From assembly GCF_033096445.1 (NCBI RefSeq), contig NZ_AP028155.1, positions 2,981,880 through 3,045,879 of the forward strand: a stretch of 64,000 bases of DNA, read 5' to 3'. The position numbers and the translations under genes were made by a program. Below are positions 1-64,000 of the stretch, one piece after another. The stretch is from Butyricimonas faecihominis (GTDB taxonomy: Bacteria > Bacteroidota > Bacteroidia > Bacteroidales > Marinifilaceae). Each line of letters starts with the position of its first letter. Positions within the stretch are counted from its first letter, which is position 1. The notes under the pieces are model-generated. The model saw only the letters and a program-made list of their open reading frames with translations. It was not told the DNA's origin and searched no databases.

Positions 1-1089
1 ACGATGGTCTTGATAAGTATCTATTTCCAATGAAATCAACGTATTCCGTTCCCGATTCCATGACAACTCGCCATGCACGGAGACATCCAGATCATACCCC
101 AATTTATGTAACTCTCGAATCGAGGCGGCTACCCGGTCACACTCTTTAACATACAAAGTTTCCAAGCCGCAAATATGAAACGGAATATCTTTTAAACAAC
201 AAGTCACGATAAAAGTAAGAGCCAGATCGGGCATTTCAGTAAAATCCGCCTCGAAAAAATCCGTATTTTCACCGACAACCCGCAAGAGAACACCCGATTC
301 CTGCCATTCTGTTTGCACCCCTAATTGTTCCCACAATCTATATTGCAGCGCATCCCCTTGCAAACTGTCTTTTTTCAAGTCCGAAATAAAGATTTCCCCC
401 AGCCCGACAATAGAAACCATCTCGTAGAAATAAGATGCTGCCGTCCAGTCGGATTCCACGCGCAGGTTTACCGGGATGTACCCCTTCTCGGGAATAATAA
501 TCTTTTTCCCTTCCAAACGCACGTCTACCCCGAACAAGCGCATCATGCCGACCGTCATCCGTATGTAAGCGGCAGAAACGATTCTTTCTTCCAAATCGAG
601 CGTCAAGCCTCCCGGCAGCAAAGGGGCAATCATCATCAAGGCCGACACGTATTGACTACTCACGGATGCGTCTAACGACAGGGAACGCCCTCCTTGTAAA
701 GGTGCGGAAGTAATCCATAAAGGCGGAAAACCCTCGTCTCCCATGTAGGCGATACTCGCACCTAATTCCCGCAAAGCATCCACCAATACCTGCACGGGAC
801 GCTGTTTCATACGCTCCGAACCGGTTAATTCCCGGACCCCGCCTTTCAAGGCAAAATAAGCTGTCAAGAAACGCATGGCAGTTCCGGCGTGTCCCACGTT
901 GACCAACCTGTCTGAAGTGGACAGGGCCTCCCGCAACACCCGTGTATCATCGCTATCCGACAAATTCTCCGGTACCGGGCATCCTGCCAAGGCACATAAC
1001 ACGAGCGCCCTGTTCGAGATACTCTTTGAAGCCGGTAAAACAGCCACACCTTCAATCTTTGTCTTGTCCCACGCGATAACTCGATCCAT
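1..1089 (-). CDS. aroA: 3-phosphoshikimate 1-carboxyvinyltransferase (EPSP synthase), 3' end cut by window edge
   Basis: This enzyme transfers the enolpyruvyl group of PEP to shikimate-3-phosphate, the sixth step of the shikimate pathway, in the cytoplasm. The reading frame is open from the ATG at 1089 to the window edge (363 codons), so roughly 50 C-terminal residues are missing compared with the usual 410-430. Visible family motifs are the N-terminal LPASKSISNRAL (substrate-binding Lys/Ser), GHAGTAMRFLTAYF, SSQYVSALM, the late FTEMPDLALTF and GLETLYVKECDRVAA, and DTYQDHR at the very edge. It begins 15 nt after the aroB stop, so the two genes are probably co-transcribed from the aroB promoter. 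The glyphosate-relevant loop reads NVGHAGTAMR, with G-H replacing the usual G-N. Confidence 0.95.
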   Translation of the reverse strand, partial: MDRVIAWDKTKIEGVAVLPASKSISNRALVLCALAGCPVPENLSDSDDTRVLREALSTSDRLVNVGHAGTAMRFLTAYFALKGGVRELTGSERMKQRPVQVLVDALRELGASIAYMGDEGFPPLWITSAPLQGGRSLSLDASVSSQYVSALMMIAPLLPGGLTLDLEERIVSAAYIRMTVGMMRLFGVDVRLEGKKIIIPEKGYIPVNLRVESDWTAASYFYEMVSIVGLGEIFISDLKKDSLQGDALQYRLWEQLGVQTEWQESGVLLRVVGENTDFFEADFTEMPDLALTFIVTCCLKDIPFHICGLETLYVKECDRVAASIRELHKLGYDLDVSVHGELSWNRERNTLISLEIDTYQDHR

Positions 1090-1104
1090 AATTCTACTCG
1101 TTAT

Positions 1105-2136
1105 TTACACTTGGCTCAATGCCTCAACCACTAAATCTTTCGAACAATAATTATCCAATGAAAATTCCCCGATACCCGGGAGTAACGTGAAATTCACTCC
1201 CCGCCGTTCGTTTTTCTTATCATGCAACATCAATTCATACAAGGTATCAACATGCTCCATCAGAGGATAGTTCGGATAATATCGTTTGACAAAATTCCGG
1301 ACTTCCCGGTAAATTTCTTCCGGGAAACCTTTTTCTTTGACGGACAGGTATAATTCGGCCACCAATCCCAATGCCACCGCCTCCCCGTGCAAAAGAGCCA
1401 TTCCCCGCATGATAGACAAGCTTTCGATGGCATGCCCGATCGTGTGTCCGAAATTCAACACTTTACGCAGTCCCTGTTCCCTAGGGTCTTGGGAGACAAT
1501 TTCACCTTTTATCGTCACGGAGCGCCGAATCAGCTCCAGAAAATCTTCCGGACTCGTTTCTTGATATTCCAAGCTCAACAACCGGGTCAAATACTCCCGG
1601 TCTGACAATAAACCATGCTTGATCATCTCCGCGAAACCGGACATTCGTTCCCGCACGGGTAAATGACTTAAAAAATGGACATCGATAATCACTTTTTCCG
1701 GAATGGAGAACGTGCCAATCTCGTTTTTCAAACCGTTGAAATTAAACCCGGTTTTACCGCCCAAAGATGCATCAACCTGCGCCAGCAGTGTCGTGGGAAC
1801 ATTGATGCAACGCATCCCCCGTTTGAACGTGGAAGCCGCGAATCCTCCCAAATCCGTCACGACACCACCTCCCACGCACACGAGAATGGAAGATCGACGC
1901 GCCCCCCGTTTACTCAACATCATCCAAATCCGGCTGACGCTTTCAATCGACTTATACTCTTCCCCGCAATCCAGAACCGTCACGTGAGAGGGAATCCAAT
2001 CCACCTTCTCAAACAAGCGATCACAAAAACCGACCGTGTGCTTATCTGCCACGATAAATAAATTCTCGTGCCTGATTCCTCCCAGCAATTCGGCAAGGAC
2101 AATGCTGGCATCCGTGGTAAAAATGATACTTTCCAT
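1105..2136 (-). CDS. aroB: 3-dehydroquinate synthase
   Basis: AroB cyclises DAHP to 3-dehydroquinate using NAD and a divalent metal, the second step of the shikimate pathway. The 343-residue product has normal length. Motifs seen are the NAD-binding GGGVVTDLGGFAAS (about residue 90), VPTTLLAQVDASLGGKTG, the metal-ligand regions GFAEMIKHG and LNFGHTIGHAIE, and HGEAVALG. The ATG at 2136 lies 19 nt below a good promoter -7 box (2155-2162), which leaves only a short leader. It is first in an aroB-aroA pair. The neighbour on the other side, dprA, is divergent. Confidence 0.97.
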   Translation of the reverse strand: MESIIFTTDASIVLAELLGGIRHENLFIVADKHTVGFCDRLFEKVDWIPSHVTVLDCGEEYKSIESVSRIWMMLSKRGARRSSILVCVGGGVVTDLGGFAASTFKRGMRCINVPTTLLAQVDASLGGKTGFNFNGLKNEIGTFSIPEKVIIDVHFLSHLPVRERMSGFAEMIKHGLLSDREYLTRLLSLEYQETSPEDFLELIRRSVTIKGEIVSQDPREQGLRKVLNFGHTIGHAIESLSIMRGMALLHGEAVALGLVAELYLSVKEKGFPEEIYREVRNFVKRYYPNYPLMEHVDTLYELMLHDKKNERRGVNFTLLPGIGEFSLDNYCSKDLVVEALSQV

Positions 2137-2154
2137 TCATCCTGTATTTCCGTA

Positions 2155-2186
2155 CAAAATTAAACTATTTTAATCAGATGCCCAAA
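2155..2186 (-). promoter_or_regulatory. aroB promoter, Bacteroidetes type
   Basis: Read on the minus strand there is a TTTG (2183-2186), a 20-nt spacer and TAATTTTG (2155-2162), which matches the Bacteroidetes housekeeping consensus TTTG-N19-21-TAnnTTTG. Transcription would begin close to 2148, about 12 nt before the aroB ATG. No transcript data are available. Confidence 0.65.
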
Positions 2187-2195
2187 AGAGAAAGG

Positions 2196-2344
2196 GTTTA
2201 TAAGGTTCATAAGGTTTATAAAGTCCATAAAGTTCTTGGACACCCACGGGACCTTTGTCCACGGCAGCTTGGTTTGCCGATAGATTTTGCCCGGAGGACA
2301 CCCCGCCACTTTATAAACCTTATAAACTTTACAAACCTTATGGA
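2196..2344. repeat. inverted pair of 9-bp tandem repeats
   Basis: The left arm (2196-2231) is four degenerate 9-mers (GTTTATAAG, GTTCATAAG, GTTTATAAA, GTCCATAAA). The right arm (2309-2344) is four 9-mers of the complementary type (CTTTATAAA, CCTTATAAA, CTTTACAAA, CCTTATGGA). The arms are 36 bp each, separated by 77 bp, and can pair. The element fills the divergent aroB/dprA intergenic region. Because 9 is a multiple of 3, it creates a spurious repetitive open frame (2178-2381), which I do not call as a gene. Confidence 0.8.
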
Positions 2345-2362
2345 CTCATTTTCTCCATTTCA

Positions 2363-2394
2363 TTCGCTTTTTAAACTATAAAGGTGTATTTTTG
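2363..2394 (+). promoter_or_regulatory. possible dprA promoter
   Basis: TATTTTTG (2387-2394) is a full match to the TAnnTTTG -7 box, with TTCG (2363-2366) 20 nt upstream as a one-mismatch -33 element. It lies 28 nt before the dprA ATG. Confidence 0.5.
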
Positions 2395-2421
2395 TCATAA
2401 ATTACTTTTAAATATCGGCGT

Positions 2422-3534
2422 ATGAATCATGAAAACTCGGTCCTGACAAAGGTTGCCATCACCATGGCACCCCGGCTTAACAATGCTCTTTTTGCCTCCT
2501 TGTTCCAACAATGTGGCGGAATTTCCGGCTTTTTCGAAGAAACAGATCAAAATATAGAGACTCTTTTCCGGGAAAATAACCTGACAAACATCCAACCCGA
2601 ACGCTCCCGCTGGTTACAGATGGCAAAACAGGAGTTGGACGTCATGGAAAAACATCACATCCGGGTATGCGGAATCGAAGATTCGAATTATCCCCGCCTT
2701 TTGAAACATTGCGCGGATGCCCCGCTCGTACTATTTTATAAGGGGATTCTGGATGCCTCCGACTCGAAGAATATTGCCATCGTGGGGACCCGCAAAGCAA
2801 CCGAAATGGGCAAGAAACGAGTAGACACGTTGCTCCATGAACTGGCCGAAACAGGTTACCACCCGAATATTATCAGTGGATTGGCTTACGGGATCGACAT
2901 TACCGCCCACACGGCGTGCATGCATTACGGTTTAAAAGCACAGGCCGTTCTCGGACACGGCCTACACATGGTTTATCCTGCCTCACACAAAAGTATGGCC
3001 GAAAAGATTTTGGAACAAGGGGGAGCTTTAATTTCAGAATTTCCGACTTGCGCACAGATTTTACCGACAAACTTTCTCCAACGCAATCGAATCGTGGCAG
3101 GCATGAGCGAGGCGATTCTTGTCGCCGAATCTCCCATAAAAGGAGGGGCCATGTCTACCGCCCGACAAGCCTTGTCGTACAACCGGGACGTGATGGCGAT
3201 TCCCGGAAGACCGGAAGACCCGACCTTCGCCGGGTGTAACCTGTTGATCAAACAAAATATTGCCGCCTTGGTAGAAAACATCAAGGATCTGATCCGGATT
3301 CTCAACTGGCCACCTCTCCCAACCGGACCCTACCAGATGTCCCTAGATTTATTCCCCGTAACAAATAATGAAGTATTACTCATGGAGACTCTGTTAAAAA
3401 GAGGAGAACAAAATATCGATCAGTTACATCAACTTACACGCATACCCGTGCATGACCTCTCCGTACTTCTTTTAAAACTCGAGCTGGAAGGTCACGTGAT
3501 GCAACTCCCCGGTAATTGTTACACGCTCATTTAA
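2422..3534 (+). CDS. dprA: DNA-processing protein DprA
   Basis: DprA binds incoming single-stranded DNA and loads RecA during natural transformation, in the cytoplasm. The 370-residue product has normal length. It has an N-terminal helical region, then the Rossmann-like DprA core with IAIVGTRKATEMGKK (about residue 118), SGLAYGIDITAHTA, LGHGLHMVYPASH, GALISEFP, RNRIVAGMSEAILVAES and IPGRPEDPTFAGCNLLI, and a C-terminal winged-helix segment (about 310-370). It is monocistronic as far as seen: divergent from aroB, with gdhA following after about 190 nt and its own promoter. DprA is common in bacteria without known competence, so the role may be recombination. Confidence 0.95.
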   Translation: MNHENSVLTKVAITMAPRLNNALFASLFQQCGGISGFFEETDQNIETLFRENNLTNIQPERSRWLQMAKQELDVMEKHHIRVCGIEDSNYPRLLKHCADAPLVLFYKGILDASDSKNIAIVGTRKATEMGKKRVDTLLHELAETGYHPNIISGLAYGIDITAHTACMHYGLKAQAVLGHGLHMVYPASHKSMAEKILEQGGALISEFPTCAQILPTNFLQRNRIVAGMSEAILVAESPIKGGAMSTARQALSYNRDVMAIPGRPEDPTFAGCNLLIKQNIAALVENIKDLIRILNWPPLPTGPYQMSLDLFPVTNNEVLLMETLLKRGEQNIDQLHQLTRIPVHDLSVLLLKLELEGHVMQLPGNCYTLI

Positions 3535-3630
3535 CAGGTTTTATTACAGATTCATAGCACTTCATGAATCGTGATTGAAATTTTAAACTATTATAACGTT
3601 TGCACCTACCAAAAAATAACTCGAAAAATT

Positions 3631-3660
3631 TTTGGAATCATAAACAAAAGCATACCTTTG
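3631..3660 (+). promoter_or_regulatory. gdhA promoter, Bacteroidetes type
   Basis: TTTG (3631-3634), an 18-nt spacer and TACCTTTG (3653-3660) fit the Bacteroidetes housekeeping promoter. The box is 68 nt before the gdhA ATG, leaving a leader of about 60 nt. Confidence 0.6.
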
Positions 3661-3727
3661 AACCGAATTTTGATAATTCAAGTAAATGAAAATGTTTTTT
3701 TAAAGTTTTTACTTAAACAATATTCAA

Positions 3728-5062
3728 ATGAAAGCAGAGATTAAAGAATTCATGGATGCCTTAAAGGCTAGAACCGTAGGTGAATCAGAATTCCACCAGG
3801 CAGTTCAAGAAGTGATTGAAACTGTATGGGATACCTATCAGGCAAACCCGAAATACAAGGCTAACAAGATCCTTGAGAAAATGGTAGAACCTGAAAGAGT
3901 AATCATGTTCAGAGTACCCTGGATCGACGATAAAGGTGAAGTACAAATCAACCGTGGTTATAGAGTACAATTCAACAGTGCTATTGGACCGTACAAAGGA
4001 GGTTTGCGTTTCCACCCGTCAGTAACCCTTGGCGGTTTGAAATTCTTAGGTTTCGAACAAACTTTCAAAAACTCTTTGACTACTCTTCCGATGGGTGGTG
4101 GTAAAGGAGGTTCTGACTTCAACCCGAAAGGAAAATCAGATAACGAAATCATGCGTTTCTGCCAAAGTTTCATGACTGAACTTTGCAAATATATCGGTGC
4201 TGATACTGACGTACCTGCAGGTGATATCGGTGTTGGAGCTCGTGAAATCGGTTTCTTGTTCGGACAATACAAGAGAATCCGTAACGAATTCGTTGGTGTA
4301 TTAACTGGAAAGAACCGTGAATTCGGTGGTTCAAGAGTACGTCCGGAAGCTACTGGTTACGGTACCGTTTATTTCGCACAACACATGTTGGCTGAAAAAG
4401 GTGAGAAAATCGCCGGTAAGACTGTAGCTATCTCTGGTTTCGGTAACGTAGCTTGGGGTGCTGCTCAGAAATTAGTTCAATTAGGTGCTAAATTAGTTAC
4501 CATTTCTGGTCCTGACGGATACATCTATGATGAAAAAGGTCTTACTCAAGAAGGTGTAGACTACATGTTGGAATTGCGTGCTAGCAACAACGACGTTGTA
4601 GCTCCTTACGCTGAGAAATTCGGTGCTAAATTCTTCCCGAAAGCTAAACCTTGGGAAGTTAAATGTGACATCGCATTCCCTTGCGCTATCCAAAACGAGT
4701 TGAACGAAGAAGATGCTAAGAAATTGGTTGCTAACGGTTGCCAAATGGTAGTTGAAACTTCTAACATGGGTTGTACTGCTGAAGCTGTTAACTACTTGAA
4801 CGAGCACATTACTTTCGCTCCGGGTAAAGCAGCTAACGCTGGTGGTGTTGCCGTTTCTGGTCTTGAAATGAGCCAAAACTCAATGAGATATAGCTGGACT
4901 GCTGAAGAAGTAGACGCTAAATTGTCTCAGATCATGAAAGACATCCACGATACTTGCGTTAAATTCGGTAGAGAAGGTAACAAGATCAACTATGTTAAGG
5001 GTGCTAACATCGGTGGCTTTATCAAAGTTGCTGAGGCTATGTGCGCTCAAGGACACTGCTAA
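3728..5062 (+). CDS. gdhA: NADP-type glutamate dehydrogenase
   Basis: GdhA interconverts 2-oxoglutarate plus ammonium and glutamate, and is the main ammonium-assimilating enzyme of many gut Bacteroidales. At 444 residues it matches the hexameric bacterial class. Motifs seen are YKGGLRFHPSV, the catalytic-lysine stretch PMGGGKGGSDFNPKGKS, PAGDIGVGAREIGFLFGQY, the Rossmann SGFGNVAWGAAQKL and GGVAVSGLEMSQNS. Codon use is visibly different from the neighbours, with heavy use of GCT, GGT, GTA/GTT and AAC and few rare codons, as expected for a very highly expressed gene. It has its own promoter and a strong terminator 23 nt after the stop. Confidence 0.97.
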   Translation: MKAEIKEFMDALKARTVGESEFHQAVQEVIETVWDTYQANPKYKANKILEKMVEPERVIMFRVPWIDDKGEVQINRGYRVQFNSAIGPYKGGLRFHPSVTLGGLKFLGFEQTFKNSLTTLPMGGGKGGSDFNPKGKSDNEIMRFCQSFMTELCKYIGADTDVPAGDIGVGAREIGFLFGQYKRIRNEFVGVLTGKNREFGGSRVRPEATGYGTVYFAQHMLAEKGEKIAGKTVAISGFGNVAWGAAQKLVQLGAKLVTISGPDGYIYDEKGLTQEGVDYMLELRASNNDVVAPYAEKFGAKFFPKAKPWEVKCDIAFPCAIQNELNEEDAKKLVANGCQMVVETSNMGCTAEAVNYLNEHITFAPGKAANAGGVAVSGLEMSQNSMRYSWTAEEVDAKLSQIMKDIHDTCVKFGREGNKINYVKGANIGGFIKVAEAMCAQGHC

Positions 5063-5085
5063 TAATACAGTAAGTCTATATAAAG

Positions 5086-5115
5086 AATCCGCCTCGAACG
5101 AGGCGGATTTTTTTA
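5086..5115 (+). terminator. Rho-independent terminator of gdhA
   Basis: A perfect stem AATCCGCCT / AGGCGGATT around a CGAACG loop is followed by a run of seven T. It lies 23 nt downstream of the gdhA stop. Confidence 0.92.
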
Positions 5116-5266
5116 TTCCTCTCTATTACCCGATCAGTAAAATTGATAAAACAAAAAGTAATCCGTGTATGCTATTATCAGGTTGTTTCCTGTACTTTCG
5201 CGTCATGAAAATATCAAAATATGCGTACTCATAATAAATCATCACAAGGTGCGGTCCGGATGGACA

Positions 5267-6607
5267 ATGCTGCACGGTAGTTTACTGAACAAAATTCTGT
5301 TGTTTTCTCTGCCATTAGCGGCAAGTAGCATCCTGCAGCAGTTATTCAACTCGGTAGATGTAGCCGTCGTGGGAAGATTTGCCAGCGATCAGGCTCTGGC
5401 AGCTGTGGGAAGCAACAGTTCGGTGATCAGCTTGATGATTAACCTGTTCGTGGGAATATCCGTCGGGGCAAATGTCGTGATCGCCAACTACATCGGGCAA
5501 AAAGATGAACGGGGAATCAAAAATGCCATACACACGGTCTCCGTGATCGCCTTGACAAGCGGGTGCCTACTACTCGTGGTAGGTTTACTCATAGCCCGCC
5601 CGATACTGGAAGCTATGGACACGCCCGATGATGTCATTGACTTGGCAGTTCTGTATCTTCGCATTTACTTTCTCGGGATGCCCTTCTTCATGATTTACAA
5701 CTTCGGGGCAAGCATTCTCCGTAGCATGGGAGACACGAAACGCCCGCTTTATTGTCTTGTTGCTGCCGGGATCATCAATACCGTGCTAAACTTACTGTTG
5801 GTCATTGTCTTCAAGATGAGTGTTGCAGGCGTCGCTATTGGTACGGTCGTTGCCAACATGTTCAGCGCAGGCGTGATCATATACATCCTGCGACACGAAC
5901 AAGGGCCATTCAAACTAAACTTCAAGCACCTCCGCATCAATCGTCCCGAATTACGAAAAGTTCTTCAAATCGGTGTCCCCGCAGGAATACAGGGGATGGT
6001 GTTTTCGATTGCCAACATTTTCATACAAGCAGCCGTCAACCGATTCGGTTCTGCAGCCATTGCAGGCTCCGCCGCAGCCCTTACTTACGAGTATTACTGT
6101 TATTTTGTCGTTAGCGCTTTCAGTCAAGCCGCGGTAACTTTTATCAGCCAAAATTACGGGGCCGGACAAATTGATCGCTGTAAAAGAATTTTCCGTCTGA
6201 CGATGTTATTAAGTGTTGCCTGTTGCGGCTTGCTGAACGTGCTATTCGTCTGGCAAAAACACTTCGCCATCAGCTTCTTCACGTCCAGTCCGGAAGTATT
6301 CCATTATGCAGCACTTCGCATGAATATCGTCTTATTGACACAGTGTCTTGCCTGCTCATACGAAATTGCCGGAGCTGCACTCCGGGGACTTGGCTATTCC
6401 ATGCTACCAGCAATCCTCACCGTGTTTGGTACCTGCGTCTTACGATTGCTATGGATATACCTTGTCTGTCCCTTATTGCCCAGTTTCGACGCCTTGATGG
6501 TCATCTATCCCATCTCGTGGATCGTGACGGGTGCTGCCGTTTTGGTCGCATACTACGTGGTACAGAAAAAGTTATTCCGGCCCAAGGAAATGCCAATTTT
6601 TACCTAA
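5267..6607 (+). CDS. MATE family multidrug/Na+ antiporter
   Basis: This is an inner-membrane exporter of the MATE fold driven by sodium or proton gradients; the substrate cannot be told from sequence. From ATG 5267 it has 446 residues, the usual MATE length, with about twelve hydrophobic segments in two homologous halves. The N-terminal half has the typical LFNSVDVAVVGRFASDQALAA and the region around LRSMGDTKRPL. The open frame extends upstream to 5165, but the extra 34 residues are not MATE-like and overlap a promoter-like TACTTTCG (5193-5200), so the later start is preferred. It converges on the thioredoxin gene at 6698, with a long hairpin between them. Confidence 0.92.
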   Translation: MLHGSLLNKILLFSLPLAASSILQQLFNSVDVAVVGRFASDQALAAVGSNSSVISLMINLFVGISVGANVVIANYIGQKDERGIKNAIHTVSVIALTSGCLLLVVGLLIARPILEAMDTPDDVIDLAVLYLRIYFLGMPFFMIYNFGASILRSMGDTKRPLYCLVAAGIINTVLNLLLVIVFKMSVAGVAIGTVVANMFSAGVIIYILRHEQGPFKLNFKHLRINRPELRKVLQIGVPAGIQGMVFSIANIFIQAAVNRFGSAAIAGSAAALTYEYYCYFVVSAFSQAAVTFISQNYGAGQIDRCKRIFRLTMLLSVACCGLLNVLFVWQKHFAISFFTSSPEVFHYAALRMNIVLLTQCLACSYEIAGAALRGLGYSMLPAILTVFGTCVLRLLWIYLVCPLLPSFDALMVIYPISWIVTGAAVLVAYYVVQKKLFRPKEMPIFT

Positions 6608-6618
6608 CAAGGTAAATG

Positions 6619-6680
6619 TTTAGGGTTATACCCCGAAAAACTTTTCAAACAAAGATAGTTTTTCGGGATATAACCCTAAA
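6619..6680. terminator. long hairpin between convergent genes, possible bidirectional terminator
   Basis: Two 23-bp arms (6619-6641 and 6658-6680) are complementary at 22 of 23 positions around a 16-nt loop. They lie between the stop codons of the MATE gene (plus) and the TlpA-like gene (minus). The inner part of the stem contains GAAAAAC/GTTTTTC. No long T tract follows on either side, so termination is an inference from position. Confidence 0.55.
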
Positions 6681-6697
6681 TCATTTAAAAATGATTT

Positions 6698-7873
6698 CTA
6701 TTTTTTAGAAAAATACTTCTCGATGATCTCTTCCAAAAGCGGACCATGCGGGTTGCGAGCAAGGATTTTACCGGATGCATCGATTAAAACCGTAAACGGT
6801 ATCGCCTGTACCCCGTAATCAACACGGGAAACACTTTCCCAACCTTTCAATTCGGAAATCTGGATGCCTGCCGGCTGATGCTTATTCAAAGCTCCCTGCC
6901 ATTTTTCCCGATCAGAATCAACGGACACACCCACAATTTGTAATCCTTGATTTTTATACTTTTCCTGCAATCTCTTTAGCAGAGGAACCTCCTGGATACA
7001 AGGGATACACCAAGATGCCCAGAAATCCAGTAAAATAAGTTGTTTCTTACCGACATAATCCGATAAACGAATCTCTTTCCCGTCTATTGTTCGAGCCACA
7101 ATCTCCCGATAGGGCATTCCCACGTTTGTGACTTTCTGCGAATGCACGAAATAATCCTGTTTTTCCTGACGAGCCCGGATTAAAGTCTCGTATTGCTCCC
7201 GTATTTCCGGCCGAATAGTCGGATAAACCTCATCTACAAAAGCCTTGCTATACACATCTTTCCCGCAACAATGAAAGAAGAAGAACTCCCCGATTTCAGT
7301 ACCCGCGTATTCTCGAATAAAGTTTTCTGATGCCGGAATGACATTCTCCTTGAAAATAGCACTACTTTTCAGATTATAGTAGTTATCTACCTCATTTTCC
7401 ACACTCCCCGGCAAACGCTTCACGCTATCCCGTTCCTGCCATAAAAGTTGGCGTTGACGCACGGTTTCCCGCTTGGCCTCTCCTATCGTCGTCATGTACC
7501 GTTCATTTACAGGGGTTCCCGCCATAATGATTCCCAGCGTATCGTATTCTATCGTAACGTCTCCGGGTTCAATCACCACGGCTATTGAAGCCATATCCGG
7601 GATCTTATAATCCACTCCATCAATTGTCAGCATATAGACGGTCGGTTCCTGCACCGTTCCGGCAAACCGAAATTTACCATCCTTAATTTTGACGCTATCC
7701 ACTGGACTGGGTTTCTCCTCGGAGAAAAAGAACGTGGCAGGCGTAAGCTTAACCAGACATCCATCATAACGAGTCGGCAAACTCCCGGTAAGCGAATAGT
7801 GGTTCCCGCTCCCGCAAGAAGAAAAAAGTCCTGCTGCTGCAAGCAACAGGACAATCAGATTATTTCTCAGCAT
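6698..7873 (-). CDS. TlpA-like thioredoxin lipoprotein with DUF4369-type N-terminus
   Basis: This is a periplasmic thiol-disulfide oxidoreductase anchored by a lipid. From ATG 7873 the product has 391 residues. It has a signal peptide ending in a lipobox (GLFSSC, Cys20), a beta-rich N-terminal domain of the DUF4369 kind, and a C-terminal AhpC/TSA-thioredoxin domain with FWASWCIPC (CxxC near residue 290), VGVSVDSDREKW and the cis-Pro region VQAIPFTVLID. I chose 7873 rather than 7918 because it is preceded by AAAGAGGAGGG, a strong Shine-Dalgarno that is rare here, and gives a clean lipoprotein signal. The gene overlaps the 3' end of the upstream thioredoxin gene by 14 nt, suggesting coupled translation. 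Last gene of locus 1. Confidence 0.9.
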   Translation of the reverse strand: MLRNNLIVLLLAAAGLFSSCGSGNHYSLTGSLPTRYDGCLVKLTPATFFFSEEKPSPVDSVKIKDGKFRFAGTVQEPTVYMLTIDGVDYKIPDMASIAVVIEPGDVTIEYDTLGIIMAGTPVNERYMTTIGEAKRETVRQRQLLWQERDSVKRLPGSVENEVDNYYNLKSSAIFKENVIPASENFIREYAGTEIGEFFFFHCCGKDVYSKAFVDEVYPTIRPEIREQYETLIRARQEKQDYFVHSQKVTNVGMPYREIVARTIDGKEIRLSDYVGKKQLILLDFWASWCIPCIQEVPLLKRLQEKYKNQGLQIVGVSVDSDREKWQGALNKHQPAGIQISELKGWESVSRVDYGVQAIPFTVLIDASGKILARNPHGPLLEEIIEKYFSKK

Positions 7874-9872
7874 GATTTCCCTCCTCTTTAAGAATCTCGA
7901 TAACATAAGAAATCTCATCCATCAGACCGCTGGGACTTCCACCGTACCCTTCCGCACGATAGCGGATATGCCCGTTTTTAAGGATGGCTTTTTGAGGAAT
8001 ACCCGATGTTCCGGGAAACATGGATTTATACACGACATTCCGTGAATTCTTTCCTTTCGGATTCGCATCATAAAGGACTTCCATGTTCCGGAAATCATTC
8101 TTCTTCCAAAGAGCATCTATCTTTTCACGGTTCGGTTCATCTTGCGTGATCACGAAATAAAATTTCACGGTCGGATCATTAGCATAAAGATCCACGGCCA
8201 TCTGCATCCCATCTAAAGCAGCAATACAAGGCGCACACCACAAAGCCCAAAAATCAATCACCACGATTTCATCTTTTTTGAAACTGGCAGATTTCACTTT
8301 TCCTCCCTGATGTGATTCCATGACAAAGGGTTCAAAAGGTATATCTATAATTTCTGCACGAAGTTTATTCTTGATTTTTTCTACCTCATGCTTCGGTTTC
8401 AGAGATGCAATCCATGCCTCGAATGTGGCAGGTTTCTCCTTCAAGGTAGTATAATGCTCTCTTAATTTGTCATAAATTACCGGAGTCATCTGCCCGGCAC
8501 TTGCCGCACCTTTCATTGCTTCGAAAGCCTCAGTATGGTTTCCTAACTTTTCCAGACTCACGATGTATGCCTCATTTCCTGCCGGATAAGAGATATACCG
8601 TTGATCCTCGTCAATCAAATTCATCATGTCCACGGCCTCTTGGTAACGACCACATTTTTCGGCAACTTGAGCATGAACACAGATGTAGTAATTCAACCAC
8701 AAGCGAGCAAGCTCTTCCGCTTGTCGGGGAGAAGCTGCTATCGTCTGCCGATACGAACCGTCACCCACCTTAGCAATCATCTGGTCGATGAATTTCTTTG
8801 AAATCTCGACATAGGTTTCCGGTGGCGTGGGAGTTTTCCGAATAGCAAACTCGACACTTTTCCGGAATACATCATTGATCATTACCATATCCATCTCAGG
8901 CAATATTTCTTCCAGTTTCTTGTAATTCCCCGATTTGTAATACCTCGTGGCCAACTCCCGATAAAAATTATTATACACGAATCCTCTAGGATTCGGATTC
9001 TTCCTCCATGCCTCTATCGGGAAATCTTTTCGAAACTGATCGGCAGCCGCAAAGTATTCCTCTTCAGGCAAAGCATTCAACTCGAAAGAACGGTTAAAAC
9101 GAGCCAAGCCCCCGTGCGGGAACAATTTGAGGATCACCTGATTGATACTATCCGCTTTCACTTTATTTTTCAAATCAATCCGGTAAGTACTACTGATTTC
9201 CTCGTATTCATTCTCGGTCAAATCCGGTTGGCTTTCCATGACTTTCAACAAGTGTGCTATTCCGGGACGACTGTTATCCCCATACATTTTTTTCAAAACT
9301 GATTTCATAGTCCCGAAAAAGTGGCGACCATATTGAGGATAATGTTTTGTCTCCTGATCCGTCCACATCATCGCGGCCTCGTTAGAAATCTCCTTGTAGT
9401 TCCCGGAAAAATAATTCCCGGTTTCCGATCCCAGCGAAGGCATCCGGAATACACCCCAAGCAAGGTATCTACCCGGCAAATAATCACCCGCACTATTTTT
9501 GGGGATAAACATAAACCCGTTATCGTTATTATTATCCGTTGAGTCCGGTTGCAAGGTAAACGTGGACTGGAATTTAAAAGCGATAAAAGCACAATTTTCC
9601 GGCATCTCGAAAGTTCCTTTCCAAAGATCTCCTTCCTGCTTCAATTGCACATCGCCCATCTCCCAGTGATAAAAATTATACATATAAACAATCCCGACCA
9701 AATCGGATCTACCTTCTAACGGTCCTCCTTTCGGATTATAGGTCAATTCCAAACTCTGACCGGCCACGGGTACTTCCGGATTTAAGGTCAAGCGGGACTC
9801 GTTTTGCTGGCCCAAAGCCATGTTAACCATGGCTAGGCAAGCAAAAAGAACATAAACAAATTTCTTTTTCAT
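7860..9872 (-). CDS. large TlpA-like thioredoxin-fold protein of locus 1
   Basis: The 670-residue protein has an N-terminal signal peptide (MKKKFVYVLFACLAMVNMA) without a clear lipobox, a long middle region of about 450 residues with an early beta-rich part and later helical repeat-like segments, and a C-terminal thioredoxin domain with FWALWCAPC (CxxC near residue 543) and SGIPQKAIL. It is expected to be a periplasmic disulfide reductase or chaperone. It follows the metallopeptidase-like lipoprotein by 32 nt and overlaps the next thioredoxin gene, so it is part of the locus 1 operon. The target proteins are unknown. Confidence 0.85.
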   Translation of the reverse strand: MKKKFVYVLFACLAMVNMALGQQNESRLTLNPEVPVAGQSLELTYNPKGGPLEGRSDLVGIVYMYNFYHWEMGDVQLKQEGDLWKGTFEMPENCAFIAFKFQSTFTLQPDSTDNNNDNGFMFIPKNSAGDYLPGRYLAWGVFRMPSLGSETGNYFSGNYKEISNEAAMMWTDQETKHYPQYGRHFFGTMKSVLKKMYGDNSRPGIAHLLKVMESQPDLTENEYEEISSTYRIDLKNKVKADSINQVILKLFPHGGLARFNRSFELNALPEEEYFAAADQFRKDFPIEAWRKNPNPRGFVYNNFYRELATRYYKSGNYKKLEEILPEMDMVMINDVFRKSVEFAIRKTPTPPETYVEISKKFIDQMIAKVGDGSYRQTIAASPRQAEELARLWLNYYICVHAQVAEKCGRYQEAVDMMNLIDEDQRYISYPAGNEAYIVSLEKLGNHTEAFEAMKGAASAGQMTPVIYDKLREHYTTLKEKPATFEAWIASLKPKHEVEKIKNKLRAEIIDIPFEPFVMESHQGGKVKSASFKKDEIVVIDFWALWCAPCIAALDGMQMAVDLYANDPTVKFYFVITQDEPNREKIDALWKKNDFRNMEVLYDANPKGKNSRNVVYKSMFPGTSGIPQKAILKNGHIRYRAEGYGGSPSGLMDEISYVIEILKEEGNHAEK

Positions 9873-9904
9873 ACTCTACAAACAATTATCTTTACAGTGA
9901 TTTA

Positions 9905-10825
9905 TTAAAAAGTCGTATTACCCATTTTCCGAAGATCAATACCAAATTCTTTCTTGTAGTAATCAATTAAAATATTCCATTTTTTCTGGATCAACTCGTA
10001 TTCCGGGTTATTCAGGAACCAAGCTACTTCCTCATCCGTCTTTTCCCGCAGATGATACAAAAAAGACTTCAAATCATTCGCCTTTGCTTGAGTCCAAGCA
10101 TAATCCCCGTAGTACCATTCTTCCGGCTCTCCGTTATAATAGGACGACGGTAGGAATCCTCTTTTCCGATAAGTTTCCAAAGCTTCTGCACCGGAAGAAG
10201 GAAGTACGGGAGCATTCTCGTAATCCGTATCTTCATAAAATTCATCAGGAACATTCAGTAACCCTTGAGCAATGTAATAATCCCACATGGTGGATAGTAA
10301 TTCATTCTTTCTCGCTTTTTTAGTTACGGCATCCATACCGGCTAAATCCTTATTCATCCCCGCAATAGAAACAGAATTTCCATTAATTCGCTGATTATAG
10401 CAAACATACCATCCCGGAGAAACGGCTGAACGATCCCAATAGATTGAATCGGCCAAAAAGACCCGGTAAGGTAATCCCCCTTTCTTCAAAAAGTCATCCG
10501 GAAAAAACTGTAACCAGATTTCATGAATGTAATCAAGCATCTCGTCCACGTATTGAGTTTCGCCCATTCTGATTACGTAAGTCTGTGTACCTGTACCCGC
10601 AGATGTCTGCGTCCAAAATGCATCCTTAGACGAGTAATTATAAAGCACGTAACTTCCATACGTATCAAATATATCCTGTATCCTAGCATTCGCTTCGTCG
10701 GAAGCATCACCTTGCGGCAACACGTAATCCGGCTGAATTTCATCCGGTGCTCCTATTTTATGATCTTCGCTACAAGATACACTTACGCCCCACAGACAAA
10801 TTATAATAAATATTATCTTTTTCAT
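9905..10825 (-). CDS. SusD-associated lipoprotein resembling the putative zinc-binding metallopeptidase family, lacking HExxH
   Basis: This 306-residue exported lipoprotein (signal ending GVSVSC, Cys18) sits directly after SusD. Its layout resembles the SusD-neighbour family annotated as putative zinc-binding metallopeptidase: an N-terminal linker, WLQFFPDDFLKKGGLPYRVFLADSI, then a helix where family members carry HExxH. Here that helix reads KNELLSTMWDYY, so both histidines are absent and zinc catalysis is unlikely. The family assignment is from memory of its pattern and is moderately sure. It could act as a binding or accessory component of the SusCD complex. The gene is 14 nt after susD. 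Confidence 0.6.
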   Translation of the reverse strand: MKKIIFIIICLWGVSVSCSEDHKIGAPDEIQPDYVLPQGDASDEANARIQDIFDTYGSYVLYNYSSKDAFWTQTSAGTGTQTYVIRMGETQYVDEMLDYIHEIWLQFFPDDFLKKGGLPYRVFLADSIYWDRSAVSPGWYVCYNQRINGNSVSIAGMNKDLAGMDAVTKKARKNELLSTMWDYYIAQGLLNVPDEFYEDTDYENAPVLPSSGAEALETYRKRGFLPSSYYNGEPEEWYYGDYAWTQAKANDLKSFLYHLREKTDEEVAWFLNNPEYELIQKKWNILIDYYKKEFGIDLRKMGNTTF

Positions 10826-10839
10826 AACCGTTCGTTTTA

Positions 10840-12312
10840 TTATTTTATCTCTCCCTGTCTCGCACTCATTTCCCTTGAAGGATTCTGGACAAGAGATCTA
10901 TTTTGTAACATGACACTATTCGGGAACGGAATCGTGTACATGGGATCACCCTGTTTCAACACATATTCATAAACAGATCCTCCCTTTTCTGCCTTGTAAG
11001 TATGCTTGATCTCCGGCATTCCCTGACGACGTAAATCAAACCAACGATGTCCTTCAAAACAAAGTTCTTTCCGGCGTTCCAAACGAATCTCATCCAACAA
11101 AGCCTGACCGCTCAAATTAACATCCGAGTAACCGACAATTCGTGTCTTTCGAAAATCATTCAATTCAGACAAGGCCAATCCCTCTTCTCCGGAGAGAGCA
11201 TAAGCCTCCATTCGATTCAAGAAAGCCTCTGCAGAACGAATGGATTGCCCCAATTGGGAAGATCCATTGGGTTTTTGCATGTATACGGTATTTGATTCAT
11301 CCTGAGACTTAAAGCAATTTGCCAAGAAACGCTGGTCATTCTCCTGATCCCATAAAGCCCTGAAATCAGGAGCCGTAGCCGGTTGATACTCCCAATGATT
11401 CGCAACCGCACATGGACCAAATAGCCATTCTACTTCCGGATTTGTATAAGCAATGGGCGTGTAAAGATTACCATTTGCAATGACATCCAAGTTATTTACC
11501 ATGTTCAATAATTGGATACCTTGTTGTTCGGCCTTCTTTACCTCAGCAATACATTCCGTATAATTTTCCATATACAAGTAAACCCGGGAAAGTAAAATAT
11601 GGATTGCCGGCTGATTGACCCGGTAATTCTTACGCATAATCGGAAGAGGATCCAGCAAACGGGCTGCCTCCAGCAAGTCTTTCAGTATCACCTCTTCATA
11701 GATATACCCAACCGTGGAACGTTCAATATGCTTTTCCGTCAAATCGGAAACCAATCTTACCGGAACTCCCAACGCCTCCTTATTATGATTATAAGGTTCC
11801 CCGTAAATATTTACCAGTTGAAAATACATTAAAGCCCTCACTGCAAGCGCTTCTGCTTTCACCCGGTCTCGATCTTCCTGGGTTCCTATCGCATCATCAA
11901 TGTAATCCAACACGGCATTACACCCCAGTATCTTTGAATAGAACTGGGCATACGTGGTAGAACTTGCCGTTACATTAATCTCACTATCATAACCGTCATA
12001 ATCGGCAAGAGTCGGTTGCCATGAATAGATCGGGAACTGAGTTATCGCATTGGACGTGCCCACTGTTCCTTCCGGATCACTCGTGCTGGCATAAGTCAAA
12101 AAATGAGCACAGTCATCATCCATCAAAGAAATAAAAGAAAAATTAGGCTCTGCATCATCAGGATACCCCGTACCCAACAAAAGTTCAGAAAAGTCTGATG
12201 TAGTCTTCGGAATTACCTCACTCTGGGATTCTTCCTCCAAAAAATTTCCACAAGCCCCCAAAGTAAGCATCCCCGTGATAGCCCCTAAAATAAATATCTT
12301 ATTTTTCATCAT
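10840..12312 (-). CDS. SusD/RagB family nutrient-binding lipoprotein, locus 1
   Basis: This is an outer-membrane surface lipoprotein that caps the SusC barrel and captures substrate. The 490-residue product has the lipobox LTLGAC (Cys21), the SusD-like N-terminal helical part with ALAVRALMYFQLVNIYGEPY, and the C-terminal signature with SAEAFLNRMEAYAL, LDEIRLERRKELCFEGHRWFDLRR and the end-region IPFPNSVMLQN. It starts 22 nt after susC, in the usual susC-susD order. The substrate is not evident: no glycoside hydrolases are present, and the thioredoxin and peptidase-like partners suggest peptides, metals or cofactors rather than glycans. Confidence 0.94.
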   Translation of the reverse strand: MMKNKIFILGAITGMLTLGACGNFLEEESQSEVIPKTTSDFSELLLGTGYPDDAEPNFSFISLMDDDCAHFLTYASTSDPEGTVGTSNAITQFPIYSWQPTLADYDGYDSEINVTASSTTYAQFYSKILGCNAVLDYIDDAIGTQEDRDRVKAEALAVRALMYFQLVNIYGEPYNHNKEALGVPVRLVSDLTEKHIERSTVGYIYEEVILKDLLEAARLLDPLPIMRKNYRVNQPAIHILLSRVYLYMENYTECIAEVKKAEQQGIQLLNMVNNLDVIANGNLYTPIAYTNPEVEWLFGPCAVANHWEYQPATAPDFRALWDQENDQRFLANCFKSQDESNTVYMQKPNGSSQLGQSIRSAEAFLNRMEAYALSGEEGLALSELNDFRKTRIVGYSDVNLSGQALLDEIRLERRKELCFEGHRWFDLRRQGMPEIKHTYKAEKGGSVYEYVLKQGDPMYTIPFPNSVMLQNRSLVQNPSREMSARQGEIK

Positions 12313-12334
12313 AACAAATAATTTATCCGTTCAA

Positions 12335-15300
12335 TTAAAAATTAAGAGTCAACGACCAAGAAAAGGTTCGACGAGCGGGCCAAGTTGCCGTCTCAGGATC
12401 ACGTCCTTCCCACGCTTTGTCAAAAGCAATAAAAAATGGATTAGAAAGAGAGGCATTCACCGAAGCCCGTCTGACCCCAATCTTATTTACCCAAGCGTCA
12501 GGTAAATCGTATTGTAAAGAAATCTGCCGACACCGGATAAAATCAGTATCAGCTACCCGCAAGTCTGACTGATTGTACATTGCGTAAGGACTCATGGAAA
12601 CATAACCCTCTACGGGTAATTGAATAGCCATTTCATTTGGATTCCCGGCTGGAATGGAAGGAATATTCGTGATTCTCTCATCCCCCGGTTCCCGCCAACG
12701 CTTAAACAGATAACGCGGGGCATTCTGCTCCGGCCGCGGAGCTCCTGCCGTGGCAAAAAATTCAGGGAGAAGAGCCTGCGCACCGAACGACATGGCAAAA
12801 CTAGCCCGTAAATTCAATCTCTTGTACCGCAAGGAGGTATTCAGACCTCCGGAAATATCCGGTTCCAAGCAACCTAGTTTGACCAGATAATCCAAATCAT
12901 TCTCCGTAACGTCTATATCCAAATTTTTAAATGTAGGTCTTCCGTTAGTCGGGTCCAAACCGTTAAATGCAAACCCATAGAAAGTCCCGTATTTTTCCCC
13001 ATCAACAATAGCCGTTCCATTGAGATAATCATCACGTGTATTTTCCCGTTCATTATTCCGAATGGTATTTTTTACCTTACTCGTGTTGAAAGAAAGAGAC
13101 CACGTAAAATCTTTCGTTCTTACCGGAGTGACACTAATAGCCAATTCGTATCCGGTATTCTTCATGGTCGTTCCATCAACGTAAGCATTGGCGACCCCAT
13201 TTTCAATCGGAACATCCCGCGAAGCCAAAACGTGACTGATCTTATTATACCAGCTAAGACCTGCACTCATTCTTCCTTCAAAAAAGGAGAAATCTACTCC
13301 CAGGTTCCAATCTTCTGTTTTCTCCCATCCCAAATCAGGATAAGGTAAGGATACCATTTCAAGGGTATACTGTTGGAAATATTTATTTAACCCGCCATCT
13401 TTAGCGATCAGATAGGGAGAAACGGCTTCCACGGCATTTCCCCGCCAACCGTAAGAAAATGAAATATCAAACATATCGTACCATGAAGAAGCCCACGTCA
13501 TAAACGGCTCGTTACCGATACGCCATTTTACACCGATTGACAAACTGGGATTAAACCTGTTATTTTCATCCTGACCGAAACGGTTAGATGCATCCAAACG
13601 AGCATTGAAATTCAAAATATAGCGTTCTTTATAACCATATACAGCCGTGAAATACTCACTAACGGTGTTATTCTTCGTTGTTGTCACCGTGGTTCCCGCA
13701 CGCATTTCATCATGAAGATCTCGTGAATTTTTGAGTAAACCATTGGCAGCCGTTATTTCCGTGGGAACCGTGGCAAACTTTTCTCCCCGGTAATATAGAT
13801 AACCATAGCGCAAGTTTGCATTCCCATCTTGTTCCACGGAATTTACTTGGAAACCCAAATTCAGGGTCAGTCGATGATCTTCATTAAATAGCTTATTATA
13901 GACTAAACTACTTCTAAAAGAATAGTTTTTAGTTTGAGCATATTCCGATTGCAATAAACCTCCAAACGGAAGAATACTGGCATATTGCTCCGCTGAGTTA
14001 GGTAGAATTTCTCCCACCTCATAACCACGAATCTGGGCAATATAATGCGTGTACTCCGTTGCCCATGATTTGATTTTATTCGTCGCTATAGCATAAGATG
14101 CCGTCGTCTGAAATTCTAAATCCTTCAGTAAATTCCACCGTAGGTTTAAAGCTGCCTGCAAATTCGTACCGTCCGTTTCTGTTCCGGAATTATCACGTTC
14201 ATTTAGAATGTTATAGTTATAGGCAACTTTATCGGGAATGGAATAGCTTGTTGCTCCAGCTTTTTCGTAATAATACAAAGACCCGTCTTCATTATAAGCC
14301 GGAATGTCCCGTGCCGTGTTGAGTGCATATTCATAAGGGCTTACTCCAAAAGCAAAGTCTTTCGTCTCACGATAGGTACCATTTAACTGAAGATCAATAA
14401 TCAAACGCTCATCCAACCGGAATGTGGTATTAGAATTAGCTGTTAATGTTAACATATCGTTTCCTTTTGCCTCGCCTTTCGTGCTATTAATTCCTATCGA
14501 AAAACGACTGGAAACTTTTTCGCCTTGTGCTGATATACTGATATTATGGACATGACTGAAACTGTTCCGAAACAGAATGTCAAACCAGTCGGTATTCATA
14601 TTCTCCATTTTCCGATACTCCTGCTCGAATTGCTGTTGAGTAATCTCTTTCTTTTGCAATTTTTGTATCAACCCGGCATACCCGATCGGCTGGATATTCT
14701 GGTTGTAGCTATCCCGATCTTCCCATAACTCCCGAGAAAATCTCATATGCTCTTGAGAATTCATCATGTCATACATACGATAACTAGGTTTCATACCCAC
14801 GCTAAAATTACCGCTGTACGAGATATTCAGTCCATCTCCTTTTGCTTTCTTGGTCGTGATCACGATCACCCCATTGGTGGCCCGTGTTCCGTAAATAGCC
14901 GTGGCTGAAGCGTCCTTCAACACGGTAATCGTTTCGATATCGGCAGGATTAAGCCAAGAAATCGCATTACTTGCCGTTTCCCGTAACCCATCCATCTCGG
15001 AAGAAATAGGACTAGCATCATCCGGAAGAGGAAGAGGATCTGTTTGTATCACCCCGTCAACCACCCAAAGCGGTTCTTGGTTTCCCAACAACGTTGAAGT
15101 TCCCCGAATACGGATTTTTGGGGATCCCCCGACCTTTCCGGTTCTGTTTACAACAGACATTCCCGGAATCACACCTTGTAACATCTGGTCAATCGTAGCT
15201 TCCCCGGCCACCTGTATATCCTCCGCACGAATTTGAGTCACGGCACCCACATAACTACCGCGATCGATGGTTGCATAACCGGTTACAATCACGTCGTCCA

Positions 15301-15934
15301 AGGTCTCGACATCCTCCTGCATCACAACATTAATCGTATCTTTACCAGTATATACCACTTCTTTCGTCTTCATTCCAATAAAAGAGAAAAGTAAAGAAAA
15401 CTTCTCCGTTTTAGGAAGCGACAAAGTATATTTTCCACTGGCATCCGTGGCAGTTCCTATCGTCAATCCCTTCACGATCACAGTTACTCCCGGTAAAGGC
15501 AATTTATTATTATCCGTTACCAAGCCGACAATCTGAATATCTTTCTTTTTCTTATCATCATCCTTTACCTCCTCTTTAGGTACAATCATGATAAGATCAT
15601 TTTTAAATTTAAACGTTAAATCCGTATCCTTCAAAATACGATTCAACACCTCTTCCACGGTTTCATTCTCCACCCGTAACGACAACTTTCCCAATTGTTT
15701 CGTTTGCTCCGGATTAAAGAGGAAACACCAACTCGTCTGTTTTTGAATTTCATCCAACAAAACTTTCACCGACACGTTCTTCAAATCAAAACTAACCCGC
15801 TCTTGTTGAGCAAACGAGCTAGCTGAAAGTGTCAACGTGAAAACACAGATAAACAAGAGACACAATTTCATAAGCATCAAAAGTTTTTTAACATACCCTC
15901 GATAAAATCGATGGCATAATTGTTTTTTTTCCAT
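12335..15934 (-). CDS. SusC/RagA TonB-dependent outer-membrane transporter, locus 1, with STN signalling domain
   Basis: The 1199-residue TonB-dependent receptor imports an unknown ligand. Order of domains: signal peptide (about 20-43, after a basic N-tail), STN domain (about 50-118, VSFDLKNVSVKVLLDEIQKQ), carboxypeptidase-regulatory-like beta domain (about 134-208, PLPGVTVIVKG), TonB-box-like DDVIVTGYA (about 213), plug (about 225-360, with IRIRGTSTLLGNQEPLWVVDG) and a beta barrel ending in an aromatic residue (LTLNF). The STN domain is the part that signals to FecR in trans-envelope systems, which fits the upstream sigma/fecR pair. The fecR-susC junction carries a hairpin (16010-16036). Confidence 0.95.
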   Translation of the reverse strand: MEKKQLCHRFYRGYVKKLLMLMKLCLLFICVFTLTLSASSFAQQERVSFDLKNVSVKVLLDEIQKQTSWCFLFNPEQTKQLGKLSLRVENETVEEVLNRILKDTDLTFKFKNDLIMIVPKEEVKDDDKKKKDIQIVGLVTDNNKLPLPGVTVIVKGLTIGTATDASGKYTLSLPKTEKFSLLFSFIGMKTKEVVYTGKDTINVVMQEDVETLDDVIVTGYATIDRGSYVGAVTQIRAEDIQVAGEATIDQMLQGVIPGMSVVNRTGKVGGSPKIRIRGTSTLLGNQEPLWVVDGVIQTDPLPLPDDASPISSEMDGLRETASNAISWLNPADIETITVLKDASATAIYGTRATNGVIVITTKKAKGDGLNISYSGNFSVGMKPSYRMYDMMNSQEHMRFSRELWEDRDSYNQNIQPIGYAGLIQKLQKKEITQQQFEQEYRKMENMNTDWFDILFRNSFSHVHNISISAQGEKVSSRFSIGINSTKGEAKGNDMLTLTANSNTTFRLDERLIIDLQLNGTYRETKDFAFGVSPYEYALNTARDIPAYNEDGSLYYYEKAGATSYSIPDKVAYNYNILNERDNSGTETDGTNLQAALNLRWNLLKDLEFQTTASYAIATNKIKSWATEYTHYIAQIRGYEVGEILPNSAEQYASILPFGGLLQSEYAQTKNYSFRSSLVYNKLFNEDHRLTLNLGFQVNSVEQDGNANLRYGYLYYRGEKFATVPTEITAANGLLKNSRDLHDEMRAGTTVTTTKNNTVSEYFTAVYGYKERYILNFNARLDASNRFGQDENNRFNPSLSIGVKWRIGNEPFMTWASSWYDMFDISFSYGWRGNAVEAVSPYLIAKDGGLNKYFQQYTLEMVSLPYPDLGWEKTEDWNLGVDFSFFEGRMSAGLSWYNKISHVLASRDVPIENGVANAYVDGTTMKNTGYELAISVTPVRTKDFTWSLSFNTSKVKNTIRNNERENTRDDYLNGTAIVDGEKYGTFYGFAFNGLDPTNGRPTFKNLDIDVTENDLDYLVKLGCLEPDISGGLNTSLRYKRLNLRASFAMSFGAQALLPEFFATAGAPRPEQNAPRYLFKRWREPGDERITNIPSIPAGNPNEMAIQLPVEGYVSMSPYAMYNQSDLRVADTDFIRCRQISLQYDLPDAWVNKIGVRRASVNASLSNPFFIAFDKAWEGRDPETATWPARRTFSWSLTLNF

Positions 15935-16009
15935 ACATTTGTAAATTAGAACAGTTAAACTTTCAATACGTCACTCTCCAACAGCGACCTATTGATCTCA
16001 TTAAAGTTC

Positions 16010-16036
16010 AACGGGAAGGCTCCAACCCTTTCCGTT
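16010..16036 (-). promoter_or_regulatory. hairpin 2 nt after the fecR stop, fecR-susC junction, locus 1
   Basis: On the minus strand the arms AACGGAAAGG and CCTTCCCGTT form a 10-bp stem (one G-T pair) with a 7-nt loop. The hairpin ends 2 nt from the fecR stop codon and precedes the susC leader. The same geometry with unrelated sequence occurs at 28866-28892 in locus 2. It may be an attenuator or mRNA 3'-end stabiliser that sets different levels of fecR and susC. On the plus strand it resembles a terminator (T6 after the stem), but no gene points that way. Confidence 0.6.
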
Positions 16037-16038
16037 TT

Positions 16039-17220
16039 TTATTTAGATACTATTATAGTTTTTCCGTTTATCGTAAAGTTTACTCCTACAACCTCCGTAA
16101 TCGCGTTCAGAATTTCAGATATATCATTATACCGTTTCATATACCCGGTAAATACCAGTTGTTTAGCGGATTCCGACTGAAAGAACACGTCAACATCATA
16201 CCAAAGTGAAAGCGTGTTCAGAATCTGTTCCAGACTCTCGTTCTCAAAGGTAAAATACCCGTCTTTCCAAACCACATATTGCCGCACATCCACTTCTTTC
16301 ACCTCGAATGTTCCCGCATTCCGGTCAAAACTAGCCAATTCCCCCGGTTTCATCGTAATCTCCCCGGTCATTCCTCTTTTTTTGATCCCGACCTTACCGT
16401 CAACCAACACGGTGTGAACTTTCCCCGGTTGATGCGTGTTCACGTTAAACTCAGTCCCATACACGCGGACCTGTACCTCCTCCGTCACCACGTAGAAAGG
16501 TCGATCCGAATCCTTCGTCACCTCAAAATAGGCCTCTCCCGACAAATAAACCTTTCGTTCCTTTTCATCAAAGCGCACCGGATATTTCAGTTCCGAAGCA
16601 GAATTCAAATAGACATTCGTCCCATCCGATAATTTTAACCGGAATTCTCCCCCGCGAGGAATCTTTAGCGTGTTCATGGCTAACGCCACTTCTTGCACCG
16701 GGGCAACTAAAGAATCATATTCCAAATTAGCTCCCCCTTGTTTAATCACCACCCCTTTTTCCACTTCTATCTCTCGCTGCCCCTGCACGCCATTTAACTC
16801 GTGAACGGTTTGATCGGCCGTGATCAATACCGCCCTCGGCCCCCCGGGAGTAATTTTAACCACACGTTCAGACGCTATTGGAAGCGTATTCTTTTCCCGA
16901 TTTAAAAACAAAAAAACCGTAACAACCGCCAACGGCAACACGATCACCGCCGCATATGTCAAAATTCTCCTGACATAGACACGTCTTTTCCTTTCCCGGG
17001 TGGTAATTTTAAACTTTTGCCAAGCCACCTCGTCATTCAACGAGCGGAAAAGAGAACTTTCAGAAGAGATGCGAATTTCTTTCTTGATTTTCTCAAAAAG
17101 TACCTGATGCTCTTCCGAATCACGTAACCATGCCTCCAGCTTCCCCCGTTCCTGTTCGGAGAGTTCTCCTATCAAGGAATGTCGTATTAACCGGGCAATA
17201 TTTTCATCGTACAGATCCAT
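16039..17220 (-). CDS. FecR family anti-sigma factor, locus 1
   Basis: This inner-membrane anti-sigma/sigma-activating protein relays the SusC STN signal to the ECF sigma factor. The 393 residues comprise a cytoplasmic N-terminal region (1-80), one transmembrane helix (about 86-106, ILTYAAVIVLPLAVVTVFLFL), a periplasmic FecR domain (about 120-290, with PRGGEFRLKLSDGTNVYLNSASELKYP and GEAYFEVTKD) and a C-terminal DUF4974-like domain (about 315-390). It follows the sigma gene by 82 nt. Confidence 0.94.
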   Translation of the reverse strand: MDLYDENIARLIRHSLIGELSEQERGKLEAWLRDSEEHQVLFEKIKKEIRISSESSLFRSLNDEVAWQKFKITTRERKRRVYVRRILTYAAVIVLPLAVVTVFLFLNREKNTLPIASERVVKITPGGPRAVLITADQTVHELNGVQGQREIEVEKGVVIKQGGANLEYDSLVAPVQEVALAMNTLKIPRGGEFRLKLSDGTNVYLNSASELKYPVRFDEKERKVYLSGEAYFEVTKDSDRPFYVVTEEVQVRVYGTEFNVNTHQPGKVHTVLVDGKVGIKKRGMTGEITMKPGELASFDRNAGTFEVKEVDVRQYVVWKDGYFTFENESLEQILNTLSLWYDVDVFFQSESAKQLVFTGYMKRYNDISEILNAITEVVGVNFTINGKTIIVSK

Positions 17221-17302
17221 GATGTCTTCTTTATTTTACACCATATACAAGAAAGGGAGCAAAAAGTAGCAAATAAAAACCTATTATTTTTCTTAAAAAA
17301 AA

Positions 17303-17863
17303 TTACACCTCGTAGATATAGGTGTATAAAAGGAAGAGATTTCCCATTTTCTTTTTGAGAATATGAATCGCATTTTGCTTGTGAGACTTCACGGTCAACA
17401 CGGAGATTCCCAGTATTTCAGCAATCTCATCATTCTTTTTCCCCTCCAAGTGCAATTCAAAAACCTTCTGACACTTTTCCGGCAACTCCCGAACTGCCAT
17501 ATATAATTCCCGATAGATTTCCTCCTGCATCAAGTTATAATCCCCCTCCGTCTCCTCCCCCGTGGTTTTCACGTAAGAAACATATTTATCCTCCACCTGT
17601 TTATGTTTCAAGTAATTGGTACACTTATTCTGTACCAGCTCGTACAAATACGCTTTCAAACCTTGATAGGAATTATATATCTTTTTATTCTCCCACACGG
17701 TAATAAAAGTCTCCTGCACGATATCCTCCGCCGCATCCAGCTGATCAATGCGTCGCATGGCAAACAGCACCAGATAATTCCGGAATTTCAGGAATAAATC
17801 ATGAAAAGCGGTCTCCTCTTTTATATTTATACGACGAATAAAATCTTGCTCTGTACCATTCAT
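17303..17863 (-). CDS. RNA polymerase ECF sigma-70 factor, locus 1
   Basis: This sigma factor should direct transcription of the adjacent susC operon when released by FecR. It contains region 2 (FHDLFLKFRNYLVLFAMRRI ... AAEDIVQETFITVWENK) and region 4 (LPEKCQKVFELHLEGKKNDEIAEILGISVLTVKSH). The open frame reaches 17917, but a strong promoter (17887-17918) lies inside that extension, so the true start must be downstream. ATG 17863 (MNGTEQ, 186 aa) is preferred, with ATG 17875 possible. Both give a very short leader. Confidence 0.92.
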   Translation of the reverse strand: MNGTEQDFIRRINIKEETAFHDLFLKFRNYLVLFAMRRIDQLDAAEDIVQETFITVWENKKIYNSYQGLKAYLYELVQNKCTNYLKHKQVEDKYVSYVKTTGEETEGDYNLMQEEIYRELYMAVRELPEKCQKVFELHLEGKKNDEIAEILGISVLTVKSHKQNAIHILKKKMGNLFLLYTYIYEV

Positions 17864-17886
17864 TTTCACTACCATAGGATTTTTGA

Positions 17887-17918
17887 CAAAGATAGGTTTT
17901 CGGAAATAAATAAACAAA
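17887..17918 (-). promoter_or_regulatory. promoter of the locus 1 sigma gene
   Basis: On the minus strand TTTG (17915-17918), exactly 20 nt, then TATCTTTG (17887-17894). This is a full match to the Bacteroidetes housekeeping promoter and has the same spacing as the promoter of the locus 2 sigma gene. The predicted transcription start near 17880 rules out the longest reading-frame start. Confidence 0.75.
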
Positions 17919-17946
17919 TCGCTCCAATCATCCTATGATCATCTAC

Positions 17947-17984
17947 AAAAAAAAATACCGACCGGTACATTATTTCCCGGTCGG
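17947..17984 (-). terminator. Rho-independent terminator of locus 2
   Basis: On the minus strand CCGACCGG / CCGGTCGG form a perfect 8-bp stem with a 12-nt loop, followed by TA and a run of nine T. It is 22 nt downstream of the permease-fusion stop (18006) and separates locus 2 from the locus 1 promoter. Confidence 0.9.
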
Positions 17985-18005
17985 CATACTCATACAACTT
18001 ATTTC

Positions 18006-20366
18006 CTATCGTCCCCTTCTCCTTAACCAGATGAACAAGGAAAGGAAAAGCAGCAATCCCGGGAAAACTCCCAATAAAGCGTAATCAAGAATCTCTGCAC
18101 CTGTCTCTCCCACAAATAACTTCCGATCAATCGCATACGGACGTCTCACATCAATAGGCACCTCTCCATCCGACAACCAAAAGAAACTAGCTTGAATAAT
18201 CACGGAATTTGCTGTCCACAAAGGACTTCGACCGCGAGTAAGTTCTCCATCACTCAAGCAATCCGCATCACCCAAAATAACGATCTTTTGTTCTCGTTCT
18301 CCCATTTTACGAGATAATGCCAAAGCTAACGGGTAAGATTTTTGTACCTCTCCTGCGGCCGGATTATACACAACCTCTTGATCAACAATTTCCGTATTCT
18401 CCAACTCGTTCCAACAAATTGAATCAGACATAAACAACGGAACAACATCAAATCCTTTATCTGTTGTATATTCCAATCCAGCAGCCGTAGGCATCGCTGC
18501 CACGTAATAAGGCCGCATAAAACCGAAAGCATACGATAACTCCACTGCATCCTTTGTCGGTTGCGAAACAATTAAATCTATTGGTTGTTTCTGCGCAACG
18601 AATCCAGCAAATGGGCCGAGATCCTTATTATCCTTCTTTTCCTCTTCAGGATCTTTCGGTTTCTCTGGCTGAATCAAAAATCCATCCACAAGCTTCACAC
18701 CAAATGGTTCCATCACTGCTCCCATTGCATCTTGCCGACCGGGTTCCCCAATGATTACCAAATTACCTCCTCGAGCAACATATTTATCAAAGTTTACTTT
18801 CTCCGCTTCCGTCATTGCTTCACGCATTTCAGCAATAACCAAAATATTGATATCTTCAGGAATCTCTTGATCCAATGTAACATCTTTGTAATTAAATCCC
18901 TGATTTACCAATGCCTGTCTCAACATCGGCAAGTGGGTAAACATACAATAATTACGATCTCCGGGGCGATCCGTTTCCCGTTCTCCGTGACCAGATAAGA
19001 AACCAATCGTGGGTAAGGTCATGACCATCCGTTTTAAAGCAGCTGAAATTTCCGATTCCGAAGGAAATATTTCACGGTCATCATATAATCTCAAAAAAGT
19101 TTTCTCTCCAGACTCACGTTCCAACAAACGTACAGTCCGATTCCCTTCCGTAGTTCTCAAATCAATCTTTGCCCGAATTTGTTCTGGAGTTAAAATCTTC
19201 TTCGGATTCAATTTTTCCATCTCGATCACCTTCTTCGCTTTCTCCTCATAACTCATTCCCGGAAATGCCCGCTCTAGATAATCATTTTTTATTGTATCAT
19301 AATAAAGTATATACTTCATTTTTATTTCCGGTTTAAAACGCGTATATTGCTCAAAACGGCGAATATCATTGTTATATTCTTTCGGATAACCCACCCAATT
19401 ATACTTGTCCAAGATATTCACGTAAGTAGTAATTGTCAATCCTCCTTTCAACTTGTTTATGATTTCTTGACTATTAGGCGTCAACGTATTTGCTTTCGTA
19501 TGAGTGGCGTCATAATAACATTTAAAAACAGGACGAGAAGAAACAAATGCCAACACGACAGCTATCCCCCATACTCCTGCATATTTACCTAAAGAAGTTA
19601 ACCAACTGACCTTTTGTCGCCGTCCCTGCATACGGATAATAGTCATCAACAAGAATAACACCACAACCACGATAAAATAAAGCACATCCTCACTACAAAT
19701 CATCCCGAACATAAAATTATCGGAACGCCCTGTCATCCCAAACCAATAAGTGACTTCCCGAACAAACGGAACAGCCTGCCACATCCCTTTTACATACGTC
19801 AACACGGCAAGTACCGCCAACGTTCCCACGGCAGCAACAATTTGATAAGATGTCAAACTGGACATGAACAAACCAATAGCTACATAAGCACACAACAACA
19901 GATAAACACCTAAAAGTCCCGTCAAGAAAACAGGAATGTCCATGTTCTCAATCGTGCATACACTATAGATTCCGTAAACCAATAAAACACCGACCAAGAT
20001 CAGTCCATAAATTAACATGGCGCAATATTTACCCAAAATAATCTGGGCATTCGTAATCGGGGAAGAATAAAGCAATTTAATCGAACCACTTCCTAATTCC
20101 CGACTCATCAGCCCCATTGTCAACAAAGGAATATACAAATACAAATAAGACTGTACAGCGACAAACAAACCTCTTTGCCCACCAAAAATACCGAGAGTCA
20201 AATTAGATCCTATTCCCCCCATACTTTGGGATTGCACAATCTCTGAAATTGTTCCGGAAAACAACATCCCCGTTTGAAACGTGAATATAATCAAAATCAA
20301 CCAAGCAATCGGGGAATAAAACAAATCCCGCAATTCCGTTTTCGCTATCTTAAATATAATTCTCAT
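18006..20366 (-). CDS. ABC-2 permease fused to GldG-like auxiliary domain
   Basis: The 786-residue inner-membrane protein combines an ABC-2 permease (GldF-like; about six hydrophobic segments within residues 1-250, beginning MRIIFKIAKTELRDLFYSPIAW and including LLYSSPITNAQIILGKY) with a large periplasmic GldG/ABC-transporter-auxiliary domain (about 290-750; SQEIINKLKGGLTITTYV, GFLSGHGERETD, LVIIGEPGRQ) and a final transmembrane helix with a basic tail. In gliding Bacteroidetes GldA, GldF and GldG form an ABC complex needed for motility; non-gliding gut species keep related exporters of unknown substrate. It follows the ATPase gene by 24 nt. The fusion replaces two separate genes. Confidence 0.88.
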   Translation of the reverse strand: MRIIFKIAKTELRDLFYSPIAWLILIIFTFQTGMLFSGTISEIVQSQSMGGIGSNLTLGIFGGQRGLFVAVQSYLYLYIPLLTMGLMSRELGSGSIKLLYSSPITNAQIILGKYCAMLIYGLILVGVLLVYGIYSVCTIENMDIPVFLTGLLGVYLLLCAYVAIGLFMSSLTSYQIVAAVGTLAVLAVLTYVKGMWQAVPFVREVTYWFGMTGRSDNFMFGMICSEDVLYFIVVVVLFLLMTIIRMQGRRQKVSWLTSLGKYAGVWGIAVVLAFVSSRPVFKCYYDATHTKANTLTPNSQEIINKLKGGLTITTYVNILDKYNWVGYPKEYNNDIRRFEQYTRFKPEIKMKYILYYDTIKNDYLERAFPGMSYEEKAKKVIEMEKLNPKKILTPEQIRAKIDLRTTEGNRTVRLLERESGEKTFLRLYDDREIFPSESEISAALKRMVMTLPTIGFLSGHGERETDRPGDRNYCMFTHLPMLRQALVNQGFNYKDVTLDQEIPEDINILVIAEMREAMTEAEKVNFDKYVARGGNLVIIGEPGRQDAMGAVMEPFGVKLVDGFLIQPEKPKDPEEEKKDNKDLGPFAGFVAQKQPIDLIVSQPTKDAVELSYAFGFMRPYYVAAMPTAAGLEYTTDKGFDVVPLFMSDSICWNELENTEIVDQEVVYNPAAGEVQKSYPLALALSRKMGEREQKIVILGDADCLSDGELTRGRSPLWTANSVIIQASFFWLSDGEVPIDVRRPYAIDRKLFVGETGAEILDYALLGVFPGLLLFLSLFIWLRRRGR

Positions 20367-20390
20367 CTTTACTGCAAATAAAATTTAACA

Positions 20391-21311
20391 CTATTTCTTG
20401 GACAACTCGGCAAAAATGGTATCCAACGAACTTTTCTCCTGTTGTAATTCCATTAATTGCCAATCGCGCGTATAACTAGCTTCCACAATACTATTTATTG
20501 CCTCCTTGACATCTGAAAATTGAATACGGAACCTCGGGCCACCTAACTCCTCTACACGAACAACCCCAGGAAGAGCCTGTATGTCAGCCACCAACGGGAG
20601 TGCTCCCAACGAAACGACTAACGTGTTCGGTTGTATATAATTATCAAATTCTTCCACCGTTCCGGAAAAAACCATATTTCCCTGTTCGATCATCCGGATA
20701 TAATCACAAGTTGCTTGCACTTCCGGCAAGATATGAGTAGAAAGAATCACAGTTCGTTCTTCCGCTATCTCTTTAATCAAATGACGAATCTCGACAATCT
20801 GATTCGGGTCCAATCCATTCGTCGGCTCATCAAAAATAACCAATTCCGGGTTATGAATAATAGCCTGGGCTATCCCTACCCGTTGCTGATAACCTCCGGA
20901 TAAATTATGAATAACCCGTTTCGCAAAATGAGAAATACCACAACGACCCATAACTTCCCGCACCGCTTTTTTCACCTCCCGCTCCGGGATATGTCTCAAC
21001 TCCGCACAAAACTCCAGATACTCCTCCACAGTCAAATCCGGATGTAACGGCGGCACTTGCGGCAAAAAGCCAATATGTCGTTTCGCTTCAACAGGATTCT
21101 GGCTAATACTGATTCCCTTTATATAAACATCCCCCTCTGTCTGTTTTAACACCCCGCACATGATATTCATGGTCGTGGATTTCCCGGCTCCATTGGAGCC
21201 GAGTAACCCATAAATACCATTTTTCGTTATCTCAAAATTAATATCCCGAATCGCCCACTGCACACTATAGCGATGGGACAAATGCTCCACCTTTACAATT
21301 GATTCTTCCAT
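20391..21311 (-). CDS. ABC transporter ATPase, GldA-like
   Basis: The 306-residue cytoplasmic nucleotide-binding subunit has Walker A GLLGSNGAGKSTTM (about 35-48), the Q-loop region IGFLPQVPPLHPDLTVEEYLEF, signature LSGGYQQRVGIAQAI, Walker B ELVIFDEPTNGLDP and switch His in ILSTHILPEVQ. The C-terminal 70 residues resemble the GldA tail. Its partner is the permease fusion directly downstream. It is 26 nt after the PKD-like lipoprotein gene, so the ABC exporter appears to be transcribed as part of the SusCD operon. Confidence 0.93.
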   Translation of the reverse strand: MEESIVKVEHLSHRYSVQWAIRDINFEITKNGIYGLLGSNGAGKSTTMNIMCGVLKQTEGDVYIKGISISQNPVEAKRHIGFLPQVPPLHPDLTVEEYLEFCAELRHIPEREVKKAVREVMGRCGISHFAKRVIHNLSGGYQQRVGIAQAIIHNPELVIFDEPTNGLDPNQIVEIRHLIKEIAEERTVILSTHILPEVQATCDYIRMIEQGNMVFSGTVEEFDNYIQPNTLVVSLGALPLVADIQALPGVVRVEELGGPRFRIQFSDVKEAINSIVEASYTRDWQLMELQQEKSSLDTIFAELSKK

Positions 21312-21337
21312 ACAATATGATTTTATACAAACTTCTG

Positions 21338-23014
21338 TTAATATTCATCTACACCCGTCACTCCCGTGGCCATCTCTTTCGCCATGGTTATCTTTCCGTC
21401 AAACGTCATTGTTTCCACACACTTCGGTCGATCTCTATCCGAGATGTCATAAAACTTCAACGTGCCATTTTCACCTCCGACAACTAACAAGTCATACTTA
21501 CCTATCGCACCGACATCAGAGGTTCCATATCCGATATAGGTCACCTTTTCCGGAAAATCCGTAATCATCGACTTACTCGCATACTCGCTAGCAACAAGTA
21601 AATAATTCACATGATTGCCATCCGTATATACCACTTGATTCTTAGCTTTTGCATTAGATGACGAACAAGTAACTAATATCAAAGCATCATCAGAAATCCT
21701 GACAGGGCACTCTACTACACGAGAATCCGCTCCCTCAGGATAAAAAGGAAACATCGGAGCAACAGACTGCACTATAGAACCGTCAGACGGATTCATTATA
21801 AACTCCCCACACCAAGTCTTTCCTGATGCATCATTATAAATTACAGAATATACATTAAGACTTGTCGTAAAATTCAACATTGCACTCTTCATATATCCCA
21901 TATTCAATACTTTAGTCCCATTTTCAAATCCCCAAACCGGAGGACAATCCGTTAACGAACCATTATTTTTTAAAGGAATCAAACTCGTCGCCAAATAGGA
22001 GGGATCTCCCCAGCCACTTCCAGCCTGTTTCGAAGCGAAAGCAATCATAATCAGCCGATTATTCTTTTCATCCCAACAAGGAATTGAGGTAAATCCATAC
22101 AAACGGGTACCGAATTCCGTAATTTTATACCCTTTTTCATCCAATTCGTAAGGAGTATTGATAAACATCCCTCCCAAATTATTTTTTGACAATTGCCGTC
22201 TGTAAAGCTTACCGTCTTTATTGGCTAAAAAAGTACATAACCCAGTTCCCTTATAAGCTTCCCACGCATCAACCCTCGCAACCGGAGAAAACCCGGACGG
22301 GACTCCTCCTCCGAACAAATCTTTCAGTTCGGAATGTAATTCGAACGTAGCGGCATCCACTTCATAAGCAACCTCGTCAGTCATAATCGTAACCGACCCC
22401 ATCGGTCCCACATTCTTAGCCGTTCTAGTATATCCCAAGAAAACAGGTTTGCCGGAAATTGACAATGCATTTATTTCACTAAAAGAATCCTGCAATTCAA
22501 ATTCATCCTTCAATTCCTCCCGATTATATGTTCTTTTTACAAAATAACATTCTCCTTCACCTTCTTTTTCTGTTAAAACGAACCAGTCTCCATTACTACG
22601 ATACGGTGTTATAAAAAAAGAAACCACTTTCATGAAACGAGTTTCAAACTCCTTATCGATAACAGTAAATGAACCTCTTACCCATTTGTCTGTAGCACAA
22701 AGTTCTTCCATCTTTGTCCATTTAATTACGCTATCCACCGGAATATCAATATCTGCTTCTGTAGCTATAACCACATCATTCAACTTCCACTCATAGCGTA
22801 CTTCCCGCTCCCTCGAAACAGAATCCGTATCCCATCTAAAAGCATCATGTCCGCGCAGTTTCATCACGTTATGCTCTGTCGCATACACGCTTATTGGCTG
22901 ATCTGTATGCCATTTAGGCTCCTTAATGTCGTAATAATCATAATTTCCCTCATCCTCTAAACAACCAAATATCAAAAAAAACGACAAACAAAATAATATA
23001 TGAATCTTTCTCAT
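21338..23014 (-). CDS. PKD-like family lipoprotein, locus 2
   Basis: The 558-residue exported lipoprotein has the signal and lipobox FFLIFGC (Cys18), then Ig/PKD-like beta repeats (YEWKLNDVVIATEADIDIP about 75-95) and a C-terminal part rich in beta strands that may form a propeller. It matches the family named PKD-like lipoprotein that is found beside SusC/SusD pairs and DUF4843 proteins. It is probably on the cell surface and assists ligand binding; the ligand is unknown. It lies 18 nt after the DUF4843 gene and before the ABC ATPase. Confidence 0.78.
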   Translation of the reverse strand: MRKIHILFCLSFFLIFGCLEDEGNYDYYDIKEPKWHTDQPISVYATEHNVMKLRGHDAFRWDTDSVSREREVRYEWKLNDVVIATEADIDIPVDSVIKWTKMEELCATDKWVRGSFTVIDKEFETRFMKVVSFFITPYRSNGDWFVLTEKEGEGECYFVKRTYNREELKDEFELQDSFSEINALSISGKPVFLGYTRTAKNVGPMGSVTIMTDEVAYEVDAATFELHSELKDLFGGGVPSGFSPVARVDAWEAYKGTGLCTFLANKDGKLYRRQLSKNNLGGMFINTPYELDEKGYKITEFGTRLYGFTSIPCWDEKNNRLIMIAFASKQAGSGWGDPSYLATSLIPLKNNGSLTDCPPVWGFENGTKVLNMGYMKSAMLNFTTSLNVYSVIYNDASGKTWCGEFIMNPSDGSIVQSVAPMFPFYPEGADSRVVECPVRISDDALILVTCSSSNAKAKNQVVYTDGNHVNYLLVASEYASKSMITDFPEKVTYIGYGTSDVGAIGKYDLLVVGGENGTLKFYDISDRDRPKCVETMTFDGKITMAKEMATGVTGVDEY

Positions 23015-23032
23015 AATAGCAACTTTTAATCA

Positions 23033-23794
23033 TTAAATCACAACTGTTATATCGTTACCATACTCATCTTTTTGTCCGGGATTGGCAATCAGCCACTCTT
23101 TAAATTTTAAAACCAATCCGATAGCCAAATCCGGACGTTCCTCTATCATCTTTTCGTCCATTGTCATACCGGGATCAGCATGTTCAACGAAAAGCTTATA
23201 TTTTGTATTGGAAAACTTCCCTAAAAGCGTAAGTTCAACTTCACCATTCTCTTTCCACCAATCCGGTCTTTCTGCCACATAAGAAGAAATTATCACAGCA
23301 CGACGGCGTTCATACTGTCCCAAGCCAATCCCTTCACCTGGTACTAACTCAACAAACAACCGTACCCCCTTCTCCATTTTTTTTAACCGCTCGGACAGGT
23401 TCAACCTAATCTTTATCGTATCTTGAATATCCAATTGCCCTTCCAACAGAGGTTTTGCATGAAACACATACTGGTCATCCAAATCATACTCATCTTCATT
23501 AGCCGTTGTTCCCTCACTTATCACTTTTAAACCAAAAGGAATATCTGCCGTTAACGGTAATCCGGAATAGTTCACAACCACCTCAGCTTCTATTGTTTTC
23601 GTATCATCGGGATAAAAGAAGAACGACATCACAGTCGAGTCTGCCCCCTCCGTTCCCGGTTGAAGGGCATTCATATAAAATTTATCAAAATAAAGCTGAG
23701 CCTGCCCATCAAAAACTTTTATATCATCTTCATTGCAAGAAAAGAAGGACAAAAACATCAACATTATCATAAAATATAAATATCTTTTCATCAT
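23033..23794 (-). CDS. DUF4843 domain lipoprotein, locus 2
   Basis: The 253-residue lipoprotein (lipobox FLSFFSC) has the DUF4843 features: an early AQLYFD segment, MSFFFYPDDTKTIEAEVVVN, an internal RLNLSERLKKMEKGVRLFVELVP and a C-terminal WLIANPGQKDEYGNDI. The family is a regular partner of SusC/SusD in Bacteroidales; no activity is known. It follows susD by 18 nt. Confidence 0.82.
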   Translation of the reverse strand: MMKRYLYFMIMLMFLSFFSCNEDDIKVFDGQAQLYFDKFYMNALQPGTEGADSTVMSFFFYPDDTKTIEAEVVVNYSGLPLTADIPFGLKVISEGTTANEDEYDLDDQYVFHAKPLLEGQLDIQDTIKIRLNLSERLKKMEKGVRLFVELVPGEGIGLGQYERRRAVIISSYVAERPDWWKENGEVELTLLGKFSNTKYKLFVEHADPGMTMDEKMIEERPDLAIGLVLKFKEWLIANPGQKDEYGNDITVVI

Positions 23795-23812
23795 GATTCA
23801 AAGTTTATGTCG

Positions 23813-25411
23813 TTATTTAATATCTGCTGGCACAGGGAACATACTTTCTTGAAGAGTCATAGGACGCAATGTTCCTTTATCATTCACAATCGCCGTATTC
23901 AAACGTTTATACAAGAAAAACAATTGTCCTTCAGAAATCCACTCGCGACGCGCATCATGGAGTAATTCCTGCTCAAATTCATTCCAAGTCGATCCTCCAA
24001 GTGAACTTCCATAAATCCCCCTATTTTCACGGATTTCATTCAAAATTCGATAGGCCTCACCTACATTCCCGTTACGTGCATAATACTCGGCCATAATATA
24101 TTTCATCTCGGTAAGACGAATTACAGGAAACAAATTCACTGTTTTATCTCTTGTATCCAAATTAGTGGGAATAAAATATTTAGCAGAAACAGGATAGGCG
24201 CCACTACCTAAAAAAATCATATGATTCCATCGATGATCCGAACTTTTCTCATCAACACCTCCATGTGAAAAATAGCTTTCCGAAATTTGAAACCAATTCG
24301 GAGAAACTCCACCTTTCCAATCCGCACTCAACCAACTACCTGTTCCTTGATAAGACAAACTGTTATAGGCAGCAAAAATTAAATTAGACATCGTTTTATA
24401 ATCTTTTCGATTATTAAAATCTGCTTCATTATTACCCCAACCTTGTGTCAAACCGCTATAATCATCCTTATACATCAAATTCTTCGAACCATCTCTAAAT
24501 ACCACATGGGCTTTTACCACTTCATCAGCATAATTAAAGGCATCCTGATCCCGTCCCGCGTACTGGCAAACCCTCGCCAATAAAGCAGTAACGGCATTAT
24601 AACTCATTCTATACCCCCGTCCTTTAAAGAAATCATCTATCAATGCAGCATCAAAATCCTCGATCTGTTGCCCGGATATAGTCTGAGAATTATAGGTAAA
24701 ATCGTTATTAAAACGTCCCGTACCGGATAAATTAATTCCCTGTCCATTTATTGTTGTATCGTAAACAGCAACTAACCCTCTAGCCTTTTCCAAATCTGCA
24801 ATCACTTTTTCTAACACAGGTTTCACTCCAAGTTTTGTGGCTGACAACACCGGATAAGATTCTATATAAGGGATATACGCACGTCCATCATCATTTATGG
24901 GAGCCGGAGCAAACAAACGTAACAATTCAAAATGAATCAAGGCCCGACAAGCATATGCCTCTCCTGTGATCATCTTCCTTTCCATTTCCCCTTCCGCAAA
25001 AATATCATTAGAAGCATTTTCGATATTCTGCAATAAGTCATTTGCATTAGCAATAATATTATAGGCAATTCCCCACGCACTCTCTATACTTGAAGATACT
25101 TGCGTGTTTGTGTACTCATATTTGGCTGCAGCTTTACACATCTCGTCATTGAATGAGCCGGACTCCAAATTATATAACTGGGCCATACAATCCAACATTC
25201 CATAAGACCAATTCCGACCATAAAGTTCCGGCTTACCCATTGACTTATACAAACCATTCAGAACAGACCGATAACCGTCACCCGTACTAAACAAATCACT
25301 TTCAGTTGCTTGCCCTGCTGGTGTAACATCCAACCAATCCTTACATCCCGCAAATACCAAAACAATGACAACTGCTAATATTTTAATATAATTTCCCATG
25401 CCATATACCAT
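23813..25411 (-). CDS. SusD/RagB family nutrient-binding lipoprotein, locus 2
   Basis: The 532-residue outer-membrane lipoprotein has the lipobox VLVFAGC, the SusD TPR-like N-terminal half (GEAYACRALIHFELLRLFAPAP) and the C-terminal signature (VIRLTEMKYIMAEYYARNG, LNEIRENRGIY, LLHDARREWISEGQLFFLYKRLN, FPVPADI). The first ATG (25411) directly abuts the susC stop; ATG 25399 gives a cleaner signal peptide and is an alternative. It is paired with the susC of locus 2. It differs strongly from the locus 1 SusD, so the two loci probably take different ligands. Confidence 0.93.
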   Translation of the reverse strand: MVYGMGNYIKILAVVIVLVFAGCKDWLDVTPAGQATESDLFSTGDGYRSVLNGLYKSMGKPELYGRNWSYGMLDCMAQLYNLESGSFNDEMCKAAAKYEYTNTQVSSSIESAWGIAYNIIANANDLLQNIENASNDIFAEGEMERKMITGEAYACRALIHFELLRLFAPAPINDDGRAYIPYIESYPVLSATKLGVKPVLEKVIADLEKARGLVAVYDTTINGQGINLSGTGRFNNDFTYNSQTISGQQIEDFDAALIDDFFKGRGYRMSYNAVTALLARVCQYAGRDQDAFNYADEVVKAHVVFRDGSKNLMYKDDYSGLTQGWGNNEADFNNRKDYKTMSNLIFAAYNSLSYQGTGSWLSADWKGGVSPNWFQISESYFSHGGVDEKSSDHRWNHMIFLGSGAYPVSAKYFIPTNLDTRDKTVNLFPVIRLTEMKYIMAEYYARNGNVGEAYRILNEIRENRGIYGSSLGGSTWNEFEQELLHDARREWISEGQLFFLYKRLNTAIVNDKGTLRPMTLQESMFPVPADIK

Positions 25412-28400
25412 TTAGAATCCAACATTTAATGAAAAATTAAAACTTCTCGCAAACGGATAATTTATAGCTCTCTCCTCTTTCACACTTCTCCATTTACACA
25501 AATCATTCGCACTAAACTGCACGCTCAAGCTTTTGAGTTTCCACTTAGAAATCAACTGACGGCTAAAATCATAACCTATTGAAAGACTTGTAAAATCCAA
25601 ACGATTATCATCTTGCACGAATCTGGAAGTCGGATTTTGTGTCGGATTTTTACTCAAATCATAATAAGGAACCACGTCTCCCGCATTTTTCCATCGTGCA
25701 GACAACACCCGTTTATCCACATTCTGCGTGCTAACCTGAGCATTCTCGACTTTCTCCGCTAATGTTGAATTATAACTCTGTCCTCCCCACTGATAATTGA
25801 AATAAGCATTCAATGTGATTCCTTTCCATGCCACATTGATACCGAAAGAACCTTTGGCATCCGGTTCCGTATCCCCGACAACAACTTGATCATTAGCATC
25901 CCACGTGTAAGTCGACATCCCGTTTTTCTTTACAAAACGTTCACGTCCATTAGCCGGATCTATTCCCTCGGAACGAACCGCATAGATCGCAGACAAGGAC
26001 TTTCCTTCATAATACAATATCAACGGCCTGCTTAACACATCTTTGTACTTAGAATCTTCTTTCTCGTATTCGGCAAGAATCGTTTCATTATAAGCATTCA
26101 TCTCCTCACTCAATTCAGTAATTTTACTCCTGTTAGAAGATAAATTTGCCATAAACGTCACCATCCAATCTTTATTCTGGAAAAGAGTAGAAGTCAACGC
26201 AACTTCAAACCCTTCATTCAACGTTGCTCCAGAATTCTCCTTGTAAGAAGTAAAACCGGAATAAGCCGGAATTTTCACGTCATCGATCAAATCTTCTGTT
26301 TCATTCCGATAATACGATCCCTCCAAAGTAATTTTATCATTCAGTAAACCTATATTGAAACCTGCATCCAACTTATATGTCGTTTGCCAAGTCAGCCGCG
26401 AATTCCCCAAAGCCATCAAAGAAGCTGCAGGCCCCGTGAAAAACCATGCATCTGTTGCTGTTTGGAAGGTTGTTATGGCCGAATAAGGAGCGAATCCCAC
26501 ATTTCCAGTAGAACCGTAAGAAGCCCTCAATTTTAAACGACTAATCAACCAATGCCCTTTTAAGAAATCATAATTATGAACATTCAATCCGGCTCCTACT
26601 GACCAAAACGGAGCAAATTGCTTATCCGAACCGAAATCGGAACTTCCATCCAAACGGAAAGAGCCGTCGAACAAATAAATATCATTATAGGCGTAATTCA
26701 CGGAAGCTAAAAAACCTATCTTACGAGTTTTAGATTCCGACACATTTACCGGCCTGGCCTGAGTGGCTGCAAATTGAGGTTCATGCATATTCCCCAATTG
26801 GAAACCATTTAATACATACGATAACGACTCCGTTTTGCTTTCAGAAATCTCCCCTCCGGCTGTTGCATTAATAAAATGATTGCCGAAAACATGATTATAA
26901 TAAAACATCATTTTTCCATTCCAACTCCAATTATCATTTTCTTGCCGACTCAACTCTCCTTTCTGATCGGCAGGAGTTACATCATATACAGGATCTGCAG
27001 GATCCTTAAAATTATCCGTACGACCATCCGTTCTGCGAAGACCTAATTGGCCTTTAAACATCAATCCTTCCATAATATGAATGTTCAACTGGAAATTATT
27101 GGTTAAATCCCGGTTTTTCATCTTGCCATAGAAAGTTGACAAATTGGCCACTTTCCACAAGGGATTTATCATAGAAACAGTAGTTCCAAGCACTTCTTTC
27201 AACAAGCGTCCGTTTTCATCATATATCTCAGCATAAGGCTGTGCTTCAGCATATTGAGTATACTGCCCATAAGGAGAATCCTCAGACTCTGTAACCGTAT
27301 AAGAAATATTATTCAATAATTGTAACCAACTTCCCGCACGATAATCCAACGTTAATCCTCCCCCATAAATATGACGGAAAGAACCTTTCATCACACCGTT
27401 TTTACTCGCATTATAATTCAAATCTATACCATACCTGATGCTCTCCTCCCCACCAGATACATTCAAACTATGCATATGACCAAAGGCATTCCGCAAAGGT
27501 TGCGACATCCAATCGGTGTTCACCCCGCGCAAAATAGCATTTTGTTTCTTATAATATTGAGCCGTAAGTTCAATTTGTTTTTCCGGATCATCAGATGAAT
27601 ATAAACCACTTAAGCGTTCAACTTCCAATTTTTCAGCCGCATCACAAAGATTATAATCAGACAGATCCGGGAAATCCACATTACCGGAAAAATTATAATA
27701 AATCTGCATCTCTCCCGGTTTAGGAGCAACCGTCGTAACGACAACCACCCCATTAGCAGCTTGAGAACCATACATAGCTGTTGCAGCGGCATCCTTCAAA
27801 ATGGTAATTGACTCGATACGATTTACATCCAAATCATAAATTTTCTGAACATCCACCTCGAATCCATCCAAAATAAACACGGGCAAATTAGGATTATTTT
27901 CCAAAGTCGTACGCTGTGTTCTTTTCTGCTGTTCCACATCCAATCCTTTCGTCTGCCCAATAGAAGTCTCTCCCCGGATATTAAACTCCGGTAAAGCATT
28001 TGGATCCGATCCCCACAATTTATTATCTTTGATCCGGAATGAAGGATCAAACGTTTGTAATGCTGCAATCACGTTTTTTGAATTCACTTTCATTAACTGC
28101 TCTTTAGTTACAGTCGTAGCTTTACCGGTAAAACTCTCTTTACGAATATTGGAGTACCCTGTCACAACCACCTCGTCCATTTTCTTGTGATCTTCCTCCA
28201 TTACAACGTTTATCGAATCCAGTCCTACATATTTAATCTCCTGTGTCCGCATCCCGACAAATGAAAACACCAACACAAAATTAGTATCACGCATGGCGGG
28301 TAAAACCATCCTGTATTTTCCCTCGCTATCAGTTGCCGTTCCCAAATTTGTTCCTTTCACCACCACCGTTACCCCCGGCAACGGCATCTTTCCCTTATCC

Positions 28401-28807
28401 ACTACCTTACCGACAATCTTGATTTCTTTCTTCTTTTCATCATTCAAAGGTTTCAGCACGATCACCTCATTTTGAAAAACATACGTCAAGCCGGTTCCTT
28501 TCAAACAGTCACTCAGAATCTTTTCCACCGTTGAGGCTTTTGCCTCAACATTCACTTTTCCCACCTTATCCAAATCTTCCTCGTGATACATGAAAACAAA
28601 CGTGGTTTGTCGCTGAATTGCCCATAAAATATCCTTCAAATAGGCATTCTTCATAGAGATTGTAACCTGTTGCTCGTTCTGGGAATAAACCGTTCCGTGC
28701 GTGTTTATTATCCCTAGAAAAACAAATAAAAAAGTCCATTTCGACATAAGCCATAATTTTTGTAATTTCTCACGTTTGCACCTGAGAAACATTAGAAAAT
28801 TTTCCAT
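25412..28807 (-). CDS. SusC/RagA TonB-dependent outer-membrane transporter, locus 2, with STN domain
   Basis: The 1131-residue receptor has a basic N-tail and signal peptide (about 20-42), STN domain (about 48-120, VTISMKNAYLKDILWAIQRQ), carboxypeptidase-regulatory-like domain (about 130-205, PLPGVTVVVKGTNLGTATDS), TonB-box-like DEVVVTGYS, plug (VFILDGFEVDVQKIYDLDVN) and barrel ending SLNVGF. It imports an unknown ligand; the STN domain links it to the adjacent FecR and sigma factor. Its start context (ACAAATTTATGGAAAA) closely matches that of the locus 1 susC (ACAAATGTATGGAAAA), though the coding sequences diverge. Confidence 0.95.
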   Translation of the reverse strand: MENFLMFLRCKREKLQKLWLMSKWTFLFVFLGIINTHGTVYSQNEQQVTISMKNAYLKDILWAIQRQTTFVFMYHEEDLDKVGKVNVEAKASTVEKILSDCLKGTGLTYVFQNEVIVLKPLNDEKKKEIKIVGKVVDKGKMPLPGVTVVVKGTNLGTATDSEGKYRMVLPAMRDTNFVLVFSFVGMRTQEIKYVGLDSINVVMEEDHKKMDEVVVTGYSNIRKESFTGKATTVTKEQLMKVNSKNVIAALQTFDPSFRIKDNKLWGSDPNALPEFNIRGETSIGQTKGLDVEQQKRTQRTTLENNPNLPVFILDGFEVDVQKIYDLDVNRIESITILKDAAATAMYGSQAANGVVVVTTVAPKPGEMQIYYNFSGNVDFPDLSDYNLCDAAEKLEVERLSGLYSSDDPEKQIELTAQYYKKQNAILRGVNTDWMSQPLRNAFGHMHSLNVSGGEESIRYGIDLNYNASKNGVMKGSFRHIYGGGLTLDYRAGSWLQLLNNISYTVTESEDSPYGQYTQYAEAQPYAEIYDENGRLLKEVLGTTVSMINPLWKVANLSTFYGKMKNRDLTNNFQLNIHIMEGLMFKGQLGLRRTDGRTDNFKDPADPVYDVTPADQKGELSRQENDNWSWNGKMMFYYNHVFGNHFINATAGGEISESKTESLSYVLNGFQLGNMHEPQFAATQARPVNVSESKTRKIGFLASVNYAYNDIYLFDGSFRLDGSSDFGSDKQFAPFWSVGAGLNVHNYDFLKGHWLISRLKLRASYGSTGNVGFAPYSAITTFQTATDAWFFTGPAASLMALGNSRLTWQTTYKLDAGFNIGLLNDKITLEGSYYRNETEDLIDDVKIPAYSGFTSYKENSGATLNEGFEVALTSTLFQNKDWMVTFMANLSSNRSKITELSEEMNAYNETILAEYEKEDSKYKDVLSRPLILYYEGKSLSAIYAVRSEGIDPANGRERFVKKNGMSTYTWDANDQVVVGDTEPDAKGSFGINVAWKGITLNAYFNYQWGGQSYNSTLAEKVENAQVSTQNVDKRVLSARWKNAGDVVPYYDLSKNPTQNPTSRFVQDDNRLDFTSLSIGYDFSRQLISKWKLKSLSVQFSANDLCKWRSVKEERAINYPFARSFNFSLNVGF

Positions 28808-28865
28808 AAATTTGTTCTCCCAATTATTAGTTAATAATTATCTCAATGTTAACGAAGTAATTCCC

Positions 28866-28892
28866 GCAGGAAATGTTGGTACCATTTCCTGC
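28866..28892 (-). promoter_or_regulatory. hairpin 2 nt after the fecR stop, fecR-susC junction, locus 2
   Basis: Perfect 10-bp arms (GCAGGAAATG / CATTTCCTGC) enclose a 7-nt loop. The hairpin ends 2 nt from the fecR stop codon. Position, stem length and loop length equal those at 16010-16036 while the sequence does not, which argues for a conserved structural role. Confidence 0.65.
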
Positions 28893-28894
28893 CT

Positions 28895-30109
28895 TTATCT
28901 ACCTCGTTGTATTTTCAGCACTTTTCCCTCTTTCGTTATCTTTATTTTGCCGTTCAATTCAAAAATATTCAACAAGGGTTCTATCGTTTCGAGACGACTC
29001 ATGTTAAAACCGAAATGTAAATCCTTGACACTCTCATCCTCGTACACCACAGTCATATCATACCATCGTTCCACGACTCGCATGATCTCTTCCAAACGAA
29101 CATCCCGGAACCGGAACATACCATCCTTCCAAGCCGTATAATAATTCACGTCCACTTTCCTAACTTCCACGCCTCCAGATGTCTGATCTAACACCAACTG
29201 TTCATTAGGCCATAATGTTCTTGCCGCTCCAATACACTTACCAGAGATGGAAACAACCCCCTCAACCAATGTTGTCGTGATCACATGTTCATCGGCGTAC
29301 GCCGTGACATTAAATTTCGTTCCTAACACTGTGATCTCATACCCCCCGGTCTTCACGATGAAAGGGACATCTTTGTTCTTAGTTACCTCGAAAAAAGCTT
29401 CTCCACACACTTCCACTTCCCGGCATTTTTCAGAAAAACGTTCCGGGAAACGCACCTTCGTCATGGAATTCAGATAAACAAGCGTTCCGTCACTCAACAC
29501 TAATTGATACTCCCCTCCTTTCGGCACGATCACCTCGTTATATCTTAAAGAGTCCATCGGAGCCTGATTTCCTGTATTTTTATAGGAAAGAGTTTTTCCC
29601 TCGTTATTAATGACTGTATTTTCCCCACGCGATATAACCCCGGATCTCGCAACCAAATCAACCACCTCCCCCGAAGGCAACACCAGCTCTGCCCGGGTTC
29701 CCCCGGGAGTGATTGCATTCAGATCCGCCAAAGAGACGGTCTCCTCTCCCGAATGAAGAACGCCATAAACAGCAACACCCAAGGGGATCAACAAAACTGC
29801 CGCGTAACGTAAAAACACTCGCCGGCGCATCGCCTTCTTCTCTGTTTTCCTTAATTTTTTCGAGTATCCCTGCCAACCGGAAACTTTATCAAAAGTCGTG
29901 AAATGTTTTTGTTTCGATTCCCTCCCCTCCCGATCAACGATCCGATCATACAATTGACGATTCCGCTCGGAAGTCTCCCGCCAATCATCCAAAGCCCGCT
30001 GTTCTTCATCAGACAACTCCCCCGCCATGGCTTTTGCGATCCAAGAGGCTAGCAAAAACGGATTTCCCGTCCATTCTTCGTTATATTCATTTTTTCGTTC
30101 CATGTTCAT
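28895..30109 (-). CDS. FecR family anti-sigma factor, locus 2
   Basis: The 404-residue membrane protein has a cytoplasmic N-domain (1-90), one transmembrane helix (about 95-112, YAAVLLIPLGVAVYGVL), a periplasmic FecR domain (about 130-300, with PKGGEYQLVLSDGTLVYLNSMTKVRFP and GEAFFEVTKNKDVPF) and a C-terminal DUF4974-like region (LEEIMRVVERWYDMTVVYED). It controls the ECF sigma factor encoded 110 nt upstream and is expected to sense the SusC STN domain. ATG 30103 is an alternative start. Confidence 0.94.
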   Translation of the reverse strand: MNMERKNEYNEEWTGNPFLLASWIAKAMAGELSDEEQRALDDWRETSERNRQLYDRIVDREGRESKQKHFTTFDKVSGWQGYSKKLRKTEKKAMRRRVFLRYAAVLLIPLGVAVYGVLHSGEETVSLADLNAITPGGTRAELVLPSGEVVDLVARSGVISRGENTVINNEGKTLSYKNTGNQAPMDSLRYNEVIVPKGGEYQLVLSDGTLVYLNSMTKVRFPERFSEKCREVEVCGEAFFEVTKNKDVPFIVKTGGYEITVLGTKFNVTAYADEHVITTTLVEGVVSISGKCIGAARTLWPNEQLVLDQTSGGVEVRKVDVNYYTAWKDGMFRFRDVRLEEIMRVVERWYDMTVVYEDESVKDLHFGFNMSRLETIEPLLNIFELNGKIKITKEGKVLKIQRGR

Positions 30110-30219
30110 TTATCGGCACGTAATATTATTTTTATACTATTACAACACGAAAAATGGAATTTATGGGGAACGAAAAATTCACTTTTTTGAAAGAAAAAAC
30201 AAACAGCTCTAAAAATCAG

Positions 30220-30762
30220 CTATTTATTCAGGAGGAAAATAAAAACCAAATAATAATATTCTCGCAAAATCTCGCGCAATTTCTTGTACGCTATTTTCTT
30301 TAACGTATGCACGGAACTCTCGGCAATTCCCAGCTGTCCGGCAATCTCGCTATTTTTCAAGCCATCCAAAGACAACAAAATCACTTGTCGGGTTTGGTGA
30401 GGTAAGGATTCCACGGCATTATAAAACATTCGATAGGCCTCTTCCTCTACCAGCGTCTCCGTGTAAAATTCAAGAGATTCAACCACGGAAAGATCCTCCC
30501 GCCTCAACTTGTAATCGCGTATATAGTTCAAACAATCATTCCGCACTATGGTATAAAGGAACGATTTCACCTTGAAATAATTATCAAACCCCTCCCGTTT
30601 ATTCCAGAATTTCACGAACCCTTCCTGAACAATATCGGCAGATAAGGCATCGTCTTTCAAATAGGTGGACGCAAAAACGCACAAGGCTTGATAAAATTTA
30701 TCAAACAGTTTTTTAAATACTTGCTCGTCTATCCGCAACGAGCTCTCGTTTTCCACGTCCAT
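30220..30762 (-). CDS. RNA polymerase ECF sigma-70 factor, locus 2
   Basis: The 180-residue sigma factor has region 2 (FDKFYQALCVFASTYLKDDALSADIVQEGFVKFW) and region 4 (LPHQTRQVILLSLDGLKNSEIAGQLGIAESSVHTLK). The open frame begins at 30813, but its promoter -7 box lies at 30790-30797, so translation must start downstream; ATG 30762 (MDVENESS) fits and leaves a leader of about 20 nt. It should drive the susC operon of locus 2. Confidence 0.92.
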   Translation of the reverse strand: MDVENESSLRIDEQVFKKLFDKFYQALCVFASTYLKDDALSADIVQEGFVKFWNKREGFDNYFKVKSFLYTIVRNDCLNYIRDYKLRREDLSVVESLEFYTETLVEEEAYRMFYNAVESLPHQTRQVILLSLDGLKNSEIAGQLGIAESSVHTLKKIAYKKLREILREYYYLVFIFLLNK

Positions 30763-30789
30763 ACAAATGCTTTCTTTTGTTATTAAACA

Positions 30790-30821
30790 CAAACCTAATG
30801 AAAAATATGACAAGCAGCAAA
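30790..30821 (-). promoter_or_regulatory. promoter of the locus 2 sigma gene
   Basis: On the minus strand TTTG (30818-30821), exactly 20 nt, TAGGTTTG (30790-30797). It has the same layout and spacing as the locus 1 sigma promoter, and it settles the sigma start codon. Confidence 0.72.
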
Positions 30822-31206
30822 CTCATGCCATAAAAAAAAACTTGCCGCCCGTCTCTATACCCGTTCATTTCCGGACATAAAACAATAAAGATAACGTGAT
30901 TATTGTTAAGAAACTTCGAAGAGATAGATCCCGCAGACCCGGAATAGCATCCCTTATCCCGGGTCTTTACCGGGGATATAATGGCCCGAAATTTTATTCT
31001 TGAGCGTGAATAGCCTCGTTATTAACCCGGTTGACGGGATATTCGAGTATGTTATTTTTGTTTTCCATCTGTTAAAATGGCGGCGATAATCGGGCGAGCA
31101 TCGGGCGACAATCGGGCGATGGCGCCTAACAGCCTCCCAATAGTCGCCCTACCGCCATGTAACGGACATGGATAACCCCGGGAAAAAGGATGCTAAACAC
31201 TCCTAG
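30822..31206. other. intergenic region with several dyads and 11-bp repeats
   Basis: There is no gene-like frame here. It holds an inverted repeat AGACCCGG/CCGGGTCT (30935-30942 and 30959-30966), an inverted repeat ATGGCGG (31077-31083) / CCGCCAT (31152-31158), and between the latter arms a triplicated 11-bp unit (31089-31121). It separates the divergent sigma and tatD promoters. Confidence 0.6.
31089..31121. repeat. three tandem 11-bp repeats, core ATCGGGCGA
   Basis: ATCGGGCGAGC, ATCGGGCGACA and ATCGGGCGATG follow each other without gaps. An inverted, shortened copy (AGTCGCCCT) follows at 31142-31150. A different 11-bp triplet is present at 52747-52779. Confidence 0.8.
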
Positions 31207-31237
31207 TTGCCAATCCATAAACAATTCACTACTTTCG
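31207..31237 (+). promoter_or_regulatory. tatD promoter
   Basis: TTG (31207-31209), a 20-nt spacer and TACTTTCG (31230-31237), one mismatch from TAnnTTTG, 31 nt before the ATG. A TACTTTCG also stands before the MATE gene (5193-5200). Confidence 0.5.
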
Positions 31238-31268
31238 CGACAAGAAGAATGACACTTATATCACAAAT

Positions 31269-32054
31269 ATGTTTATAGATACTCACTCACACATCTATGC
31301 CGAAGAGTTCGACAATGACAGGGAAGAAGTTATTCAACGGGCGTTAGCAGCCAACGTCCGACAGATTGTACTGCCGGATATTGACAACACGACCCGGCAA
31401 GCAATGTTATCACTGGCGCAAGCCCACCCGGACATGATGTACCCCACGCTGGGTGTACACCCGACTTCCGTAAACGAATCCTACAAAACGGAAATGCAAC
31501 TTTTCGAGAAATTACTAAGCCAAGAAACAATACACGGAATCGGAGAGTGTGGAATTGATCTTTACTGGGATAAAACATTTTACAAGGAACAAATTATTGT
31601 CTTCGAACGACAATTAAACATCGCCCGGGAAATGGATTTGCCCGTTATCATCCATTCGAGAGACTCGCTAATGGAAATATTCACCGTGTTAAAAAGACAA
31701 CACTATAACATGAAAGGTATACTCCACTGTTTCCCCGGCACGGAAGAAGATGCCCGTCGGGCAATAGACTTAGGTTTTCTACTGGGGATCGGTGGTGTCG
31801 TTACCTTCAAAAAATCATCCATGGCTGAAGTCGTGGAGAAAACCGGGGCAGAACACCTTGTATTAGAAACGGATGCTCCCTATCTTGCCCCCGTTCCCTA
31901 CCGGGGTAAACGCAATGAAAGTAGTTATATTACGTGTATAGCCGCTAAAATTGCTGAAATTCTAGGGATCGACACGAAAAAAGTCGAGGAAATAACAACG
32001 AATAATGCAATGAATTTATTTAATTTGCACGTCAGTAGTGCGAACTGTTCATAG
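31269..32054 (+). CDS. TatD family metal-dependent hydrolase
   Basis: The 261-residue cytoplasmic TIM-barrel hydrolase of the TatD/YcfH family is associated with 3'-5' DNase or quality-control activity. Metal ligands are visible in DTHSHIY (N-terminus), GIGECGIDLYWD, IIHSRDS, LHCFPG and LETDAPYLAP. Length is normal. It heads a short run with the asparaginase gene (84-nt gap). Confidence 0.94.
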   Translation: MFIDTHSHIYAEEFDNDREEVIQRALAANVRQIVLPDIDNTTRQAMLSLAQAHPDMMYPTLGVHPTSVNESYKTEMQLFEKLLSQETIHGIGECGIDLYWDKTFYKEQIIVFERQLNIAREMDLPVIIHSRDSLMEIFTVLKRQHYNMKGILHCFPGTEEDARRAIDLGFLLGIGGVVTFKKSSMAEVVEKTGAEHLVLETDAPYLAPVPYRGKRNESSYITCIAAKIAEILGIDTKKVEEITTNNAMNLFNLHVSSANCS

Positions 32055-32138
32055 AAAAGATGCAGACAGGTAATTTACTGACGAAAAGTGCAGAGGGAGC
32101 TTAAAGCTTGTAATGTTTTAGTTTTTAACTTAGTGCGT

Positions 32139-33179
32139 ATGACAAAACCCGTGTTAATCATATATACCGGAGGTACAATCGGGATGGTAAACGATCCCGA
32201 AACTGGGGCGTTATGCCCTTTCAATTTTGACCAGATCGCTTGCGAGGTTCCGGAAATCAAAGAATTTGGATTCACGATAGATAGTTACACCTTACCGGAA
32301 ATCATAGATTCCTCAGATCTCCAACCACAATTGTGGAAAGACCTCTGTTCAATCATCTTGAAAAATTACGATGATTACCGGGGATTTGTTGTCCTGCATG
32401 GAACGGACACCATGGCCTACTCGGCCGCGGCCTTGAGTTTCATGTTAAATAACTTGACCAAACCCGTGATCTTTACCGGTTCCCAGCTACCTATCGGGAA
32501 AATCAGAACGGACGGGAAAGAAAACCTGATCGCGGCCATTGAAATAGCAGCCGCTTACGATCAAGAAAAGGCCATTGTCCCGGAAGTCTGCATCCTGTTC
32601 GGGGATAAACTATTCCGAGGAAACCGGACGACAAAAATAAACGCGGAAAGTTTCGATGCCTTCCAGTCATTCAACTACCCGGCATTGGCAAACATCGGGA
32701 TACATATTCATTACGATTACAGTGCAATCGATTACACCCTGCGAACGGAACCCGTAAGTGCATTCTGTGACGTGGACACGAATATCGCCATATTGAAAAT
32801 ATTCCCGGGTATGAGACCGGAAGTGATTGACGCAGTAACAGGGATTCCCGGGTTAAAAGGAATCATTCTGGAAACATACGGGTCAGGCAACGCTCCCACG
32901 AATAAAGTTTTTCTTAACAAGATCAAGGAAGTACTATCCAAGGGAATTTTCGTGTATAACGTCACCCAATGTCAAGGTGGGAGCGTCGAGATGGGTAAGT
33001 ATGAAACAAGTAGAGAGCTACTTAACGCGGGAGTCATCAGCGGTCACGACATTACCACGGAAGCCGCTGTATGCAAAATGATGTATGTACTGGGCAAATA
33101 TAAAGACACTAACGAAATAAAAAAATATTTAAATAACGGCTTAAAGGGAGAAATATCCCCCAAATATATTGGATTTTAA
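32139..33179 (+). CDS. ansA: type I L-asparaginase
   Basis: This enzyme hydrolyses asparagine to aspartate and ammonia in the cytoplasm. From ATG 32139 it has 346 residues, as type I enzymes do. The two catalytic threonine motifs are present: IIYTGGTIGM near the N-terminus and VVLHGTDTMAYSAAALSFM. There is no signal peptide. The open frame extends to 32088, but the 17 extra residues are not family-like. The product aspartate feeds ArgG, and ammonium the GdhA reaction, but no direct link is shown. Confidence 0.94.
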   Translation: MTKPVLIIYTGGTIGMVNDPETGALCPFNFDQIACEVPEIKEFGFTIDSYTLPEIIDSSDLQPQLWKDLCSIILKNYDDYRGFVVLHGTDTMAYSAAALSFMLNNLTKPVIFTGSQLPIGKIRTDGKENLIAAIEIAAAYDQEKAIVPEVCILFGDKLFRGNRTTKINAESFDAFQSFNYPALANIGIHIHYDYSAIDYTLRTEPVSAFCDVDTNIAILKIFPGMRPEVIDAVTGIPGLKGIILETYGSGNAPTNKVFLNKIKEVLSKGIFVYNVTQCQGGSVEMGKYETSRELLNAGVISGHDITTEAAVCKMMYVLGKYKDTNEIKKYLNNGLKGEISPKYIGF

Positions 33180-33307
33180 CATTTTTTTTATACCTTGGTG
33201 CCCGATTTTAACCGGCACACGGTGTAAAACAAGAACGAAACAGCTTAAATAGATATTATAGAGTTAAATTTTAATTATTAATAAACTAAAAATCAGTTAA
33301 ATTGATC

Positions 33308-34126
33308 ATGAGAAAATTATTTGCACTAATAGCAGTTTTAGGAATGCTTACTATTGGAGCATCATCTATGCTAATGGCTCAAGAGAATGAAACAACTCAA
33401 ACAGAGACCACTGAAACGACAGAAACTTATCAAGAAGAAGAGGAAACGACAGATCCTACCGTGTTAGAAGACGAATCACAAATCGAAAGTACTTCTTTCC
33501 ACGCTGCCTTGAAACAAAAATTCATCGAGGGAGGTGCCGCCTTCATGAGTTTCGTTATCTTGTGTTTGATCTTCGGTTTGGCTATCGCTATCGAAAGAGT
33601 CATTTACTTGAACTTGGCTTCTACCAACACGAAAAAATTAATTGTAAGTGTTGAAGATGCATTAAACAACGGTGGAGTTGAAGCTGCAAAAGAAGTTTGC
33701 CGCAACACGAGAGGCCCCATTGCAAGTATTTTCTATCAAGGGTTATGCCGCTATGATCAAGGAATCGACATGGTTGAAAAATCAGTTGTATCATACGGTT
33801 CTGTTCAAATGGGACTTTTGGAAAAAGGAATGTCTTGGATTAGTTTGTTTATTGGATTGGCCCCGATGTTAGGATTCTTGGGAACTGTAATCGGTATGAT
33901 CGACGCCTTCGATAAGATTCAAGCAGCAGGAGATATCCAACCGTCATTGGTGGCTGGAGGTATCAAGGTTGCATTGATCACGACCGTGGGTGGTTTGATC
34001 GTGGCCATGATTCTTCAAGTATTCTACAACTACTGTATTGCTAAGATTGAAAGTATTGTTAATGACATGGAAGACGCTTCCGTAACTTTATTAGACATTC
34101 TTGTCAAATACAATCAAAAACACTAA
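33308..34126 (+). CDS. exbB: ExbB/TolQ/MotA family proton-channel protein
   Basis: The inner-membrane energiser subunit uses the proton gradient to power TonB (or TolA-like) action on outer-membrane receptors such as the SusC proteins here. The 272-residue product has a cleavable-looking N-terminal hydrophobic segment, an acidic Thr/Glu-rich linker (about 25-60, TETTETTETYQEEEE), a first TM (about 80-98), the cytoplasmic domain, and two C-terminal TM helices with the typical LAPMLGFLGTVIGMIDAF and TTVGGLIVAMI. The ATG at 33308 is preferred to the TTG at 33302. It is followed after 3 nt by the next gene, in an operon with two ExbD genes. Confidence 0.94.
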   Translation: MRKLFALIAVLGMLTIGASSMLMAQENETTQTETTETTETYQEEEETTDPTVLEDESQIESTSFHAALKQKFIEGGAAFMSFVILCLIFGLAIAIERVIYLNLASTNTKKLIVSVEDALNNGGVEAAKEVCRNTRGPIASIFYQGLCRYDQGIDMVEKSVVSYGSVQMGLLEKGMSWISLFIGLAPMLGFLGTVIGMIDAFDKIQAAGDIQPSLVAGGIKVALITTVGGLIVAMILQVFYNYCIAKIESIVNDMEDASVTLLDILVKYNQKH

Positions 34127-34129
34127 ACC

Positions 34130-34576
34130 ATGCAGAAAATAAACAAAATATTAAACATCATGACCATCGTAATGTTCGTCGTTACGATCGTGTTATTGGG
34201 GTTATTTTATTTTGGAGGCGAACTTCCAAACTCACAATATTCCACCCCGGTATACACGGAACAACTACTATGGTGGTCATATCTTTTATTTGGCGTTGCC
34301 ATTGTTGCAGCGTTAATATTCCCGGTTGCTAGATTATTCACCAGACCAAAGGAAGCGATGAAGAGCTTTATTGCCCTTGCAGGGATCATTCTCCTCGTGT
34401 TAATCGCTTACTCGATGTCTGACGGAACTATCATGAATATTCCGGGATATAGCGGTGCGGACAACGTTCCGGGAACTTTAAAATTCACTGACACCATCCT
34501 AATCACAACTTATTTCTTGGGAATAGGAGCTATTGGTGCTATTGTTGTTACAGAAATTATTAGACGCGTTAGATAA
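34130..34576 (+). CDS. four-TM membrane protein of the ExbB-ExbD cluster, unknown function
   Basis: The 148-residue protein has four predicted membrane helices (about 10-30, 48-67, 80-98 and 122-142) and a short periplasmic stretch with GYSGADNVPGTLKF. I do not recognise a named domain. Its position between exbB (3 nt) and exbD (26 nt) suggests a subunit or assembly factor of this energising complex. Such an extra gene in exbB-exbD clusters is familiar in Bacteroidales, but the role is unknown to me. Confidence 0.85.
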   Translation: MQKINKILNIMTIVMFVVTIVLLGLFYFGGELPNSQYSTPVYTEQLLWWSYLLFGVAIVAALIFPVARLFTRPKEAMKSFIALAGIILLVLIAYSMSDGTIMNIPGYSGADNVPGTLKFTDTILITTYFLGIGAIGAIVVTEIIRRVR

Positions 34577-34602
34577 TTTTCCTGAAGGATAAAAAAGAGA
34601 TT

Positions 34603-35187
34603 ATGGCAAGAAAAAAAACACCAGAAATTAATGCCTCCTCCACCGCGGATATCGCATTTTTGCTGTTGACATTCTTCTTGATGACAACAACGATGGATGT
34701 GGATTCGGGATTATTCAGACGGTTACCACCGATGCCGCCACCAGATCAGGTGATTGCACCTCCTGTTGCCAAACGTAATATATTACAAGTGTTGGTAAAC
34801 AAGAACGATTTGTTGGCCGTGAACGGGGAACTGATGCAAATTGAGAACCTGAAGGAAAAGGCTAAAGAGTTTATTTTGAACCCGCAAAACAGAGAAGATT
34901 TACCGAGTAAAGTTGTTAAGGAAATTCCTTTCTTCGGACAAGCTGAAGTTTCAAGAGGAATTATCTCTCTTCAAAGTGACCGAGGAACTTCATACAAAAT
35001 GTATATTGCCGTTCAAGATGAACTGACAGCAGCATATAATGAAATTAGGGATATGAAAGCCATGGAAAAATGGGGTAAGAAATATAGCGAACTCACGGAA
35101 GAACAAATGGACGCTGTGAGAAAACTTGTTCCTACCGCTATATCCGAGGCTGAACCTAAAAACATCGGGAAAGGAGGAAAGAAGTAA
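34603..35187 (+). CDS. exbD: ExbD/TolR family protein, first copy
   Basis: The 194-residue protein has an N-terminal cytoplasmic tail, a single TM helix with the essential aspartate (STADIAFLLLTFFLMTTTMD), a proline-rich periplasmic linker (LPPMPPPDQVIAPP) and a ExbD periplasmic domain. It pairs with ExbB. Its length exceeds that of E. coli ExbD (141) owing to an insertion in the periplasmic part. The stop overlaps the next start by one base. Confidence 0.93.
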   Translation: MARKKTPEINASSTADIAFLLLTFFLMTTTMDVDSGLFRRLPPMPPPDQVIAPPVAKRNILQVLVNKNDLLAVNGELMQIENLKEKAKEFILNPQNREDLPSKVVKEIPFFGQAEVSRGIISLQSDRGTSYKMYIAVQDELTAAYNEIRDMKAMEKWGKKYSELTEEQMDAVRKLVPTAISEAEPKNIGKGGKK

Positions 35188-35654
35188 TGGCTAAATTTAG
35201 AAAAGAAGGCGGAAAAGAGACCCCTGCAATTTCAACAGCGTCTCTACCGGACATCGTGTTCATGCTATTATTCTTCTTCATGGTTAGTACCACGATGCGA
35301 GAAGTTCTCGTGATGGTTGATAACGGTATGCCCGAAGCAAAAGAGATTAGCAAGCTAGAGAAAAAATCTTTGGTTAGTAATATCTTCATCGGAAAACCGA
35401 AAGACCAGTACGTGGCTACTTACGGAAGTGAACCTCGTATTCAGTTGAATGATAAGCTGGCAAACGTAAGTGAAATCAGTAGTTTCGTTGCCGCTGAACA
35501 AGAAACTCGTAAAGAGGAAGAACGGAACATGATCACGAATAACTTAAAAGTTGATCAGTTTACAAAAATGGGTATCGTAACCGACGTAAAACAAGAATTG
35601 CGTAAAGCGAATTCTTTACGTGTAAGCTACGCTACTCGTAAAAAGGTAAAATAG
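35187..35654 (+). CDS. exbD: ExbD/TolR family protein, second copy
   Basis: The 155-residue paralogue of the preceding gene has the TM segment PDIVFMLLFFFMVSTTMREV with the conserved Asp. Two non-identical ExbD proteins beside one ExbB suggest a heteromeric ExbD dimer in the channel. No tonB gene is nearby. A strong terminator follows within 18 nt. Confidence 0.93.
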   Translation: MAKFRKEGGKETPAISTASLPDIVFMLLFFFMVSTTMREVLVMVDNGMPEAKEISKLEKKSLVSNIFIGKPKDQYVATYGSEPRIQLNDKLANVSEISSFVAAEQETRKEEERNMITNNLKVDQFTKMGIVTDVKQELRKANSLRVSYATRKKVK

Positions 35655-35671
35655 TTTATCTATTATACATT

Positions 35672-35702
35672 AAAAAAGGGAGCAAATTGCTCCCTTTTTT
35701 TA
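35672..35702 (+). terminator. terminator of the exbB-exbD cluster
   Basis: AAAAAAGGGAGCAA / TTGCTCCCTTTTTT form a perfect stem-loop with A and T tracts on both sides, so it could work in both directions. It ends the exb transcript just before the tRNA gene. Confidence 0.92.
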
Positions 35703-35712
35703 AAAATTTGAT

Positions 35713-35720
35713 TAGCTTTG
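35713..35720 (+). promoter_or_regulatory. -7 box of the tRNA-Arg gene
   Basis: TAGCTTTG matches TAnnTTTG, 14 nt before the tRNA 5' end. The -33 element is not clear because the terminator occupies that position. Confidence 0.45.
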
Positions 35721-35734
35721 CACTCGGATAATAT

Positions 35735-35809
35735 GGTCCCCTAGTTCAATGGATAGAATGAAGGATTCCGGTTCCTTTGATATGGGTTCGAGTCCCGTGG
35801 GGATCACCA
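35735..35809 (+). tRNA. tRNA-Arg (anticodon CCG), CCA encoded
   Basis: The cloverleaf can be drawn in full: acceptor GGTCCCC / GGGGATC, D arm GTTC...GAAT, anticodon stem AAGGA / TCCTT with loop TTCCGGT (anticodon CCG, reads CGG), T arm ATGGG-TTCGAGT-CCCGT, discriminator A and CCA. Total 75 nt. It stands directly upstream of the ORF6N array. Confidence 0.93.
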
Positions 35810-35820
35810 CTTTACCACAT

Positions 35821-35860
35821 AACCTGCTAAAACACAAAATGTTATAGCAGGTTGTTTTTT
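35821..35860 (+). terminator. terminator of the tRNA-Arg gene
   Basis: AACCTGCTA / TAGCAGGTT form a 9-bp stem with a 15-nt loop, followed by G and a run of six T. Confidence 0.85.
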
Positions 35861-35908
35861 ATATAGCCAATATATAAGCCAAAACAACAAACTATTCTCG
35901 TTTTTCCC

Positions 35909-35916
35909 TACATTTG
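35909..35916 (+). promoter_or_regulatory. -7 box of the ORF6N array
   Basis: TACATTTG matches TAnnTTTG, 24 nt before the first ORF6N start. No convincing TTTG is found 19-21 nt upstream. Confidence 0.4.
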
Positions 35917-35939
35917 TATAGAACAACACAAGCGTAATT

Positions 35940-36527
35940 ATGGCTAACTTGCAAATCATACAAAGTAAAATATACGAGATCAGGGGCCAGAAAGTAATGT
36001 TAGATTTCGATCTGGCAGAGCTATATGGCATTGAAACTAGGGTACTTAAACAAGCAGTCAGACGTAATTCAGCACGTTTTGAAGGAGAAGATTTCATGTT
36101 TGAACTTACCAAAGAAGAAATTTCAAGATCACAAATTGTGATCTTGAACAAAGGAAGAGGATCCAACATAAAATATGCCCCTTTTGCTTTCACAGAATTA
36201 GGAGTAGCGATGCTTAGCAGTGTTCTTAATTCACCAACTGCCATCGAGATAAATAGGGGTATCATGCGAGCCTTTGTCGCAATGCGTCAATTAATACATA
36301 CCTCTCCTGTTGATAATATCGGTGAACTAAAAAACGAATTAAAGGAACTGAAAGAATACATCGAAGATGTTTTTACTGACCAAAACGACATAAACGAAGA
36401 CACTCGGATACAACTCGAATTAATAAATCAAACCTTAGCGGAACTGCAGACAAAAGACCGAGGATTTAAGGAAAGAAAAAGAATCGGGTACAAACTACCG
36501 GGATGTGAAGAGGAGGAAAAGAAATAA
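35940..36527 (+). CDS. ORF6N domain protein, copy 1 (type A)
   Basis: The 195-residue protein has the ORF6N domain (KilA-N-related, known from phage antirepressors and DNA-binding proteins) at about residues 8-110: IQSKIYEIRGQKVMLDFDLAELY, VLKQAVRRN, RFEGEDFMFELT, NKGRGSNIKY, PFAFTELGVAMLSSVLNS, IMRAFVAMRQ. A helical, probably coiled-coil tail follows (about 115-175), then a basic end (KERKRIGYKLPGCEEEEKK). It is expected to bind DNA; the cellular role is unknown. Codons for S-R-S-Q-I-V-I-L-N lie in a 27-bp palindrome (36122-36148). First of four tandem paralogues; same type as copy 3. Confidence 0.88.
   Translation: MANLQIIQSKIYEIRGQKVMLDFDLAELYGIETRVLKQAVRRNSARFEGEDFMFELTKEEISRSQIVILNKGRGSNIKYAPFAFTELGVAMLSSVLNSPTAIEINRGIMRAFVAMRQLIHTSPVDNIGELKNELKELKEYIEDVFTDQNDINEDTRIQLELINQTLAELQTKDRGFKERKRIGYKLPGCEEEEKK
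36122..36148. repeat. 27-bp palindrome inside ORF6N copy 1
   Basis: Left arm TTCAAGATCACAA (36122-36134), central A, right arm TTGTGATCTTGAA (36136-36148). The 13-bp arms are perfectly complementary. It lies about 195 nt into the gene, in frame as ...TCA CAA ATT GTG A.... Confidence 0.95.
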
Positions 36528-36544
36528 ACAACACAAGCATAATC

Positions 36545-37135
36545 ATGGATAATTTACAATTGATACAAAGCAAAATATACGAGATCAGAGGACGGAAGGT
36601 GATGTTGGATCGAGATTTCGCAGAGTTATACCAAGTCACAACAGGTAACTTGAACAAAGCTGTTCAAAGAAACATTAAAAGATTCCCTCCAGACTTTATG
36701 TTTCAGCTCACAAAGGAAGAATTTGATGAATTAAAAGCCAACTTGATCTTCCAAAATGGAATATCAAATTGGGGAGGAACTCGCAAATTTCCTTATGCAT
36801 TCACGGAACAAGGGTTAGCGATGTTATCCGGAATTCTCAATAGTGATATAGCCATTAATGTAAATATCTCAATAATGCGGGCTTTTGTGGATATTCGCCA
36901 AATGATCGCCAGCCCAAAAACAAATAAGATCGATGAACTCGAAAAACGAATGGATGCAATAGAAAACTATATCGAAGAAGTGTTTTCCGACTATAACGAC
37001 ATTAACGACGATACCCGAATGCAACTCGAATTAATAAATCAAACTTTAGCGGAACTACAGACAAAAGACCGGGGATTTAAGGAAAGGAAACGGATTGGGT
37101 ACCAGTTGCCGGGATGCGAAGAGGAAAAGAAATAA
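36545..37135 (+). CDS. ORF6N domain protein, copy 2 (type B)
   Basis: The 196-residue protein has an ORF6N domain of a second type (LDRDFAELYQVTTGNLNKAVQRN, RFPPDFMFQLT, PYAFTEQGLAMLSGILNSD, IMRAFVDIRQM), a helical tail with DELEKRMDAIENYIEEVFSD and the same C-terminal segment as type A (LELINQTLAELQTKDRGFKE). The palindrome at 36739-36771 encodes A-N-L-I-F-Q-N-G-I-S-N-W. It starts 18 nt after copy 1 behind a conserved AACAACACAAGCATAATC spacer. It is nearly identical to copy 4 outside a block at 36664-36793. Confidence 0.88.
   Translation: MDNLQLIQSKIYEIRGRKVMLDRDFAELYQVTTGNLNKAVQRNIKRFPPDFMFQLTKEEFDELKANLIFQNGISNWGGTRKFPYAFTEQGLAMLSGILNSDIAINVNISIMRAFVDIRQMIASPKTNKIDELEKRMDAIENYIEEVFSDYNDINDDTRMQLELINQTLAELQTKDRGFKERKRIGYQLPGCEEEKK
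36739..36771. repeat. 33-bp imperfect palindrome inside ORF6N copy 2
   Basis: Left arm CAACTTGATCTTCCA (36739-36753), centre AAA, right arm TGGAATATCAAATTG (36757-36771). Thirteen of 15 positions pair; the inner TTCCA/TGGAA is perfect. It occupies the same alignment position as the palindromes of copies 1, 3 and 4. Confidence 0.88.
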
Positions 37136-37152
37136 ACAACACGAGCGTGATT

Positions 37153-37748
37153 ATGGATAATTTACAATTGATACAAAGCAAAATATACGAGATTAGGGGA
37201 CAGAAGGTGATGTTAGACTTCGACCTAGCAGAATGTACTGTGTCGAAACAAAACGCCTCAAAGAAGCCGTGAGGCGTAATATAGACAGGTTTGAAGGTGA
37301 TGATTTTATGTTTGAGCTTACAAAAAAAGAAATAACCGAACTTTCAAGGACGCAATTTGCGACCTTGAACAAGGGACGTGGAAGCAATATAAAATATCTT
37401 CCTTTCGCTTTTACTGAACTCGGAGTAGCGATGCTTAGTAGCGTTTTGAACTCCAAGCCTGCGATAGAAATAAATAGGGGAATAATGCGGGCTTTCGTGG
37501 CAGTCCGGCAAATGCTGTCCAACCCCATAGAAAGCCGTGTTGAAAGGATCGAAACACAAGTAAAGGAACTCAAACAATACATGGAAGAGGTTCTAGTAGA
37601 TCAAAATGACATCAATGATGATACCATGATTCAACTCGAATTAATAAATCAAACCTTAGCGGAACTGCAGACAAAAGACCGGGGATTTAAGGAAAGAAAA
37701 AGAATCGGATACAAACTACCGGGATGTGAAGAGGAGGAAAAGAAATAA
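37153..37748 (+). pseudogene. ORF6N domain gene, copy 3 (type A), frameshifted
   Basis: ATG 37153 with the array's usual start context opens the frame M-D-N-L-Q-L-I-Q-S-K, which matches its paralogues up to LDFDLAE. A single base is missing after 37233 (GCA GAA then TGTACTG, where a codon such as NTG TAC TGT is expected), and the frame ends at a TGA about 40 nt later. From 37233 the continuing frame gives 171 residues (C-V-E-T-K-R-L-K-E-A-V-R-R-N onward), with the rest of the ORF6N domain and tail intact. Either the gene is broken or the deletion is recent, phase-variable or a sequencing error; there is no homopolymer at the site. An internal start at 37233 would lack the first 25 residues. 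Confidence 0.82.
37343..37369. repeat. 27-bp near-perfect palindrome inside ORF6N copy 3
   Basis: Left arm TTCAAGGACGCAA (37343-37355), central T, right arm TTGCGACCTTGAA (37357-37369). Twelve of 13 positions pair. It encodes S-R-T-Q-F-A-T-L-N. Confidence 0.93.
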
Positions 37749-37765
37749 ACAACGCAAGCATAATC

Positions 37766-38362
37766 ATGGATAATTTACAATTGATACAAAGCAAAATATA
37801 CGAGATCAGAGGACGGAAGGTGATGTTGGATCGAGATTTGGCAGAGTTATACCAAGTCACAACAGGTAACTTGAACAAAGCTGTAAAGCGAAATCTCAAA
37901 AGATTTCCTCCCGATTTCATGTTTCAGTTAACAGCTGAAGAGTGGGAAGCTTTAAGATTCCAAATTGGAATCTTAAAGAATGGTAGAGGGGAACACACGA
38001 AATATCTACCGTATGCATTCACGGAACAAGGGTTAGCGATGTTATCCGGAATCCTCAATAGTGATATAGCCATTAATGTAAATATCTCAATAATGCGGGC
38101 TTTTGTGGCTATTCGCCAAATGATCGCCAGCCCCAAAACAAATAAGATCGATGAACTCGAAAAACGAATGGATGCGATAGAAAACTATATCGAAGAAGTG
38201 TTTTCCGACTACAACGACATTAACGACGATACCCGGATGCAACTTGAACTAATAAATCAAACCTTGGCGGAATTGCAGGTAAAAGACCGAGGATGCAAGG
38301 AAAGAAAACAGATCGGGTACAAGTTACCGGGATACGAAGAAGATGATAAAACTAAATATTAA
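37766..38362 (+). CDS. ORF6N domain protein, copy 4 (type B)
   Basis: The 198-residue paralogue of copy 2 shares its first 40 and last 110 codons almost base for base, including the helical tail DELEKRMDAIENYIEEVFSD. The central block (37885-38011) differs: VKRNLKRFPPDFMFQLTAEE, WEALRFQIGILKNG, RGEHTKYLPYAFTE. The perfect 29-bp palindrome 37950-37978 encodes L-R-F-Q-I-G-I-L-K. The C-terminal end has drifted (GCKERKQIGYKLPGYEEDDKTKY). It starts 18 nt after copy 3 with the same spacer and runs into the DJ-1-like gene. Confidence 0.88.
   Translation: MDNLQLIQSKIYEIRGRKVMLDRDLAELYQVTTGNLNKAVKRNLKRFPPDFMFQLTAEEWEALRFQIGILKNGRGEHTKYLPYAFTEQGLAMLSGILNSDIAINVNISIMRAFVAIRQMIASPKTNKIDELEKRMDAIENYIEEVFSDYNDINDDTRMQLELINQTLAELQVKDRGCKERKQIGYKLPGYEEDDKTKY
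37950..37978. repeat. 29-bp perfect palindrome inside ORF6N copy 4
   Basis: Left arm CTTTAAGATTCCAA (37950-37963), central A, right arm TTGGAATCTTAAAG (37965-37978). All 14 positions pair. Confidence 0.95.
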
Positions 38363-38366
38363 AAGA

Positions 38367-38957
38367 ATGGATAAAAAAGAAGTAATTTTTGTACTACTAA
38401 ACAATTTTGCAGACTGGGAAGGTGCTTATATCTCCACCTGCCTAAATATGGGTGTCAAACCGGGATGTCCGATTAAATACAAGGTGAAAACGTTGTCACT
38501 ATCCAAAGAACCCATTACCTCGATAGGTGGATTCAGGGTATTGCCGGATTATGATATTAACGACCTACCGGATGATCATGCAGGACTTATACTCATCGGC
38601 GGCATGAACTGGTTTTTGCCCGAGGCGAAACCCATCGCATCATTAGTGGAAAAAGCAATTGCGGAAAGCAAACTGGTTGCCGGAATCTGTAATGCCTCCG
38701 TGTATCTCGGAATGTATGGTTTCCTCAACCACGTAAAACATACAAGTAACACGCTGGATTACCTCAAACAATATGCAGGTACCCAGTACACGGGTGAAAC
38801 TAATTACATAAACGACCAAGCTGTAAGAGACAATAACATAGTAACGGCTAACGGTAATGCCCCTTTGGAATTTTGCCGGGAGATTTTATATCAATTGAAT
38901 GCCGCAACACCGGAAATTATAGAAGAGACTTATTCATTCTATAAAAACGAACTTTAA
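38367..38957 (+). CDS. DJ-1/PfpI family protein (type 1 glutamine amidotransferase-like)
   Basis: The 196-residue cytoplasmic protein has the DJ-1/PfpI fold: KEVIFVLLNNFADWEGAY (with the conserved acidic residue), GLILIGGMNWF, and the nucleophile elbow VAGICNASVYLG. Members are chaperones, glyoxalases, proteases or regulators, and the activity here is open. The frame is open from 38343, but ATG 38367 avoids overlap with the ORF6N stop. It is close behind the ORF6N array (4-nt gap) and could share its transcript. A terminator follows. Confidence 0.85.
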   Translation: MDKKEVIFVLLNNFADWEGAYISTCLNMGVKPGCPIKYKVKTLSLSKEPITSIGGFRVLPDYDINDLPDDHAGLILIGGMNWFLPEAKPIASLVEKAIAESKLVAGICNASVYLGMYGFLNHVKHTSNTLDYLKQYAGTQYTGETNYINDQAVRDNNIVTANGNAPLEFCREILYQLNAATPEIIEETYSFYKNEL

Positions 38958-38981
38958 GGAGTAGCACATCAGCACGTCTAA

Positions 38982-39018
38982 AATAGTCAACCTTACTAAT
39001 TGGTTGACTATTTTTTTA
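38982..39018 (+). terminator. terminator after the DJ-1-like gene
   Basis: AATAGTCAACC / GGTTGACTATT is a perfect 11-bp stem with a 9-nt loop, followed by a T run. The next promoter box TACATTTG (39019-39026) follows at once, 18 nt before the kinase gene. Confidence 0.88.
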
Positions 39019-39026
39019 TACATTTG
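39019..39026 (+). promoter_or_regulatory. -7 box of the histidine kinase gene
   Basis: TACATTTG matches TAnnTTTG, 18 nt before the ATG and touching the upstream terminator. The -33 element is not clear. Confidence 0.4.
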
Positions 39027-39043
39027 CTATAAATCTGTTCGCT

Positions 39044-41524
39044 ATGCAAAGACCTTTCAAATTTACCAAACTCAAACTCATCACGGGATATATCCTAATT
39101 CTCTTGTTAGGAGCAATTGCAATTGTCTTTATCTACAAACAAACCATTGCCTTAACCCAAAAAGGGAATGATGAAATCGTCATGCAACAAAAACTATTCA
39201 TCATAAGTAACACGCTCACCAAACTATACGAGGCAGAAAATACCGGAATCGCCTTTTCCCAAACGGGAACACAAAAGAATTTTGACACCTATATGAAATT
39301 GATAGAGGACATCAAGGACAACATGGATACCTTGAAAAATCTATCCATCAGCTCGGAACAAAACCTGCGAATAGACACGATAAATACGCTTTTAGGCAAA
39401 CGGATCAAGAATCTGAAAGACTTGTATTACGTCAAAAAATATTACATCCCAGAGGATTTCTACAACAAAACAATCGAAAAAATAGGCACGCTCAAAGATT
39501 CGGCAGATATCATCCCCGATCTCCGGGAAAAAATCATTACCGTCATTGACAGTAACTACATCATCCGGGAAAGAAAAGGATTATTCCGGACGAAAAGAGA
39601 TTCCATCCTAAAAGTTGACACAACCCTCCATCGCATCGTTGACACGCTCAGTATGGTCACGACAAACAACAACACGGACACATTAATGAACGTGATTCGG
39701 GATTCATGGAGCCAGTACCAGCAGCAAAAGGAAGAGATCGATGCGGAAGTCTCCCGGCGAGAGGCGATCGTTATCCAAAGTGGTCAACACATCACGGAAC
39801 GCCTCAAGCGAGTACTGAAAGACCTTGAAAAAGAAGAACTCGAAAACACGATGATTCGCTTGGAACAACAGCAAATCACGACACATCATCTCACCAGAAC
39901 CATATCTTGGATCGCGATCATCGCTTGTGTGCTGGTGGTCTTCTTCGTCGTTCTTATTATCAATGACATCACGCAAAGTCAACGATACAGGCGGGAACTG
40001 GAAGCTGCAAAAACATACACGGAACGGTTGCTACATAACCGGGAGAAACTCATGCTGACTGTCACTCACGACATAAAATCCCCTCTAAGCTCCATCATCG
40101 GGTACATTGAACTACTAAATAACACCCAACTGGAGGAGCGACAGCACTATTTTCTCAAAAACATGAAGGGGACAGCCGAACATATCCTGCATCTTGCCAA
40201 TAACATGCTTGATTTCTCCAAATTGGAATCCAATAAAATGGAGATCAACACGGTTCCATATAACCCGGGACGTCTGTTACAGGAGACGACGGATAGTTTC
40301 CTTCCTCTAGCGGCACAAAAGAGTCTGGAATTGAAAAGCGATATTAGCAACGCCCTGAACGGACTTTACCTCGGGGATTCCATGAAAGTTCGCCAAATCG
40401 TGGTTAATATCCTATCGAACGCCATAAAATACACCCGGGAAGGAAAGGTTTCTTTATCCGCCTTTATTTCCCCTACAAAAGACGACCAGTTTATCATTGT
40501 AATCAAAGACTCCGGGCCGGGAATGACGGAAGAGGAACAAGAACTGATCTTTAAAGAATTCACCCGCCTAACCCCGCAGCATAACAACGGGGCGGAAGGC
40601 ACAGGTCTTGGCTTAACAATCACATTACAACTCGTTCATTTACTTGATGGTGAATTAACCCTCGAAAGTAAAAAAGGCGAGGGAAGTACCTTCACGGTTA
40701 AATTCCCGTTGATAAAGGCCACAGCACAAGAATCCCAACCGACAGAAACACCCTCTTCACCCCCGGTTAGGCATGAAGGGATGAAAGCCTTTATCATCGA
40801 TGATGACATTCTTCAACTGACCGTCACGACAGAATTACTCCGAAAAGCAGGCATCCAGTGTGACACGTGTACGCACCCTCAAGAGGCACTATCCCGTTTG
40901 GAAAAAGGGAATTATAACATTGTTTTATCCGACATCCAGATGCCGGAAATGGACGGGTTCGAACTCGTGCAACAAATCCGAGAATCCCAAAACCAACAAA
41001 TAAAAAGCCTTCCGGTAATTGCTCTGTCTGCCCGTGACGATATGCACGAAAAAGAGTATCAAGAAGCCGGCTTTTCAGCCTATCTAAATAAACCGTATAC
41101 CCCGGAACAACTATATAGCAGGGTAAACGACCTGTTAGGATGTGCGATAGAAACCAAACAGCCGACAACACAAACCTCTGATAAAAACGCCCCTTACAAT
41201 TTAGATATGATCATGGTCTTTGCCGACAATGACAAAGATGCCGCCAATCAAATTATCGGGTCTTTTATATCGGATTGCAAGACCAATTTCCAGCTATTGG
41301 CCCAACATCTGGAATCACATGAAACGGAACAGATTGCCAAGTTAGCACACAAAATGCTACCCATGTTCAAGCAACTAGCGATTAACGATGTCATTCCCTC
41401 GTTGCTTTTCCTGGAAAAAATGCCATTGGATACAGAGGAAAATAAAATAAGAGAGAGTATTGAAAAGATCCTGCAAGAAGGAAACAATGTTCTCCAATTA
41501 CTGGAAAAAGAAACACGTCAATAA
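39044..41524 (+). CDS. hybrid sensor histidine kinase with receiver and HPt-like domains
   Basis: The 826-residue membrane kinase has TM1 (about 13-31), a 250-residue periplasmic helical sensor, TM2 (about 286-306), HisKA with phospho-acceptor H342 (TVTHDIKSPLSSIIGYIE), HATPase_c (N-box IVVNILSNAIKYT, G-boxes KDSGPGMTEEE and GTGLGLTI), a receiver domain with D630 (IVLSDIQMPEMDGFEL) and a C-terminal HPt-like domain with H769 (AKLAHKMLPMFKQL). An internal His-Asp-His relay is expected to pass phosphate to a separate regulator. The convergent sigma54 response regulator 14 nt away is the natural candidate. The signal is unknown. Confidence 0.94.
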   Translation: MQRPFKFTKLKLITGYILILLLGAIAIVFIYKQTIALTQKGNDEIVMQQKLFIISNTLTKLYEAENTGIAFSQTGTQKNFDTYMKLIEDIKDNMDTLKNLSISSEQNLRIDTINTLLGKRIKNLKDLYYVKKYYIPEDFYNKTIEKIGTLKDSADIIPDLREKIITVIDSNYIIRERKGLFRTKRDSILKVDTTLHRIVDTLSMVTTNNNTDTLMNVIRDSWSQYQQQKEEIDAEVSRREAIVIQSGQHITERLKRVLKDLEKEELENTMIRLEQQQITTHHLTRTISWIAIIACVLVVFFVVLIINDITQSQRYRRELEAAKTYTERLLHNREKLMLTVTHDIKSPLSSIIGYIELLNNTQLEERQHYFLKNMKGTAEHILHLANNMLDFSKLESNKMEINTVPYNPGRLLQETTDSFLPLAAQKSLELKSDISNALNGLYLGDSMKVRQIVVNILSNAIKYTREGKVSLSAFISPTKDDQFIIVIKDSGPGMTEEEQELIFKEFTRLTPQHNNGAEGTGLGLTITLQLVHLLDGELTLESKKGEGSTFTVKFPLIKATAQESQPTETPSSPPVRHEGMKAFIIDDDILQLTVTTELLRKAGIQCDTCTHPQEALSRLEKGNYNIVLSDIQMPEMDGFELVQQIRESQNQQIKSLPVIALSARDDMHEKEYQEAGFSAYLNKPYTPEQLYSRVNDLLGCAIETKQPTTQTSDKNAPYNLDMIMVFADNDKDAANQIIGSFISDCKTNFQLLAQHLESHETEQIAKLAHKMLPMFKQLAINDVIPSLLFLEKMPLDTEENKIRESIEKILQEGNNVLQLLEKETRQ

Positions 41525-41538
41525 TCTCTCAAAATATC

Positions 41539-42873
41539 TCATAAGTCCTCCAGACCGAAACTTTTTAATTTATTATACAATGTTTTCCTGTCTATCTGGA
41601 GCATACGGGCAGCCTCGCTCTTGTTGTTCCGGCATTTCTGCATGGCATCCTTGATCAGCTCGATTTCCATCTCCCGCCGTGTTGTAGATGTCCTTTCAGG
41701 CTCCACGGGCTTTTGCTCCAACTCCGGGGGCAAACAGGTCTTGGAAATCAAACTTCCCATACACAACAACGTCGCCCGTTTCACGATATTACGCATTTCC
41801 CGCAAATTCCCCGGCCACGAGTAAGTTCTAAAAATACGCATCACCTCCTCATCAAACCCGGTCACTTGTTTCCCCAGTTCCTCGTTCGCCTTATCCAAGA
41901 AATGATTGGCAAAAATCAGAATATCCTCTTTTCTCTCCCGAAGGGGCAATGCCTGAATGGAAAATTCATTCAAACGATGATACAAATCCTCGCGGAAACG
42001 ACCACTCGCGACGGCCTCTTTGAGATTCTCATTCGTGGCTGAAATAATACGAACATCAAAAGGAATATCAACATTTCCGCCCACGGGATGTACTTTACGC
42101 TCTTCGAGTGCGCGCAACAACTGAACTTGCACGTCATAAGGCAAATTACCAATCTCATCCAAGAAAATAGTCCCCCCCGATGCGGTCACGAAATACCCCT
42201 GTTTATCGGTAACGGCACCCGTGAAAGAACCCTTAATATGCCCGAAGAACTCACTCGCAGCAAGGTCCTTCGGTATTGCCCCACAATCAACCGCCACGAA
42301 AGGCCCGTCCTTCCGGTTACTCATCGAGTGAATCAGGCGAGCGATATACTCTTTACCCGTACCACTCTCCCCGTTAATCAAAACCGTCATCGTGGTAGGC
42401 CCCACCAGATGAATATATTCATATTGCCGATCGGCACCTTCACTCACTCCTTTTATATAGGAAAAGCTCGTCGTTTTCGCTTTTGCAGGAACAGACTTGG
42501 CAACGGGTTCTGCCTCCAACTTCAAAGCTTCCTGCAACTTTTTAAGAATCTCATCCGGGATAACAGGCTTGGCCACGTAGTCAAAAGCCCCCAGTTTAAT
42601 CGCCGTGACCGCGGTCTGTATATCGGCATACCCTGTCATCAGAAGCACCTGTGTTTCCGGTGTTTTCTCCTTGATCACCCGCAGCAAATCGATCCCGTCC
42701 TTATCCGGCAAACGCAAATCCGTCAACACGAGATCGAATCCTGCTTTATCCAATTGTTTTACAGCGTCCTTGTAGGAAAAAGCAGTATCTACCTCAAATC
42801 CACGTTTTTCCAACCATTTTCTCAGCATGATACAAAATGTTGTATCGTCATCCACGATTAAAATCTTTGCCAT
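41539..42873 (-). CDS. sigma54-dependent response regulator, NtrC family
   Basis: The 444-residue activator has an N-terminal receiver (D52 in VLTDLRLPDKDG, LLMTGYADIQTA, the lysine in YVAKPV), an AAA+ domain (Walker A GESGTGKEYIARL, sigma54-contact loop GSFTGA, Walker B GTIFLDEIG) and a C-terminal Fis-type helix-turn-helix (NKSEAARMLQIDRKTLYNKL). It needs RpoN and enhancer sites. GTG 42894 is upstream in frame, but ATG 42873 begins exactly at MAKILIVDDD. The convergent partner is the hybrid kinase. An 8-bp inverted repeat spans its likely promoter. Confidence 0.95.
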   Translation of the reverse strand: MAKILIVDDDTTFCIMLRKWLEKRGFEVDTAFSYKDAVKQLDKAGFDLVLTDLRLPDKDGIDLLRVIKEKTPETQVLLMTGYADIQTAVTAIKLGAFDYVAKPVIPDEILKKLQEALKLEAEPVAKSVPAKAKTTSFSYIKGVSEGADRQYEYIHLVGPTTMTVLINGESGTGKEYIARLIHSMSNRKDGPFVAVDCGAIPKDLAASEFFGHIKGSFTGAVTDKQGYFVTASGGTIFLDEIGNLPYDVQVQLLRALEERKVHPVGGNVDIPFDVRIISATNENLKEAVASGRFREDLYHRLNEFSIQALPLRERKEDILIFANHFLDKANEELGKQVTGFDEEVMRIFRTYSWPGNLREMRNIVKRATLLCMGSLISKTCLPPELEQKPVEPERTSTTRREMEIELIKDAMQKCRNNKSEAARMLQIDRKTLYNKLKSFGLEDL

Positions 42874-42874
42874 A

Positions 42875-42914
42875 AGTCGATTTATTTCTAACACGAAAAT
42901 AGCCTTAATCGACT
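42875..42914 (-). promoter_or_regulatory. inverted repeat across the response-regulator promoter
   Basis: AGTCGATT (42875-42882) and AATCGACT (42907-42914) are perfect 8-bp inverted repeats with a 24-bp spacer. On the minus strand the spacer contains TATTTTCG (42894-42901), a one-mismatch -7 box. It could be an autoregulatory operator. Confidence 0.4.
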
Positions 42915-42949
42915 AAACAAAAAAGTTTTTAACGGAATTTAGGAAAAGA

Positions 42950-42984
42950 AAGCAGGTAACCCTCTGGAAAAGAGATACCTGCTT
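42950..42984 (-). terminator. stem-loop, possible minus-strand terminator
   Basis: Perfect 9-bp arms AAGCAGGTA / TACCTGCTT enclose 17 nt. On the minus strand the stem is followed by the pyrimidine-rich TCTTTTCC rather than a pure T run. It could end a transcript from argH or the small ORF. Confidence 0.4.
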
Positions 42985-43116
42985 GAAACAAATGTAATAA
43001 ATCTCCTCAAACCTCCAACTACACGAATAAAACTCCCGCTCTTACTAACGGATATTGACGTATATCCGTCGTGTTTATATTAATAATTGTCTATCATCAA
43101 GATGATTAGGTTCACT

Positions 43117-43200
43117 CTACTTCATTTCAGGTTCTGCTAAAAAATGCGGTAACAAAAGTCCCGAAATAGCTATTACGATAAAAAATATACAAATTCCCAT
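43117..43200 (-). CDS. candidate small membrane peptide, 27 aa
   Basis: ATG 43200 to TAG 43117 encodes 27 residues with a hydrophobic stretch (CIFFIVIAISGLLLPHFL) and a charged end (AEPEMK). The form resembles one-helix small membrane proteins such as KdpF, but no kdp genes are near and I see no firm match. There is no Shine-Dalgarno, which is usual in this phylum. It may be chance. Confidence 0.3.
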   Translation of the reverse strand: MGICIFFIVIAISGLLLPHFLAEPEMK

Positions 43201-43323
43201 AACCAATCAATTTTAATCATTCAACCATTTGCTTATAGTATAGAGAATTGTATGCCACCACAAAACAGAATATACAATTACAAAATAATCAACTACTTAT
43301 ACAGTAATCTTAATAAATAAGTA

Positions 43324-43353
43324 TGTGGAAAAATGTGGAACAAGTGTGGAAAA
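43324..43353 (-). repeat. three DnaA-box-like 9-mers
   Basis: TGTGGAAAA (43324), TGTGGAACA (43334) and TGTGGAAAA (43345) occur at 10- and 11-bp spacing. On the minus strand the outer two read TTTTCCACA, which fits the relaxed DnaA box TTWTNCACA. They lie 6 nt from the argH stop. Confidence 0.45.
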
Positions 43354-43358
43354 AATCC

Positions 43359-44702
43359 CTATAACCTGTTCCCCAACAGACCTTCTATCGCCTCACGAAC
43401 CGTAGTAATGTCCCACTCAGATACTCTTTGCTCGAATTTACTTTTAATCTCCGTCAAGCAAAGATTACCCATACTTCCCTCGTGCGTATGATGAATTTCC
43501 CGTACCCCATCTCGATAACTCCCCTCTTGAATTTGCATTCCGATTTCCCGGTAAGCCTCCCGAAACGGGATTCCGGCCATTACCCGTTCATTCACATCCT
43601 CCACGGAAAAAATATAGGCATAACGAGGATCTCGTAAAACATCCCGTTTCACATCCATCTCCTGCAACACGAGATGAGCCATAAAAAGGGAATCGTTCAA
43701 CTCTTGAAAAGCGGGTAAAAATAACTCCTTGGTCAATTGCATATCCCGAAAATACCCGGAAGTCAGGTTCGTACAGATCATAGCCATTTGCATGGGGAGC
43801 GATTGCAAGTGATTACATTTCGCCCGGATCAACTCGAATATATCCGGGTTCTTCTTGTGCGGCATGATACTGGACCCCGTTGTGTACTTATCCGGCAAAC
43901 GTACAAAACCGAAATTACTACAAGCGAAAAGACAAACATCGGCAGCCAAACGTCCCAGAGTCGTCGCCACGGCAGCCAGCCCGAATAACACGTTCTTTTC
44001 CATCTTTCCCCTCTGCATCTGGGCATAAACCACGTTATAAGCCAAACTTGAAAATCCGAGCAAATCAGTCGTCATTTGCCGATTCAAAGCAATCGACGAG
44101 CCATACCCCGCCCCGGAACCAAGAGGATTCGTGTTCACCATATCGTAAGCCGCCTTCAACGCCAACAAATCGTCAGCAAGCGATTCGGCATAAGCACCAA
44201 ACCACAAGCCGAAAGAAGAAGGCATGGCCACCTGCAAATGCGTGTAACCGGGAATCAACACATCTTTATTCTCCCCTGCCCGTCGTATCAACAAATCAAA
44301 CAAACGTTCTATATGTTCCAACGTTTCGAATATCGCCTCCCGGGTAAATAACTTCAAATCGAGTAACACTTGATCATTCCGGGAACGTCCCGTGTGAATC
44401 TTTTTCCCCGCATCCCCACATTCCCGCACCAGCAATAACTCGATCTGAGAATGCACGTCTTCAATTCCCTCTCCTATCACGAACTCGCCCCTTTCCACCA
44501 TTTCGTGAATATCAACCAATGCCCGCTGCAAAGATTTATATTCCGCCTCGTTCACCAAGCCCACGGTATGTAACATTTTCAAATGAGCCAAATTCCCGAT
44601 GACATCGGCCCCCGCCAGCATAACATCCAGCTCCCGGTCTTTCCCTATCGTAAATAATTCCGTAAAACCATCTATATCATATCCTTTATCCCAAAGCTTC
44701 AT
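43359..44702 (-). CDS. argH: argininosuccinate lyase
   Basis: ArgH splits argininosuccinate into arginine and fumarate, the last step of arginine synthesis. The 447-residue product has normal length, with the family regions HTGRSRNDQVLLDLKLF, LIPGYTHLQVAMPSSFG, NPLGSGAGYG and the fumarase-superfamily signature GSSIMPHKKNPD containing the catalytic serine. It is the last gene of the arginine cluster, separated from the deacylase gene by 289 nt that hold a repeat element. Confidence 0.96.
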   Translation of the reverse strand: MKLWDKGYDIDGFTELFTIGKDRELDVMLAGADVIGNLAHLKMLHTVGLVNEAEYKSLQRALVDIHEMVERGEFVIGEGIEDVHSQIELLLVRECGDAGKKIHTGRSRNDQVLLDLKLFTREAIFETLEHIERLFDLLIRRAGENKDVLIPGYTHLQVAMPSSFGLWFGAYAESLADDLLALKAAYDMVNTNPLGSGAGYGSSIALNRQMTTDLLGFSSLAYNVVYAQMQRGKMEKNVLFGLAAVATTLGRLAADVCLFACSNFGFVRLPDKYTTGSSIMPHKKNPDIFELIRAKCNHLQSLPMQMAMICTNLTSGYFRDMQLTKELFLPAFQELNDSLFMAHLVLQEMDVKRDVLRDPRYAYIFSVEDVNERVMAGIPFREAYREIGMQIQEGSYRDGVREIHHTHEGSMGNLCLTEIKSKFEQRVSEWDITTVREAIEGLLGNRL

Positions 44703-44772
44703 TCCATTTTAAATTTTAAATTCCAGCCACACAAGGCCAACGCCTTCTGATTTTCTACTTTTATCTTTTCAA

Positions 44773-44966
44773 CTAGAGGGTGTGTCAAAAGGTATTTTAT
44801 CCTCAAGAAACTCCTCCGTCACTTCGTGCCACCTCCTCTATAAACAGAGGAGGAGTTGGTGACTCTTACCGAAAAAAGGGAGTATTTCAACTCTCCCTCT
44901 GTTTATAGAGGGAGTACCCCGAAGGGGGGAGGGAGTTTGAAAAATGACTTTTGACACATTCTCTAG
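44773..44966. mobile_element. MITE-like unit with 19-bp terminal inverted repeats
   Basis: The ends CTAGAGGGTGTGTCAAAAG (44773-44791) and CTTTTGACACATTCTCTAG (44948-44966) are inverted repeats matching at 17 of 19 positions. They enclose the 130-bp hairpin-rich repeat (44808-44937). An 11-bp direct repeat TTTTATCTTTT flanks it at 44759-44769 and 44968-44978, a possible target duplication, though low in complexity. It has no coding capacity. It sits between the arg deacylase and argH. Confidence 0.55.
44808..44937. repeat. 130-bp hairpin-rich intergenic repeat, copy 1
   Basis: It is almost identical to 53869-53998. It contains three stem-loops: CTCCTCT..AGAGGAG, CTCCCTCT..AGAGGGAG and CCCC-GAA-GGGG. 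In the other copy the last stem is CGGC-GAA-GCCG, so both arms changed together. Confidence 0.9.
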
Positions 44967-44991
44967 TTTTTATCTTTTAGCTTGTTTAGAA

Positions 44992-46041
44992 CTATAATTC
45001 AACATATTGAATAATAGATTTAAACCATTTAATCCCCTCCCGTATTTCTTCCAAACGAATATATTCATTTGCCGTGTGCGAGCGAGCGCTATTCCCGGGG
45101 CCTATTTTCAGTGAGGGGCATGGAATCACCGCCTGATTCGATGTCGTCGGGGAACCGTAAGGAGATAACCCCAACTCGATGCATCGTTTCACCATCGGGT
45201 GAGAAGGCGAAACGGAAGATGAGTTCAGTGAAAAAGAGCGAGGGATCACATCGCATCTCACGTGATCACGGATCGTATCAAATATTTCCTGGTTTGTGTA
45301 AAGTTCATTTACCCGTACATCCACCATGAAATGACAAGTTGCAGGAACCATGTTATGCAGGGTTCCCGCCTCGATCCCCGTTACGCTCATTTTCACCGGA
45401 CCCAACAATTCCGAAATCTTTTCGAACCGATACGTACGAAACCAATGTATATCTTCCATTGCCTCATAAATAGCATTCACTCCTTCCTCCCTTGCGGCGT
45501 GTCCCGCTTTTCCCCGGGCGTAACCATCCAACACCATCAACCCCTTCTCCGCTATCGCCGGACACATTCCCGTAGGCTCTCCCACAAGGGCAAAATCAAC
45601 CCGACCAAGCTCCGGAAACACGCTTTGAATCCCGCCACTCCCCGTGTTCTCCTCTTCCGCGGATGCCAAGAATATCAGATTACATGGCAAACTCCCGGAT
45701 GCCAATTCAACAAAAACCGCCAGCATTGAGACAAGACTTCCCCCCGTGTCATTACTTCCCAAACCGAACAACTTTCCCTCCTTCACAACCGGCGTAAAAG
45801 GGTCACTGTCCCAAATCCCGTTAGGACGCACGGTATCCAAGTGTGCATCGAGTAATAACGTGGGCTTCGCGTCATCGAAATTCTTTGAACGACTCCACAC
45901 GTTATTACCTTTGCGATGCACGTCGAACCTATATCTTTTCAACACATCGGCAATCAAATCAGCCACCTTGTCTTCTTGCTTACTGAAAGAAGGGATGGAT
46001 ATAATTTGTTTTAAAAGTTCTATTGCTCCACTCGCGTCCAT
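44992..46041 (-). CDS. argE: M20 family N-acyl-citrulline/ornithine deacylase
   Basis: The 349-residue M20 metallopeptidase-fold enzyme removes the N-acyl group in arginine biosynthesis. Ligand motifs: LLDAHLDTVRP (His and Asp), GSNDTGGS, the general-base region SAEEENTGSGG, and the C-terminal SARSHTANEYIRLEEI (His). In Bacteroides relatives the orthologue deacylates N-acyl-citrulline, and this cluster likely does the same; the exact substrate is inferred. The ATG lies 22 nt inside argB, implying coupled translation. Confidence 0.88.
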   Translation of the reverse strand: MDASGAIELLKQIISIPSFSKQEDKVADLIADVLKRYRFDVHRKGNNVWSRSKNFDDAKPTLLLDAHLDTVRPNGIWDSDPFTPVVKEGKLFGLGSNDTGGSLVSMLAVFVELASGSLPCNLIFLASAEEENTGSGGIQSVFPELGRVDFALVGEPTGMCPAIAEKGLMVLDGYARGKAGHAAREEGVNAIYEAMEDIHWFRTYRFEKISELLGPVKMSVTGIEAGTLHNMVPATCHFMVDVRVNELYTNQEIFDTIRDHVRCDVIPRSFSLNSSSVSPSHPMVKRCIELGLSPYGSPTTSNQAVIPCPSLKIGPGNSARSHTANEYIRLEEIREGIKWFKSIIQYVEL

Positions 46042-46817
46042 TGTTTTTCCAATATTATCCTAGTTCCCGCATCCGGTTGGCCCAAATCATCCGGATGAAT
46101 CAACCGAACCGCCTGCACCCCGTTAGAAACAGATTTAAAAGCGTTATCCAACTTGGGGATCATGCCGGAATGAATCATCCCGCTTTGCTTATATTTTTCA
46201 TACAAAGACGGGGTAAGACAAGGAATCACGGAACCTTCATCCCCGACATCCGTCAACACCCCCTTTTTATCAAAACAATAGATCAACTCCACGTCATAGC
46301 ACATCCCCAGCGTCTCCGCCACCGCCGCCGCGATCCCGTCCGCATTCGAATTCAACAACACCCCTTTCCCGTCATGCGTGATCGGAGAAATAACAGGCAC
46401 CACCCCGGCTTGTAACAATAATTCGAGCCCCCCCATACGCACCAGTCGGACATCCCCCACATATCCCCAATCAATACTCTGCCCTTCCCGCCGATCGGCT
46501 TTCACCAGATTCAGGTCGCACCCGGAAAGTCCACAAGCATTCACTCCCAAAGCCTGCAAACGAGCAACCAGCGTTTTGTTGATCCACCCGGCATAAACCA
46601 TCACCGTGACTTCCAGAGTCTCCCGATCGGTCACCCGTCTCCCATCAATCATTTTGCGGGGAATCCCCAATCGTTCCGCGAGCTGCCCGGCAAAAGTCCC
46701 GCCACCATGCACGATAACAAAAGGGGAAGTCATCGATGCAAACTTCCGGCACAACCGGTTCAGCAGTCCCGCATCCTCGATCAAAGCACCCCCGATTTTT
46801 ATGACTTTACATTTCAT
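46020..46817 (-). CDS. argB: N-acetyl(acyl)glutamate kinase
   Basis: ArgB phosphorylates N-acylglutamate, the second step of arginine synthesis. The 265-residue amino-acid kinase has the IKIGGALIE P-loop-like start, VIVHGGG, LSGCDLNLVKADRR, and LLNSNADGIAAAVAE. It is in the middle of the cluster, 3 nt after argD and overlapping the deacylase gene. Confidence 0.95.
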   Translation of the reverse strand: MKCKVIKIGGALIEDAGLLNRLCRKFASMTSPFVIVHGGGTFAGQLAERLGIPRKMIDGRRVTDRETLEVTVMVYAGWINKTLVARLQALGVNACGLSGCDLNLVKADRREGQSIDWGYVGDVRLVRMGGLELLLQAGVVPVISPITHDGKGVLLNSNADGIAAAVAETLGMCYDVELIYCFDKKGVLTDVGDEGSVIPCLTPSLYEKYKQSGMIHSGMIPKLDNAFKSVSNGVQAVRLIHPDDLGQPDAGTRIILEKQWTRVEQ

Positions 46818-46820
46818 CTG

Positions 46821-47939
46821 TTAATTCATTACTTGTTTAAACCGAGCGACAAACTCATCAACTTCCTCCCGGGTAACACACAACGGGGGCAATAAACGCA
46901 AAGTGTTCTTCCCGCTATTCCCCGTGATCACGTGTTGATTCGCCAGCAAACGACGACGGAAAATTGAATGAGGAATATCAATATCCACCCCAACCATCAA
47001 TCCCTTTCCCCGAACTTCAATCACCCCGTTCAAAACTTTTAATCGCTCCATCAGATACCCACCGACACGATCGGCATTTTCCACCAGTTGCTCGTCCTTG
47101 ATCACATCCAACACGGCAATCCCAGCCGCACAAGCCAAATGATTTCCCCCGAATGTCGTTCCCAACATCCCCTTCTCCGCCTTGATCGACTCGCAAATCA
47201 GCACTCCGGCAACCGGGAATCCGTTGCCCATTCCTTTCGCCACAGTGATCACGTCCGGCTCAATCCCCGCGTGCTGATAGGCAAAGAATTTCCCGCTCCG
47301 CCCGTAGCCCGACTGGATTTCATCCAAAATCAATAACGTACCTGTCTGATCACAAACCTCACGAGCCGCCCGCAGAAACTCTCCTGTCGGAATCCGGATT
47401 CCCCCGACACCTTGAATTCCCTCCACGATGACAGCCGCATATTCCTCCCCGGACAACTCCCGTTTCAAAGCCTCCACGTCATTCAAATCGATAAATGTCA
47501 CTTGATGTCCCCGGCTCCAAGGTGCCTGTATTGTCGGGTTATCCGTGATGGCAACGGCCCCGCTCGTACGCCCGTGAAAGGCAGCGTGCATGGCCAGTAT
47601 TTTCGAACGCCCCGTAACAAAAGAAGACAGTTTCAAAGCATTCTCGTTAGCCTCCGCCCCGCTATTACAAAGGAACAAATTATAATCCGTGCAACCGGAA
47701 AGCTCCCGTAATTTCCACTCCAACTCCTCCTGCAAATGATTCTTCACGGCATTTGAATAAAACCCGATACGATTCAATTGCCCCGTCACCAACTCCACGT
47801 AATGCGGATGCGAATGTCCGATTGAAATAACGGCGTGTCCCCCGTAAAAATCAAGGTATTTATTTCCATCACGGTCCCAGAAATAGGCTTTCTCCGCCTT
47901 GACCGGCTCTATATCCAATAAATTATAAACATCAAACAT
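46821..47939 (-). CDS. argD: acyl-ornithine aminotransferase
   Basis: This is a class III PLP aminotransferase acting on N-acylglutamate semialdehyde. In 372 residues it has NAVKNHLQEELEWKL, CNSGAEANENALKL, AFHGRTSGAV, LILDEIQSGYGRSGKFFAYQ and the PLP lysine in ITVAKGMGNGFPVAG. It follows argC by 11 nt and precedes argB by 3 nt. In some relatives the same enzyme also serves lysine synthesis. Confidence 0.94.
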   Translation of the reverse strand: MFDVYNLLDIEPVKAEKAYFWDRDGNKYLDFYGGHAVISIGHSHPHYVELVTGQLNRIGFYSNAVKNHLQEELEWKLRELSGCTDYNLFLCNSGAEANENALKLSSFVTGRSKILAMHAAFHGRTSGAVAITDNPTIQAPWSRGHQVTFIDLNDVEALKRELSGEEYAAVIVEGIQGVGGIRIPTGEFLRAAREVCDQTGTLLILDEIQSGYGRSGKFFAYQHAGIEPDVITVAKGMGNGFPVAGVLICESIKAEKGMLGTTFGGNHLACAAGIAVLDVIKDEQLVENADRVGGYLMERLKVLNGVIEVRGKGLMVGVDIDIPHSIFRRRLLANQHVITGNSGKNTLRLLPPLCVTREEVDEFVARFKQVMN

Positions 47940-47950
47940 ACTCGAATAAA

Positions 47951-48913
47951 TTAAAAATAACTGGCTTTCAAACCCAAACCCATTGTTTCTTCCAATCCGA
48001 ACATCAGGTTCATATTCTGCACGGCCTGTCCGGATGCCCCCTTTAACAGGTTATCAATCACGGAAGTCACTAACACGTTACGATCCTGCCGTTCAATATG
48101 GACAAAACAATAATTCGTGTTCACCACCTGTTTCAAATAAACAGGTTCGTCACTCATCACCGTGAAAGGATGTCCCTCGTAACAAGCAGCATACACAGAT
48201 CGGATTTCCGACAAATCCCGTTCACTCTCGAAAACCGCATTTACCATGATCCCCCGGGCATGACACCCACGCACCGGAACAAAAGCAATATCCGTCTGTA
48301 CATCTTCATCCTGCCCGGACAATGTTTCCCGTATTTCAGCCAAATGCTGGTGAGAAAAAGCCTTGTAAACCGAAAGATTCTGCGCCCGATGGCTATAATG
48401 CGTCTCTTCCGTCGGTTTCTGTCCCGCACCCGTCGCCCCGGTAATCCCGAAGACCGACACGTGGGCAGGCAGCAAACCACTCTTCGCCAACGGTAGCAAC
48501 CCCAATTCTATTGCCGTCGCGAAACATCCCGGATTCGCCACGTGCCAAGCTCCTTGTATCCGCTCCCGATTCAGTTCCGGCAAACCGTAAATAAAATCCC
48601 CGGCATTCGACTTTAACCGGAAATCATGACTCAAATCAATGATTCGCACAGATGCCGGAACCGGATGCCGTTCTAAAAATTGAGCCGACATCCCGTGTCC
48701 CATGCACAGGAAAAGAACATCAATACCCGTCAAATCCAAATCGGAAAACTTCAAATTCGTGTAAATCAAATCCCGATGAACTCGTCCGACAGGTTCTCCC
48801 CGGTGCGATTCACTTTGTAAATAACGTAATTCCACTTGCGGGTGAGAAATTAATACGCGGATCAATTCCCCCGCGGTGTAACCGGCAGCCCCGGCAATAC
48901 CCACTCTGATCAT
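47951..48913 (-). CDS. argC: N-acyl-gamma-glutamyl-phosphate reductase
   Basis: ArgC reduces acylglutamyl phosphate with NADPH. From ATG 48913 it has 320 residues: the Rossmann GIAGAAGYTAGELIRVL at the N-terminus, the catalytic cysteine in ANPGCFATAIELGLLPL, and GATGAGQKPTEETHYSHR. The frame is open to 49030, but those residues are an artefact of the argG overlap; the ATG overlaps the argG stop as ATGA. Confidence 0.95.
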   Translation of the reverse strand: MIRVGIAGAAGYTAGELIRVLISHPQVELRYLQSESHRGEPVGRVHRDLIYTNLKFSDLDLTGIDVLFLCMGHGMSAQFLERHPVPASVRIIDLSHDFRLKSNAGDFIYGLPELNRERIQGAWHVANPGCFATAIELGLLPLAKSGLLPAHVSVFGITGATGAGQKPTEETHYSHRAQNLSVYKAFSHQHLAEIRETLSGQDEDVQTDIAFVPVRGCHARGIMVNAVFESERDLSEIRSVYAACYEGHPFTVMSDEPVYLKQVVNTNYCFVHIERQDRNVLVTSVIDNLLKGASGQAVQNMNLMFGLEETMGLGLKASYF

Positions 48914-50112
48914 AGTCCCTCCTCGCTCTTCTCGTTCACCGCGTGATACACCCGCAAAGGCATCGACAACATCCGGGTAAAACCTTTCACATCCTCTGCC
49001 GTCCAAGCCTTGTTCTCCTCCCCGTAACAAGCAAACGTGGCATCCATCAGATCATGGTCTGACCGCACTCCCAACAATTCGAAACAATAGGGACGCATCC
49101 GAACCCGCACGTCACCCGAAACGTATCGTTGTGTATCTTTTAGGAAACTCTCGATATTCCGCATAACAGGTTCCCCGTACATGGCCTCGTGTAAAAACAT
49201 CCCGTACCAATTGGCCAGTTGTTCCTTCCAATACATCTGCCATTTCGTGAGTGTATGTTTTTCCAGTAATTCATGGGCTTTAATAATCATCAACGGAGCA
49301 GCCGCCTCGAAACCGACACGTCCTTTAATCCCCACAATCGTGTCCCCCACGTGGGTGTCACGACCGATTGCCCAAGCAGAGGCCAAAGCCTCCACCCGGC
49401 GGATAGCCTCGATTTTATCCGTGTAACATTCACCGTTTACCCGGCACAACTCTCCCCATTCAAACGACAAGATCAACTCCTCTTCACCCTCCTTCTCCAA
49501 AGAAAAAGGATAGGCCTCTCCCGGAAGATATTCCCATGAATTCAATGTTTCTTTCCCTCCCACCGAGGTTCCCCAAAGTCCTTTGTTAATGGAATAAGCC
49601 ATTTTGGACCAATCCCGCTCCACTCCTTTCGATTTCAAATAGGCAATTTCCTCTTCCCGGCTCAGTTTCAAATCACGAGTCGGGGTTATAATTTCCATTT
49701 CCGGGGCAAACACGGAAAAACAAAGATCAAAACGAACCTGATCATTCCCGGCCCCCGTACTTCCATGAGCCAAGCCGTCCGCCCCGATCTCCTTCGCGTA
49801 ACGAACGATAGCCAACGCTTGGAAAGTACGTTTGGAGCTGACCGATACCGGGTAAGTCTTGTTACGCAAAACATTCCCGAAAATCATGTATTTAATACAT
49901 TTCTCGTAATATTCCCCCGTGACATCCAGCGTCACGTGTTTCTTCGCCCCCAAGGCATACGCCTTTTCCTCGATCCCGGCCAGCTCACCGGGGGTAAATT
50001 CCCCGGTATTCGCCAATGCCGTGTAAACCTCAAGTCCCATTTCCTCGCTCAGGTACTTGACACAATAAGAGGTATCTAATCCCCCGCTATATGCTAAAAC
50101 TACTTTTTTCAT
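48910..50112 (-). CDS. argG: argininosuccinate synthase
   Basis: ArgG joins citrulline and aspartate using ATP. The 400-residue product has the PP-loop LAYSGGLDTSYCVKYL, LAHGSTGAGNDQVRFD, MAYSINKGLWG and a C-terminal oligomerisation region. It lies 16 nt after the GNAT gene and shares the ATGA overlap with argC. Confidence 0.96.
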   Translation of the reverse strand: MKKVVLAYSGGLDTSYCVKYLSEEMGLEVYTALANTGEFTPGELAGIEEKAYALGAKKHVTLDVTGEYYEKCIKYMIFGNVLRNKTYPVSVSSKRTFQALAIVRYAKEIGADGLAHGSTGAGNDQVRFDLCFSVFAPEMEIITPTRDLKLSREEEIAYLKSKGVERDWSKMAYSINKGLWGTSVGGKETLNSWEYLPGEAYPFSLEKEGEEELILSFEWGELCRVNGECYTDKIEAIRRVEALASAWAIGRDTHVGDTIVGIKGRVGFEAAAPLMIIKAHELLEKHTLTKWQMYWKEQLANWYGMFLHEAMYGEPVMRNIESFLKDTQRYVSGDVRVRMRPYCFELLGVRSDHDLMDATFACYGEENKAWTAEDVKGFTRMLSMPLRVYHAVNEKSEEGL

Positions 50113-50128
50113 GAATATAAATTACAAG

Positions 50129-50806
50129 TTACAAATTTGCCGTATGTTTCATGGCAGAGCGAGAAACCGGTAACCCGCAAACCGCCAACGTGGCCCCCAC
50201 AACATGACGCAGATGCTTGAACAAAGGCAATGACCTCCCCTTAGCCGCCTTTTTAGCCGCCGCCTGTTGTCTGGCCACGACCTCCGGATCATAAATCATC
50301 CCGGTACAAAGACACTTGGTCATGTTCGTCCGTTGCAATATGTCATAATTCACGCAAGACTTGCATCCGGCCCAAAACTCCTCGTCATCCGTGAGTTTGG
50401 CAAAAGTAACAGGCACGTAACCCAATGAAGTATTGATTCGCATCACCTGCTCACCAGTTGTCAAGCCGAAAAGCTTTGCTTGCGGGAATCGCCTTCGCGA
50501 CAGATGAAAAGCAGCCTCCTTTATTTGTTTTGCCACTCCCAATCCCCGGTACGCCGGTACCACGATTAACCCGGAGTTCGCCACGAATTTCTGGTGACCC
50601 CATGATTCAATATAGCAGAAACCCACGAACTCCTCTCGATTCAGAGCGATAATTGCCTTTCCACTTCGGATTTTATCGGCAATATACTCGTTCGTTCTTC
50701 TGGCTATACCAGTACCTCTTGCTTTTGCAGCATGATCAATCGCATCGTTTATCGCTGTCACGTATGACAGGTGTTTCTCGGATGCAACTACAACTTCAAT
50801 CTTCAT
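50129..50806 (-). CDS. GNAT family N-acyltransferase, likely first step of arginine synthesis
   Basis: The 225-residue protein has a GNAT core (about 1-145; GLIVVPAYRGLGVAKQIKEAAF is the acyl-CoA pyrophosphate loop) and a cysteine-containing C-terminal part (C148-x2-C151, C165-x-C167), followed by a basic Ala/Lys-rich tail. As first gene of the arg cluster, directly under ARG-box-like sites, it probably forms N-acyl-glutamate (acetyl or succinyl) in place of classic ArgA/ArgJ. The cysteine pairs could bind metal or form disulfides; this is inference. Confidence 0.85.
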   Translation of the reverse strand: MKIEVVVASEKHLSYVTAINDAIDHAAKARGTGIARRTNEYIADKIRSGKAIIALNREEFVGFCYIESWGHQKFVANSGLIVVPAYRGLGVAKQIKEAAFHLSRRRFPQAKLFGLTTGEQVMRINTSLGYVPVTFAKLTDDEEFWAGCKSCVNYDILQRTNMTKCLCTGMIYDPEVVARQQAAAKKAAKGRSLPLFKHLRHVVGATLAVCGLPVSRSAMKHTANL

Positions 50807-50856
50807 CTTTTTACCATTTAATCTAAATCATTCAAATTCTTTTTGATTACTCATTG

Positions 50857-50901
50857 TGCATATTTATTTATTCACCGTGCAAATATATGCATTAATATGC
50901 G
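50857..50901 (-). promoter_or_regulatory. three ARG-box-like palindromes over the arg operon promoter
   Basis: Fourteen-bp sites of the form TGCAN-W4-ATGCA occur at 50857 (TGCATATTTATTTA), 50878 (TGCAAATATATGCA) and 50888 (TGCATTAATATGCG). Starts at 50857 and 50878 are 21 bp apart, the spacing of paired ArgR operators in E. coli. Site 2 coincides with the -7 box. A fourth site TGAATAAATATGCA is at 51111-51124. Binding by an ArgR hexamer with arginine would shut the operon. No argR gene lies in the window. Confidence 0.65.
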
Positions 50902-50912
50902 GCAAAAACAAA
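50880..50912 (-). promoter_or_regulatory. arginine operon promoter
   Basis: On the minus strand TTTG (50909-50912), 21 nt, TATATTTG (50880-50887), a full match to the Bacteroidetes consensus. The leader to the GNAT ATG would be about 67 nt. ARG-box-like sites overlap the -7 box. Confidence 0.7.
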
Positions 50913-51211
50913 TATTTTCTCATTTTTTTCACCGAAAGAAAAGAAAACGCCTTGACACCCACCATCAACAAACAATCAAACAACATATTACATGAAATAA
51001 AAACAACAAGCAAAGTGCCACTCATTCCCAATACCACAAGCATCACACGAAGAAAACGTACTAATTTCACCATCTCTAAAACACGAAGAAAACGATCGGG
51101 ATAGTCATATTGAATAAATATGCAATATTACCAAAAACTTTTTATTCAAAATCGCATATGGAAATCCATTAAAAATTCGTAATATTGTGGCTTACTATCA
51201 GACATAAACTT
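50913..51211. other. intergenic region before the S41 peptidase
   Basis: No gene is supported. It is A-rich and contains the isolated ARG-box-like site at 51111-51124 and a weak -7-like TAATATTG at 51180-51187, 25 nt before the peptidase ATG. An 82-residue open frame (50856-51104) is low-complexity Lys/Thr/Asn and is not called. Confidence 0.5.
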
Positions 51212-52576
51212 ATGTATAGACTATTCTTCTTTTCGATTTTAGCAGGATTCCTATCAAGTTGTGAGGATTCACGCGGAGTAAGCCCTACTCCGGGCCCTTA
51301 CTCGTATGTCCGGATTAACACGTTCACGAAAGACAAAATGACCGACCAATACTTTTGGGCGGATGAAGTCAAGGACAAAAACATTGATCCAGATAGTAAC
51401 CCGGCGGAATATTTCGCTACCATGAAATACCCCGAGGACCAATGGTCACGCATCACGAGTTCCAAAGGTTTGGGAGAAATTGCCGACGCCTCCGGGTATG
51501 ACGAAGGTTTTGGCTACAACTTGACTTTCTGGGAGAAAGAGGGCTACATATTCGCGGATGTCAATTTCGTTCACCCGAATTCTCCAGCAGCAAAAGCAGG
51601 ACTTAAACGGGGAGACCTGATCACTCACATGGACGGGGAAAGGATCACGACGGAAAATTACACGGACTTATATTACGCATCCCAGCTTTCTCTCGGGCTA
51701 TCAAACGATGAAGTATCAGAACCGTACGAAACGAAAAAGCTGACCGCCCAAACATACACGATCGATCCGGTACTTGATTACGGGTTGATTCCCTTGGAGA
51801 ACCAAACAATCGGGTACATGATCTACACGGATTTCGTGTTCCGCGGTAACACGTCGTTGGCACAACTGAACCACGTGTTCCAAACCTTAAAATCAGCCAA
51901 TATTGACGAATTCATTCTGGATTTACGATATAATCAAGGCGGGTACATTTTTGCAGTGAAACAACTATGTTCACTTCTCGCCCCGGAAGAAGTCGTGGAA
52001 AACGAAGAACTGCTTATTCACAAAAGCTGGAATAAAGCATATCAGGAAAAATACGCTGATGATCCTACCCGCTTGGAAGAACATTTTGACAAGACGGTAC
52101 CTCTTGATTCCCGTCTAAACTTGAAACGCCTGTGGGTGATCACGAGTAAAGTGACTGCATCAGCCGCCGAAATGCTGATCAGTGCCTTATCCCCATACAT
52201 GGAAGTAAACGTCGTTGGCGACATTACCATGGGGAAAAATATGGGTGGAATCATCTACACGCCTAACGACAAAGACTTACAGAATTGGAATATCATGTTG
52301 ATCTCCACGGAATACAGAAACAGTCGGGGAGAATCCGTCAAAGGCGGCATACCCCCCATGTTCCCCATCTTGGAGCAATTTCACCATCAATACCAACTGG
52401 GAGATAAAGAAGAACCCTTGCTGGCTGCAACCCTTCAACTCATCACGCAGGATGCGATTGCCACCCCGGTCATGAACAGTCGGAGCAGCAGAAGTCTCGA
52501 CACGGGAACCCCTCGCCGGATTATCCCAAAATTCGTACAGGCAAGGTCTAGGCTATTACTAGGGATAGAAAACTAA
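51212..52576 (+). CDS. S41 family (tail-specific-like) peptidase lipoprotein
   Basis: The 454-residue exported lipoprotein (MYRLFFFSILAGFLSSC, Cys17) contains a PDZ-like domain (about 120-190, VNFVHPNSPAAKAGLKRGDLI) and the S41/CtpA catalytic domain with the serine in TASAAEMLISAL and the lysine region TMGKNMGGI. It should cleave proteins in the periplasm or at the surface. The ATG 51212 is preferred over the TTG 51185 because it starts directly at the signal peptide. Monocistronic. Confidence 0.9.
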   Translation: MYRLFFFSILAGFLSSCEDSRGVSPTPGPYSYVRINTFTKDKMTDQYFWADEVKDKNIDPDSNPAEYFATMKYPEDQWSRITSSKGLGEIADASGYDEGFGYNLTFWEKEGYIFADVNFVHPNSPAAKAGLKRGDLITHMDGERITTENYTDLYYASQLSLGLSNDEVSEPYETKKLTAQTYTIDPVLDYGLIPLENQTIGYMIYTDFVFRGNTSLAQLNHVFQTLKSANIDEFILDLRYNQGGYIFAVKQLCSLLAPEEVVENEELLIHKSWNKAYQEKYADDPTRLEEHFDKTVPLDSRLNLKRLWVITSKVTASAAEMLISALSPYMEVNVVGDITMGKNMGGIIYTPNDKDLQNWNIMLISTEYRNSRGESVKGGIPPMFPILEQFHHQYQLGDKEEPLLAATLQLITQDAIATPVMNSRSSRSLDTGTPRRIIPKFVQARSRLLLGIEN

Positions 52577-53017
52577 TTCACACGGGAGAGTCCTTAAAAT
52601 TCAGTTTACATTTGCAGGTAGCTCCCTATCCGCTTTTCACTTTTTACATTCAAAAATGCAGAGGTGAGATGAAAAATTTTTGTACCATCTAATGTAAAAT
52701 AATGTTATCAATATATGATCAAATTGCTATTTCAGAGCGAGCCGCTCCCATTCCCTTCCCATTCCGCCCCTATTCCCCTCCTATCAAAATAACAAATAAT
52801 TATACTTGTATAGTATATATTAACAAGAGGATAAGTGTATGATAACTGTTTAATACCATTATTTTAACAGGATCAGTTATAAACCCGATCCGAACACAAC
52901 TTTTCCGGGGACAAATCGTCACATCCCCGTGGAATACGCGGGTGTACTGGATTTGCAAACCTATTTATCGCCTCGTATGCTTATTACATGACCATCTAGT
53001 ATGAAATCATATTCCTT
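52577..53017. other. intergenic region with 11-bp C-rich repeats
   Basis: No gene is visible in 440 nt. Features are the 11-bp triplet at 52747-52779, an AT-rich stretch (52785-52860) and a small dyad CGGGGA/TCCCCG near 52905-52935. Confidence 0.55.
52747..52779. repeat. three degenerate tandem 11-bp repeats
   Basis: CCCATTCCCTT, CCCATTCCGCC and CCTATTCCCCT are contiguous. Unit length and copy number equal those of the repeat at 31089-31121, but the sequence differs. Confidence 0.65.
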
Positions 53018-53737
53018 CTATCTCCTTTTTACCAAAGTTCCCCGCCCAGTCACGTTTTGTTTGGTAATCCGCGGATTCCCGTCATAAATTAGAATACCAG
53101 CTGAAGAAATCTCTGCCTCCAACTGCCCGGAAATGGAAACTTCAGCCTTGGCAGCCCCGCTAATCTCAGCATCACAATCTTTCACACGCAGCTCCCAACC
53201 CTTCAGCGTGGCAGCGGAAGACATTTCCAAATCAAACTGCTCCACCTCACCTTTAAGCTCTAGTCTCGCGGCACCGGATGCCTCCACGTCAACTTCACTC
53301 CCTTTCACCTCCAACTTCACGCTCCCCGCACCGGATGCCACGATTTCCAGTTTATTCACGGCAAAAGGCGAACTTCCTTCCAAACGCCCGGCAGCCGCCA
53401 CGTTTATATCCGTGATAATAGGCATGGACACGGAAACGTTCATTGCCGTATATCCCCGAACAATCACTTCCGGGTCAAGGAAGATATTCAATTGCCCGTT
53501 CTTTATCTCCGTTTTTATATAAGGAATAATATTATCATCCGCCTCCACGGTAATCCCTTCCGTTTTTCCTTGTGATATATACAAGGTGATCGACTGCTGA
53601 ACGGAAACACGGGTAAACGGCTGATCCGCCTGACGATCATGCACCACAAGATACCCCGTTCCCTTGATTTTTTTCACCTCGGCAGAAACAACCCCTACCA
53701 TCAACATCCCCAATAAAATCAAACCAATCCTTTTCAT
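53018..53737 (-). CDS. head-GIN (DUF2807) domain exported protein
   Basis: The 239-residue protein has a signal peptide (KRIGLILLGMLMVGVVSA) and a repetitive beta-helix-like body with alternating short strands (VEASGAARLELKG, LEMSSAATLKG, AEISGAAKAEVS), typical of the head-GIN/DUF2807 family common in Bacteroidetes. It probably sits in the periplasm or outer membrane; function unknown. ATG 53737 is taken, with ATG 53746 possible. It stands downstream of the efflux operon behind a repeat element. Confidence 0.86.
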   Translation of the reverse strand: MKRIGLILLGMLMVGVVSAEVKKIKGTGYLVVHDRQADQPFTRVSVQQSITLYISQGKTEGITVEADDNIIPYIKTEIKNGQLNIFLDPEVIVRGYTAMNVSVSMPIITDINVAAAGRLEGSSPFAVNKLEIVASGAGSVKLEVKGSEVDVEASGAARLELKGEVEQFDLEMSSAATLKGWELRVKDCDAEISGAAKAEVSISGQLEAEISSAGILIYDGNPRITKQNVTGRGTLVKRR

Positions 53738-54044
53738 AATTAACAATTTACGATTTATAATTCATGATTAAAAAGCGTAGACCTCGCAGGTGGAAATTTA
53801 AAATCTAAAATTTAAGGTAATTATATACAACTTTCCAGTCCATTAAGGTAATGCTTGTTTTCATTCTCAAACTCCTCCGTCACTTCGTGCCACCTCCTCT
53901 ATAAACAGAGGAGGAGCTGGTGACTCTTCCCGAAGACAGGGAGTATTTCAACTCTCCCTCTGTTTATAGAGGGAGTACGGCGAAGCCGGGAGGGAGTTGG
54001 TTTACTGTAAATTCATATATAAGTTCCAAATTTAAAATCTAAAA
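53738..54044. other. intergenic region holding repeat copy 2
   Basis: It contains the 130-bp hairpin repeat (53869-53998) flanked by a 19-bp direct repeat at 53794-53812 and 54028-54046; the right copy runs into the tolC stop codon. Nothing else is seen. Confidence 0.6.
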
Positions 54045-54046
54045 TT
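53794..54046. repeat. 19-bp direct repeats flanking the hairpin repeat
   Basis: AAATTTAAAATCTAAAATT is present exactly at 53794-53812 and 54028-54046, 234 bp apart, on either side of repeat copy 2. It may be an insertion duplication or part of a larger composite unit. Confidence 0.7.
53869..53998. repeat. 130-bp hairpin-rich intergenic repeat, copy 2
   Basis: Same length and order as 44808-44937, with about nine or ten substitutions. Four of these lie in the last stem (CCCC/GGGG to CGGC/GCCG) and keep it paired. This copy has no terminal inverted repeats like those of copy 1. Confidence 0.9.
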
Positions 54047-55457
54047 ATTCGAGTTTTCCTATCGCCTTCAGGTATTCCGATTCACACAATTTCAAAGCGG
54101 CCTTCGCGTCCACCCATTCGCTCCAAGCCTGTTGCCATTGGGCCTGAGCCTCCAACAAGTTTGTCAGATTTTCCATTCCCACCTCATACTGATCCTCGGA
54201 CACTCTCAGATTTTCCTTTGCCTGCTCCAAGGCGGATTCCGTCAAACGTATCCGGGTTTGGGCATCATTCAGTTTAAAGCGACTTCCGGCTATTTCCAGC
54301 CGCATCATCTCGCCCAATCGCTCTTTATTCAAGCGACTCATTTCTTCCTCGGCCTTCGCCACCCGAACTTTATTCCGTCCCTCTCCCCAGTTGAAAATAG
54401 GTATCGCCACGGATGCCATGGCACTAAAAGAACCGGAATTAGAATCATCACCGTTCAATTTCAAACCACCGCCATAACCGTAACCCGCGGAAACACCCAC
54501 TTGAGGCAGGAAATCGGCACGGGTCACGTTTATCTCCTTCCGTTTCATCTCCACCTGTTTCTCCAACATGTTATAATCCGGCCTTTGTTCCAGCCCGTCC
54601 GGCAACGCCAGCACACCGGGCGTTATCGTGGCCGATAGTGAATCGGTCAGTACCAACTCGGTATTCAAATCCAGTCCCACTAAACGACAAAGATTCATTT
54701 GAGCCAACTGCTTTCCATGTTCCGCTTGTTGTAGCTGTAACAAGGCATCATTATATTTCACCTGAGCTTTCAACACATCATTCAACGGGGCCATCCCTGC
54801 CTGCTGGGCATCTTCCAAGTTCTTCACCAACTCGTTCACCACCGACTTGTATTTCCGGGCAACCAACACCAATTCCTGCACCCGGACACATTGCCAGTAA
54901 GCCTGTTCCAATTCGACAAGCACTTCCGAACGATTCAACCGAATATTTTCCTCGGCAAGCTCTTCCCCAAATTTAGCCGCCTGATGTGCCGCCCGGATTT
55001 TCCCTCCCATAAACAAAGGTTGTTGCAATTGAACCGATGCCATATACACCCCTCTCAAAGAAAGCGATAATGGTATGTCCGGTAGAAAAGCATATTCATG
55101 GAAGACCGGCTTTCCATCCGTCCCCATCACGGGTTTCCCGTCAGCACCTATGACAACATTGGGTTGCAATTTCCCGTCGGCACCGGGTACGTAAGTCGGC
55201 AGATAGCCCCCGCTTAATTTGTATTCCTGCTTTTTCTGATGATATAAATAAAAGCCTGACGCGGAAAGTTTCGGCAAATAATTTGCCCCGTATTCTTTCT
55301 TGGTCCACACGGCCTTCTCTTTTTGCTTTTCCGCGATAGCCAATTGTTTGCTATATTCAAGAGCCATCTCCCTGCATTCCTTTAAATCCAACTGCCGCTG
55401 GGCTCGTAAAGGAGCAAAAGCCAATAACAACCCGATTGATAATATAATAAAACGCAT
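54045..55457 (-). CDS. TolC family outer-membrane efflux protein
   Basis: The 470-residue outer-membrane channel has a signal peptide and two TolC/OEP repeats of long helices with coiled-coil character. An insertion of repeated GADGK units (about residues 90-112: VPGADGKLQ, IGADGKPVMGTDGKP) precedes the first repeat's end; it is familiar in Bacteroidales homologues and may form a surface loop. It forms a tripartite exporter with the RND permease and adaptor upstream. Confidence 0.92.
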   Translation of the reverse strand: MRFIILSIGLLLAFAPLRAQRQLDLKECREMALEYSKQLAIAEKQKEKAVWTKKEYGANYLPKLSASGFYLYHQKKQEYKLSGGYLPTYVPGADGKLQPNVVIGADGKPVMGTDGKPVFHEYAFLPDIPLSLSLRGVYMASVQLQQPLFMGGKIRAAHQAAKFGEELAEENIRLNRSEVLVELEQAYWQCVRVQELVLVARKYKSVVNELVKNLEDAQQAGMAPLNDVLKAQVKYNDALLQLQQAEHGKQLAQMNLCRLVGLDLNTELVLTDSLSATITPGVLALPDGLEQRPDYNMLEKQVEMKRKEINVTRADFLPQVGVSAGYGYGGGLKLNGDDSNSGSFSAMASVAIPIFNWGEGRNKVRVAKAEEEMSRLNKERLGEMMRLEIAGSRFKLNDAQTRIRLTESALEQAKENLRVSEDQYEVGMENLTNLLEAQAQWQQAWSEWVDAKAALKLCESEYLKAIGKLE

Positions 55458-55487
55458 AGTGTAAAAGTTTAGAGTTTAGAAAATTCT

Positions 55488-55571
55488 GTGATTGCCGATT
55501 AAATGATTCAGTGATTTATGGAAATTCTGCCCCATGAGTGGCAATCCATTAATCGGCAATCACTAAATCAC
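55488..55571. repeat. intercistronic inverted repeat between RND permease and tolC genes
   Basis: GTGATTGCCGATTAA (55488-55502) and TTAATCGGCAATCAC (55549-55563) are a perfect 15-bp inverted repeat; GTGATTTA (55511-55518) and TAAATCAC (55564-55571) add a second possible pairing. It could stabilise or attenuate mRNA within the operon. Confidence 0.7.
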
Positions 55572-55575
55572 AAAA

Positions 55576-58500
55576 TCATTCGGCTTTGATTTTAAAGAAC
55601 AACGAATAGAACACCGGCAAGATCACCAAAGTAATCACCGTACCGATAAACAACCCGCCCATAATCGTCACGGCCAAGGCCCCGAACATATCGTCATTAA
55701 TCAAGGGAATCATCCCCAAGATCGTGGTCATCGACGCCAGAAAGACCGGACGCAAACGAGAGGAAGAAGCATCCAGAAGAGCCAGAAAACGATCTTTCCC
55801 CGATCGAATCTGTATATCCACTTCATCTACCAGTACTACCCCGTTTTTAATCATCATACCGACCAATCCCAAGGCTCCCACGATCGCCACGAACCCGAAT
55901 TCCTTACCCGCCAGCAACATTCCCAAAACAACCCCGATAATCGCCAAGGGCAAACAGAGAATAATCATCAGCGGCTTTTTAAAATCCTTGAACAAAGCGA
56001 TCAGAATAGCCAGCACCAAAACAATTCCCAACGGAACGTTCTTAAACAAATACTGCTTGGATTGCGTGCTTGCCAGATACTCTCCCTGCCATTCCGTGGA
56101 ATAACCGGGCGGGATATTCAATTTCTCAATCTTGGGCAGCAAACTATTTCGCACGTCATTTGCCGTGTAGCCGGGTGCGTTATTACACTGTGCCGATATA
56201 GAGCGTTGCCCGTTATATCGCCTGACCACCGGAACTTCCCACGAGGCGGTGATCCCGTTGGTTGCTTGGTTCAAAGGAGTAGAACCCACGACGGCCGTCA
56301 TCACCTCATCCGTCGAAATCATTCCCATCATCAACTCCTTCACGGTTTCCAGACTCAACATATTCGTCGAAGGCACGAGGCTCCATACCGGAACATTATT
56401 CAATCGCCCCGGACGTAACCCGTCTTTACCCATACTTTTAATATAAATCGGCAAATCATGCTCTCCCTCGTAATATGACCCGACAGGCAACCCGTCCGTG
56501 GTGGCCAGTAAAGCCAACCCGACATCCTCCCTAGAAAGGTTCGCCACGCGAGCTATCGGCTGATAATAATCCACGTTCAGCACGGGCGTCATCGGCCCCC
56601 AGTCATTCGTCACTAACATCGTCGTGGAATCCTCATTCATCAATTCCTCCACCTCCCCGCACAAACGTTTCAACACGGCCGGGTCCGGACCGGAAATCAT
56701 AAATTGTACCGGATAATCCATATACATCAAATTATATTGTTTCATCCGAACGTATGCCTCCGGGTAATGCTCCGAAAGGTAAACCTGTAATGAATCAATA
56801 TTCGCCTTTAAGGTTTCGGGAGAAGTGAAATCCACGATTAACTCCCCGTAACTTAAAGCGGGTTCTGCCACCGTTCGTACAAGATTATACCGGGAAGGAG
56901 TTCCTCCCAAACTGGTCGTAACGGCCGTAATTTCCGGACGGCTGGTCAAATATTCCTCGATAGAGGCCAGATCCCGTTTCACCGTCTGGGGATTCGTACC
57001 GTAAGGCATTTTATACTCTATATACAACTGATTATAGCTCAAATCCGGAAAAAATCCCTGTTGCACGAACCGGAACAGGTAGATGCTGACAACCAGCAAC
57101 AGGACAATCCAACCAATCACCCATACCCGGTGACGCACGGAAAACTGCAACGTGTTCCGGAAAGCCTTGTACACCCGGGTATCGTACATTTTTGTCTCAT
57201 CTTCCACCTCTCCCGGCTTTACCCTTAAACCCCGGTCCGCCTGTATCGGGACATACGCCAAGGCAAGAATCCAGCTCAACCACAAGGACACGGCCAAAAC
57301 GATAAACAAGTCCCGGACATACTCTCCCGTGGTATCGGGAGATAAAAATATCGGCAAGAAAGTAAGAATCCCGATCGTGGTCGCTCCCAGCAAAGGCCAA
57401 GCCGTCTTCTTCGTGATATTCACCAAAGCCGCCGGCTTGGGAATCCCCTTCTTCAAGTCCACGAGAATCCCATCCGTGATCACTATCGCGTTATCCACCA
57501 ACATTCCCATCGCCACGATAAACGAGGCCAGCGAAACCCGTTGTAATGTCCCGTGCATCATGTACAGCACGAGTAACGAGCCCAATACGACAATCACGAG
57601 ACCGGCCCCGATGATATACCCGCTCCGGAATCCCATGAAAAGCATGACCACCAAGATCACGATAACCACCGATTCGATCAGGTTTACCATGAAGACGTTA
57701 ATGGCACTTTTCACCCGTGCCGGTTGAAAGAATACCTTTTGAAAATCAATCCCCGCCGGAATAATATCTTCTTTCAACTCGGACAGTTTGGCATCCACCT
57801 TTTTTCCCAATTGAAGAATATTCCCACCTTCCTCCATGGCAATCGAAATCGCTATTGCCGGCAAAGTATCATATAACAAACCTTCCCGTTCCGGTTTCAC
57901 GTAACCCTTCGTAACACGAGCCACATCCGACAAGCGGATCTGATCCTGTTCGTGTCCCTTGATCAAGAGATTACGAATATCGTCGATCTCCTTGTAAGCC
58001 CCGTTCACGTTCACCCGCACCCGTTTCTCCCCGCTATCGAAATAACCGGAGTAAACCGTTTTATTCTGCCCGTTCAGGGTCATGATTATTTCTGCCGGAT
58101 GCACACCCATGTTAGCCATCTTATCTTCCAGAAACTCGACGTTTATACAGGACTGACGTTCTCCATACACGTCCACACTGCTCACCCCGTCAATATCCAA
58201 CACGGAACGACGAACCAGTTCCGCGTAATCCGACATTTCCTGATAGTCAAAACCATCGGACGTCATGGCATAAAACATCCCGTACACGTCCCCGAAGTCA
58301 TCCATCACGATGGAAGGTTGGGCCCCATCCGGTAGCTGAGCTTGCGCTCCCATGACTTTCCGGCGTAAAATATCCCACTTCTGCTGCAACTCCGCCAAGG
58401 GAACCGTACTACTCAATTCTACCATAATCTCCGACACGTCATCCATCGAACGAGAGGAAACATGATCCAAGTCCCCCATCGAACGAATCGCCTTCTCCAA

Positions 58501-58698
58501 TACATCCGTCACTTCCAACTCCACCTGATAGGCAGAAGCTCCCGGATAGGCCGTCACCACCATAGCCTGCTTCACGGTTATCGCCGGGTCCTCCAACTTA
58601 CTCATCGTGAAAAACGAGTATATCCCCCCAACAACCAAAACGAAAACAAAGAAGTAGACAAAAGCTCTATTCTTTAAAGCATATTCCGTAAAATTCAT
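55576..58698 (-). CDS. RND family efflux permease (HAE1-like)
   Basis: The 1040-residue proton-driven inner-membrane pump has twelve TM helices in two halves with large periplasmic porter loops. TM1 begins after MNFTEYALKNRAFVYFFVF; TM4 carries GMLVDNAIVITDGI, with one of the two usual relay Asp residues replaced by Asn, a common variant. FFQPARVKSAINVFMVNL and the C-terminal LVGMMIKNGVVLVDEV, SRLRPVFLASMTTILGM are typical of the family. It works with the adjacent adaptor and TolC. The substrate (drug, metal or metabolite) is not determinable; CzcA-type metal motifs are not obvious. Confidence 0.94.
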   Translation of the reverse strand: MNFTEYALKNRAFVYFFVFVLVVGGIYSFFTMSKLEDPAITVKQAMVVTAYPGASAYQVELEVTDVLEKAIRSMGDLDHVSSRSMDDVSEIMVELSSTVPLAELQQKWDILRRKVMGAQAQLPDGAQPSIVMDDFGDVYGMFYAMTSDGFDYQEMSDYAELVRRSVLDIDGVSSVDVYGERQSCINVEFLEDKMANMGVHPAEIIMTLNGQNKTVYSGYFDSGEKRVRVNVNGAYKEIDDIRNLLIKGHEQDQIRLSDVARVTKGYVKPEREGLLYDTLPAIAISIAMEEGGNILQLGKKVDAKLSELKEDIIPAGIDFQKVFFQPARVKSAINVFMVNLIESVVIVILVVMLFMGFRSGYIIGAGLVIVVLGSLLVLYMMHGTLQRVSLASFIVAMGMLVDNAIVITDGILVDLKKGIPKPAALVNITKKTAWPLLGATTIGILTFLPIFLSPDTTGEYVRDLFIVLAVSLWLSWILALAYVPIQADRGLRVKPGEVEDETKMYDTRVYKAFRNTLQFSVRHRVWVIGWIVLLLVVSIYLFRFVQQGFFPDLSYNQLYIEYKMPYGTNPQTVKRDLASIEEYLTSRPEITAVTTSLGGTPSRYNLVRTVAEPALSYGELIVDFTSPETLKANIDSLQVYLSEHYPEAYVRMKQYNLMYMDYPVQFMISGPDPAVLKRLCGEVEELMNEDSTTMLVTNDWGPMTPVLNVDYYQPIARVANLSREDVGLALLATTDGLPVGSYYEGEHDLPIYIKSMGKDGLRPGRLNNVPVWSLVPSTNMLSLETVKELMMGMISTDEVMTAVVGSTPLNQATNGITASWEVPVVRRYNGQRSISAQCNNAPGYTANDVRNSLLPKIEKLNIPPGYSTEWQGEYLASTQSKQYLFKNVPLGIVLVLAILIALFKDFKKPLMIILCLPLAIIGVVLGMLLAGKEFGFVAIVGALGLVGMMIKNGVVLVDEVDIQIRSGKDRFLALLDASSSRLRPVFLASMTTILGMIPLINDDMFGALAVTIMGGLFIGTVITLVILPVFYSLFFKIKAE

Positions 58699-58719
58699 TG
58701 TATTTTGTTGCTTTGCAAC

Positions 58720-58745
58720 GTTGCAAGTTGACCGGTTGCAAGTTG
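58720..58745. repeat. direct repeat GTTGCAAGTTG
   Basis: GTTGCAAGTTG occurs at 58720-58730 and 58735-58745, in the gap between the adaptor and RND genes. Short and possibly trivial. Confidence 0.5.
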
Positions 58746-58768
58746 CAGGTTAATTTAATTTTCAATAT

Positions 58769-59848
58769 CTATAACAATTTTCCAACGTTGGAAGAGGACA
58801 CGGGGGGTAGCAACCGGACTTTTTGCCCTTCCTTCAAACCGTTCACCCCGGCAGAAACAATCCTTGTACCCGAGGCCAGATCCGATTCCACGATGACTTG
58901 CCCGTCTTTATCCAGTTCGACAACTTTCACGGGATTCATCCTCACGGTTGTTTGGGTGGTATCATACACCCACACGTATGATTGATCCTCTTTTTGAAAC
59001 AAGGAAGAGATTGGGATAATAGATAGCCCCTCCTGACCCGGCTCGAAACGAATGGTCACGCTGACACTCATGCCTGCCGCCAGATTCAATTTCTCATCCG
59101 GTTTCATCCGGAAACGCACCCGGAAAAGTTGATTATAATTTGCTTGTTGTGTTATATCCAGTAATTCCAAGGGAATTTTTACACCCGGAAAGACATCCGC
59201 CTCGCAATAGAACTCCCTAAAGCTCTCCCGGCGAATAAAATCACTGGACGGAATATCAATATTTACCTCGTAGTAATCATTATTAATCATCGACAACACG
59301 GGAGTCCCGATATTCACAATCTCGTGAGCGTCAAAAAACTTTTTCTGGACATACCCGTCGAAAGGAGCCTTCAACTTCGTATCGTTCAACGCATTCAGAT
59401 TCGCGTGATACAAAGAGGCAATCCGCTGCTTTGCCGCCACGGCCTTGTCGTAATCATTCACGGGAACACTTTTCCGGTGATACAACTCGATCACCCGATC
59501 CGATTCCTCCGTTACCTGCGTGTACTCCGCTTTAGTCGCCTCGTACTGCAATCTGTAATCCCTCGGATCAATCTCCGCCAACACTTCCCCTTTCTTCACG
59601 AACTCCCCCACTTCAGCGTTGAAACGTAGAATAGGTCCCGCCACCCGGAACGCCAACTGCACATCTGAAGCCGCCTTGATCTTCCCGGGATAGGTCGTAC
59701 TACACTCCCCATCATACTTCTGCACCTCTGCCGTCTTCACCAATTGCGAAATCTCCAAACCCGGAGTAGCCCTCCGACAAGACATCGCAACAAGCAAAAC
59801 TCCCGAAACAGAAGCCCACTTCAATACCGAAAACACTGTCTTATTCAT
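58769..59848 (-). CDS. RND efflux periplasmic adaptor (membrane fusion) lipoprotein
   Basis: The 359-residue lipoprotein (lipobox LVAMSC, Cys24) has the membrane-fusion order: beta-barrel/lipoyl half (FRVAGPILRFNAEVGEFVKKG), short helical hairpin (LQYEATKAEYTQVTEESDRV), lipoyl half (LKAPFDGYVQKKFFDAHEIV) and the beta-barrel and membrane-proximal domains. It bridges the RND pump and TolC. First gene of the adaptor-RND-TolC run. Confidence 0.93.
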   Translation of the reverse strand: MNKTVFSVLKWASVSGVLLVAMSCRRATPGLEISQLVKTAEVQKYDGECSTTYPGKIKAASDVQLAFRVAGPILRFNAEVGEFVKKGEVLAEIDPRDYRLQYEATKAEYTQVTEESDRVIELYHRKSVPVNDYDKAVAAKQRIASLYHANLNALNDTKLKAPFDGYVQKKFFDAHEIVNIGTPVLSMINNDYYEVNIDIPSSDFIRRESFREFYCEADVFPGVKIPLELLDITQQANYNQLFRVRFRMKPDEKLNLAAGMSVSVTIRFEPGQEGLSIIPISSLFQKEDQSYVWVYDTTQTTVRMNPVKVVELDKDGQVIVESDLASGTRIVSAGVNGLKEGQKVRLLPPVSSSNVGKLL

Positions 59849-59909
59849 ATATATAAACTTTTAAATCGAGTATATATACTCAAAAGGTCGTGTTAAAGTT
59901 TCTATAAAA

Positions 59910-62900
59910 TCATTTATCCCCCCTATAGACCCACTTGATCGCATCACCAAGAAGGACCTGATCCTTGTTTCCCTGATCCGTCAACACGATTTTACATTCA
60001 CCGACAGGCAACTGGAATAGCCCCAGAGAAACCCATCCCACATGCTCTTTAATATCAACAGAAACCTCCTGCTTTTCCCCACCGACATCCACAATATAAT
60101 ATTGCTTTACCTCTTCCGGTTCTGATTCTGTAACAGAAAAAGCCGAAACAGTAAAGATTCCACTTCCCCGGCCACCTTTCTCCTGCTCTTCCATCCGATG
60201 GACAAAAACCTTCGGGGGAATATACGCCAGAATCTCGTACTCGCCCTCACGTTCAACCCGGGCAGTCCATTCCATCTTCGCTTTACTCCCCTGTAACATG
60301 AAAGCATGAGTAAGCTTATTCAACCCGTATGCCTCGGAACTAATCATGTGCCTCGGAACAACTTCAACCCCTTCCCTTATCATGAGATTTGACCCCATCT
60401 CATACCTCGACTCACTCAAAGGAGAAATCAGATTTCGTAGCCGTTTCCGAGAAGAAGGCGAGATCAATTTAAAATTCTCATCCTCGTTATCCACGATAAT
60501 CTCCCCGGGGGCCGGCATGAAATAAGAACGATCCAGATCTTTCACGTACTCGGTCGTGTCCGTCGTTTTTGAAATATTCGTCAGTCCCTGAATGAAAAAC
60601 TTTGTTGGAAGATTACTTGAAATATTTGTATTAAATGTTGATGTCATACCTTTCAGTACCACGGCAATCTGCATGCCGGTGCCTGCCTTAACCAAAAAAT
60701 TCCGGGTAACCACTTTCTCCCCCTCTCGACCCTGCCGACGAGAATTCATCCCCGAAAATGTCATGTCCCGAGCCTCGAAAGAAACAACTCCATCAACATC
60801 ACTATCATTAAAGACATTCACCGACACTCGAGAACGTCTATTTGCTTGATCACGAATCGTAAAACCTCCCGAGAAAGCGAAACCGGAAAGACTACCTTCT
60901 CCGTCCTCCTGAGATGTAACATTTTCCACTTTAAAATCTCTTACAAAGAAAACGGGTATCTTACGATTCTCGTACCACGCGGGCAAAACGTCCATCCAAT
61001 CAACCCCAAACTTTTCAATAAACTCCCGGTTCATCTCATCAAATTCAACTTGCCGGAAACGATTTTCCCGAATAAACGTCGCTAAAAACGCTGTAATCTG
61101 CTCCATGGGAATATTCCTCACACTTAACAAACGCAATAGTTCCAAAGTTCTCTCGTGTAACAGAGTCGCTACCTCGTAAGGATTATCCAACCGATCACGG
61201 AAAAGATCACCCACACTACGTCCGACAAATCGTTCCTCTTGATCCAACTCAGAATAAGAGATAAAAAACGTGTTCGATTTCTTCAACGCATCTGTTAGTA
61301 TGGAGTTAATTGCCGGATATTCGGCAGAATGTAATGCCATAGTCTGTTCATAAAACATGGGACTAATCGTGTACAAATTACCTACACTAGTACTGGCAAC
61401 CCCATTACGCCACAAAAGAGAAGGCGAAACAACCGAGTACAACAACACTTTCGCCTGATTCACGTTATAACGATACTCATTCAAAAACATCGAAGATAAC
61501 GATCTAGTCAGATCACTACTGAGCATATCCTCCGTAGAACTATAAAAAGACGACATCTCGGGCATCATTCGCTTTCTAAAAGCGACCTCCGCCTTATAAT
61601 CATTCCACATCCCGATCCCCCGTTCCGGCAGAAATAACATACCGGGCTGGGCCATTTCACTTCCCCCTTTATTAGGACGGGCAAAGCCGGAAAAAGAAAC
61701 CGGAGTCTCCACCAAAGTCAATTGAGAATAAGGATACGTGATCCCCATCTGTTCCTCCACGTTATAACGGGCATCACGAATGATGGCTGGAATGGAATCA
61801 CGAATTTCCTCGAATCCCCGCAAAAGCTTACCATGCCCCGCAAAAAGATAAAGTTCATATAATGTAGAATCGACTACAAGATCATGCTTTTCAAAATTCC
61901 CGATACAAAGCCCCATCCCGGGCAAAGGAACATCTCCCGTAAAACAGACACGCCCTTCTTTCGTCTCCCGCTTTCCGGGAGCAATAACCGTTCGCCCATC
62001 TGTTGATGCCACTTGTAAGGAGTAGGAAGTAAAATCGGGCAAAGCATCATACGGGGATGCCGGATTCACCAACGGCTGGGCTACCGGATACCAAAGACAT
62101 TCCGGGGTAAGCACCGTGAAATCATCCCCGACAAAAGCAAACCGCTTTCCCGCGGTAGAACTATGCCCGGGAATGGGTTGCAATTGAAATAATTTATCAA
62201 AATCCACGTCCAAATAACACACCCGCTCATCAATCCCGCCACGATACTCCACGGTTAATTCCACCTCCTCACCGGGTAACAATTTCCGAGCAACCCGAAT
62301 CACTTGATTCTCCCGTTCAAACGACACGTCAGTCTCACCTTCTTGTATCGCGGACACGACCAAGGCCGGGTTCAGGTAAAGAATAATTTCCGATAATTCC
62401 TGATCCCCCTGATTTTTGACAAGAAGGGTACTCTTCCCAGACAGCACATTTCCCTTTTGCTCCACCTCCAAGGTATTCGAAACCACGTTTCCTTTCGGGA
62501 ATTTTTGATATTTATTATAAGTTTCGGCATAAAGTTCCCGAACACTCTCCACGTTCTCCCGTGCCATATAGACAACTCCCCCGAATAGACCTCCCAGCAC
62601 CAAACAACCGATCGCCACGATCATCACCCGCTTTCGGTTCACCGGACGATTCGGCAAGCGTTGAAACATCAACACGGCCAATCCAGCAAACCCCATCCCC
62701 ACGAATAACCAGCAAACCCGCTGCATAAGATAAAGGGCCATTCCCGGATGTCCCGTCACTTCAGAAAAAGCATTCGGTAAAGACAACCCGAAGGGATCAA
62801 AAAGCCCTTCCCGCACCTTACCCAACTGAAACAGAAACACCCCAAATACCACCAAAAGAATCAATATACCAAGTCCCCGGTGACGAACCCATGTATGAAT

Positions 62901-63401
62901 GAAGAAAGAGAAACCCAAGGCAAATACCAAAGCCGGAAAAATTATCGTGAGCCAGTAAAAAGGATAAAGCCAGAAATTAAAAGGAGACTCACTCGCAAAA
63001 ATATGCAGCAACATCCCGATAACAAGAGAAATCCCCGCCATCGTCATAAAAGTCTTCGTGAATCCCAACATCATCCCCACCACGTAGTCCGCATTACTCT
63101 CCGGCCGATAGTAAACCGTATCCATCGAATCCATTTTCCTCTCTTTCCCAAGAAAAGACCCTGCCAAAAAGATCAAGGGCACAATTTGTAAGATCGTGAA
63201 CAGATAAGCATTTTCATGAGGAAGATAAGATGACAACGTCACCAATCCACTATTTACCCCATAAAAAATATTGGTCTGCGCCAAGACCTGATAAAGTATA
63301 ACAATCAGAAAAAGTAATAACAAAAACAGCCGGAACATCCAACTTCTCAACAACAATCTCGAATTATAACAAGCAACGGTTTTTAAGTTATGAATGTCCA
63401 T
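59910..63401 (-). CDS. ABC-2 type permease fused to an M1-aminopeptidase-like periplasmic domain lacking HExxH
   Basis: The 1163-residue protein has seven or so TM helices in residues 20-280 (LFLLLLFLIVILYQVLA, LFTILQIVPLIFLAGSFLGKERKMD), then a large exported part with an M1-like beta N-domain (about 310-540; LLPGEEVELTVEYRG, LTPECLWYPVAQP) and a gluzincin-like region (about 560-850; YPYSQLTLVETPVSFSGFARP), ending in a beta domain. Related Bacteroidetes proteins are annotated as ABC permease/M1 aminopeptidase. I find no HExxH-(x18)-E here, so peptidase activity is doubtful. No ATPase gene is adjacent. It may be a transport or envelope-sensing protein. Confidence 0.75.
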   Translation of the reverse strand: MDIHNLKTVACYNSRLLLRSWMFRLFLLLLFLIVILYQVLAQTNIFYGVNSGLVTLSSYLPHENAYLFTILQIVPLIFLAGSFLGKERKMDSMDTVYYRPESNADYVVGMMLGFTKTFMTMAGISLVIGMLLHIFASESPFNFWLYPFYWLTIIFPALVFALGFSFFIHTWVRHRGLGILILLVVFGVFLFQLGKVREGLFDPFGLSLPNAFSEVTGHPGMALYLMQRVCWLFVGMGFAGLAVLMFQRLPNRPVNRKRVMIVAIGCLVLGGLFGGVVYMARENVESVRELYAETYNKYQKFPKGNVVSNTLEVEQKGNVLSGKSTLLVKNQGDQELSEIILYLNPALVVSAIQEGETDVSFERENQVIRVARKLLPGEEVELTVEYRGGIDERVCYLDVDFDKLFQLQPIPGHSSTAGKRFAFVGDDFTVLTPECLWYPVAQPLVNPASPYDALPDFTSYSLQVASTDGRTVIAPGKRETKEGRVCFTGDVPLPGMGLCIGNFEKHDLVVDSTLYELYLFAGHGKLLRGFEEIRDSIPAIIRDARYNVEEQMGITYPYSQLTLVETPVSFSGFARPNKGGSEMAQPGMLFLPERGIGMWNDYKAEVAFRKRMMPEMSSFYSSTEDMLSSDLTRSLSSMFLNEYRYNVNQAKVLLYSVVSPSLLWRNGVASTSVGNLYTISPMFYEQTMALHSAEYPAINSILTDALKKSNTFFISYSELDQEERFVGRSVGDLFRDRLDNPYEVATLLHERTLELLRLLSVRNIPMEQITAFLATFIRENRFRQVEFDEMNREFIEKFGVDWMDVLPAWYENRKIPVFFVRDFKVENVTSQEDGEGSLSGFAFSGGFTIRDQANRRSRVSVNVFNDSDVDGVVSFEARDMTFSGMNSRRQGREGEKVVTRNFLVKAGTGMQIAVVLKGMTSTFNTNISSNLPTKFFIQGLTNISKTTDTTEYVKDLDRSYFMPAPGEIIVDNEDENFKLISPSSRKRLRNLISPLSESRYEMGSNLMIREGVEVVPRHMISSEAYGLNKLTHAFMLQGSKAKMEWTARVEREGEYEILAYIPPKVFVHRMEEQEKGGRGSGIFTVSAFSVTESEPEEVKQYYIVDVGGEKQEVSVDIKEHVGWVSLGLFQLPVGECKIVLTDQGNKDQVLLGDAIKWVYRGDK

Positions 63402-63503
63402 GATATTGGAATATTAAAAAATTTACATACTATTCGCCCCACATATTATTATGCAATAGTACTAATAATAAGAGATAATCGCAAAATTCATTCAAATATG
63501 TTT

Positions 63504-63554
63504 TCAAATAAAAAAACATATAACTCAAGAGAGCCGTCCAACTGGACGACTCTC
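63504..63554 (-). terminator. stem-loop after the partial thioredoxin gene
   Basis: GAGAGCCGTCCA / TGGACGACTCTC (63529-63554) form a 12-bp stem with one mismatch and almost no loop. On the minus strand a T7 run follows after about 14 nt. It lies 36 nt after the thioredoxin stop and before the ABC/M1 gene. The T-run distance is long for a standard terminator. Confidence 0.5.
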
Positions 63555-63589
63555 CCTTGTATCTCCTCGAAAACAACACGAAAGATAAT

Positions 63590-64000
63590 CTATTGAAAAA
63601 GTTCTTCTAACTTTTTTTGCAAAGTTTCACCTCTCAACTTAATCGACAAAACTTTTCCATTTGCATCTAACAAAAAGATTGCGGGAATCGTTTTCACTCC
63701 ATAAGCATCAGAAATACCTGAATCATCCAAGAAATTCGGCCACGGGAGTTGCTCTTCGGATAACGCTTTTTCCCACGCTTTTTGATCCTTATCTATAGAT
63801 ATACTAATTATCCCCAATCCCTTAGCAGCAAACCGGTCATATAGCGCCTTCAAATTAGGAATTTCCTTCCGACAAGGTGCACACCATGATGCCCAAAAAT
63901 CGACAAGTATGTATTTCTTATTTTTTTGTAGCTCTTGTAACGTAACCTTTTTCCCTCCAGAATCAGTTACTGTGAAACTCGGAGCATTCTTACCTTCAAG
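63590..64000 (-). CDS. TlpA-like thioredoxin domain protein, 5' end outside window
   Basis: The frame is open from the right window edge to the stop at 63590 (136 codons seen). It encodes a complete thioredoxin domain: APSFTVTDSGGKKVTL, FWASWCAPCRKEIPNL (CxxC), IISISIDKDQKAWEKAL, and YGVKTIPAIFLLDANGKVL. The N-terminal part, probably a signal peptide and DUF4369-like domain, is off the window. It is expected to be a periplasmic disulfide reductase. The ATG at 63853 is internal and not the real start. Confidence 0.9.
   Translation of the reverse strand, partial: LEGKNAPSFTVTDSGGKKVTLQELQKNKKYILVDFWASWCAPCRKEIPNLKALYDRFAAKGLGIISISIDKDQKAWEKALSEEQLPWPNFLDDSGISDAYGVKTIPAIFLLDANGKVLSIKLRGETLQKKLEELFQ

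Follow-up and report, generated by a model that had tools for sequence, protein, structure and literature searches.

ORF6N gene copies and palindromes of the window

The window, a 64,000 nt stretch of Butyricimonas faecihominis contig NZ_AP028155.1, harbours four tandem copies of an ORF6N gene on the plus strand, each of which was found to carry a palindrome within its coding sequence, as had been claimed in an earlier reading made from the letters alone (the sequence-only reading). Copy 1, an open reading frame of 195 aa (35940–36527), encloses a perfect palindrome with 13/13 paired arms and a 1-base centre (36122–36148), while the palindromes of copy 2 (36545–37135; 196 aa) and copy 3 (37153–37748) comprise 13/15 pairs with a 3-nt centre (36739–36771) and 12/13 pairs (37343–37369), respectively. 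Copy 4 (37766–38362; 198 aa) contains a second perfect palindrome, with 14/14 arms (37950–37978). Scores against Pfam PF10543 were 111, 114, 73 and 119 bits for copies 1 to 4, respectively, all above the gathering cut-off of 27.8 bits, the value of 73 bits pertaining to the open part of copy 3 only (37233–37748). Copy 3 has lost 1 nt near position 37233 and is thereby frameshifted, as evidenced by two matches in two frames and by alignment, and consequently, of the four tandem genes previously reported, all four copies are present and three are intact. At an E-value of 0.001, the window copies match ORF6N only in Pfam, with one such palindrome per copy.

The palindromes of copies 1, 2 and 4 occupy a common protein alignment position, and that of copy 3 lies at the matching position in the DNA alignment. 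Those of copies 1 and 4 were independently recovered by a blind repeat finder. Single-strand DNA folding, assessed against dinucleotide shuffles, yielded z values of −4.9, −4.2, −6.2 and −7.0 for copies 1 to 4, respectively, and the strand at these positions can, under DNA parameters, fold into a stem with a 3-nt loop. All eight ORF6N genes of the B. faecihominis genome, including the four of the window, possess a palindrome, as do 12/12 matches in the five other genomes of the genus.

The structure model of the copy 4 protein consists of a small α/β domain and a long helix, the palindrome being predicted to encode the end of helix 57–67 and the start of a loop (68–82) modelled with lower confidence. 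A weak resemblance in fold was noted, with Z values of 6.7 and 6.0 for the Ski/Dachshund DNA-binding motif and 4.2 for Mbp1; all Z values were under 8, and a granulovirus envelope domain equalled the DNA-binding folds in score (Z 6.4). Fold matches in the PDB at E≤0.001 were not obtained, nor was a solved relative identified by sequence (best E 0.16).

Constraint on the palindrome at the level of DNA

The excess palindromy that the sequence-only reading proposed to look for at this position in other ORF6N genes proved to be strong. The best palindrome per ORF6N gene reached a mean score of 11.4, compared with 6.0 after synonymous codon resampling (238 testable genes); 205 of these 238 genes beat all ten of their resamplings, and 25/299 flanking ORFs did so. 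Synonymous resampling and the flanking ORFs together rule out chance or codon bias. In an E. coli control set comprising 32 of the 36 CDS of one region, the four shortest being omitted, scores ranged from 5 to 9; four of these CDS encode DNA-binding regulators, and mreD (score 9) was the sole control not reached by 40 resamplings. Thirty-one loci retrieved via the palindrome pattern (L356–L386) were left out of the 238-gene resampling and of the upstream-copy, cross-pairing and mismatch counts given below, and the serine-codon count and offset-4 pairing are based on a 217-gene set that likewise lacks them. They were included in the survey of centres outside Bacteroidota and in one similarity test, both described below.

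The ORF6N palindrome occupies a single place in the domain across several phyla, with 175 of the 187 palindromes scoring ≥9 being centred 30–60 nt before the FTExG motif. Two codon frames preserve one DNA word, the centre base being the first of its codon in 190 genes and the second in 15, and the encoded peptide differs between the frames. Serine codon choice was shown to track a later codon with three exceptions among 128 sites, and pairing at offset 4 was 0.93, compared with 0.34±0.04 with shuffled partners (131 distinct protein-defined sites, no palindrome filter). These two results bear out the earlier proposal that one codon of the palindrome (X) fixes another (Z); the outcome that had been named as refuting it, arms varying independently between homologues, was not observed.

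Mismatches within the arms comprised 20 G:T and 41 A:C (1872 cells, 156 distinct sites, score ≥9). The absence of a G:T excess over A:C, the use of two frames for one word and the serine-codon coupling demonstrate that the ORF6N palindrome element acts at the DNA level, in support of the notion that the segment is both coding sequence and a nucleic-acid element. An RNA hairpin was among the options raised initially; in the mRNA it could be an internal regulator resembling the immunity RNA within the Bro-network gene eta of satellite P4. Such a stem with a 3-nt loop could form, as judged with DNA parameters, and P4 does carry an RNA regulator within eta (PMC10111431), yet the mismatch classes, the occurrence at 0/128 sites of the synonymous codon pair TCG+GTN, which keeps a G:U pair, and the finding that no Rfam family except tRNA reaches its gathering score in 35600–38600 render this option highly improbable.

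A conserved peptide with fortuitously palindromic codons would agree with the recurrence of the frame-A peptide R-S-Q-I/F-V/A-T. The probability of such a coincidence is negligible, however, as it is refuted by the resampling, which abolishes the palindrome, by the second frame, which alters the peptide and keeps the word, and by the presence of copies outside genes. Protein selection is thus inadequate to explain the DNA symmetry, as had been argued from the window alone.

Arm pairing, additional copies and related families

When pairing was scored at variable offsets, arms of the same site paired at 0.73, compared with 0.48 between sites of the same locus and 0.44 between different loci, where the use of cross-pairing as a test for a shared half-site assumes one reader for all sites of a locus. 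A half-site shared over its full length was not found among same-locus sites, the centre alone being common. The notion of a recognition site matched, in each copy, to the protein which that copy encodes was therefore not sustained, given the values of 0.48 within and 0.44 outside a locus. Copy-specific dimer specificity, for which a first test comparing in-gene with neighbouring sites had returned a similarity slightly above expectation (7.75 vs 6.83 of 13), was also rejected; that set contained ordinary terminators and the pattern-retrieved loci, and the unfiltered test revealed little locus effect. Self-pairing with hardly any cross-pairing is indicative of hairpin or cruciform pairing, or of correction by template switching, with only the centre being family-specific.

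Template switching would require no selection on the arms, as replication would copy one arm onto the other from a pre-existing short core, producing mirrored changes and, as observed, self-pairing without same-locus cross-pairing. Quasipalindrome template switching is a described mechanism for matching inverted-repeat arms (PMC8604942, PMC8794818), arm homogenization with amino acid changes has been reported in yeast genes (PMC8604942), and in E. coli yhcG one unit differs between alleles by a change mirrored in the two arms (L532 vs L585 and L586), while other alleles have one-arm changes (K-12 and L584). We consider this explanation rather unlikely, since any gene would be eligible, yet flanking ORFs display no excess (25/299) and the 32 E. 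coli controls peak at 9; moreover, a set position in particular families is not predicted, and the family restriction, the fixed position across phyla and in two frames, and the copies near start codons are left unaccounted for.

Extra copies of the site were detected ≤200 nt upstream of the start codon in 20 instances among 247 ORF6N genes, and the background farther out amounted to 10 copies in 3982 gene-by-100-nt units, representing an ~16-fold start-proximal enrichment. The upstream and downstream counts may include sites that belong to a further ORF6N gene at the same locus. Expressed per gene, 18/250 ORF6N genes (~7%) possess an upstream site. Among KilA-N, Bro-N/DinD, RhuM and DUF1016/YhcG genes, an upstream copy with the family's own core was clearly observed once (L451), so that the start-codon argument pertains to ORF6N alone. 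In six genomes of the genus, eight of the nine matches to the tested word were located inside ORF6N genes (reversed control, 2), the word being nearly absent elsewhere, and a stricter word was found at one site in the B. faecihominis genome. A wider regulon was not seen in these searches, i.e. with one word in the six genus genomes and the stricter word in the own genome, and dispersed REP/MITE-type repeats were rejected for the two words searched on account of the 8/9 genus matches in ORF6N genes. A 17-bp word is frequent in viral contigs, mostly with no ORF6N gene in the stretch examined; its candidacy as an ORF6N site was dismissed, as it lay inside an ORF6N match in only 2 of the 80 first-examined loci.

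Many KilA-N, Bro-N/DinD, RhuM and DUF1016/YhcG genes carry palindromes of other sequence, and in E. coli K-12 both dinD and yhcG have one; matches to yhcG were obtained in 4417 E. coli genomes. Some E. coli dinD alleles lack an intact palindrome and may represent the commoner kind. Of nine ORF6N loci outside Bacteroidota, seven have the CAAWTTG centre and two a closely similar one, and KilA-N, RhuM, Bro-N and DUF1016 genes have cores other than CAAWTTG; the palindrome centre thus tracks the protein family, not the host. For Phage_pRha, four weak matches were obtained in 99 genomes.

Palindrome units multiply in frame, locus L126 carrying three units 66 nt apart and E. coli yhcG between one and three. 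This is consistent with a site for recombination or mobility, serving as a breakpoint or target for the exchange and multiplication of variable gene middles, as is the description of Bro-network genes as domain-swapping (PMC10111431). Window copies 2 and 4 likewise have near-identical ends (97–100% identity in the first 120 alignment columns and 90–100% in columns 271–510) and a divergent middle, with 63–73% identity in the columns between and 33% at the palindrome (gaps counted), but ordinary paralogue recombination can also yield divergent middles. Recombinase or transposase Pfam families were observed in 0/9 neighbouring ORFs (31269–35651 and 39044–44702) and not in the next gene (38343–38957). 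Furthermore, four broken yhcG alleles that were read closely have an IS or transposase gene within ~90 nt of the break, indicative of insertions or deletions and not of module swaps, and we deem a recombination site distinctly unlikely.

A putative self-limiting site and its relation to known systems

The explanation that we favour, while granting it somewhat less than an even chance, is that the palindrome represents a DNA cis site within the gene that is read by the encoded protein for putative self-limitation. As expected of an operator, the site is symmetric, has a set place in the gene and is constrained at the DNA level, and the copies near start codons, as well as the centre tracking the protein family, argue for an operator. 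We infer that the ORF6N protein, with its putative DNA-binding domain and long helix, is probably dimeric and would recognize, within the gene that encodes it, the conserved symmetric centre NCAAWTTGN and, in ~7% of genes, a further copy just upstream of the start codon, such that binding would limit its own expression by repression or as a roadblock. Counting against this explanation are the small share of genes with an upstream site, the E. coli dinD alleles that lack an intact palindrome, the weakness of the fold matches and the frequency of the 17-bp word in viral contigs. As a plain dimer operator needs no self-matched arms that differ between sites, this model has to be extended by hairpin pairing or by mutational correction: the flanking arms would only need mutual pairing, and would stay paired either through a hairpin or cruciform function or because template switching during replication keeps correcting them. 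CapR, a described Bro-network member, represses by binding the promoter −35 region (PMC10111431), and the YhcG nuclease domain has been described as nearest to Holliday-junction resolvases (PMC1189080), an activity that would suit a cruciform. Among the options listed by the sequence-only reading, the operator is hence favoured and the RNA hairpin disfavoured, with a recombination site and a nuclease site as further candidates.

In several related families of DNA-binding protein genes, from bacteria as well as from their viruses, such self-matched palindromes suggest a gene that contains its own DNA control site. A broader proposal, which we hold as possible though somewhat unlikely, is that ORF6N, KilA-N, Bro-N/DinD, RhuM and DUF1016/YhcG genes are their own DNA substrate, in that a hairpin site with a family-specific apex and a stem of any self-pairing sequence would encode part of the N-terminal region. 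Such sites would multiply, change both arms at once and be exchanged, giving rise to self-addressed, fast-diversifying elements common to phages and bacteria. For the majority of proteins in these families, we know of no target. Were every gene to carry its own target, the sites recognized by many uncharacterized proteins could be deduced from the genes themselves and would be directly testable, with dinD and yhcG of E. coli K-12 among them; one stretch would then satisfy protein and DNA structure simultaneously across phyla, which would be an unusual case.

In the literature consulted, for which journal coverage was partial, no description was found of palindromes within ORF6N, KilA-N, Bro-N, RhuM or DUF1016 genes. 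The Bro-network paper covers the ORF6N, KilA-N and Bro-N families, domain swapping, the repressor CapR and the internal RNA regulators of P4 eta, and its main text contains neither 'palindrom' nor 'inverted repeat' (PMC10111431); 'palindrom' is also absent from the YhcG nuclease paper (PMC1189080). PARCELs resemble the present elements in being coding DNA with dyad symmetry that forms tandem units of variable number in accessory genes from several clades, but consist of tandem arrays of 25-residue amphipathic repeats, in many cases in membrane-targeted proteins, with imperfect symmetry (PMC2996958). In contrast, ORF6N and related genes usually carry a single, nearly perfect palindrome, the arms of which are mirrored and the centre of which is specific to the family, and its location within a DNA-binding domain is set. 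PARCEL membership, judged by a tandem 25-residue array, was rejected, as the window copies match only ORF6N in Pfam and have one such palindrome each; 'ORF6N' does not occur in the main text of the PARCEL paper (PMC2996958). Perfect inverted repeats are also retained in functional protein-coding genes of Nematomorpha mitochondria; these are up to 284 bp long, concern the mitochondrial genes of four animal species and are not tied to DNA-binding genes in the abstract (PMC6649704). Rickettsia palindromic elements similarly place palindromic DNA in frame within genes, but are described as selfish inserts of ~100–150 nt found between genes as well as in RNA genes and coding sequences (PMC4316617, PMC2996958), whereas the ORF6N-type palindromes, at 27–43 bp, are a standing feature of whole families.

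Palindromes at a common place in ORF6N genes

The four palindromes of the tandem ORF6N (PF10543) array (36122-36148, 36739-36771, 37343-37369 and 37950-37978), described in the sequence-only reading as copy-specific and located at the same codons of each gene, were confirmed at these positions by sequence check and repeat finding. A 1-nt deletion (37228-37236), seen against the other copies, splits copy 3 (37153-37748) into two frames; the palindrome of copy 3 retains 12 of 13 pairs. Because copy 3 is split by this frameshift, the eight ORF6N genes of the 4.85 Mb, single-contig genome were represented by nine profile matches. Palindromes were scored as pairs minus twice the mismatches, and in all eight genes the best palindrome of the domain (score 10-14) was shown to sit at a common place, as did a palindrome in 12/12 ORF6N matches (scores 10-19) from the five remaining genomes of the genus.

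Further ORF6N loci (designated by L-numbers) were collected by a Pfam-model search of the genus, family and phylum, and by an alignment-based search of viral contigs and contigs of named genomes, the sample being part of the listed matches and weighted toward the best-scoring. For 217 distinct genes in which the FTExG motif was clear, the mean best score was 11.3, compared with 5.6 under synonymous resampling, and 83% exceeded all 20 resamplings. The palindrome centre was located 30-60 nt before the motif in 175 of 187 palindromes with a score of at least 9, and a score of at least 8 between -110 and -30 was observed in 205 genes, leaving 12 without. In a second count, based on 250 genes and excluding any locus fetched by palindrome pattern, 205 of 238 testable genes exceeded all ten resamplings (mean 11.4 versus 6.0), although ORF6N genes are related by descent and such counts are therefore not independent trials. 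Among 654 flanking ORFs used as a control, 25 of the 299 tested exceeded all ten, approximately the expected one in eleven. The excess palindromy sought in other ORF6N genes is thus strong, and the anomaly is genuine and broader than had been supposed, extending to other ORF6N genes and to other families.

A DNA-level element with self-matching arms

A class of DNA-binding genes carries a DNA-level palindromic element. The same DNA word was found in two reading frames, GG TCG CAA ATT GCG ACC (S-Q-I-A-T) and G GTC GCA AAT TGC GAC C (V-A-N-C-D, for example at locus L014), with the centre base at codon position 1 in 190 genes and position 2 in 15. At S-Q-x-(V/A/G) sites (n=128), TCA was combined with GTN in 87, TCG with GCN in 37 and TCC with GGN in 1; the Ser codon follows the later codon with three exceptions, in line with the codon pattern described for the window copies. 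TCG with GTN, which would give a G:U pair in RNA, was absent from these 128 sites. Across offsets 2-13 of 156 distinct sites with a score of at least 9, 1737 cells were paired, 20 were G:T, 41 A:C and 74 other, the A:C surplus over G:T being mostly at offset 7. The palindrome is a DNA-level element that protein selection does not explain; the earlier proposal that the coding segment doubles as a DNA element holds, and its RNA hairpin option is disfavoured.

Arm matching was assessed at 131 distinct protein-chosen sites, drawn from the 217-gene set and restricted to genes in which a single Gln qualified. Self-pairing was 0.93, 0.91, 0.69 and 0.79 at offsets 4, 5, 7 and 8, and 0.95, 0.94, 0.80 and 0.76 at offsets 10, 11, 12 and 13, compared with 0.34 to 0.60 for shuffled partners; at offset 9 the values were 0.94 and 0.69, respectively. 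Offsets 1-3 and 6 were nearly invariant and little informative. The arms therefore covary; independent variation would have counted against the sequence-only reading.

A multi-site test covered 125 CAAWTTG heptamers, chosen without regard to palindromy, at 54 loci that have at least two of them close to the gene. Pairing was 0.73 within a site, 0.48 between different sites of one locus and 0.44 between loci, with 0.32 for 276 distant heptamers; cross-pairing within a locus being close to that between loci gives no support to a copy-tuned recognition site. A single protein with one half-site preference would yield similar self- and cross-pairing, and the observed pattern would be expected from base pairing (hairpin or cruciform) or from template-switch correction. 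The latter, in which the arms are kept matched by such correction, would yield self-pairing without cross-pairing, as seen, and is a serious alternative to self-reading, though rated less probable. One locus being read by several proteins could also account for the difference. Putative self-reading, whereby the encoded protein would recognise the palindrome in its own gene, is tentatively preferred as the most economical reading, and both self-reading and template-switch correction may be true.

Coding palindromes are already known from PARCEL (PMC2996958), Nematomorpha (PMC6649704) and Rickettsia (PMC4316617, PMC2996958), and a Bro network has been described as swapping and repressing (PMC10111431). 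Among the titles and abstract openings returned by literature searches, no report of the present palindrome class was found.

Distribution of sites and surroundings of the array

CAAWTTG-centred palindromes with a score of at least 9 numbered 136 inside ORF6N genes. A further 20 lay up to 200 nt upstream of about 247 genes, with eighteen genes having an upstream site, and 7 lay up to 100 nt downstream of 240 genes, against a background beyond 300 nt of 10/3982 upstream and 3/3823 downstream gene-by-100-nt units. Arrays were present at some loci, such as L126, with three in-gene units 66 nt apart. The 17-bp ORF6N word GGTCRCAAWTTGYGACC was detected in 30/296 phylum genomes, and its reversed palindrome in 0/296. 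At the 30 loci, ORF6N matches accounted for 26 of 33 sites, including a site in a weak match of 24 bits (L363). Five of the remaining seven sites had an ORF6N gene nearby, and two were at loci lacking such a gene. A broader word gave nine matches in six genus genomes, eight in ORF6N genes, compared with two for the reversed control.

In viral contigs, GGTCRCAAWTTGYGACC was found in at least 120 stretches (L236-L355), three control palindromes (19, 17 and 15) each being at least six times rarer. Among the matches listed, 19 of 93 distinct contexts lay in ORFs of at least 100 aa, the rest being intergenic or at edges; an A or T run adjoined 45 of the 93, resembling a terminator, and 6 of the 120 stretches contained an ORF6N match. 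Ten proteins from these stretches were scanned, of which one matched the crAss muzzle family and one the P22 portal below its cut-off. The viral word is either a common terminator there or a phage-borne site for another reader, and its abundance does not yet fit the ORF6N picture.

Within the window, identity between copies 2 and 4 (36545-38362) was 97-100% in alignment columns 1-120 and 90-100% in columns 271-510, compared with 63-73% between columns 120 and 271, 33% at the palindrome (gaps counted) and 40-80% at the 3' end. From the alignment, this looks like paralogue cassette exchange, with divergence over ~150 columns around the palindrome and at the 3' end. A tRNA-Arg gene (35735-35809) ends 131 nt before copy 1; tRNA genes are often integration sites. 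The ten array neighbours included TatD DNase, asparaginase, ExbB/ExbD, DJ-1/PfpI, histidine kinase, sigma-54 activator and lyase genes, one of the ten lacking a Pfam match, and no recombinase or transposase was detected among them by Pfam. That the palindrome is a recombination site is another serious alternative to self-reading, though an unlikely one. Upstream of the array, a terminator-like hairpin (35672-35700; AAAAAAGGGAGCAA-A-TTGCTCCCTTTTTT) was noted with the centre CAAATTG, as in ORF6N palindromes.

In the structure model of copy 4 (built from 38 sequences; mean pLDDT 82.6, pTM 0.58), a small alpha/beta domain is accompanied by a long helix, and the palindrome is predicted to encode the last part of helix 57-67 together with the beginning of a lower-confidence loop. 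The best solved neighbours of the model were all modest (Ski-like, Z 6.7; granulovirus envelope domain, 6.4; Dachshund, 6.0), and viral KilA-N and antirepressor models matched at E 6e-6 and weaker.

Palindromes in other families and in Escherichia coli

On a contig shared with an ORF6N gene, a DUF1016/YhcG gene identified by Pfam (L186, 143-1204) carries its own 27-nt perfect palindrome, and other families were therefore tested. In the same phylum, all ten resamplings were exceeded by 16/24 KilA-N, 15/23 RhuM, 16/30 Bro-N and 11/27 DUF1016_N genes, and not by the remainder. Cores were family-specific, Bro-N having at least two, and the distance from the start (score at least 9) was narrow for KilA-N (182-204 nt), fairly narrow for RhuM and looser for Bro-N and DUF1016.

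In E. coli K-12, the best score of dinD (12) and that of the tandem yhcG palindromes (15, 13 and 10) were each reached by 0/200 resamplings, compared with maxima of 8 in ten neighbouring genes and 9 in 32 genes of another region. The dinD palindrome was kept in K-12, L522 and L523, and no palindrome of score 8 was present in L524-L528 or in the broken allele L529. Two allele kinds were distinguished over about nt 30-246, with the palindrome intact or without it (L520, 5761-6585; L524-L528). As 80% of K-12 dinD was covered in only 1526 of 4668 genomes with a match, the palindrome-less allele may be the commoner kind; the palindrome is dispensable, or was lost, in alleles without it.

Three yhcG units were counted in K-12 and L579-L584; L532, L585 and L586 have two, and L530 and L531 a single one. 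Between L532 and L585, the second unit differs by a mirrored pair, and one-arm mismatches occurred in K-12 and L584. In L533, L534 and L536, yhcG was broken and an IS transposase gene lay no more than about 55 nt from the breakpoint; in L535 yhcG stops at nt 405-406, within the third palindrome, and a transposase gene follows after about 90 nt.
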